Below, piece after piece: positions 1 through 33,568 of a stretch of 33,568 bases of DNA (the first letter of the stretch is position 1; every line of letters begins with the position of its first letter). The notes under the pieces are model-generated. The model was not told the DNA's origin and made no database searches. It saw nothing but the letters and a program-made list of their open reading frames with translations. The stretch spans positions 1-33,568 of the IMG/VR virus record IMGVR_UViG_3300044610_000059. One strand, written 5' to 3'. This stretch comes from a virus. The translations under genes and the position numbers were made by a program.

Positions 1-141
1 TTTCAGTTCTTCACAGATCACATCCGGTGAGTCTTGTCCTCCTGCGAATTGCTGTCCTCGTTTAGCGGTGTATCCTTCAGCGCGAAGCTGGTCACGCCAT
101 TGCCTTTCACCTCTTGCTCCCTTAGCTCTGGAGTTTATCAT
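1..141 (-). CDS. Partial nuclease/Holliday-junction-resolvase-like protein (N-terminus)
   Basis: The reading frame starts at an ATG at 141-139 and runs off the left edge after 47 codons. The visible N-terminus begins MINSRAKGARGERQW and continues with a RGQQF-GG-DSPDV motif. The pattern K-G-x-R-G-E-R near the start, then R-G-x-Q and S-P-D-V, is what I know from phage PDDEXK-type resolvase/nuclease proteins, where the aspartate of SPDV would be an active-site residue. It would resolve branched DNA before packaging or act in recombination. The start overlaps the stop of the upstream gene as ATGA, so it belongs to the left operon. The C-terminal half of the active site is outside the window, so the family call is tentative. 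Confidence 0.6.
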   Translation of the reverse strand, partial: MINSRAKGARGERQWRDQLRAEGYTAKRGQQFAGGQDSPDVICEELK

Positions 142-539
142 AGTGTTTCCTTTTTGATTAAGTCTAAAATTATTTTTAGTTTGCGATGTTCTTCCCGCGC
201 CTCGTCGCGCTCTTCGCAGATTTTATTTACTACCAGCATATGCTCGGTAGCGAGGTTGTCGTATTTTTCAATCGCCTCGTCACGCTCTTGCTTGTATATT
301 CCACACATAGCTGCCCACTCGTCGCGCTCTCTTAAAGCAATCGAAAGAGGCGTGCCTTCGGCGTGGTTTGTGGCCCCTTCCAGTTGGCGGATGCGCTCTG
401 CTTGCCGTTGGATTTTCTTTATCGCCGAGGCACGCTCGCGCTCCAAGCGTTTAGCTGTATCGGCTGGAACCCAGTGTTTATCTCCGTCGATCCCTCTAAT
501 TCTTGTCATAAAAGCATCCGTCTCTGGTGTGTCACTCAT
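138..539 (-). CDS. Small charged coiled-coil phage protein, function unknown
   Basis: This 133-residue protein begins MSDTPETDA, an N-terminus I recall from many uncharacterised phage proteins of environmental origin. The rest is rich in Glu, Arg and Lys with heptad-like spacing (RLERERASAIKKIQRQ at about residues 31-46, later ERDEAREEH), which suggests a long helical coiled coil. No catalytic motif or membrane segment is visible. It overlaps the following resolvase-like gene by ATGA and follows the next upstream gene after only 2 nt. Position in the replication operon suggests an early accessory role, but no function can be assigned. Confidence 0.75.
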   Translation of the reverse strand: MSDTPETDAFMTRIRGIDGDKHWVPADTAKRLERERASAIKKIQRQAERIRQLEGATNHAEGTPLSIALRERDEWAAMCGIYKQERDEAIEKYDNLATEHMLVVNKICEERDEAREEHRKLKIILDLIKKETL

Positions 540-541
540 AC

Positions 542-745
542 TTATTTGGTTGCTAACAATTCGCGTTTTTTTCTTCGTGCTTCACAGGCAAGTTTAGCCT
601 GCTCTACTCTTGATGCTTTTCCAACATCAATTAATTTTTGGTCAAGTTCATCTTGTCTCAAGATTTCAATAACTCCGATTGCGTTTATGAATGCTTCTTT
701 TTCTTTTTTAGAAACATGGTTTTCAAAAAACTTTTGTGAATCCAT
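542..745 (-). CDS. Small basic protein, function unknown
   Basis: This 67-residue protein has a very basic C-terminus (CEARRKKRELLATK) and a helical, charged body (MDSQKFFENHVSKKEKEAF at the start). The tail could bind nucleic acid, but no known domain is recognised. It lies in the left operon between two other small genes with gaps of 11 nt upstream and 2 nt downstream, so co-transcription with the helicase is likely. It has no signal peptide or membrane segment. Confidence 0.65.
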   Translation of the reverse strand: MDSQKFFENHVSKKEKEAFINAIGVIEILRQDELDQKLIDVGKASRVEQAKLACEARRKKRELLATK

Positions 746-756
746 TTGTTATTAGG

Positions 757-951
757 TTAGGGCAGTATTGAATCAATATCTTGTATCTGTGTCAATACTT
801 TTGTTTCAGAAAAATATTGGTTCATTATCTTGAGTCCTTCGTTATGATAGTTCTCTGCGATGCAATATCTTTCCTTGTCTTGAGCTTCCCAGATTGCGTT
901 TGCCGCCTCCAGATACTTCAATGCTTTTCCGTATGCTTGGTCGATTGTCAT
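757..951 (-). CDS. Small acidic protein, function unknown
   Basis: This is a 64-residue protein beginning MTIDQAYGKALKYLEAAN, predicted to be mostly helical from its residue pattern; two aromatic-containing helices resemble a TPR-like hairpin only loosely. Its ATG overlaps the helicase stop codon by one base (TAATG), so translation is probably coupled to the helicase. That places it among the replication functions, but I recognise no family. Confidence 0.65.
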   Translation of the reverse strand: MTIDQAYGKALKYLEAANAIWEAQDKERYCIAENYHNEGLKIMNQYFSETKVLTQIQDIDSILP

Positions 952-2183
952 TAGTATACCTCCTCAAGTTTTGAGATGTCACCGCGCATGATAATATCAG
1001 TCATGTAGTTCCTTTGTCCACGGCGGTTCTTCTTGATTGTCAGCCTACTCTTCTCCTTGATGTGTTCGATATACACTACTTGGTCAGAGTGCATTCCGAT
1101 TGCCCGTGATTCGCGCAGTCTTCCTTCGTCGTTCAACTGAGAAGCTGTGAGCATGATCGAGTTATTCTTCAGTGCTGCGAGTTTTAATCTCCTTGCGATC
1201 TCCGAAATCTGGCTTTCCCTACCTTCTTCACCATCAGATGAGATAATTTGGAGGTAATCTACGACAATTACATCTGCCCGTTTTTCTCCAACGTATCGGT
1301 TGATTTGGGCCTCAATCTCGTCAATTTCGGCTACTCCATCCACGATTTCGAGGGGTAACTGGTGTAATTTCAACAATGCGGCACTGATTTTGGCGAGTTC
1401 TCCTTGGTTAGCGTTCTTGTAATCCTCTGGTTCACGCACAGGGTAACCTGCAATGTTACAAGCCATGCGAGTTAGGATGTCCTTCGCTTTCATTTCGAGG
1501 CTGAAGAAGAGAACTGACTTACCTTCTTGAAGATTTGCGAGTGCTGCTTGGACGAGGTAGATGGATTTTCCTCCACCTGTCTCTGATGCTACTGTCATCA
1601 TCTCTCCTTTGTGCATTCCACCCTTGAGCGCACGATCTACTTTGAGTAGTCCAGTAGGAAAGAATTCCTTTACTGCTTTACCTTCCATCTCATCGATGAT
1701 TTCGATGATGAGGTCTTTGACTGGTTTCACTTTTGATGTTCGATCCTCGGCGCACTTCATTATCGTTTCCGATAATTCCTTCAGATTTGCTTTGCCTGTC
1801 CGTAGGTTTGGCTCTTCCTTCTCCATGAGGGTAAGAACATCGCGGTATGCCTTCGTGCGGTGCAGGTGCTTCCGGTAGTCATCTGCCATGTCTTGGCAAA
1901 CCTTTCCCGAAGCTACCTTCATCGTGCATAATGTGTCGTGGACAGATTCTTCACCACCCGCTGCTTCCAGTTGTCCAGTTGCTTCCAACTCTGAAATGGC
2001 AGAAAACGGGCAGCAAGACCCTGTCCGCTGGTGAACCCCTTGGAGCGCATTAAAAACGATTCTGTGGGCTGGTATGGCGAAATAATCGCTATCCCATGTT
2101 TGTTGGGAAAGGATGTTTCTGTCGATTGCGATGAGCGACAACACTGCCGCTTCACTCTTTCGTGCTATTGGGACTTTTTTCAT
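951..2183 (-). CDS. Replicative DNA helicase, DnaB family
   Basis: The 410-residue protein is a hexameric RecA-fold helicase that would unwind the replication fork. Residues 1-110 resemble the DnaB N-terminal helical domain. The ATPase core shows Walker A ASETGGGKS at 199-207, the SLEM motif at 228-231, Walker B VIVVDYLQ at 305-312, the SQLN/ESRAIGMHSDQVVY segment around 348-371 and a basic KKNRRGQR segment at 384-391 near the expected arginine finger. Length is slightly short of the usual 450. It is TAATG-coupled to the replisome-organiser gene upstream, a classic phage initiator-helicase pair. A copy of the 16-bp palindrome lies inside the coding region and is read as LSETI. Confidence 0.95.
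   Translation of the reverse strand: MKKVPIARKSEAAVLSLIAIDRNILSQQTWDSDYFAIPAHRIVFNALQGVHQRTGSCCPFSAISELEATGQLEAAGGEESVHDTLCTMKVASGKVCQDMADDYRKHLHRTKAYRDVLTLMEKEEPNLRTGKANLKELSETIMKCAEDRTSKVKPVKDLIIEIIDEMEGKAVKEFFPTGLLKVDRALKGGMHKGEMMTVASETGGGKSIYLVQAALANLQEGKSVLFFSLEMKAKDILTRMACNIAGYPVREPEDYKNANQGELAKISAALLKLHQLPLEIVDGVAEIDEIEAQINRYVGEKRADVIVVDYLQIISSDGEEGRESQISEIARRLKLAALKNNSIMLTASQLNDEGRLRESRAIGMHSDQVVYIEHIKEKSRLTIKKNRRGQRNYMTDIIMRGDISKLEEVY
1760..1775 (-). repeat. Palindrome TTATCG-N4-CGATAA, intragenic copy in helicase
   Basis: On the coding (minus) strand it reads TTATCGGAAACGATAA. The arms are perfect and the loop is GAAA. It is translated as part of ELSETIM, a frame that avoids the stop codons the TAAA-loop version would introduce. 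Confidence 0.85.
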
Positions 2184-2911
2184 TAGAATGAATTGTTGTT
2201 AAAGAAACCCATTTGACTCTCGCTTTCCTTATGGGCGCGAGCTTTGTCTATCTCGCCAGCCCAGTTGTTAAGGAGGGTTTCCATTGAGCGGCGAGTGTAA
2301 ACGTCTTTTTCGTTTCGTTTGGAATAAAAGTTTTCGAGTAACTTCCAGTCTTCTTCACAGGTATCGAGGTTTGGTTTAGCCGCCTTTATTTCTTTTGGTG
2401 TCCAGTTTGTAGTATCGCGTCTTCCGAGAAGTCGGTTTGCTCGTTGCTGAAAAGTTAAGAGATTAAGAGATAATTCTCCTTTAGTATCTCTACTATTTTC
2501 TCCCTTAGTATCTATGTTCACCTGTGGGTTGAGTCTGAGTTCACCAGCAGGTTGACTCTGATTGCACCTGTGGGTTGAGTCAGACTTCACCTGTGGGTGA
2601 ACTCTGACTTCACTTGTAGATGAAGTCCCGCTTGGCAAGACAGCAAGAATTTTCCTACTTCTGCCATCGTAAGAAATTTGTTTAATCATCTTCAATGACC
2701 TTAGTTTTGAGATCATGTTTGAGATACTTGACTCTGTGCTGTGAAACATTTTTGCAAGATAGCCATTGCTTGCAAAACATGGTTTCTCTTCAGTTCCAAG
2801 CGAACTGATTTCTGCCCACAAGCATTTTTCCATCCACGATAGCGATTGAGATTCCCATATCTCTACTGGAACCCATACTCCGCGAAAAACCCGTTCGTTC
2901 TTCTCGCTCAT
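2183..2911 (-). CDS. Replisome organiser / replication initiator-like protein with N-terminal winged helix
   Basis: The 242-residue protein carries an N-terminal winged-helix-like region (about residues 10-90: GVWVPVEIW, LSWMEKCLWAEI, then SNGYLAKMF and SSISNMISKLRSLKMI). That pattern fits phage initiators that bind origin iterons and load the DnaB helicase, which is encoded immediately downstream with a TAATG overlap. The middle (about 93-150) is low-complexity and polar because it is encoded by five tandem 23-bp repeats and two 24-bp repeats. The C-terminal part (about 165-235, TNWTPKEIKAAK and RRSMETLLNNW) is helical and may be the helicase-contact domain. The gene start overlaps the preceding gene by ATGA. 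Initiator function is inferred from architecture and context. Confidence 0.75.
   Translation of the reverse strand: MSEKNERVFRGVWVPVEIWESQSLSWMEKCLWAEISSLGTEEKPCFASNGYLAKMFHSTESSISNMISKLRSLKMIKQISYDGRSRKILAVLPSGTSSTSEVRVHPQVKSDSTHRCNQSQPAGELRLNPQVNIDTKGENSRDTKGELSLNLLTFQQRANRLLGRRDTTNWTPKEIKAAKPNLDTCEEDWKLLENFYSKRNEKDVYTRRSMETLLNNWAGEIDKARAHKESESQMGFFNNNSF
2455..2513 (-). repeat. A/T-rich repeat stretch next to iterons, candidate DNA unwinding element
   Basis: Adjacent to the iterons is an A/T-rich stretch with short direct repeats: two abutting TTAAGAGA 8-mers at 2455-2470, and two 16-bp copies of TTCTCCtTTAGTATCT at 2474-2489 and 2498-2513 that differ at one base, with 24-bp period. The 24-bp repeat is in frame and yields a duplicated DTKGE peptide. 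In lambda the iterons are followed by an A/T-rich melting region in the same gene, and this stretch has the same relative place. Confidence 0.55.
2519..2633 (-). repeat. Five tandem 23-bp iterons, probable replication origin
   Basis: Units begin at 2519, 2542, 2565, 2588 and 2611. On the plus strand each starts CACCTGTGGGTTGAGTC or a close variant and ends in a TGACTT-like hexamer. The first four are strongly conserved, the fifth (CACTTGTAGATGAAGTC) is degenerate. The period of 23 is not a multiple of three, so successive copies are read in different frames and protein-level repetition cannot explain the conservation. Tandem iterons inside an initiator gene next to a helicase gene are the hallmark of lambda-type origins. 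Confidence 0.75.
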
Positions 2912-3294
2912 AATTCGATGCCCTCCCCATAAACATCATTAATATAATTGATGTTGCAGAATATTTTTACTTCATCACGGTTTTTTTGAGCATATATCAA
3001 ATCCATTGCTGCTAAACAATCCAATGCTGAATTTATACTTTTTTTTGATACATTAAAAACAAATGCCAAATATTCTTTGTCATTCACGCACCCTCTATCC
3101 CAATTTTCAATGTATGCTAATAATGTTCGTTGCAAAGGATTCAATCCTTTAATACGAATTATTTTGCGTTTAATTATTATCCCATTTTTTGTCCGTATTG
3201 GACAATCGTCATATTTTTTCATTTTAGAAAAAGGCGACCCCTTGTGGCGGCGGATAAAAGCGGCAACTGACGCATGAGAGTGGTTTACCACCAC
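2908..3294 (-). CDS. Small winged-helix-like DNA-binding protein
   Basis: The frame opens at a GTG at 3294 (128 residues). An internal ATG at 3222-3220 giving MKKYDDCP and about 104 residues is a good alternative start, so the 5' end is uncertain. The region LNPLQRTLLAYIENWDRG, then YLAFVFNVSKKSINSALDCLAAMDLI, reads as a winged helix-turn-helix (a culture of short helices followed by K-K-S-I-N recognition helix). It overlaps the replisome organiser start by ATGA, so it is probably a partner or regulator of replication. It is the first gene after a 130-bp leader with possible promoter and hairpins. Confidence 0.65.
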   Translation of the reverse strand: MVVNHSHASVAAFIRRHKGSPFSKMKKYDDCPIRTKNGIIIKRKIIRIKGLNPLQRTLLAYIENWDRGCVNDKEYLAFVFNVSKKSINSALDCLAAMDLIYAQKNRDEVKIFCNINYINDVYGEGIEL

Positions 3295-3424
3295 AAGGGA
3301 TCATATAGTTTGTTTGTTAATTTAATTTTATCCTTCACTTCGGCTCTCACCCCGAAGGTGCAATTTCTCGCACGACTGAAAACTACTATAGGTTGTGTTC
3401 GATGTCAAGCATCTTTTTTATCGG
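3295..3424 (-). promoter_or_regulatory. Leader of the left operon with hairpins
   Basis: This 130-bp gap between two minus-strand genes holds, in minus orientation, a TTGACA -35-like box at 3408-3403, GTGC...GCAC arms at 3358-3373, and two mutually exclusive hairpins just after it (CACC-ttcgg-GGTG, and CTTCGG pairing with CCGAAG). A -10 is weak: TAGTTT at 3385-3380 with 17-bp spacing, or TATAGT at 12-bp spacing. It may be a secondary promoter with an attenuator-like leader. Confidence 0.4.
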
Positions 3425-3433
3425 TTACGATAA
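3418..3433 (-). repeat. Palindrome TTATCG-N4-CGATAA at end of early gene
   Basis: On the coding strand it reads TTATCGTAACCGATAA. The stop codon of the minus-strand gene above it lies in the loop region, so the protein ends in Leu-Ser encoded by the palindrome. The gene ending at 6981 terminates in the same way. Confidence 0.8.
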
Positions 3434-3802
3434 CCAGTCCATTTCAACCTTCTCAACTTCACCTTTCGACCACTCATACATTTTATCATTGAGTAAGTCC
3501 CAGATTTGACTGGCATCTTCTTCTGTCTCGCACTGGAAGGTGGAGCGGCGTTCACCGATACCATCCTTTGTAATGACAATATCTGACTTAATAACAGTAT
3601 TACTATTTACACCTGTCGCGGCCATGATTGCGGTGTTGTTTATTCTGAGTGCCATGACAAGAATACCTTCATCACTTTCATAGGTAGCCATGAATGGAGT
3701 CTCCAGCGCGGCGGCTAAAGATAGGTTTGTAACCATGACAGTTTGCCTTACTCCAGCGATTAGTTTTTCTGCGTTGTCTTTGATGTTGTTAGTGTTATCC
3801 AT
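3425..3802 (-). CDS. First gene of the left operon, unknown early protein
   Basis: The ATG at 3802-3800 gives 125 residues beginning MDNTNNIKDNAEKLIAG; an in-frame TTG six bases upstream is less likely as the start. The protein alternates beta-strand-like stretches (MVTNLSLAAALETPFMATY, ILVMALRINNTAIMA) and ends acidic with DWLS. No family recognised. It is transcribed divergently from the HTH regulator and its promoter shares the ATTGAC palindrome with it. The ATG lies at the predicted transcription start, so the mRNA may be leaderless. Position suggests an immediate-early function. Confidence 0.7.
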   Translation of the reverse strand: MDNTNNIKDNAEKLIAGVRQTVMVTNLSLAAALETPFMATYESDEGILVMALRINNTAIMAATGVNSNTVIKSDIVITKDGIGERRSTFQCETEEDASQIWDLLNDKMYEWSKGEVEKVEMDWLS

Positions 3803-3807
3803 AAGCA

Positions 3808-3839
3808 ATTATAGTAACAAAAAAGTATTGACTTGTCAA
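3808..3839 (-). promoter_or_regulatory. Leftward early promoter
   Basis: On the minus strand a consensus TTGACA (3839-3834) is followed after 17 bp by TACTAT (3816-3811), which overlaps a perfect TATAAT (3813-3808, 20-bp spacing). Either -10 places the start of transcription within a few bases of the ATG at 3802. Confidence 0.65.
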
Positions 3840-3840
3840 T
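3827..3840. promoter_or_regulatory. Palindromic operator candidate ATTGAC-TT-GTCAAT
   Basis: A perfect inverted repeat with 6-bp arms and 2-bp spacer overlaps the -35 boxes of both divergent promoters. It lies 19 bp upstream of the HTH regulator gene, so a dimer of that protein is the obvious candidate ligand. Binding is inferred. Confidence 0.6.
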
Positions 3841-3856
3841 AGTCTTGGTTTATTTT
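3828..3856 (+). promoter_or_regulatory. Rightward early promoter
   Basis: TTGACT at 3828-3833 and TATTTT at 3851-3856 are separated by 17 bp. Transcription would begin close to 3863, between the two candidate start codons (3859 and 3865) of the regulator gene, which suggests a leaderless message from the second ATG. Confidence 0.55.
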
Positions 3857-3858
3857 TT

Positions 3859-4182
3859 ATGCAAATGAAACATCCATTAGAAACTGCTTATGAATCTTGC
3901 ATGAGTGCCTACGAGCAATCACGCACGATCCGTTCTCTTGGACGAAAGACTTTCGCCAGCCAGCTTCGTGAAACAAGGAGATTGCTCAAATTGACTGTCC
4001 GTGAACTTGGAGACAAGATCGGCGTTACAGGATCACTGGTCAACCAGATTGAAGTAAACTCCAAGAGTATCCTAAAGAAAGAACAAGTCGAAAAGGTAAT
4101 CGCCCTATGCTACAAAGAAAAACGTCCTTACAGAAAACAGGATTCAAAAAACGAGGAGGAAAGCTCAGAGCATTCTCAGTAA
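3859..4182 (+). CDS. HTH (Xre/Cro-like) transcriptional regulator
   Basis: The 107-residue protein has a helix-turn-helix of the Xre/Cro type at about residues 37-84 (RETRRLLKLTVRELGDKIG, then VTGSLVNQIEVNSKS). The N-terminal 35 residues are helical and the C-terminus is a charged tail. The start could be ATG 3859 or 3865 (MKHPLETAY). It faces the left operon across a shared palindrome and is therefore a likely repressor or switch protein for early transcription, probably autoregulated. The last 76 nt overlap the next gene in another frame, which is long for phage genes. No integrase accompanies it, so this need not mean lysogeny. Confidence 0.8.
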   Translation: MQMKHPLETAYESCMSAYEQSRTIRSLGRKTFASQLRETRRLLKLTVRELGDKIGVTGSLVNQIEVNSKSILKKEQVEKVIALCYKEKRPYRKQDSKNEEESSEHSQ

Positions 4183-4424
4183 AAGGTAAGCAAAGGAATG
4201 AGTCTTATAGGAAAGTTAGGCAAGAATACCTTGAAGAAAAAGATTACGCCTGTGAAGTTTGTGGGATGTATGCAACTGACATTCACCATAAAAAGGGTAG
4301 GGGCAAGAACCTTTGTAAAAAAGAATCATTCATGGCAGTCTGTAGAAAATGTCATACCTTTATTCACGACAACCCTGCATGGGCCAGAGAGAACAATTAT
4401 TTAATTTATGAATACAACGTTTGA
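4107..4424 (+). CDS. HNH endonuclease
   Basis: The 105-residue protein has a basic N-terminus (RKTSLQKTGFKKRGGKLRAFS) typical of small phage HNH proteins, then a zinc-binding beta-beta-alpha metal core: C49-x2-C52, H60-H61, C79-x2-C82, H83 and H87. Small HNH proteins near terminase genes assist DNA cleavage during packaging in several phages such as HK97; others are homing nucleases. The start is inside the 3' end of the HTH gene, and the conserved basic N-terminus supports that start. It overlaps the next gene by 17 nt. Confidence 0.85.
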   Translation: MLQRKTSLQKTGFKKRGGKLRAFSVKGKQRNESYRKVRQEYLEEKDYACEVCGMYATDIHHKKGRGKNLCKKESFMAVCRKCHTFIHDNPAWARENNYLIYEYNV

Positions 4425-4629
4425 ATCCCGCATCATCTGCGAGGGAACTGAAGTAAGCAATACACCAGAGAAGATTCTGTTTCGTCAAAAGTTCAATCAA
4501 TGTTGGGTGAAGAAGAGTGACATCCGACTAAATGAAACTCTTGGACATCTTGACGGAGAGAAAGTAATTCGTATTGTAGTCCCAGAAGAAGTAGCGAATA
4601 CCTTGGAACTTGAAGGAATGTTGGATTGA
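4408..4629 (+). CDS. Small protein, function unknown
   Basis: This 73-residue protein (begins MNTTFESRIICEGTEVSNT) is predicted to be mainly beta: alternating hydrophobic residues, and a C-terminal EKVIRIVVPEEVANTLELEG strand-helix. No family recognised. It is the last gene of the short rightward early unit and overlaps the HNH gene. A bidirectional hairpin follows before the convergent terminase gene. Confidence 0.6.
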   Translation: MNTTFESRIICEGTEVSNTPEKILFRQKFNQCWVKKSDIRLNETLGHLDGEKVIRIVVPEEVANTLELEGMLD

Positions 4630-4665
4630 TTTATATGGTCGGCGGGTGAGATAAAAACTATATCT

Positions 4666-4707
4666 GGGTTTTCCCTCGGAGTAGTTTCAATAATACCGAG
4701 TTAACCC
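4666..4707. terminator. Bidirectional hairpin between convergent genes
   Basis: Arms GGGTT (4666-4670) with AACCC (4703-4707) and CTCGG (4675-4679) with CCGAG (4696-4700) form a two-part imperfect stem around a 16-nt loop. It lies in the 87-bp gap between a rightward and a leftward gene end. There is no strong T-tract, so terminator function is inferred mainly from position. Confidence 0.5.
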
Positions 4708-4716
4708 GGCCACCCT

Positions 4717-6567
4717 TTACCAATCCCCGTTATCGTCTGATCCGTAGTCATCGTCTGGAGTGGTATCAATTGATACCTCATCCCGCGCCCAAAATCGGTT
4801 AGTTGGAACTGGTTTATCGTTTCCGATAAAAACAAGTCCATTACGCCGCGCCATTTCGAGAGCGTAGATTAAACTATCGCTTAAGTCGGGCGAGTAACCT
4901 GTTCTGCCTTTAAGCTCATCTTTAGTCTCGATAGCAATTTTCTTGGACTTGATAGTGTATCGGCGCAGGCAAAGTTCACGCGCCAAATCCGAAGCAGGAT
5001 CAATACCAAAGATAACACGACTCTTGAAAGCATGATAAGCTGAGTAGTAGTATTCAGAAACAAGTCTATCATAAACATCCTTACATGGTCGTTTATCAAC
5101 CTCTGCCGCAATTCGGTCAGTAGGTTTACCCATAGATGAGATAAGAGCGATAGCGGCTCCAGAAGCGTCAAAGCGTAGCCACTCACGAATGATAGCTTGT
5201 CCAACTCGTCCACCATCACCAGACACGTCCATACCAAACTTAGATGGTTGCACTCCAGCCGCACGGCACAACTGAACAACTTCAGTAGCAAGCTGAATCT
5301 CAAACTCGGCAGCAGCATTAGCCGATAGTTGGATTACCTTTTGACTTTCCAGCCACATCACACGATTGCGAGTCCCTCGCACGAACCCAAGTTTAGCGAT
5401 AGTAAGAACGCACCTATCCCCGCCGATTGTAAATGCGGTATCGAACCCTGCTACCTTGGTGAATCCTTCGGAATCCCATAGTGGTTCTTCGTTGGTATCA
5501 GCATTACGAATGAGATCAGCGGTAAGGATAGTCTGAGCGAATCCTGTCTTCGGCCACCAACCAATAGCGTTACGAACATAGTCAATCGCGTTCTCATCTC
5601 CATAACAAAGTTTCAGCATCATCTCCTGCTTCTTACGATCCATAAGGAATGGGAACGGAGAGGGTTCATTAGCAGGCGCGGCGAAGTTTGGGCTACGCAT
5701 ACCATTGTAAAACAAGCAAACTCCGGTCTCAGTCTCCCACTTATCCATGTCTGGGTTTACTGAATCAAAGTTAGAACAACCTTTCGGCATAGCCCAGCGG
5801 GTGTGAGGATTGTCACCAGCAGATGGGTTTCCGATACCGATAAAGGTAACATCATCGTTTGCACCCAAGTTGACTTTTGAGGTGATCGCGCCCATTTCCA
5901 TTTCTGGCAACTCATCAAGTGCAAGACGGATTCGATCATTCTTACGACCACGGGTGGTATCAACTGCCTTTTGACCTTCATTACCAGATGGGAAGGCGAG
6001 GGCTTTGATAGCATTATCGTATTCCTTTTCCTCATCGTTTGTTGCTCCACCCCAAACAATCATATGACGATAGTCGATTAGTTTACCTATCTGAACGCGA
6101 GCGCATTTATAGAGTTTGGAGATGATACCCCAGATACGATCTTCAGACGCGCCTAACGTAGTAGTAGCTACCCATGACGAAGTGCAGTGCGGAGCAGCGC
6201 ACCAATCAAGGTAAATCCAAAGACCAACTGGAAAACTTTTTCCCATTGAAGCAGCTCCCGCTAAACAAATATCAACATTACTGCAAAGTTCATCTAAGGT
6301 TCTAATCAACTGAGTGTTTGTGTATCCTCGGTTGTAAATAGAAACCTCAGTCGGCCATTGAAGTTTAACTGCATTTAGAAAATGTTCAGACGGAGAAAGT
6401 AGTTTAAAATCTGAAATATTTATATTTTGTCTAATACAATAAGTTCTACCATATTGTCCTCGGCTTATAGCGTAGCAGTATAACTCAATACCAAGGTCAT
6501 CCATGTTTTCTGGGAATTGAATTCCGTAACGACGAATACCTTTGTTTGAAGAAAAAACTCTTGACAT
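4717..6567 (-). CDS. Terminase large subunit
   Basis: The 616-residue protein is the packaging motor and headful or site-specific nuclease. ATPase: Walker A LAGAASMGKS around 102-111, Walker B LALDE at 215-219. Nuclease (RNase H fold): GFDTAF with Asp376, GMDVSGDGG with Asp447, and PDLSDSLIYAL with Asp561/Asp564 as candidate metal ligands. It is on the opposite strand from all other head genes. The first roughly 100 codons look more A/T-rich than the rest. A palindrome copy near the 3' end encodes FIGND. Confidence 0.9.
   Translation of the reverse strand: MSRVFSSNKGIRRYGIQFPENMDDLGIELYCYAISRGQYGRTYCIRQNINISDFKLLSPSEHFLNAVKLQWPTEVSIYNRGYTNTQLIRTLDELCSNVDICLAGAASMGKSFPVGLWIYLDWCAAPHCTSSWVATTTLGASEDRIWGIISKLYKCARVQIGKLIDYRHMIVWGGATNDEEKEYDNAIKALAFPSGNEGQKAVDTTRGRKNDRIRLALDELPEMEMGAITSKVNLGANDDVTFIGIGNPSAGDNPHTRWAMPKGCSNFDSVNPDMDKWETETGVCLFYNGMRSPNFAAPANEPSPFPFLMDRKKQEMMLKLCYGDENAIDYVRNAIGWWPKTGFAQTILTADLIRNADTNEEPLWDSEGFTKVAGFDTAFTIGGDRCVLTIAKLGFVRGTRNRVMWLESQKVIQLSANAAAEFEIQLATEVVQLCRAAGVQPSKFGMDVSGDGGRVGQAIIREWLRFDASGAAIALISSMGKPTDRIAAEVDKRPCKDVYDRLVSEYYYSAYHAFKSRVIFGIDPASDLARELCLRRYTIKSKKIAIETKDELKGRTGYSPDLSDSLIYALEMARRNGLVFIGNDKPVPTNRFWARDEVSIDTTPDDDYGSDDNGDW
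4814..4829 (-). repeat. Palindrome TTATCG-N4-CGATAA, intragenic copy in terminase
   Basis: On the coding strand it is TTATCGGAAACGATAA, identical to the helicase copy, and encodes the FIGND part of the terminase tail. The giant protein at the right end uses the same frame and peptide. Confidence 0.85.
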
Positions 6568-6588
6568 ATCAATAAGAAAATATATTTT
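6561..6588 (+). promoter_or_regulatory. Promoter of the head operon
   Basis: TTGACA (6561-6566) overlaps the start codon of the divergent terminase gene, and TATTTT follows after 16 bp (6583-6588). It resembles the early rightward promoter, which has the same -10. The first gene starts at 6604, giving a leader of about 10 nt. Confidence 0.55.
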
Positions 6589-6603
6589 CCGACGAAAGGC
6601 AAG

Positions 6604-6981
6604 ATGAAACTGAAAAACAAGAACCTCGCTCCAGTCGGTGGCTTTTACTGGCGTTATGAGATCAAGCGCGATAAACTCACATTCCCCGCGATTGTTTACG
6701 GAAGCACATGGAGTAGTTTGATGCAGAACATTCAGAAAGACTATCGCTCAAACGGAGTTGAACTTCCTGCTAACATTGAGCAGTTGGTCGAAGATCAAAT
6801 CTGCCAACGCCAACCAAGTGATCGTTGCTGGTATAGTGATGGACTTGGAGATAGGATTGCACAGGTTATTCACACAGTAGCCAAGACTACTGACAAAGTT
6901 TTAGGAACTAAACTTGAGCATAAAGCTCGCGGATGTTCTTCTTGCAATAAACGCAGGAATGCTCTTAACTCGTTATCGTAA
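6604..6981 (+). CDS. Conserved phage protein with C-terminal CxxC motif
   Basis: The 125-residue protein begins MKLKNKNLAPVGGFYWRYE and ends with a CSSCNKRRNALNSLS tail. I recall a common phage family next to portal and terminase genes with the same order: lysine-rich start, GG-W-Y segment, an EDQIC motif and a C-terminal CxxC. Its function is not known to me; the two central cysteine groups might bind a metal. AAAGG 7 nt upstream is one of the few possible ribosome-binding sites seen here. The stop codon lies within the palindrome that precedes the portal gene. Confidence 0.65.
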   Translation: MKLKNKNLAPVGGFYWRYEIKRDKLTFPAIVYGSTWSSLMQNIQKDYRSNGVELPANIEQLVEDQICQRQPSDRCWYSDGLGDRIAQVIHTVAKTTDKVLGTKLEHKARGCSSCNKRRNALNSLS

Positions 6982-6988
6982 ACGATAA
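6973..6988 (+). repeat. Palindrome TTATCG-N4-CGATAA before portal gene
   Basis: TTATCGTAAACGATAA ends 5 nt before the portal ATG. The stop of the previous gene (TAA 6979-6981) is in its loop. A degenerate second copy (CCATCGGAAACGACAA) sits in the first portal codons. Confidence 0.9.
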
Positions 6989-6993
6989 AAATT

Positions 6994-9465
6994 ATGCTAT
7001 CCATCGGAAACGACAACTTCTCACTTGCTGTCTTAGATCAAGACGGCAAACCACCAGAAACACGAATCTCCAACGCAAGTCACGCTTGGAATATAGCAAA
7101 TCATTTGCGACTCGCTAACATCGGGCGCGAGAACAAGCGTATTCGTATCTATAAGGCGTATAAGATGTTTCCGCCTACGGGTTACAGTAAGCTCGCTGAA
7201 AAGCGTTTGCCTTGGCAATCTGATGTAAACTACGGACAACTTGGGTTCATCGTTGATAACCAGAAGTCCAGTTACTACGATGTTATTACAGAGCGGCAGG
7301 CTTGCTGCACGATCAAAAGTAAATTTGGCAATGAAAAAGAACGCCTCGTTAACTCAGAGAACATCGGAATCGCATTTGACCAAGCAATCCGCGAATGGCC
7401 CGGATACCTCTACAATACAGAACAAGACCTTGAGGAAATGTTGCTGTATGGAAAAGGAATCGGAATGTGGGATAGCCCACTCGGATGGATGCCAGAACAC
7501 GTTTACCTCTCCGACCTTCTATTTCCAGACGACATTAGGATCGACTTTTGCAACCTTGAAGAATTTGTGCGCCGTGTCCGTTTGACACCATACGAACTTT
7601 ACAAGAAGATCGAGAATCGTGCAGCGGCAGAAGCAATGGGTTGGAATGTGGACGCAGCAATTGATGCTATCCGTTTCCATCGTGCATTCAGCAACAATCG
7701 CAAGACCCGCGAAGACTTCTTCCGAACAATCAGCGAATCTGGATTCAACTGGTCACTCTCCGTAAACCAAAAGATCGACCTCTACGAAGTTTACTGGAGG
7801 GAGTTCGACGGCAAGATCAGCAAGGCGATTATCCTTCAAGACTATCAACCAATCTCGGACTACATCAACTCCAACATTAAAGGAGCAGGCAAGATCAGTG
7901 AAGATGATGTCAGAAGCCAACACGGGTTTATGATGCTGAAGATTGGACTCTTCAACTCATGGGACGAGATCATGTATATGCTGACTGACTCAGTTGGCAG
8001 TGGACTATTCCAAGACATCAAGAGCCAAGCAGAATCGGCATTCGTCGCCTGCCGTCAGTATGACTTCACAATGAACTCGTTGGTTGATGCCGTGCGCCTC
8101 AACTCCATGTTGATGATCGAAGGTCAAGGGCCAGATGCAACCAAGATGTTGAAGCAAATGGAATGGTTGCCTATTAGCGTAATGCCAGATGGCGCAAAGT
8201 TTATCCAAAACCGCTTCCAGCTTCCAGTAGCAGAAAGCATGAGCTTCATGCAGTTCTTCATGGGAGATATGTATCGCGGCATGGGTCAGTATCGCATCAA
8301 TGCTCCTACCGCTGGTGGAAAACAAAGGACAAAAGGCGAAGCAGAACTGGATGCCGCCGAGTCAGCCAAACTATCTGGAACTCAGATTCGTCGATTCAAC
8401 GAGTGCCAAACACTTTACTTCAAACAACTCTATAAACGTTTTGTAAATGCCAAGTCCAGCGATGATGGATACGAGTATGTTAAGAAGTTTTATGAAGTAT
8501 TGGAAGAACTCGGAACTCCGAAAGAAGCCGCTGCTTGGAAGAACATCACAAGCATCCGTTCCAATCTAATCAACGGAGCAGGTAGCCCGTCATTCAAACT
8601 TATCACAGCAGAAAAGTTGCTTGGTATCACAGCAATCACTCCAGCCAACGAAGGGCAAGAGAACGCAGTTAAAGATGCAATCGCGGCACTGTCTGGCAGG
8701 GACAATGTAGCTCGCTATCGGAATACCAAGCCAACTAAGATTACTGATACCGCTCGCGTAATCGGGTTTGAAAATGCTGGAATGACGGATGCGTTCGTTA
8801 ACCCGCAAAACTTCCCTGTATTGCCAACTGATCCACATATCGAACACGCTGTTGGTCACTTGCAGGATATGATGATGCAGTTGCAGATGAACCTGCAATC
8901 TGTGCAACAAGGTCAACCAGAACTTGCAGAACTTTCCAAAGCAGTCCGTTCAGTCAAATTCAAAGGTGGTCACATCATGGCGCACGTTGAATATATCAGT
9001 AAGGATGAATCCAAGCAGGACTTCTTGAAGCAATTCATGCAGGGAATGAATGAAGCGCAAGCAATGGCCGACGAACTTCAACAAGTTTATGTCCAGATGG
9101 CTGAAGCTGAAGCTCAGAAATCTGGTCAGCCAAACTCCGAGGAAGACATCAAACTTCAATACCTCGCTGCTAAATCTGGTATCGAAATCGACACCAAGAA
9201 GAAGCTCGCTGACATCTCAATTGGCAAGGCTTCTATCAGTCACGCTCAACGCACTGAGCAGCGCAAGGAGCAAGGCATCACTCAACTCGCGCTTCAGAAG
9301 GCTAAAGCTCGCGCCGAGATTCAGAAAGAGAAATCCAAGCAAGCAGCAATGCAAGGTGAAGCTCCAGAGATGGAAGAAGAAGAAACCGAAGAGGTTGAGA
9401 CTCCAGAGGCAACTGAAGAAGTTGAGATGGAAGAGACTCCAATGCAGACACCAACACAAACATGA
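6994..9465 (+). CDS. Portal protein
   Basis: The 823-residue protein would form the dodecameric channel through which DNA is packed and ejected. It is placed right after the terminase and before the scaffold and capsid genes, has the size of podovirus portals (700-830), and its start MLSIGNDNFSLAVLDQDG is followed by long helical segments. The region RLPWQSDVNYGQLGFIVDN and the stem and crown-like helices (residues about 640-770, Gln/Lys/Glu-rich) fit. The last about 35 residues are acidic with many Glu (EMEEEETEEVETPE). The start lacks a Shine-Dalgarno and instead follows the palindrome. Assigned by size, context and general resemblance. Confidence 0.85.
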   Translation: MLSIGNDNFSLAVLDQDGKPPETRISNASHAWNIANHLRLANIGRENKRIRIYKAYKMFPPTGYSKLAEKRLPWQSDVNYGQLGFIVDNQKSSYYDVITERQACCTIKSKFGNEKERLVNSENIGIAFDQAIREWPGYLYNTEQDLEEMLLYGKGIGMWDSPLGWMPEHVYLSDLLFPDDIRIDFCNLEEFVRRVRLTPYELYKKIENRAAAEAMGWNVDAAIDAIRFHRAFSNNRKTREDFFRTISESGFNWSLSVNQKIDLYEVYWREFDGKISKAIILQDYQPISDYINSNIKGAGKISEDDVRSQHGFMMLKIGLFNSWDEIMYMLTDSVGSGLFQDIKSQAESAFVACRQYDFTMNSLVDAVRLNSMLMIEGQGPDATKMLKQMEWLPISVMPDGAKFIQNRFQLPVAESMSFMQFFMGDMYRGMGQYRINAPTAGGKQRTKGEAELDAAESAKLSGTQIRRFNECQTLYFKQLYKRFVNAKSSDDGYEYVKKFYEVLEELGTPKEAAAWKNITSIRSNLINGAGSPSFKLITAEKLLGITAITPANEGQENAVKDAIAALSGRDNVARYRNTKPTKITDTARVIGFENAGMTDAFVNPQNFPVLPTDPHIEHAVGHLQDMMMQLQMNLQSVQQGQPELAELSKAVRSVKFKGGHIMAHVEYISKDESKQDFLKQFMQGMNEAQAMADELQQVYVQMAEAEAQKSGQPNSEEDIKLQYLAAKSGIEIDTKKKLADISIGKASISHAQRTEQRKEQGITQLALQKAKARAEIQKEKSKQAAMQGEAPEMEEEETEEVETPEATEEVEMEETPMQTPTQT

Positions 9466-9707
9466 CAACAGACAAAGTAAAATCCCTATGCGCGGCAATA
9501 ACCTCACACGAAGACTGGAACAAACTACAGGCGTATTTACTACTTAATGTAAACCCACCAGAAGGAGTAACCACGCTTATCCATGCAATCAAAACTATTG
9601 AAGCTATTGGAACAGAGGAGCAGGGAGCATTCAAAAAAACAAAAGTTGCTGGAAAGCATAAAGAGCCAGCGGACATCACTGTTGACCCAGACCTCGACGA
9701 AATCTAA
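9462..9707 (+). CDS. Small protein between portal and scaffold
   Basis: This 81-residue protein starts on an ATGA overlap with the portal stop, so its translation is probably coupled. It has a helical N-terminal half (KVKSLCAAITSHEDWNKLQ) and an acidic C-terminus (ITVDPDLDEI). No family recognised. Position suggests a head-assembly accessory protein. Confidence 0.6.
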   Translation: MTTDKVKSLCAAITSHEDWNKLQAYLLLNVNPPEGVTTLIHAIKTIEAIGTEEQGAFKKTKVAGKHKEPADITVDPDLDEI

Positions 9708-9710
9708 TTT

Positions 9711-10994
9711 ATGGCAGACCCAAACGACACAGCAGAAGTAATCAAGGAACTGAAGGCTAAACCTCAAGTTCCGATTAAAGGTAATACATCTGACTTCCTC
9801 AAGAAGTTCAGCAAACAACAATCCGACGAAGGCAAGCCAAGTGCTACCAATGTTGGTGATCCTAACCTTGGAATAGCAAAATACAATGAAGAAGAACCAC
9901 CAGAAGAAGTGGCGGGAGTTACCGAAGCTGAAATCACATCTGACCGAACAGGAAAAAAGAAAGGTTTTGTTGAGCGACAAATCGAAGAAAACCGAAAGCT
10001 CAAAGAAGAACTTGAGAAATACAAGAAAGATGAAATCCCCAAGTTTGAAACCAAAATCCAAGAACTTGAGCGAATGGTCTCCGAGTCAACATCGACTAAA
10101 GAAGCCAACCACTACCAAGAACAACTCAACAAAGCCAACCAAGAGAAGTTGGAAGTTGAGCAACAACTATCAGAACAGATCAAAGAGCTTCGGGGTAAAC
10201 TGGACTTCCACGACATCACAAGTAATCCAGATTTCAAAAAGACTTACCTCGATCCTATCAAAAGCACCTACGATACTGCGCGACAGTTTGTTGAAAATGA
10301 CGCAAATGTTCTTAGGGAATTTAACAATGCTGTCAACGCAAACGCCGCCATCTTCCGCGCCACGACCGAAGAGGAAGTTGTTTCGGCAAAGCAAGCAAGA
10401 AAAGAAGCATTAAAAGAAATTGAGCCTTACTTATCTGATTTTGAAAAGTATCAATTTGTTGAACAATGGAATAAGTTTGTAAATTCAACTGAAAAACATC
10501 ACGCTGCTCTTGTCAACTTTGAAGAAACCAAGCAGAATATCCTTCAAACCGCTAAACAAAAAGAGCAAGAAGGCAGGAACAAGTATCTGAACCAGTGGCG
10601 TGAAGGCTACAAAAATACTCAGCAGGAAATTGACCGGGCGACTGAAATCCCAGATACAATTGCTGACTACATGAAGGAGAAGGGAATCAAGTATGACATC
10701 TCCCGCGACGAGGCTATTGCTCTGGCAGCTACCCAGCAGACCAATGAGCAAGCATCAGTTGAAGACATGAACCGACTGATTCACCAAGGCCGCGCCTATC
10801 AGAAGATTCAAGCACAACTGAAAGCATACCAAGAGATGGTAAAAGAGAAAGACGATTACATCGCACAACTGAAAGGTTCGTCGCGCATTTCGTCATCATC
10901 AAGTGCATCGGATTCCCAGAAACCAAGAATGAGTATCACGGAAGGACTGGCTGCTAAACTTGCAAGGTTCTCACCGCAAGGTCGAACAGCATAA
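9711..10994 (+). CDS. Scaffolding-like protein
   Basis: The 427-residue protein is dominated by Glu/Lys/Gln coiled-coil helices (about residues 80-170 and 270-390), has no cysteine-rich or catalytic motif, and ends with a Ser-rich segment (RISSSSSASDSQK) followed by a helical Arg-rich tip (GLAAKLARFSPQGRTA). Phage scaffolds typically have this composition and a basic C-terminal capsid-binding helix, and lie just upstream of the major capsid gene, as here. A strong terminator follows. Confidence 0.75.
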   Translation: MADPNDTAEVIKELKAKPQVPIKGNTSDFLKKFSKQQSDEGKPSATNVGDPNLGIAKYNEEEPPEEVAGVTEAEITSDRTGKKKGFVERQIEENRKLKEELEKYKKDEIPKFETKIQELERMVSESTSTKEANHYQEQLNKANQEKLEVEQQLSEQIKELRGKLDFHDITSNPDFKKTYLDPIKSTYDTARQFVENDANVLREFNNAVNANAAIFRATTEEEVVSAKQARKEALKEIEPYLSDFEKYQFVEQWNKFVNSTEKHHAALVNFEETKQNILQTAKQKEQEGRNKYLNQWREGYKNTQQEIDRATEIPDTIADYMKEKGIKYDISRDEAIALAATQQTNEQASVEDMNRLIHQGRAYQKIQAQLKAYQEMVKEKDDYIAQLKGSSRISSSSSASDSQKPRMSITEGLAAKLARFSPQGRTA

Positions 10995-11022
10995 GCCTTA
11001 CATTCTAAAGTCTGGCATAGAT

Positions 11023-11066
11023 GGGGGAGGTAGTTATGCTTTTCTACCTCCCCCAAACTTTTTTTT
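11023..11066 (+). terminator. Rho-independent terminator
   Basis: GGGGGAGGTAG (11023-11033) pairs perfectly with CTACCTCCCCC (11044-11054) around a 10-nt loop, and a run of eight T follows at 11059-11066. It separates the packaging/scaffold unit from the capsid gene. Confidence 0.9.
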
Positions 11067-11077
11067 AAAAATATCGC

Positions 11078-11106
11078 TTGACATAGTAAATAGATGATTG
11101 CAATGT
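11078..11106 (+). promoter_or_regulatory. Putative promoter of the capsid operon
   Basis: A consensus TTGACA (11078-11083) follows an A/T-rich tract. At 17 bp the -10 would be CAATGT (11101-11106), a poor match. Supported mostly by its place just after a terminator and before the capsid leader. Confidence 0.4.
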
Positions 11107-11128
11107 CCGATCAAAGAGAAATCCGAAA

Positions 11129-11144
11129 TTATCGTTTACGATAA
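11129..11144 (+). repeat. Palindrome TTATCG-N4-CGATAA in capsid leader
   Basis: TTATCGTTTACGATAA lies 189 nt before the capsid ATG. It is the only copy with the TTTA loop, and therefore in opposite orientation to the gene it precedes. Confidence 0.85.
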
Positions 11145-11333
11145 AATTAGGGATTCAGCCGCACTCTGGCTGGCGAGTTTTCGACCTCGCATGAAAAACG
11201 ATTTCTGGACAGAAGAAACTCTGGGTTGAGTCCAGCAGAGGAAACCAAGCACTCGCTTGCTATTCCTCTGTGGTATAGTTGGCGGTGCAAAACTAAAACT
11301 AAACCAAAATCAAACTCAAACAAAATAAATATT
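11145..11333 (+). promoter_or_regulatory. Structured 5' leader of the capsid gene
   Basis: No gene is visible. Three hairpins follow one another: GCGAG (11173-11177) with CTCGC (11186-11190); CTGGAC (11205-11210) with GTCCAG (11230-11235); and CAGAGGAA (11236-11243) with TTCCTCTG (11263-11270), the last containing an inner AAGC-actc-GCTT. The final 50 nt are A-rich and unstructured up to ATG 11334. No tRNA fold could be made from it. Confidence 0.6.
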
Positions 11334-12746
11334 ATGGCATCAGATCAGCTATATTTCAACAGTTGTGCCGAGATTGACAGTTTCTTCCGCGAGGGCCGCG
11401 AATATTTCAACGACCTCTATGTGAAGAAGCTCGTCACCAACTCTGCATATTTCACCCGTTTCGAGGAGCAAGCATGGCCCCTTAACCACACAACCGAACA
11501 GAAAGCATTCCGCTTTGGCCGTGGATTCCACGATCCTTGCGCTCCTTTCCGCACGATCACCGACACCTACTGCGAGACTGATTCTTGCGATAGCAAACCC
11601 GAAGTCATCCAACGCCCCGGCACTGAGAGCTACACTTTCGAGCTTCTCCGTAAAGAGATGACCACTGACTGGATTTGCGTTGAGAGCCTTCTCTATCGCC
11701 TCTTCCCCGCTGAAGAGATTCTCCAGTTTGAGGAGTCGAATGCCCGTATCACCAAGAACGTCCACGAAGAGTTCCTTCGTTCCAACTACATCGGTGGTTC
11801 TGGACACAAATGGATGGGTATCACCACGGACGACGGCACTTACTGCGGACTCGTTGACGATGCAGCATGGTTCGTTCCAGAGCATACGCTCAACAACGAA
11901 GCTGGTTACGACCTCTGCGCTCTTCGCGTTAAGATGGCTCCAGCCGACCTCAACAAGATCGCTTATCTCTCGCTTGATATGCTCGACGATGCTCTCGTTG
12001 ACCTCCAAGACGAAGATGACGCTTTCCGCCTTGATCTCCAAGACGCGACTGGTCAGCCTTTGCTCGACATCGTTATCCCTGATCCTCAAGTTGGCCGTGC
12101 GCTTTACTTCCAAGCCAAGCGCAACAATGGTTACTGGGATGCTAACACGGACTTCGATGAACGCCTTACCCGTCTGAAGCTCGGCATCAATCGTATCATC
12201 GGCGACTACGCCTTCGGTTACGACATCAACGCCGCTCGTTTCAACGCTGACACTGCCTTCAACGCTGGTCTCGCTCCATTCAATGAAGCTGATCCTGCGA
12301 CATGGGCGCGTCTCGTTCGTGTGCCTCGTTACATCAAGACTGTTCTTGAAAACGGATGCGCTTACGTTCCGAACAAAGCCTACCGCAATGCCGACTTCGG
12401 TATCTCGGTTGCTATGGTAAACAAAGCAATGTGCAAATGGACAATGCCATCCTCGACTGGATACGGCCAAGCCCAACAAATGACCCAGAACTACGCTGGT
12501 GATTGGGAATGGAAGAACCCAGATTGGGAGTGCAACCGCTGGCGCAAAACGGGCTTCTATCAAGCCCAGTTCCGTCTGGCCGCACAGGTCAAAGACCCAA
12601 CCATCATGCACTCGTTCCTGCATCGCCTGCCTAAGAGCAAGAACCTCTATGGTTCCTGCTGCCCAGTTCAGAGCTACATCGTTCCTGAGAACAATCAGGA
12701 CTGCTATAGCTGCGCTGGTGTGGGTGACATCGTTGTGCCTTCCTAA
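11334..12746 (+). CDS. Major capsid protein
   Basis: The 470-residue protein starts at ATG 11334 (MASDQLYFNSCAEID); an upstream in-frame ATG at 11226 would include a low-complexity extension and disregard the leader. Position after the scaffold, an isolated and strongly controlled gene, and codon choice favouring C-ending codons all fit the most abundant virion protein. An HK97 fold is expected but not demonstrable here. It has about 14 cysteines including a C-terminal cluster (GSCCPVQ, DCYSCAGVGD), unusually many for a capsid protein. A stable hairpin follows the stop. Confidence 0.8.
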   Translation: MASDQLYFNSCAEIDSFFREGREYFNDLYVKKLVTNSAYFTRFEEQAWPLNHTTEQKAFRFGRGFHDPCAPFRTITDTYCETDSCDSKPEVIQRPGTESYTFELLRKEMTTDWICVESLLYRLFPAEEILQFEESNARITKNVHEEFLRSNYIGGSGHKWMGITTDDGTYCGLVDDAAWFVPEHTLNNEAGYDLCALRVKMAPADLNKIAYLSLDMLDDALVDLQDEDDAFRLDLQDATGQPLLDIVIPDPQVGRALYFQAKRNNGYWDANTDFDERLTRLKLGINRIIGDYAFGYDINAARFNADTAFNAGLAPFNEADPATWARLVRVPRYIKTVLENGCAYVPNKAYRNADFGISVAMVNKAMCKWTMPSSTGYGQAQQMTQNYAGDWEWKNPDWECNRWRKTGFYQAQFRLAAQVKDPTIMHSFLHRLPKSKNLYGSCCPVQSYIVPENNQDCYSCAGVGDIVVPS

Positions 12747-12754
12747 GTTAAATA

Positions 12755-12782
12755 GGGGAGGGGCTTATTCAAGCCTCTCCCC
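12755..12782 (+). terminator. Hairpin after the capsid gene
   Basis: A 12-bp stem with one G-U pair (GGGGAGGGGCTT with AAGCCTCTCCCC) and an ATTC tetraloop follows the stop codon. No T-tract follows, so it is more likely a 3'-end stabiliser, processing site or weak attenuator than a full terminator. Confidence 0.6.
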
Positions 12783-12806
12783 ACAACCTTAAATAAAATA
12801 CAAAAT

Positions 12807-13421
12807 ATGTCTAATTCACGACCACTCGCTTATGATCGCGTCAACCTGTTTGGCCCGATTGCCGTTAACCTCCTCGCTGCTGGAGACGCTGACCTCCTCG
12901 TTCTTAATGACGAAGACACCAAGTTCTTTCCAACAAGCATCGTTCTGGAAACTGCCTACGCTCGCGGAACCACTGCCACCGCCCCAATTGTAGTCGTTGA
13001 CAACGGAACCACTGGCGAAGATCTTACTTCCTCGCTGACCATCACGGACGCTCTTGATAACCAAGGCCGCTACAATCCTCTCGCGCTTGTTGCCAATCCT
13101 TTCGTCATCACTGGCTCCCGCAAACTCCGCTTGCTCAAATCCACTGTTGGACTCGGCCAAGCTACTGCTACCCGCGCTCGCACCGCTGGCGTTGCTACAA
13201 TTGTTACTGGTGCTGCTCATGGTTTTACCACGGGTGATGTCATTACGATTGCCAGCATGACCGACACTACGTTCAATGATGTGCAAGCTGAAGTTACAGT
13301 TGTTAACTCAACTACCTTCACCTACGCAAACGCTGGCGTAAATGTTACCTCCGGTGCTGATACCGCTGGACGTGTTGGCGCACTCTACGTGAATGCCTAC
13401 GTTGTTGGTATCTACTTCTAA
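12807..13421 (+). CDS. Head decoration-like protein with inserted Ig-like domain
   Basis: The 204-residue protein starts MSNSRPLAYDRVNLFGPIAV. A compact beta-rich body (1-115 plus the last 14 residues, GALYVNAYVVGIYF) is split by a segment at about 118-190: ARTAGVATIVTGAAHGFTTG, DTTFNDVQAEV, TTFTYANAGVNV. That segment is a well-known phage Ig-like module found inside many virion proteins. Its place directly after the capsid gene suggests a capsid-surface decoration protein whose Ig domain is displayed outward, perhaps binding host surface glycans. The A-rich leader has no Shine-Dalgarno. Confidence 0.65.
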   Translation: MSNSRPLAYDRVNLFGPIAVNLLAAGDADLLVLNDEDTKFFPTSIVLETAYARGTTATAPIVVVDNGTTGEDLTSSLTITDALDNQGRYNPLALVANPFVITGSRKLRLLKSTVGLGQATATRARTAGVATIVTGAAHGFTTGDVITIASMTDTTFNDVQAEVTVVNSTTFTYANAGVNVTSGADTAGRVGALYVNAYVVGIYF

Positions 13422-13432
13422 ACCTCAACCTT

Positions 13433-13460
13433 GGGTGGGGAAGTAAACCCTTCCTCACCC
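13433..13460 (+). terminator. Hairpin after decoration-like gene
   Basis: GGGTGGGGAAG pairs with CTTCCTCACCC (11 bp, one G-U) around TAAACC. The following ttacccctttt is only a weak T-tract. It is similar in size and place to the hairpin after the capsid gene. Confidence 0.55.
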
Positions 13461-13477
13461 TTACCCCTTTTCTAATT

Positions 13478-13744
13478 ATGGCTTGCTTCACCGATCTCGA
13501 CTACCGCAATAAATCCTATCCTTTCGTTCAAACAATCGCCGCCGCTGCTGGCATTGATCCAATTTCTTATGGTTGCTATGACGCAGCTACCGATTCCGCT
13601 AAACTCTACCAATTCTATGTTGGACTCGCAACCATCGGTGGTCTCACCCCAGTTACTGAAAACTGTTTTGTGCAAAAAACTGAAGACCAGCAATACTATC
13701 TCACTAACGAAGCTCTTGCTGCCGCTCTTAACCCTGTTACATAA
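13478..13744 (+). CDS. Small probable virion protein
   Basis: This 88-residue protein (MACFTDLDYRNKSYPFVQT) has mixed helical and beta character and a C-terminal Ala-rich helix (LTNEALAAALNPVT). No family recognised. It lies in the head region, followed immediately by a palindrome copy. It could be an accessory head or connector protein. Confidence 0.55.
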   Translation: MACFTDLDYRNKSYPFVQTIAAAAGIDPISYGCYDAATDSAKLYQFYVGLATIGGLTPVTENCFVQKTEDQQYYLTNEALAAALNPVT

Positions 13745-13760
13745 TTATCGTAAACGATAA
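13745..13760 (+). repeat. Palindrome TTATCG-N4-CGATAA
   Basis: TTATCGTAAACGATAA begins directly after the stop codon of the gene before and ends 5 nt before the next ATG (13766). Confidence 0.9.
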
Positions 13761-13765
13761 CTCCT

Positions 13766-14047
13766 ATGGCACTCTCTCAAAACTGCTTCAAAGAAAGCAC
13801 ACCCGATGTGCAGAACTGGGAACTTCTGCAACAAAGCATTGCTATTGAAGAAGCAATCGCCGCGCTCCAAGGTTTCCAAATCCCCGAATACGACGAGATC
13901 GACATCACCTACTACGGAGTGACCAACAACATCGCAACGGTCATCTACTCCAACGGTGGAAGCCCCGTTGCCACGCTGACCTTGACATATGCTGTCCAGC
14001 CACCTACAGATGATGACGCTAATCTTGTGAATGTAACCATTTCCTGA
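13766..14047 (+). CDS. Small probable virion protein
   Basis: This 93-residue protein has an N-terminal helical half (NWELLQQSIAIEEAIAALQG) and a beta C-terminal half with the pattern YDEIDITYYG, IATVIYSNGG, VATLTLTYA. I recall this Y-D-x-I-D-hTY...VATLTLTY arrangement from phage structural proteins near fibre genes. It may be an attachment or adaptor part for the fibres encoded next. No start-proximal Shine-Dalgarno; the palindrome precedes it. Confidence 0.6.
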   Translation: MALSQNCFKESTPDVQNWELLQQSIAIEEAIAALQGFQIPEYDEIDITYYGVTNNIATVIYSNGGSPVATLTLTYAVQPPTDDDANLVNVTIS

Positions 14048-14048
14048 T

Positions 14049-15380
14049 ATGCCATTCAAATTTAATCCCTTTACTGGCAAGCTCGACAACGCGCCGGGCG
14101 CACCTGTCTTCAACGATTCCAAGTTTCGCGTATTCGACAACGGAGACGCTAGCAAAAAAGTTGCATTGGAGCTTTCTGGTGTAAGCCCTAGCACTACTCG
14201 CGTATTGGACATCCAAGATGTGGATGGCCCCGTGGCTATTGGCTACGGCCTAGCTAACCAGTATATCCGTGGAGACGCGACGATCTCCAACTTCCCTGTG
14301 GCTGCTGGTGGAGGAAGCTCGGTCAGTTACTACTTTAACGGGTCAGTGAGCCAAGGGACGATCTTGGGCAATCCTTACTACGAGATCAACAAGGTTCCAG
14401 CGGGTGCAGCACAAACCAACTTCCCGATTAACGCAGGAAGCACGACCGCCTACTTTATCACGGACGCGAATGATCCCGCGCTTCTTCTGATCCCACAAGG
14501 TAACTTTACCTTCCAACTTTATTGCTCCACAAGTAGCGGCAACCCGCAACTCGCGGTGGCACTCTACAAGTATGACGGAGCCGTCTTCACCCAAATCGGC
14601 GCAACAAGCCCAGCGGCGACGATCAGCAATACCACCTCAGACATCCACTTCCTCACAGTCGCAGTCCCCGCCTCTACTACATTGGCACTCACAGACCGAC
14701 TCGCAGTCCGCGTGATTGGTTCAAGCCTCGGCGGTCACACGATTACTCTGAATACGGAAGGCAACACGCAGAGCCAGATCATCACGACCTTCTCGACTGG
14801 ACTTGCCGCACTCAATGGTCTTTCTGACCAGATTCAGTTCTTCTCCACGGGAACCACAGGAACCGATTTTAACATAGTTAGCTCGGCGGCTACCCATAAT
14901 TTTAACATTCCAGTAGCCAGCGTGGCAAACACAGGAAAACTCTCTTCCGCAGACTGGACAACCTTTAACAATAAGGTCACATCTGTAAGCGGAACCGCGC
15001 CCATTGCATCTTCCGGAGGAACCACTCCGACAATTTCAATTCCACAAGCAACCGCACTTGCCAATGGATACCTTTCATCCACGGACTGGTCTACATTTAA
15101 TGGGAAGATTGGATCAGGACTCTACACTGCGACTACTGGGCTTACGATGAACACCGCACGCTTGCTCGGTCGATCCACGGCAGGAACAGGAGTTGCAGAA
15201 GAGATTTCAATTGGAACAGGATTGTCATTGTCTGCTGGCACTCTGTCTAATGCTGGCGTTTTAAGCGAAACAACTGGAATTACTGGAGCAGATAAAGTAA
15301 CAAATATTGTATCTCTCACGCAAGCGGAATATAACGCTATAACGCCAAATGCATCAACTCTTTACATTATAACAGACTAA
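14049..15380 (+). CDS. Tail fibre protein
   Basis: The 443-residue protein begins MPFKFNPFTGKLDN, a virion-attachment type N-terminus widespread in phage fibres. A beta-rich middle (about 85-260) is followed by fibre-stalk repeats: two copies of the LSSADWTTFNNK / LSSTDWSTFNGK motif (about 297 and 342) and LLGRSTAGTGVAEEIS, typical of trimeric fibre shafts. The C-terminus ends AITPNASTLYIITD. It would bind the host surface. It starts 1 nt after the previous stop and overlaps the next gene by TAATG. Confidence 0.85.
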   Translation: MPFKFNPFTGKLDNAPGAPVFNDSKFRVFDNGDASKKVALELSGVSPSTTRVLDIQDVDGPVAIGYGLANQYIRGDATISNFPVAAGGGSSVSYYFNGSVSQGTILGNPYYEINKVPAGAAQTNFPINAGSTTAYFITDANDPALLLIPQGNFTFQLYCSTSSGNPQLAVALYKYDGAVFTQIGATSPAATISNTTSDIHFLTVAVPASTTLALTDRLAVRVIGSSLGGHTITLNTEGNTQSQIITTFSTGLAALNGLSDQIQFFSTGTTGTDFNIVSSAATHNFNIPVASVANTGKLSSADWTTFNNKVTSVSGTAPIASSGGTTPTISIPQATALANGYLSSTDWSTFNGKIGSGLYTATTGLTMNTARLLGRSTAGTGVAEEISIGTGLSLSAGTLSNAGVLSETTGITGADKVTNIVSLTQAEYNAITPNASTLYIITD

Positions 15381-16510
15381 TGCCTACCACTACTGGAAAA
15401 ATCTACCTTGGCAGCACTCTTATCTCCAGTGGCGCATTCACTTCTGGGTGGGTTCGCCCAAGCGATTGGATTGCCATGCCAACAATTATCTCAACAGAAC
15501 AAAAAGTTGCCGCTCTTTTTCTTGTTGGGGATAATGACAGCAATTTTGTTGCGTTTCGTTTTTCTGGAAACCACACAGTCGATTGGGGTGATGGCAATAT
15601 TGAAAATGTTGTAAGCGGAGTTACGGCAGAGCATAACTATGTGTTTAGTAGCCTCTCCGCATCAACAGAGATCGGGCCGGTTGGTTCTAAAATGCGGCAG
15701 GCAATGATTGTGGTTACGCCTCAAGCAGGACAAAATCTAACATCTGTCTCATTTGATTTTAGGCATTCGTCACTCGGCACGACAACATACACTACTCCAA
15801 TCCTTGAAATTACATTATCCGCTCCGAATTGCACAACATTGGATATTGGAGGAACGACAGGAAATTTAAGACTGCTTGATCAATGCACTATCCTTTCACA
15901 TAATACGATTAGCGCATCTAATATGTTTAATGTGTGCGCCTCACTTCAGAGCATTCCCTTATTCGACACTTCTTATGTAACAAACATGACGAATATGTTT
16001 AATGGATGCGCCTCACTTCAGAGCGTTCCTTTATTCGACACTTCTTCGGCACAAAACATGACGAATATGTTTTCTGGATGCAGCACACTTCAGAGTATTC
16101 CGTTATTCAATACTTCTTCAGTAACAACCATGAACAATATGTTCAATGGTTGCAGTATACTTCAGAGCGTTCCTTTATTTAATACTTCGGCGGTAATAAA
16201 TATGGGAGGTATGTTTAATGGGTGTAGATCGCTTCAAAGTATTCCTAATTTTGATTGTTCAAGTGCAACAGCATCTTCGTCATTTGCAATAAATTGCAAC
16301 GGACTCAAGCGTTGTCAAGCAACAGGAATAAAAACAAATGTTTCATTTGCAAGCTGCTCTTTAAGCGCAACAAGCCTCAACGAAATTTACACTAACCTTG
16401 CCGATTTAACTGCGCTACCGACACAAACTATAACTGTCACTGGCAACTACGGTATAGCGACCGACAACCCTGCAATTGCAACAGCAAAAAATTGGACTGT
16501 TGTAGGATAA
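15380..16510 (+). CDS. BspA-like leucine-rich-repeat adhesin
   Basis: The 376-residue protein has an IYLGSTLI-type N-terminus, a PKD-like VDWGDG motif (about residues 72-77), then five tandem 24-residue repeats of the BspA/DUF285 type (MFNGCASLQSVPLFDTS) at about 182-301, and a C-terminal TALPTQTITVTGNYG domain. Such repeats form a beta-solenoid surface with exposed loops. They are best known from bacterial surface proteins, so a receptor-binding function is likely. TAATG coupling to the fibre gene suggests the two may form one complex. Confidence 0.8.
   Translation: MPTTTGKIYLGSTLISSGAFTSGWVRPSDWIAMPTIISTEQKVAALFLVGDNDSNFVAFRFSGNHTVDWGDGNIENVVSGVTAEHNYVFSSLSASTEIGPVGSKMRQAMIVVTPQAGQNLTSVSFDFRHSSLGTTTYTTPILEITLSAPNCTTLDIGGTTGNLRLLDQCTILSHNTISASNMFNVCASLQSIPLFDTSYVTNMTNMFNGCASLQSVPLFDTSSAQNMTNMFSGCSTLQSIPLFNTSSVTTMNNMFNGCSILQSVPLFNTSAVINMGGMFNGCRSLQSIPNFDCSSATASSSFAINCNGLKRCQATGIKTNVSFASCSLSATSLNEIYTNLADLTALPTQTITVTGNYGIATDNPAIATAKNWTVVG
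15923..16282 (+). repeat. Five tandem 72-bp units encoding leucine-rich repeats
   Basis: Units begin at 15923, 15995, 16067, 16139 and 16211, each starting ATGTTTAATG or close. DNA similarity is high between adjacent units, falling in the fifth, which suggests recent expansion. Confidence 0.8.
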
Positions 16511-16516
16511 TTTTTT

Positions 16517-16702
16517 ATGGAAGACACATCTGGATTTTACAAAGAAGAAAATGGCGAGTTGATTTATGGGCCAAATTTTGTGCTTAATAAAAATTATGAA
16601 CTCCGCAAAGAAACGCACGAACAGCATACATATCCCGTCGATGGATGGTATTGGTTTGATTCTGAAACTGAAGCAAAACTATCTTTAATTAACGCACAAT
16701 GA
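16517..16702 (+). CDS. Small protein at head of lysis block, function unknown
   Basis: This 61-residue acidic protein (MEDTSGFYKEENGELIYGPN) has an aromatic-rich C-terminal segment (DGWYWFDSETEAKLSL). The pattern of a short phage fibre-tip or assembly segment (WYWFDSETEA) is common in phage proteins that sit after fibre genes. It overlaps the next gene by ATGA, opening a chain of coupled genes. Confidence 0.6.
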   Translation: MEDTSGFYKEENGELIYGPNFVLNKNYELRKETHEQHTYPVDGWYWFDSETEAKLSLINAQ

Positions 16703-16875
16703 ACGACAACGCAACATTTACAGGAATCATTGGAACAACAACCAGTTTTACTGGGTTCATGGTTTCTATGATGCCACACATTGAAACAGGATTGCGCCTT
16801 GGTGGATTATTTGTTTCGTTGGTTGCGGGAATCTTAACCATCGTTTATATGTTCAACAAAATCCGCAAACAATGA
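16699..16875 (+). CDS. Small membrane protein, holin-like
   Basis: The 58-residue protein has one clear transmembrane segment (GGLFVSLVAGILTIVYMF, about 35-52) and a weaker N-terminal hydrophobic segment (IIGTTTSFTGFMVSMM, about 10-25), then a basic end NKIRKQ. Size and layout match small holins. It overlaps both neighbours by ATGA. A second holin-like gene follows, so the roles of the two could be holin and antiholin. Confidence 0.6.
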   Translation: MNDNATFTGIIGTTTSFTGFMVSMMPHIETGLRLGGLFVSLVAGILTIVYMFNKIRKQ

Positions 16876-17030
16876 ACCCTAAACAAATCGCACTTGGACT
16901 TATATTGATTTCGCTGGCATTTCTTGCAATGGCATTCTTGACTGGTTGCACAACACTTGGAATTTCGTTAGATACAGATTACGGCAGGCTCACATATGAA
17001 CTGCCCGAACCGAAAGGAACAAAAAAATGA
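16872..17030 (+). CDS. Small lipoprotein, possible spanin-like
   Basis: The 52-residue protein has a hydrophobic signal sequence and a lipobox FLTGC (Cys26), then a 26-residue mature part (TTLGISLDTDYGRLTYE) rich in polar residues. Small lipoproteins in lysis cassettes can be outer-membrane spanins, which need an inner-membrane partner; this one is short for that role and the partner is not obvious. ATGA overlap on both sides. Confidence 0.6.
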   Translation: MNPKQIALGLILISLAFLAMAFLTGCTTLGISLDTDYGRLTYELPEPKGTKK

Positions 17031-17200
17031 AAATCGTAAATATACTATTGGAACGCTTGTCAGAAAACAGCACATGGCGCGGATTGATTCTGATCGCTAC
17101 GGCAATCGGAGTTAAACTTGAGCCAGAACTTCAAGAGTCCATCATCGTCGCGGGACTCAGCCTCGTAGGACTCATCAACGTTATCCGCAAAGGAAAATGA
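17027..17200 (+). CDS. Holin
   Basis: The 57-residue protein (MKIVNILLERLSENSTWRGL) has two hydrophobic segments, GLILIATAIGV (about 19-29) and IIVAGLSLVGLINVI (about 39-53), and a basic end RKGK. The STWRG-hydrophobic-GV-x-PE-hydrophobic-AG-x-x-x-VGLI pattern is the common phage holin type. It would permeabilise the inner membrane and release the endolysin encoded next, with which it shares an ATGA overlap. Confidence 0.75.
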   Translation: MKIVNILLERLSENSTWRGLILIATAIGVKLEPELQESIIVAGLSLVGLINVIRKGK

Positions 17201-17736
17201 TTCCCCACTCCAGACCACAGCAGGCCAAGGAAAAGACACTCGCAATGGTAATCAAAGCGGGTATCGAAGACTTGGTTTGCTTGGTTGGGATTCGTGGATA
17301 CTACTCCGAAACATTTCCTCCATCAGGCAACCAAAGAGGCATCTACGATGATGCGATTATTTTGATTTCACCCAGTGTCCATGCCACATTTAATGCGAAC
17401 ACTGATCCATCAATTTTCAGGAAAGGTATCGCGGTTCTTAAAACGGGTGTCCATCGCTTTCGTAAAGGCAATCATGGTATCTCTAAACCCGGAGGCGGCT
17501 ATCCAGCGTTGCGACCTGCTAACGCCAAAGAGGAGTTGCCTGTTACGAGAGATGGTATTGGAGACGATATGGGTATCGCTATCAACATTCATAAGGGCGG
17601 TTACAAATCGACCTCATCAGCAGGATGCCAAACAATCTACCCCGCTCAATGGGATGGGTTTATCAACCTCGTCTATTCAGAAATGAACCGATACAATCAG
17701 AAGACGATTCCATATCTTTTAGTGGAAAACGCTTGA
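17197..17736 (+). CDS. Endolysin-like protein with L,D-transpeptidase-type motif
   Basis: The 179-residue protein contains INIHKGG with His132, then SSAGCQT with Cys144 and following QW-x-x-F, near the C-terminus. The H...(S/T)-x-G-C arrangement is that of the YkuD fold, and similar phage proteins carry the same SSxGCQT signature. It would act on peptidoglycan cross-bridges, probably as an endopeptidase-like lysin. It has no signal peptide, so it depends on the holin just upstream. It closes the ATGA-coupled lysis chain. Confidence 0.75.
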   Translation: MIPHSRPQQAKEKTLAMVIKAGIEDLVCLVGIRGYYSETFPPSGNQRGIYDDAIILISPSVHATFNANTDPSIFRKGIAVLKTGVHRFRKGNHGISKPGGGYPALRPANAKEELPVTRDGIGDDMGIAINIHKGGYKSTSSAGCQTIYPAQWDGFINLVYSEMNRYNQKTIPYLLVENA

Positions 17737-17749
17737 ATTAGATACTCAA

Positions 17750-17765
17750 TTATCGTAAACGATAA
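17750..17765 (+). repeat. Palindrome TTATCG-N4-CGATAA before first collagen-like gene
   Basis: TTATCGTAAACGATAA ends 5 nt before ATG 17771. No Shine-Dalgarno is present. Confidence 0.9.
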
Positions 17766-17770
17766 TCAAT

Positions 17771-19459
<1,689 letters not shown>

Positions 19460-19496
19460 TTCTTTAAAAAAATGCTTGCAATGAAAACAATCAACC

Positions 19497-19512
19497 TTAT
19501 CGTAAACGATAA
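19497..19512 (+). repeat. Palindrome TTATCG-N4-CGATAA before second collagen-like gene
   Basis: TTATCGTAAACGATAA ends 6 nt before ATG 19519, identical to the copy upstream of the first collagen-like gene. The 40-nt gap before it contains no other recognisable element. Confidence 0.9.
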
Positions 19513-19518
19513 TCAACT

Positions 19519-20157
19519 ATGAGTTGCGGAAATTCCAGAAGTTCTAAATGCAATCCATGCGGCCCAAGTGAGGCGGCAATGAACTCGATTGCAGATCGTG
19601 CAGCTTATTACGCTCGTATAGCTATAGTTGCTTCAGAGACTGGTGGCGGTATCCGTTGGGGATACATTGGGGATGGGACTGAAGTTACCTTCAATATTGA
19701 TGGAGCCGCGACAACCAATAGCGCATCATTCCTTGTAACGATTGATGGAGTAGTCCAAGACCCATTGGATTACACAATCACCCAAGGATACCCATATACC
19801 ATCACAATGAACAATCCAGTCCCATCTGGTGATGAGATTGTTATTGTATCATTGAATGGTAAGACTGGCGCGACTGGCCCCGGAGCAGGCGCAACTGGCC
19901 CAATGGGGCCAACTGGTGCAACTGGCCTTACGGGTGCAACAGGGCCGGGTGCTGGTGCTACTGGATCAACTGGAGCTACTGGCCCCGGAGCTATTGGGGG
20001 ATCGGGAACAAATGAAGTATTTTTCTTGAATGACCAATCGGTGACTGCCAGCTACTCAATTCCATCAACAAAAAACGCAATGACTGCTGGGCCAATTACA
20101 ATTGACGCAGGGGTTGTCGTAACAGTCCCAAGCGGATCAACATGGACAGTAGTATAA
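19519..20157 (+). CDS. Short collagen-like fibre protein
   Basis: The 212-residue protein has a Cys-rich start (MSCGNSRSSKCNPCGPSEAA), a helix with ADRAAYYARIAIVASE, a beta domain (about 45-112, IDGVVQDPLDYTITQG; a fold I recall from phage fibre shoulders), a short collagen stretch (about 113-162) and the same C-terminal cap as the longer collagen-like protein. The two probably are alternative or stacked fibre components. Translated from a palindrome leader. Confidence 0.85.
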   Translation: MSCGNSRSSKCNPCGPSEAAMNSIADRAAYYARIAIVASETGGGIRWGYIGDGTEVTFNIDGAATTNSASFLVTIDGVVQDPLDYTITQGYPYTITMNNPVPSGDEIVIVSLNGKTGATGPGAGATGPMGPTGATGLTGATGPGAGATGSTGATGPGAIGGSGTNEVFFLNDQSVTASYSIPSTKNAMTAGPITIDAGVVVTVPSGSTWTVV

Positions 20158-20169
20158 AGGATTAAAATT

Positions 20170-20754
20170 ATGCCAATCACACTTAACGGAACAACAGGAG
20201 TAGTAACGCCGGGAGCAACCATTGGATCAATCAATGGCATCTTGAAATCATCTTCTGGAGTAGTATCGCAAGCAAGTGTTGGGACTGATTATTCGCAACT
20301 AACTCTCGCAACTGCACAAACTGCATCTGGAACTGCTGTTGACTTTACTGCTATTCCAAGTTGGGTAAAGCGTATTACTGTGATGTTGAATAATGTCAGC
20401 ACAAATGGGTCAAGTAATATAATTATTCAAATTGGCTCAACAACATTTCTAACTTCTGGATATTCTGGCGGTGCAAGCAATCAAGCTGGCGTGATTGTAT
20501 CTAACTCAACAGGATTTGGAATTGTAGTATCTACAGCTACTCCAAGTGATAATAATCACGGAACAGCAATACTGGGAATTTTTTCTGGCAATACATGGTC
20601 TGAATATTCCAATGTTGTTTCAACTGCACAAGGGCGTGCATGGTATGGGGCAGGAACAGCTTCGCTCTCTGGATCACTTGACCGAGTTCGCATCACAACA
20701 GTTAACGGCACAGACACATTTGACGCTGGAACAATTAACATTTCTTACGAATAA
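20170..20754 (+). CDS. Fibre/receptor-binding protein
   Basis: The 194-residue protein has an N-terminal MPITLNGTTGVVTPG segment followed by a shaft repeat (GILKSSSGVVSQASVGTDY) and a globular beta domain starting TASGTAVDFTAIPSWVKRIT. The latter is a common C-terminal domain of phage tail fibres and probably carries the receptor-binding surface. AAAGGA 9 nt before the ATG could be a ribosome-binding site. Confidence 0.75.
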   Translation: MPITLNGTTGVVTPGATIGSINGILKSSSGVVSQASVGTDYSQLTLATAQTASGTAVDFTAIPSWVKRITVMLNNVSTNGSSNIIIQIGSTTFLTSGYSGGASNQAGVIVSNSTGFGIVVSTATPSDNNHGTAILGIFSGNTWSEYSNVVSTAQGRAWYGAGTASLSGSLDRVRITTVNGTDTFDAGTINISYE

Positions 20755-20755
20755 T

Positions 20756-21289
20756 ATGGCAACATCACTCTCATTAGAAAACGACTCCAGCTCCGATACA
20801 GGCTATATCAAGGTCAATGGCACTACTGCCGCTACTCTGACTACGAGTGGCATTACAGGAAACTTGACTGGGAATGCTACTACAGCAACTACTGCCACGA
20901 AGCTATCTACTGCATCTGGTTCTGCTCCATCTTACGCTTGCCGAGCATGGGTGAACTTTGATGGAACACGCGATACTACTGGAGCAGCAAGCACAGCAAA
21001 TACAAATCGTCTAATTCGCTCAAGTGGGAATGTAACAAGTGTTCTTCGTAATGGAACTGGTGATTACACGATTACATTTACTACACCGATGAGTGATGCG
21101 AATTATTCGGTTTCTCTAACAACATTAAGTCTATCCTCAACAGATTGTGCAAGGATGGTTGTTGTTAAGGGAGTAGCAACTACAGGGCCATCCAACAAAA
21201 CAACTTCTGCTATATCAATCATTTCTGGAAGCACTTCTGGTGCTTTGACGGATCTTGCAGACATTAACTGCACAATCTTCGGAAACTAA
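20756..21289 (+). CDS. Fibre protein with AWVNFDGT C-terminal module
   Basis: The 177-residue protein starts at ATG 20756, 1 nt after the preceding stop. The N-terminal part is a fibre-shaft type (ATLTTSGITGNLTGNATTAT, LSTASG). The C-terminal part (about 60-170) has CRAWVNFDGT, IRSSGNVTSVLRNGTGDYT and TPMSDANYSV, a known terminal domain of phage fibres. The next gene repeats this domain. Confidence 0.75.
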   Translation: MATSLSLENDSSSDTGYIKVNGTTAATLTTSGITGNLTGNATTATTATKLSTASGSAPSYACRAWVNFDGTRDTTGAASTANTNRLIRSSGNVTSVLRNGTGDYTITFTTPMSDANYSVSLTTLSLSSTDCARMVVVKGVATTGPSNKTTSAISIISGSTSGALTDLADINCTIFGN

Positions 21290-21293
21290 TTTT

Positions 21294-21776
21294 ATGCCAA
21301 CAACAATCGACTCCGCAGGAATTACTTTTAACGACACAACTTCGCTGACGAGTGCGAATATCGGAACCGCACAACTTGTTAATGGTTCAGTCATCGCATC
21401 TAAACTTGGCACTACCGAGCAGAAGCAAATTTGCAAAGCATGGGTGAATTTTGATGGGACTAATGCTTTTAGTCCAAATCCAAGCACGACTGCGATCCGC
21501 TCAAGCTACAATGTTTCCAGCGTTACGAAGAACGGAACTGGTGATTATACTGTGAATTTTACAACGCCTATGGCAGATGCGAATTATAATGTTTCTGGTT
21601 CTGTTGTTTCTTCCGACGGCACTACACGAAGAGGTATGATTTTGGATCTCAACAGTTTGAATAATACATCTACTCCATTATTGACAACATCCGCTAGAAT
21701 TAGAACAATTTATGTAAATTCTGATCCTCAGCCGGGAGATACCACAATAGTTACATTGTCGATCTTCGGAAACTAA
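21294..21776 (+). CDS. Fibre protein, paralogue of the gene before
   Basis: The 160-residue protein starts at ATG 21294. Its N-terminus (IDSAGITFNDTTSLTSANIG) is unlike the previous gene, but the C-terminal module with CKAWVNFDGT, IRSSYNVSSVTKNGTGDYT and TPMADANYNV is the same and is about the same length. Both proteins end in FGN. The pair looks like a domain duplication with exchanged shafts. Confidence 0.75.
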   Translation: MPTTIDSAGITFNDTTSLTSANIGTAQLVNGSVIASKLGTTEQKQICKAWVNFDGTNAFSPNPSTTAIRSSYNVSSVTKNGTGDYTVNFTTPMADANYNVSGSVVSSDGTTRRGMILDLNSLNNTSTPLLTTSARIRTIYVNSDPQPGDTTIVTLSIFGN

Positions 21777-21780
21777 TTTT

Positions 21781-22185
21781 ATGTTTATCACCTATCCACA
21801 ACCCAACGGCCAAGTAGCAGTAGTCATCCCTACTGGAGATGTTAATGATGCAATCAAAGATGTTCCGGCAGGAGTAGAATACAAGATCGTTGAGTCAGTT
21901 GACATTGATAACGACTACTTCAACGCATACGAGTTTGATGCTGAACTTGGCGCAAAGGTAAACATTGACAAGGCGAAAGCTATTCATCTTGATAAATTCC
22001 GTGCTGCTCGCGTTCCCAAACTTGCCAAGCTCGACATTGACTTTATGAAGGCAGTTGAGGCTAACGACGAAGAGAAGAAAGCTGAAATCATTGCTGCCAA
22101 ACAAGAACTCCGCGATGTTACCCTGACTCCACTTCCAGATGATCTCGCTGGCATTAAAGCAACTTGGCCTGATATTCTAAACTAA
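21781..22185 (+). CDS. Possible fibre assembly/chaperone-like protein
   Basis: The 134-residue protein has a small beta N-terminus (MFITYPQPNGQVAVVIPTG) and a helical C-terminal half rich in Lys, Ala and Glu (IDKAKAIHLDKFRAARVPKLA, EANDEEKKAEIIAAKQELRD). I know similar small proteins beside phage fibre genes, where the helices may help fibre folding or form a virion part. Function is inferred from context. Confidence 0.55.
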   Translation: MFITYPQPNGQVAVVIPTGDVNDAIKDVPAGVEYKIVESVDIDNDYFNAYEFDAELGAKVNIDKAKAIHLDKFRAARVPKLAKLDIDFMKAVEANDEEKKAEIIAAKQELRDVTLTPLPDDLAGIKATWPDILN

Positions 22186-22190
22186 ATATT

Positions 22191-23060
22191 ATGACTCCAT
22201 GCACTCCAGCACCTCCATGCGACTTGGAATATCCATTGTTCTGCGAACCCCGTGAGATTACGGCAATCGCTAAAAGGTTAGTTGTAGAAGATTCGTCTGC
22301 TTGTGATAAGACGCTTCAGACTCCACCATCTGGACAGGTTCTTATCTCTAACACAAACGGAACCATATCGTGGACTAATGGAGCAAGTAATACTGTTCTT
22401 CGGAAAACCTCAACTGGAAGTGTTGAGTTTGCTACACTGAATAGTCTTTTTCAATCTGCACCAATTGATCTTGGTGGTCAGTCATTGACTACTACTGGAG
22501 CGATAAATGCAGGAAGTGTAACTGCTACAGGTGTAGTAACAGCAGCAAGCGTGTCTTTGGCCGCGAATCCAACTACAAATCTTCAAGCTACAACCAAGCA
22601 GTATGTTGATACCGCTGATGCTCTCAAGCTCAATAAGGCTGGAGATACGATGACTGGTGCGCTTATTGTGAACAGCACGATAGCATCAAACAACACGATC
22701 CTTGCTAATGGCAACTCATCCAAGATTGGATATGATACTGGTGCTGGTGGATCGGTTACTCAAGGTGCAGGCGCAAAAACAAATTCTGTTACACTCAATC
22801 GTCCTACTGGAATTATCGTTACCGATAGCGCGGCATTGGCAGCAAATACTTCTGTTACATTCAACTTGAGCAATTCGGTTATTGACGCTACAGACATCGT
22901 GTTGGTAAGTCACATCTCCGGCGGAACACTTGGTTCATACAACTTTGCAGTAGCCCCAGCGACAGGCAATGCCAATGTTACAATCCGTAACATTACCGCA
23001 GGATCATTATCTGAAGCTCTTAGTCTGCGATTCATTGTAATCAAGAGTGTCAACGCATAA
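22191..23060 (+). CDS. Tail fibre protein
   Basis: The 289-residue protein has a Cys/Pro-rich start, a shaft motif ATTKQYVDTADALKLNKAGDTMTGALI (about 134-160; the common fibre repeat is Q-Y-V-D...L-x-K-x-G-D-x-M-x-G) and a C-terminal module starting YDTGAGGSVTQGAGAK (about 183-285), which is found at the end of many phage fibres. It overlaps the next gene by TAATG. A near-palindrome (TTATCGTTACCGATAG) is inside it. Confidence 0.85.
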   Translation: MTPCTPAPPCDLEYPLFCEPREITAIAKRLVVEDSSACDKTLQTPPSGQVLISNTNGTISWTNGASNTVLRKTSTGSVEFATLNSLFQSAPIDLGGQSLTTTGAINAGSVTATGVVTAASVSLAANPTTNLQATTKQYVDTADALKLNKAGDTMTGALIVNSTIASNNTILANGNSSKIGYDTGAGGSVTQGAGAKTNSVTLNRPTGIIVTDSAALAANTSVTFNLSNSVIDATDIVLVSHISGGTLGSYNFAVAPATGNANVTIRNITAGSLSEALSLRFIVIKSVNA

Positions 23061-25066
23061 TGCCAGCCGAAGGATCAGTCTTTGATGGATTCACAAGTAT
23101 CATCGCGCAAGACGCAGATACTCATCCATCGTATTTACCAGAATCTGTAGTATCAGAATCGGTTAATAGGACATTCCGAGGCGGCATTAACAGGACAAGA
23201 CCAAGTATTCGGAACATCCCGATTATGGCTGGAGATGGAGAAAGCCAGACTATCGTTAACGATATTCTTGGTGGTAACTTTCAAGGTGCGTATCCATATC
23301 GTGCAACTAACTTGAGAACGAGCGATGGTATCTTACTATCGGTATCTGGCATTATCTACTTTCTGAAGATTGTAAACAACCGAGCATTTGCCTACAAATT
23401 GATTGAAGGGAACGATCCGGGTATGATGCACACATGGTTTGTGCAAGCTGAAGATCGGGCGTATATCCAAAATGGATACCAAAATGCAATAGCATGGGAT
23501 GGAGTATTAGGAACTTTGATAGCAAGCGAGATTCAAGATGGAGACTACTGTGAGATTGTTTCAGTTGGAACTACAAACTTTACTTTAATAGGTGCGCCAT
23601 CCAATACGATTGGAGTTAAGTTTACAGCAATCATTACAGATACTCAAAAAGGAATCGGAACCGGAACAATCAAGATACCAGCCTACCGACTGAACCCATA
23701 CTTGGCAAAAATGCCGATTGGAACGATCATGGAGTATGCTTTCGGTCGAGTATTCGTAGCTGATAGATTCAATCAAATCTACGCATCCGACATCATCTAT
23801 GGCGGTGGATTCACCGATACCAAGAATACAGAGAACTTCACAGAGATAGGATACTGGGCAGAAGGTGGAGCGTTCTCGACTCCAGCCATGATGGGGAATA
23901 TAACAGGGATGAAGGTCATGCCACAGATCGGAACCAACCTTCGCGGGCAAGGTGAACTTGTTATCCTAACTGGCAATGGAGCATTCTCAATGGATGTATC
24001 AATTCCAAGAGATCAATGGAACACATCCAACATCCAGCGTATCTCACTCCTTGGGCGAGGATGCACAAGCCCGTATGTTGGACTCGCTAACTCAGAACTT
24101 TGGTTTAGATCACACGATGGTTGGGCATTCTACTCCAATAGCCAATCTGAATTTGCAAGATACTTCTCACTTCGTAAACTCTCAAGGGAAGTAAACAAGT
24201 GGGTTGAGAACGATACTCCTTGGTTGAAGCAATTCGCTTCTACAATGTTCTTCAACAACTACCTTATTAGCACAGTTGCACCACAAACCTACCGCGCAGA
24301 AGGTGTAGAGGGGCTGAATAGGTATCATCGTGGGATGGTAGTTCTCGACCTCGACCAATCTTCTTCGCCTGCACCAGACGCACAACTCCAATTCCGCTGG
24401 AATGGAATCTGGACAGGCATTAGACCAACTCAACTTCTAACTGCATTGATAAATGGTGAGAAGCGTGGATTCGGATTCTCGTTTGATGCAGATAACAAGA
24501 ACCGACTATACGAGTTCACCATAGCTCAAGGCGACGACTACGGGCCAAATGGAAGTAGGCAGATTGAATCCTTCTTCACAACTGGCAGGTATGATTTCAA
24601 CCGAAGCGGGGCTACCAACAAGTTCCTCCGCAAAAAGATTACTGGTGGAGAAATGTGGATGAGTGAGATTAAGGGTGAAGTGAATAGTTCAACCGAGTTC
24701 CGCGCAGATAGTAATCCTTGCTGGTCAGAACTTAAAGTGCCTACGACATTCGGGTGTGATCCATGTTCACCAGTAGTAACTGAATGCTTCCCGCAACGAG
24801 GAGGTAATCGCTACAAACGCTACAAGTTTAACACGCCAGACCCAAGCGAATGCAATGACTTGGCGGGAATTCCATCAGTGGAAGGAAGCGAGTTCCAAAT
24901 CAAAGTGAACCTAATCGGGGCAGCTACAGTTGACCGAGTAAGGTTGATGGCAAACATTAAGAACAACGACGACTCTCCGGTTGGTGATTGCCCAGAAGAA
25001 AATCAAGAATGTGAACCATTTTTGTGTTGCCAAGAAAAATATTGGGAATACAATATCGTAAATTAA
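23060..25066 (+). CDS. Tail nozzle / DNA-stabilisation-like protein
   Basis: The 668-residue protein is beta-rich with several Asn/Asp-turn blades (AYPYRATNLRTSDG, MEYAFGRVFVADRFNQIYAS, TGNGAFSMDV, SELWFRSHDGWAFYS), like podovirus tail nozzle proteins (T7 gp12 and P22 gp10 type). At about 158-206 an unrelated domain is inserted (YCEIVSVGTTNFTLIGAPSN, KGIGTGTIK), a module common in phage fibres. The C-terminus has paired cysteines (CDPCSPVVTEC). Assigned by size, repeat style and position before the adaptor. Confidence 0.65.
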   Translation: MPAEGSVFDGFTSIIAQDADTHPSYLPESVVSESVNRTFRGGINRTRPSIRNIPIMAGDGESQTIVNDILGGNFQGAYPYRATNLRTSDGILLSVSGIIYFLKIVNNRAFAYKLIEGNDPGMMHTWFVQAEDRAYIQNGYQNAIAWDGVLGTLIASEIQDGDYCEIVSVGTTNFTLIGAPSNTIGVKFTAIITDTQKGIGTGTIKIPAYRLNPYLAKMPIGTIMEYAFGRVFVADRFNQIYASDIIYGGGFTDTKNTENFTEIGYWAEGGAFSTPAMMGNITGMKVMPQIGTNLRGQGELVILTGNGAFSMDVSIPRDQWNTSNIQRISLLGRGCTSPYVGLANSELWFRSHDGWAFYSNSQSEFARYFSLRKLSREVNKWVENDTPWLKQFASTMFFNNYLISTVAPQTYRAEGVEGLNRYHRGMVVLDLDQSSSPAPDAQLQFRWNGIWTGIRPTQLLTALINGEKRGFGFSFDADNKNRLYEFTIAQGDDYGPNGSRQIESFFTTGRYDFNRSGATNKFLRKKITGGEMWMSEIKGEVNSSTEFRADSNPCWSELKVPTTFGCDPCSPVVTECFPQRGGNRYKRYKFNTPDPSECNDLAGIPSVEGSEFQIKVNLIGAATVDRVRLMANIKNNDDSPVGDCPEENQECEPFLCCQEKYWEYNIVN

Positions 25067-25071
25067 GAGCT

Positions 25072-25572
25072 ATGGATAACGCCGATTCATCTCCAGCAAT
25101 TACTTTTCCGAATGTTCCAGATGATTTTTGTCCAACTGGTAACTGGCAAAATGTATTTCAAGTATTCATTGATGAGGTTCTTTCTAACGGAACTATTCTT
25201 GTTCCGGGATTGGGTGATGTAACTCCACAACAGATTGCGCAAATTAACGAACAGCTTGCTAATCAGCAAAACGAAATTGATGCGCTTGGAACGCGAGTTA
25301 CCGCATTAGAACCAGCAGTTAAAGCTCGATATGGAAACATCGGCAGTATCCCTGCTGGCGACTCTATCCAGACTGTATCGTTTGCTGCATTGCCTTCTGC
25401 AACATACGGAATTTCTATAACACCTAACTGCAATGCAACAATTGGAACTTCTGCTACACCATTGTTTGCTATTGTTGATGGCAGCAAAACAACTACTGGA
25501 TTTTCTATCCGAGTTGAAAACAACATTTCTCAAATTACGCAGATAGATTGGGTTGCGATCTATTCTGCATAA
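25072..25572 (+). CDS. Short tail-fibre-like protein with coiled coil
   Basis: The 166-residue protein starts at ATG 25072. N-terminal segment with FPNVPDDFCPTGNWQNVFQ, a coiled coil (about 65-92, INEQLANQQNEIDALGTRV) and a beta C-terminal domain ending IDWVAIYSA. The layout (base, trimeric coiled coil, head) fits a short fibre or tail spike knob. Confidence 0.65.
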   Translation: MDNADSSPAITFPNVPDDFCPTGNWQNVFQVFIDEVLSNGTILVPGLGDVTPQQIAQINEQLANQQNEIDALGTRVTALEPAVKARYGNIGSIPAGDSIQTVSFAALPSATYGISITPNCNATIGTSATPLFAIVDGSKTTTGFSIRVENNISQITQIDWVAIYSA

Positions 25573-25598
25573 ACCAAGCAACAAACAAAATAAAAAAT

Positions 25599-25763
25599 AT
25601 GACACCACTAAAAGGAACTGATCCTAAACTCGTTAGCGGCGGCTCACCTACTCGCGGCATGATCCGTGAAGGTATGGGCAACATGAACCCACCTAACACT
25701 GGTAAGAATCCATACTCCAGCGCACCTATGCCAAAATCTGGCAAGCCCGTTGGCGGAAAATAA
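25599..25763 (+). CDS. Small Gly/Pro-rich protein
   Basis: This 54-residue basic protein (MTPLKGTDPKLVSGGSPTRG) is rich in Gly, Pro, Lys and Asn and probably disordered. No family. A palindrome begins directly after the stop. Its position between tail genes suggests a minor virion component. Confidence 0.55.
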   Translation: MTPLKGTDPKLVSGGSPTRGMIREGMGNMNPPNTGKNPYSSAPMPKSGKPVGGK

Positions 25764-25779
25764 TTATCGGAAACGATAA
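25764..25779 (+). repeat. Palindrome TTATCG-N4-CGATAA before adaptor gene
   Basis: TTATCGGAAACGATAA ends 5 nt before ATG 25785. It is the only between-gene copy with the GAAA loop, the form otherwise seen inside genes. Confidence 0.9.
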
Positions 25780-25784
25780 TCCCT

Positions 25785-26747
25785 ATGGCTGATACCCTCG
25801 AAGAGATGGTAGAGCTTGTGAAGGGTTTCTGCGGAGACTCTGGAACTTGCTCGTATGAGCGCGGAGTCAAGGCCGTTAATCAGGCTCGTAGATTGTTGTG
25901 GAATAAAAGGGCATGGAGTAGCCAAGAAGAGTATGTTCAAATTTGTTGTGTTGATGGGTGTTTTACTCTTCCAAATAGGTATGAACAAATAAAGTTGGCA
26001 TGGGTAGGAAATGATTCTGTTAGTTTGAATGAGGAATGGTTCAATGCGACCAACGCTTTTGCTCTCCACGCAGATCACTCATGCCATAGGTTGATTACAG
26101 AAGTAGGAGGACTCCATGTCCTCTTCCGCGATTATACTACACGTCCATATCAAATCGGGGTAATGGCCGAAAAAGCTGAAGACATCGGCGTAGAGTTGAT
26201 GTTTGAAGCACAAGACCAGTATGACACCTACCACAAGGTCAAGGTAACTACTGCCAATCCTCCAACGCTGGCGAAGTCTGATCTTCTTGTCAAAGGGATT
26301 CGGGCAGTCAGCAAGCCAATTACCAAAGGTAGGATTCGCGTGTATGCCTACGATACAGAATTGGAAGCAAAGACGCTGATAGCAATCTATCAACCGAACG
26401 ATGCTAATCCAACCTTCCGTCGATTCAAAGCACCAAGGACTTGCGAGTGCATCACGCTTTACGCATCGAAGAAATACTTTGATCTGACCGATCCAAAGGA
26501 ATTGGTTGAGTTCATCCCAGATGCGATGATCTATGCGGTTCTTGCATTGAACTCGCGTGAGAATCGTAAGGCGCAAGAGTTCTTGAGTAACCTGTCATTG
26601 GCCGTGCAGGAGCAAGAAAAGGAAATGGAAGGCTTAGAAATCCCTACAGCCGCACCGATCCGATTCGCAAACTATAGTCGGGCAGACAACCTAATCGGTG
26701 CTGATATATTGTCACCAACACCAAACGATTACTTCCTCTATCGATGA
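25785..26747 (+). CDS. Head-tail adaptor-like protein
   Basis: The 320-residue protein begins with a helical MADTLEEMVELVKGFCGDSG stretch, then RGVKAVNQARRLLWNKRAW and a beta-rich middle (CFTLPNRYEQIKLAWV), with ELVEFIPDAMIYAVLALNSR helices near the end. Podovirus adaptors (gp11-like) share the pattern of N-terminal helices for portal binding then a beta tail interface. It sits between nozzle and ejection genes. Assigned by context and general resemblance only. Confidence 0.6.
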   Translation: MADTLEEMVELVKGFCGDSGTCSYERGVKAVNQARRLLWNKRAWSSQEEYVQICCVDGCFTLPNRYEQIKLAWVGNDSVSLNEEWFNATNAFALHADHSCHRLITEVGGLHVLFRDYTTRPYQIGVMAEKAEDIGVELMFEAQDQYDTYHKVKVTTANPPTLAKSDLLVKGIRAVSKPITKGRIRVYAYDTELEAKTLIAIYQPNDANPTFRRFKAPRTCECITLYASKKYFDLTDPKELVEFIPDAMIYAVLALNSRENRKAQEFLSNLSLAVQEQEKEMEGLEIPTAAPIRFANYSRADNLIGADILSPTPNDYFLYR

Positions 26748-27232
26748 ATTTAACAATTCCAGACAAGATTGAAGCAAAGAGCGTAATTGGATATGGTGAT
26801 CCAAACTACGAGCTAAACTTGATGGACTTGGAGATTCTAAAACTTCCTCCACGGGAATGTCCGCTGGTGCATAGGTTTACTCCGGGTATGTATATTCGGG
26901 AAATCTATATGCCGAAGGATACGATTCTGACAAGTTTACTCCATCTCACTACGCATCCATTCTTCGTGATGAAAGGTGATGTGACTGTCTGGTATCATGG
27001 TATCCCTGCCCACCGATATAAAACAGGCTACAGTGGCATCACAGAAGCGGGAACGAGGCGTTTGTTGGCTACTCACAAAGACACAATTTGGACTACCTGC
27101 CATGTCACAGACTTAACTGATCCAGACGAAATTATTGACAGCATCACTTCAAGAGACTTTAATCCCCACATCGCCAAGGAAGACCCAAGGGTGCAGAAGT
27201 GGCGGCACAATCGAACCGACTTAATCAAATGA
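26744..27232 (+). CDS. Cupin-like phage protein
   Basis: The 162-residue protein has a double-stranded beta-helix pattern: VHRFTPGMYIREIYMPKDTI, TTHPFFVMKGDVTVWYHG, ITEAGTRRLLATHKDTIW, TCHVTD. These are the strand pairs and turns of a cupin barrel (H-x-P/F, G-D-V-x-V-x-x-x-G). I recall this protein in many environmental phages near tail genes, with unknown ligand. It overlaps both neighbours by ATGA. Confidence 0.7.
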   Translation: MNLTIPDKIEAKSVIGYGDPNYELNLMDLEILKLPPRECPLVHRFTPGMYIREIYMPKDTILTSLLHLTTHPFFVMKGDVTVWYHGIPAHRYKTGYSGITEAGTRRLLATHKDTIWTTCHVTDLTDPDEIIDSITSRDFNPHIAKEDPRVQKWRHNRTDLIK

Positions 27233-28314
27233 GATTTCTTTTACCAGACCCATTAGGCAACGATAAACATTCTCAGATGTTTCACTCCAGCGGATTTGCT
27301 ATTGCGGCTGGTGTGGTAGCTGTAGGTGCGGCGGCAGGATCAGCGGCCATCTCCATGTCGGCAGCAAATAGGGCAAAGAAAGCTCAAGGTAAAGCAGCGG
27401 CAGCATATAAGAAAGGACAACGCAAAGTCCAACAACAAATCAACGAAGTCAAAGCTCCAGAATATAACCTTGGAGCAATGATTGGTGATGCCGCACAGAT
27501 TTCAGAATACAATAGACAGCAGGCTGAAGCGTTCCAGCCCGGAGCGGCGGCACTAAGAGCAAGGTCAGTTGGTCAAATCAACAAAGCAATGGACGTTACT
27601 GACCAATACTTGAGGGGAGAAATCCCGCAAGATGTCAGAGAACAAACCATGCGAAACATCGCTGAGTTTGGTGGGGCAGGATTCAATCCAGCAACAGCAG
27701 GCCGAGCAGGGGGGTTCCAAGCAGCACAAGCATTAGTTCCAAGACAATTTGGATTAACCTCGCTTGATCTTCAAAGAACTGGGATGGCGGCAATTCCTGC
27801 AATACAAGGCACAGCACAAAACTGGCAAACTTTGGCGCGAGCATTTACAGCAGACCCATTGGATGTAGGTAGGGTTCAACTTGGGTTCCAAACAGCAGCA
27901 GCAGAAGTTGGATTGCAAAAAGCAAGAATGACTGCTGGCGTTTACCAAAATATCTACGGAGCAAATAAAGAAAACATCGCTGCAAGCTACGCTGCCCAGC
28001 AAGCAGTCGGCCAAGGAGTCTCTGACATTGGCAAGGCTACTTCTGGCGCGTTGATGATGGGAATGAACATTAGTGCTGCACAGCAAGGACTGAATCTTGG
28101 AGGTATGGGTGGAGGCATGGGAGGATTTGGTGGATCGGGAACTGGATTAGGAGCAACGCCGCTTTACAACACGCCATACACATTTACAACAAGAGCAGAT
28201 CAATATGGTCAAGTTGCACCAAGCCGACTTTATCAAGGAGGGAATGTAGCTACTGGATCAATGGAGGAGCGACCAGTTCCAGTTCCTCAATCACAATTTA
28301 AATCACCATATTAA
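27229..28314 (+). CDS. Internal virion (ejection) protein, membrane-like N-terminus
   Basis: The 361-residue protein starts on an ATGA overlap at 27229. An Ala/Gly-rich hydrophobic segment (SGFAIAAGVVAVGAAAGSAAISM, about 21-43) is followed by an Ala/Lys/Gln-rich helix (AANRAKKAQGKAAAAYKKG) and a long helical body, then a Gly/Met-rich stretch (GGMGGGMGGFGGSG) and Pro-rich tail. The composition and place fit the smallest ejection protein of podoviruses (T7 gp14-like), which inserts into the outer membrane during infection. Confidence 0.6.
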   Translation: MRFLLPDPLGNDKHSQMFHSSGFAIAAGVVAVGAAAGSAAISMSAANRAKKAQGKAAAAYKKGQRKVQQQINEVKAPEYNLGAMIGDAAQISEYNRQQAEAFQPGAAALRARSVGQINKAMDVTDQYLRGEIPQDVREQTMRNIAEFGGAGFNPATAGRAGGFQAAQALVPRQFGLTSLDLQRTGMAAIPAIQGTAQNWQTLARAFTADPLDVGRVQLGFQTAAAEVGLQKARMTAGVYQNIYGANKENIAASYAAQQAVGQGVSDIGKATSGALMMGMNISAAQQGLNLGGMGGGMGGFGGSGTGLGATPLYNTPYTFTTRADQYGQVAPSRLYQGGNVATGSMEERPVPVPQSQFKSPY

Positions 28315-28319
28315 ATACC

Positions 28320-29834
28320 ATGTCTATAGCAGAACTCATAATGACAGGAACCAATCGCGCATCGGAATCTACCGCATGGGTTGGAGATTCTTTGGCTAAA
28401 CTTGGTCAACAAGTAGGTGCATCATTGGCTCAACGCGAGCAGCAGAAGCAAGCGCAAGAGATGCTACCATTCTTGCAGCAGAGTATGCAGGAGTCGATGA
28501 AACTTGCTGGTCAAGGTAAAACTGGTGATGCGTATGCGAAGTTGATGCCGTTTCTTGCTGACCCATCGGTGATAAACAATCCAAATTTGAGGCAAGTTAT
28601 ACCTGCATTTGAAAGCGGGATAAAGATGGCGGGAGATCAGTTCTATAAGAAAGAAGAACTTCGCATTCGTGAAGGAATGTATAACGCGAGGTATGGTGGT
28701 GGCGGAGGAGGGGGTGGAGATGGATTTGACCCTCAAAGTTTTTTAAACACCGTTAATCAAGATGGTGGCGATATTCTTGAAGTTGATGAGACAGTAAATC
28801 CAGAAGGTATCAACCCTGTAGTTGCAGCCGCACTTCCAGCAACATTGATTAACCCGCAAAATGTCCAGAGTCAGCGAGGCATGGGAATGACACCAAGATC
28901 AATTACCGCTCAAGCAACGGCAGCAGGATTGCCAGCAGTTACACCAACTGGAACTCCGCAAACTCGAGAAGAGGTTGATGCAGCAGCAGGAGCAGCATTG
29001 CCAACAGATAAACCTCCAGCACCCCTTGCTCGCGGCCCAGTTGACCTAACAAATCCAGCTAACGCACTTTTCCCTGAACTTCAACTAACAGAACCACCCA
29101 AAGATGTTCTTCAGAGGTTCATTAAATTTGAAGACAAATTTGCTGCACTTCCATTTGAAAAACAAAAGGCAGAGATGGATAACAACTCCATTATTTTCCC
29201 AAACAAAGAAATGCTGGCAAGTTATAAACCAGCAAAAGGTAGGGGAATAATTGAACTTTCTCCAGCGGCAGCAGTTGGAGTTCCCGGACTTGCTGGAGGA
29301 GTTGAGGTTCCAGAATCTTACATGAAATATATTGTTGGTAGTATAAATGTTAATCCTTCAACTGGGGTTAAAAGTTATAGTATCAAGCCAGAAATTGAAG
29401 GAGATGCAAAAGCTAAAGCTGCACTCAATTGGTTTAACCAATGGCAAGATACTTCGATTCAAGTAAATTCCAATCCAAAACTCCGCGATCTTCTTAGTAA
29501 AGCAGGAAATGATGCCTTGGCTATTGATGTTAATCCATTGGGCAAGACCGCAACAACACCAGAGGGCGATACTATAGAAGGAGATATTACTGAACTTTCA
29601 GTTAAAGGAAAACCGGAAACCAAAATTCAAGTTCCTAAAGTGGTAGCGGATCAAATCGCTATACTACAAACACAAACTGCTGCCGCAAATACTCACAATG
29701 CTAAGTTTATTCGGTTGAAGACTGAAGCACCACAAGCTCCAGCACAACCAACAAAAAGAAAAGTAGAAGTTCTCACGGATAAAGGTGGAAGATATTACTT
29801 GAACGCTAAAGGCCAAAAGGTTTATATTAAATAA
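28320..29834 (+). CDS. Internal virion (ejection) protein
   Basis: The 504-residue protein is mainly helical and Gln/Ala-rich at the start (KLGQQVGASLAQREQQKQAQ), has a Gly-rich linker (about 125-137), a Pro/Ala-rich region (residues about 180-250) and a C-terminal domain ending LTDKGGRYYLNAKGQKVYIK. It lies between the membrane-type ejection protein and the giant protease-like protein, the order seen in T7 (gp14-gp15-gp16). Function assigned by order. Confidence 0.55.
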   Translation: MSIAELIMTGTNRASESTAWVGDSLAKLGQQVGASLAQREQQKQAQEMLPFLQQSMQESMKLAGQGKTGDAYAKLMPFLADPSVINNPNLRQVIPAFESGIKMAGDQFYKKEELRIREGMYNARYGGGGGGGGDGFDPQSFLNTVNQDGGDILEVDETVNPEGINPVVAAALPATLINPQNVQSQRGMGMTPRSITAQATAAGLPAVTPTGTPQTREEVDAAAGAALPTDKPPAPLARGPVDLTNPANALFPELQLTEPPKDVLQRFIKFEDKFAALPFEKQKAEMDNNSIIFPNKEMLASYKPAKGRGIIELSPAAAVGVPGLAGGVEVPESYMKYIVGSINVNPSTGVKSYSIKPEIEGDAKAKAALNWFNQWQDTSIQVNSNPKLRDLLSKAGNDALAIDVNPLGKTATTPEGDTIEGDITELSVKGKPETKIQVPKVVADQIAILQTQTAAANTHNAKFIRLKTEAPQAPAQPTKRKVEVLTDKGGRYYLNAKGQKVYIK

Positions 29835-29836
29835 TC

Positions 29837-32800
29837 ATGGCTACAGAGTTCATTGAAATCTCCGAAGAAGAATATCAAGGAGGGCCAAGTGATTTTATTG
29901 AAATCACAGAAGAAGAGTTTAATACACCTCAAGAACCAGTAGGCACTTCTATTGGTCAAGAAATCTCGCAAATACCAGCGGCACTCAAGCAATCGTTTGG
30001 TCAGCCACTTGAAGCTATGGGAGAGACGGCGCAAGTTGCTGGATTCCCCGCAGTAGCCACAGCATTGAAAGGTGCGATTCAAGAGCCAGAAGGTTATGTA
30101 TCAGCGGGTGAACGCTTCATGGCTCCCAAAGAAGGTGAGTTCCAGATTGCAGGGTTTGCCCCTCAGTATGCACCAAGAGCGGTTGTAGAACAAACTGGTC
30201 AGATTATTGGAAGCATTGGGACTCGTATTGCTGGTGCGGTAACTCTTGGTGGTCTTGGCGGGTTAATAGGTGGTGGTGGCGGGGCTGTTACAGGTGCAGC
30301 AGCGGGTGCATTTGCAGGCCCAGCGTTGTTTGAAGCAGCGCAGATCGTTGGCCCAGTTGCCTTGGAACGAGCAAAAAACAATGGCTACACAGAACCAACC
30401 GATAAGGATATGGCTTACGCTATAGCAACCGCTGCTGGTTCTGGTTTACTGAATGCTTTCGGAGCTAAATATCTCCCGGGTGGCGAGAAGGCAGTTGGTT
30501 CATTTGCTAAACGACTTGCTGCTTCTTTCATTGGTGAAGGCATTCCAGAAGGATTGCAATCATTCACGCAACAAGTTGGTGAGACTATAGAAACTGAAAA
30601 AGGAATACAGGTTAATCCTAAACAAGCTATCGGTGAAGCATTGATTGGTGGCGCGGCAGGCGCGGCAGCTACTACTATCGCTGCACCATTTACACCAGAG
30701 CAAATCGCAGAAGCCAAGATTACTGAAAGCGCAAACAAGGAAGCTGAGAATCTTTTTATCGGAAACGATAATCCACAGGGTAAGGCAGTGCTGGCTAACA
30801 AACAAAAGTTAGAACAAGAAATCGCGGATACCAAGCAAGTGCTGTCAGTCATCGAATCAACTGATCCAATAGCACAGAAGCTGAAGCTGGAACTAAGGGA
30901 GAAAGAAGCCATCCTCGCGGCAGCACAAGGCCAAGTAGATAGTATCGTTGAATCCGCTGATCCAGTAGCAGAGGCAAAAAAGCAACAGCTCGAATTAGCA
31001 AAAGCGATTACCACTCCAGAAGCTGCACCAAAACCACTACCGACTGATGTATTACCTACCGAGACACCGGGCGCAACCTATGGCAGAGAAGAACAAGTCT
31101 ATGATGTATTCGGGGACATAACGCGCAAACCAGTATCTATACCTAAACCTGCTGAATTACCTGCCGCGCCTACGATTGAAGAACAAACCGCAGAGGGAAC
31201 CTATGGAGGACAAACTGGAGTGTTTGATGTATTCGCTGGAGCAAGAAGGAAGCCAGTAATCACCGAAGAACCGCCAGTATCTATGGCAGGCAAGGAAGTA
31301 ATACCGGGCATTACGCCTACGCCAGTGGTTTCTACACAACCTAAAGCAACCAAAGAAGCCATAGCATCCGCAACGAATGTAGCCAATCAAATTGAGGAAG
31401 AAAATAAGGTTCTTGAGCAACAGAAAAAATTCAGCCCACCAACTGCACCAACTTTACAGGATGCGCGTAGTCTTCCAGATGCAATTGCAAAGAAAGGCAA
31501 AACGCTTTCAATTTCTGGAGGCAAGCAAGAAAAGAATATCCTTGATCCAAAGGAATCAAAGAAAAGATTTGATGAGATAGGATACGAGCGGCAAGCATTG
31601 GAACTTCCAGAGGACATGAATGATCGTGTGTCTGGTAGATATGGGAATGCTATCGCCAACATTAAATCCTTGTATTCATTTGAATGGTTGGGCGCACATT
31701 TTCATGGTGGGGTTGCTGTAAATCCAGAAGTAAAAGGAACGCAAAGAGGGCGAATCGTAGCACATGAACTTGGTCACGCATCGCACTCGCTTCTTGGTGA
31801 TAAGATCAATAAAGATCAAAATGTCCTTAATGAACTTCAAGCGATAGAAGAATTACTATATCCGGGCTTGCGAGCAAAAGTATCAGCGGCAAGCAATCCA
31901 GATGCAAGTTTCTTCAATTACCTTCTTTCACCAAATGAATTAATAGCCGAGTTCAATGTTGAGCGGGTTTCAAATCCAGAACGAGCAGCACAAGTAGCTC
32001 CAGCATTATCTGCATTACTTGAATCCGCCGAAAAGATGAAGGGTCTTGTTGCTGATAGAAAAACATTCCCAACAATTATGGGTGTTATTAGGGAAAGCAA
32101 AGAAAGACTTAAAGTAAAAGACCTTGAATCAAGAAAAATTAAAGAAACAATTGGGGATGTATTAAAAAATAAAAGTAATCAATTGTCTAATACGGCAAAA
32201 TTCGTAATAAATCGAACAAAACAAGGGGAGTTGGATTGGGCTAAAATAGGTCTTCGTAATTTAAAAAGACAAAAAGCCACCAAAGAATTTGCCAAGCGCA
32301 CCGCAGAACTAACTGGAAACCAAGAGTTGATTGATTATGTAGAAGAACTATATCCAGCAGAGGCCGCACCAGTTGCGCCAACCGCTCCCGCACCAGTCAC
32401 CGAGCAAGCTGCACCAGCAGAAGCTCCCGCGCCAGAGGTTGCGCCTGCTCCAACAGAATATAAGGGTAAAGTTAAACGAGAATACGATAGCGGAATTAAG
32501 GCTGGAGAAGCCGCTACATTTGAACCAACAGGAGTGTCTGCTGAGGCAATTTCTTCGATGGAGCTTGATGACATGAGAAAAGATGTCAGAGCAGCGAAAG
32601 ATAAAAGTTCTGGAAACGCTATGGTTCGCGCTTATCGCCACGGCAAAACGCAAGGCAGAGTGAATCGAAATGCGCCTGTATTTGCTGAAGCAGTAGAAGC
32701 CTATGGCGTCACACTACCAGAAGGCTACACCAAGCAAGGCGACCTGTATGTTTACCAGCCCACCCCCGCAGTATCGGAAACAATAACAGAGCCAGAAGCG

Positions 32801-33568
32801 GATACTCGATACAACCCGCTTGGTTACGACATCGCTGATGTTGTTGAAGATATTAAGCAAGGCAAGACAAGCACTCCGCTTAAAGCAGTAAACCAAGTAA
32901 TCAAAGAATCTACTGATCTTCGCAAGCGTGTTGCTGCTGAATCCGCTCGTCGCCAGCAACCAAGAAAGATGGGCAAAGCTGCGATATTGGAACGAATCGC
33001 AAGGGAACGCAGTGCTGGTAACATCAACGAGAATACAGCAAAGGCACTCACAGACTTTATCAATAGGATTAATGAAGATGCAATCTGGGATACGGCTATT
33101 TCCATCCGCGCAAAAGGAGTCAGCAACTACGACTTCGCTGATAACCTCGTCACATTCTTTTTAAACCAAGACAAGGGTGACTTCGGCGCATCTGTAGGCA
33201 TCCATGAGTTTTGGCACGGGTTGTCTCGCTTCTTGCCGGACGCTGAAGTTGAGAAGATCAACAAGGATTACACGAAAGAACTGGCAGACTACCTTAAAAA
33301 GAATCCGTGGTTCTTGGCCTTTGTTGGAAGATACTCGCTGACTCCAGAGCAGTTTGAGGCATACAAGTTTTTCAACCCCAAAGAAGCTGAAACTAAACTC
33401 ACCCCAGTCAAAGACGAGCAGGGCAATATCGTAAAATACAATATCAAGTTCGATAAGGATAACTACCGCTACATCATGCTGGATGAGTTCATCGCGGAGA
33501 AGATGACTGACCTTGTTCTTGGTAAGCAACAAGAGCCTAATACATTTTTAGGAAAACTCGCCAAGGTA
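29837..33568 (+). CDS. Giant internal virion protein with two zincin motifs (partial)
   Basis: The ATG at 29837 opens 1244 codons that continue past the right edge. Order: duplicated acidic start (FIEISEEEY and FIEITEEEF), a Gly/Ala-rich hydrophobic segment (about 120-172), a coiled coil (about 310-390), two copies of a TYG...VFDVF/VYDVF...KPV motif (about 413 and 454), a first HELGH (H643-E644-H647) with NELIAE at 700-705, an Ala/Pro-rich linker (about 836-875), and a second HEFWH (H1123-H1127) with DEFIAE at 1216-1221. Both look like zinc-metalloprotease domains with a Glu third ligand. A palindrome copy encodes FIGND at about 307. Confidence 0.75.
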   Translation, partial: MATEFIEISEEEYQGGPSDFIEITEEEFNTPQEPVGTSIGQEISQIPAALKQSFGQPLEAMGETAQVAGFPAVATALKGAIQEPEGYVSAGERFMAPKEGEFQIAGFAPQYAPRAVVEQTGQIIGSIGTRIAGAVTLGGLGGLIGGGGGAVTGAAAGAFAGPALFEAAQIVGPVALERAKNNGYTEPTDKDMAYAIATAAGSGLLNAFGAKYLPGGEKAVGSFAKRLAASFIGEGIPEGLQSFTQQVGETIETEKGIQVNPKQAIGEALIGGAAGAAATTIAAPFTPEQIAEAKITESANKEAENLFIGNDNPQGKAVLANKQKLEQEIADTKQVLSVIESTDPIAQKLKLELREKEAILAAAQGQVDSIVESADPVAEAKKQQLELAKAITTPEAAPKPLPTDVLPTETPGATYGREEQVYDVFGDITRKPVSIPKPAELPAAPTIEEQTAEGTYGGQTGVFDVFAGARRKPVITEEPPVSMAGKEVIPGITPTPVVSTQPKATKEAIASATNVANQIEEENKVLEQQKKFSPPTAPTLQDARSLPDAIAKKGKTLSISGGKQEKNILDPKESKKRFDEIGYERQALELPEDMNDRVSGRYGNAIANIKSLYSFEWLGAHFHGGVAVNPEVKGTQRGRIVAHELGHASHSLLGDKINKDQNVLNELQAIEELLYPGLRAKVSAASNPDASFFNYLLSPNELIAEFNVERVSNPERAAQVAPALSALLESAEKMKGLVADRKTFPTIMGVIRESKERLKVKDLESRKIKETIGDVLKNKSNQLSNTAKFVINRTKQGELDWAKIGLRNLKRQKATKEFAKRTAELTGNQELIDYVEELYPAEAAPVAPTAPAPVTEQAAPAEAPAPEVAPAPTEYKGKVKREYDSGIKAGEAATFEPTGVSAEAISSMELDDMRKDVRAAKDKSSGNAMVRAYRHGKTQGRVNRNAPVFAEAVEAYGVTLPEGYTKQGDLYVYQPTPAVSETITEPEADTRYNPLGYDIADVVEDIKQGKTSTPLKAVNQVIKESTDLRKRVAAESARRQQPRKMGKAAILERIARERSAGNINENTAKALTDFINRINEDAIWDTAISIRAKGVSNYDFADNLVTFFLNQDKGDFGASVGIHEFWHGLSRFLPDAEVEKINKDYTKELADYLKKNPWFLAFVGRYSLTPEQFEAYKFFNPKEAETKLTPVKDEQGNIVKYNIKFDKDNYRYIMLDEFIAEKMTDLVLGKQQEPNTFLGKLAKV
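30756..30771 (+). repeat. Palindrome TTATCG-N4-CGATAA, intragenic copy in giant protein
   Basis: TTATCGGAAACGATAA is read as FIGND in frame, the same peptide and GAAA loop as in the terminase. Confidence 0.85.

Follow-up and report, generated by a model that had tools for sequence, protein, structure and literature searches.

The window, which is the whole stretch of DNA analysed here (33,568 nucleotides), is an entire 33.6-kb linear virus record that ends inside a giant gene. Situated after tail-type genes, its last ORF (29837..33568, + strand, as are all features of the gene described below) is the 5′ part of a putative polyvalent-protein gene, which encodes 1244 residues and is open at the contig end, the 3′ end being missing; complete relatives of the giant span 2001–3556 residues. 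Searches of Pfam and PHROG with the whole protein and its domains returned zero assignments above cut-off. The sequences compared (designated L003, L004 and so on) are metagenomic contigs throughout, and no cultured relatives were found for either the giant or the 823-aa putative portal.

The N-terminal part comprises a chassis (29932..31026), Gly/Ala-rich and then charged, with DNA identity of 84–89% to L009, L079, L067 and L060. It includes a PVGTSIG segment (29936..29956) that is conserved at the DNA level and constitutes an N-terminal joint, with 18-mers common to 9 of 68 giants. A preliminary description of this DNA had proposed a hydrophobic N-terminus, but the maximum KD value is 1.36, with no scanning window at transmembrane level, and residues 120–285 are Gly/Ala-rich (40% G+A). 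Next is a Pro-rich segment (31067..31351), with DNA ~90–93% identical to L061/L051 and 97% amino acid identity to L004. The repeated VFDVF motif described earlier does occur here in two copies, within a TYG....V[FY]DVF....RKPV unit, of which the copy at 421 in fact reads VYDVF and that at 462 VFDVF. Downstream lie a first zincin domain (D1), a short linker termed joint A, a small module, joint B and a second, truncated domain (D2).

Two predicted zincin-type domains

The two motifs from which the preliminary description started, HELGH (residues 643–647, 31763..31777) and HEFWH (residues 1123–1127, 33203..33217), are confirmed to lie in one frame, 480 residues apart, each in a predicted helix. 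Both are followed by an [N/D]ExIAE motif, NELIAE from residue 700 and DEFIAE from 1216, which begins 57 and 93 residues beyond the leading His of its HExxH, against the 58 and 94 originally given. Composition-preserving shuffles contained at least one HExxH in 0.4% of cases and two in 0 of 20,000, so a chance origin of the pair is negligible. Moreover, aligned homologues gathered by searching viral contigs, 13 for D1 and 16 for D2, show no variation at the His, Glu, His and downstream Glu.

D1 as modelled (31463..32155) was examined using alignment A4, whose 13 sequences share invariant GxHxxG, HELGHASHSLL and NYLLSxxE elements, and an AlphaFold model of good quality (pLDDT 82.7, pTM 0.84). 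In the model, HELGH falls within helix 92–116 (local pLDDT ~90), preceded by short strands (68–69, 77–80 and 83–86) whose order would suit the three-stranded sheet of zincins, and the predicted third ligand, Glu701 in SPNELIAEF (31937..31939), invariant in the 13 sequences, lies in a later helix (157–170). The best PDB neighbours found by Foldseek are mostly zincins, including lethal factor, PprI/IrrE, a metal-dependent hydrolase, Certhrax and ArdC; none is significant, and as every E value is 0.077 or worse they lend support rather than proof. The model thus strongly supports a zincin topology for D1, with a predicted metal site. A full-domain match in the viral library was to one unnamed protein (48% identity, TM 0.86). 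A separate, weaker D1-type match was to minor-head or hypothetical proteins of Xanthomonas/Stenotrophomonas phages (E 5e-3). D1 stays below the Pfam cut-off (best E 0.0014, for a homologue), and a pattern-seeded search of bacterial genomes yielded no homologues. Profile matches to solved neurotoxin proteases span just ~25 residues round HExxH at E ~0.7 and were not taken as a sign of kinship.

D2 (32807..33568) is truncated by the contig end, with ~56 residues more in relatives. Its 16-sequence alignment, A3, has invariant HEF-H, YR, DE and E-D positions, and the predicted third ligand, Glu1217 in YRYIMLDEFIAE (33485..33487), is likewise invariant in 16 sequences. Conservation of the D2 motif is partly a selection effect, as HEFWH belonged to the search patterns; the downstream Glu was absent from the patterns behind alignment A1. 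The AlphaFold model is weak (pTM 0.49) and places the motifs in helices 121–142 and 225–239; a fold search starting from it found no match, and comparison with Pfam gave nothing above cut-off. Conservation and this model together support a zincin-type assignment for D2, its metal site being predicted.

The HExxH motif and predicted third ligand, on which the zincin reading had been staked, both fall in helices, of a confident model for D1 and of a weak one for D2. A reading as two matching domains does not hold: D1 and D2 have no homology to each other that hhalign can detect, and a tandem duplication was rejected on the same grounds (probability only 3.5%). Sequence comparison shows two separate families of zincin-type metallopeptidases, each with HExxH and a downstream Glu, whose activity is predicted. 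The earlier proposal of two such domains in a giant phage protein of the delivered type is thus well supported for D1, and for D2 to the extent that conservation and a weak model allow.

Polyvalent proteins and the role of the zincins

The window protein fits the class of phage polyvalent proteins, which combine at least two disparate domains per chain; here these are the two unrelated zincins, with varied domains in relatives. Giants with D1 carry SLT, DprA_WH, MutS_I, or SAP plus ART-PolyVal as partner domains, and those with D2 carry LPD23 or helicase/methyltransferase domains; ART-PolyVal directly follows D2 in L009 (below its cut-off) and L011 (above). According to Iyer et al. 2017 (PMC5512222), 36% of polyvalent proteins hold 1–5 MPTases, with more than one in ~8% of those. 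As several MPTases per chain have already been described there, the double zincin is itself not new, and its supposed rarity is further weakened by the 14 of 68 related giants with two or three HExxH motifs, in a non-redundant set chosen partly by zincin domain or by joint. At least eight HExxH families are scattered over the related giants. In L024 and L026, for example, giant ORFs of ~4700 aa combine a HELVH, a HEFWH and a HEIQH domain, all different, with LPD23 lying between the latter two in L024, and in L011 and L020 another HE[VI]GH domain precedes D2, in the slot of the window's D1 and linkers.

The resemblance to the proteins covered by Iyer et al. (PMC5512222) includes the giant multidomain chain, sometimes with several MPTases, and the ART-PolyVal, SLT, MutS_I and LPD partners found in the window's relatives. 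In contrast to those MPTases, neither domain scores above a Pfam cut-off, and D1, while sharing the conserved His near strand 2, has His rather than Asp three residues past HExxH. Similarly, the N4 virion RNA polymerase (PMC12633501) is a giant protein that is ejected and has HExxH in one of its domains (C1), but here no RNA polymerase was found, the two zincins are unrelated, and the cargo is variable. From its class, gene position and optional zincins, the giant protein would probably be a component of the virion that enters the cell together with the DNA.

Both D1 and D2 lie in tracts that comparison shows to have been recently exchanged between phages. Structural genes of the window are ~70–81% identical in DNA to those of relatives, whereas the D1 cassette (31346..32436) is 97.2% identical to L003 and the D2 tract 94.2% identical to L005/L006. 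By Nei-Gojobori estimates, for which dS above ~1 is near saturation, dS between the window and L003 is 0.07 in D1 versus 1.57 in a 668-aa tail gene; between the window and L004 it is 0.26 in D1 versus 2.2 in the comparison gene, and for D2 with L006 it is 0.26 versus 0.69–0.89. The two travel separately, L003 and L004 being without D2 (L003 is open at its end) and L005/L006 without D1. Moreover, the closest partner shifts along the gene, from L079/L009 in the chassis, through L061/L051/L004 in the Pro-rich segment, to L003 in D1 and L006 in D2.

The zincins are also optional. L061, L082 and L092, whose portals are 95–98% identical to that of the window, have complete giants without HExxH or HExxxH, and L079 (portal 99%, chassis 93%) has no HExxH in 1823 aa, reaching into the C-terminal chassis. 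Such gain and loss would be surprising for a self-maturation protease that the phage cannot do without, but not for an effector. The pattern therefore favours an effector, and of the two targets suggested in the preliminary description, host proteins or the ejection proteins themselves, it favours the former. The giant has a shared N-terminal chassis followed by cargo domains, including D1 and D2, that pass between phages as cassettes; the protein would travel in the virion and enter with the DNA, and D1 and D2 would act mainly on host proteins.

A long-standing question is whether zincins in polyvalent proteins are directed at the phage protein that contains them or at proteins of the host. 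Self-processing, in which they would divide the giant into separate units, either in the head or once delivered, is the main proposal of Iyer et al. 2017 for this class, with the processing of DdrB in phage P1 as a precedent (PMC5512222), and the linkers that separate the domains would suit it. Given that complete giants of sister phages have no zincins and that D1 and D2 are exchanged independently, we consider it rather unlikely here, although zincin-free giants may use another protease. Because sister phages with and without zincins exist, the question is testable. Still less probable is that D1, D2 or both have a zincin-like fold but no protease activity, and serve in scaffolding or packaging. 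The C1 domain of the N4 polymerase likewise has HExxH, and Iyer et al. (PMC5512222) note that encapsidation of the N4 polymerase depends on its MPTase region and that the polymerase is packaged unprocessed; the weak D2 model would also accommodate an inactive fold. However, neither the catalytic Glu nor any presumed ligand varies, and dN/dS is low between close copies of both D1 (dN 0.007, dS 0.07) and D2 (dN 0.018, dS 0.26).

In-frame joints at the cassette edges

Joint A (32387..32447), encoding the linker APVTEQAAPAEAPAPEVAP, contains a 29-mer found in 23 viral stretches, with flanks that fall to chance. It is followed by the small module (32451..32758), the C-terminal end of which recurs in L053, L058, L080, L084, L092, L094 and L096 with other downstream modules, and by joint B (32759..32795), encoding the linker PTPAVSETITEP, with a 22-mer found in 44 viral stretches. 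Both joints are near-identical across genes with differing neighbour modules, and exact scans placed every occurrence in frame, inside a long ORF. K-mer counting over the 68 giants revealed a third joint in 13 of them. The core identity of the joints is a given, as the core was the search seed; the result lies in the abrupt fall beside it and in the combinations. Copies of joint B are ~1.0 identical inside, but within ~10–15 nt on either side their pairwise identity is down to chance level (0.26–0.33), and clustering of 70-aa flanks (blastp, E 1e-4) gave 24 upstream and 21 downstream clusters in 35 combinations among 37 occurrences, cluster numbers that depend on the thresholds. The window's upstream module alone pairs with seven downstream modules. 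Thus, in the region studied, comparison shows that the edges of the cargo cassettes coincide with short in-frame linkers that have many partners.

Conservation of the joints extends to the codons. Between the window and L010, joint A has 17 codons without synonymous change and joint B is identical at 36 of 36 nt; D2, beside the joints, has a pS of 0.745. A degenerate search for the joint B peptide PAVSETIT, which is independent of codon choice, found CC[C/A]-GCA-GTA-TCG-GAA-AC[A/G]-ATA-ACN, i.e. the same codons nearly everywhere, in 46 of 46 instances in related giants, and different codons in three long ORFs of other contexts. Such codon-conserved joints are not mentioned in the available portion of Iyer et al. 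(PMC5512222). Mosaic podovirus ejection proteins (PMC8954989) also swap domains with one another, but here the same near-identical DNA joints are used again and again, each with many partners. Smug et al. 2023 (PMC10684548) have likewise described recent shuffling of domains in proteins of phages; in their text a term search finds no mention of ejection proteins, polyvalent proteins or linkers.

That the joints are assembly chimeras formed at short repeats, as the short common core (~30–60 bp) and purely metagenomic contigs might suggest, is very improbable, since the same combinations recur in separate assemblies (L076/L085/L093 and L088/L097), the reading frame is kept at every joint, each joint has just one or two copies per searched record, and close relatives fetched by protein rather than by joint also carry joints. 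Among contig pairs, sharing is one-sided in 19 (the upstream 120 nt in six, the downstream side in 13) and two-sided in four, these four being from separate assemblies. Joint B was not found in bacterial genomes, nor were the joints found in cultured phages.

The joints are not confined to close relatives. The putative portal (6994–9465, named by size and order alone) is 92–99% identical in six joint-bearing relatives, 78–79% in two, and 21–24% in others such as L058, which nevertheless shares ~60 nt of joint A with the window mismatch-free; joints and modules therefore cross deep lineage borders. As to the agent, 12 relatives were searched: an ERF annealing protein was present in two, whereas tyrosine integrase, RecT, Sak4-type protein and YqaJ were found in none. 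Recombination over short homology, by an ERF-type or a host system, is plausible; the linkers would then serve as homology tracts through which new cargo combinations would arise in frame. The 5-bp inverted repeat of the joint B consensus (TATCG-GAAA-CGATA) is broken in the window's copy (CAATA, one mismatch) and was not taken to mark a recombinase site. A stronger version, which we regard as possible but tentative, is a dedicated cassette-exchange system, in which DNA-constrained joints (A, B, the third and the N-terminal) would be kept as sites of recombination, allowing domains of delivered effectors to be recombined in frame across distant lineages, even at ~22% portal identity.

Taken as a whole, a polyvalent giant with cassettes swappable at the joints, delivering optional, predicted proteases directed at the host, is probably the best explanation of the locus. 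The unexpected part is the modular assembly, which suggests how phages may quickly re-arm against their hosts. Joints and cassettes offer a sequence-level handle on the re-assortment of proteins that phages deliver early in infection and, as most cargo modules match no family, the joints could be used to search for anti-host domains that are still unknown, while D1 and D2 provide two candidate protease families.

The D1 cassette of L003 is situated between two direct copies of joint A (9764–9835 and 10844–10923, which match the window's joint A at 82.7% and 92.5% identity); with this arrangement the cassette could be lost or swapped. Mosaicism is also seen elsewhere in the window, in a short tail-fibre-type gene (26744–27232) with dS of 0.31–0.52 to L003, L004 and L009, and saturation with L006. 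Further upstream, repeated MFxGCxxLQSxPLFDTS units (15380–16510) have the look of a leucine-rich-repeat-like surface protein, with PHROG matches of unknown function, and a long, GAT-rich, collagen-like tail fibre (17771–19459; Pfam Collagen, E 5e-37) is followed by a shorter, similar protein (19519–20157).
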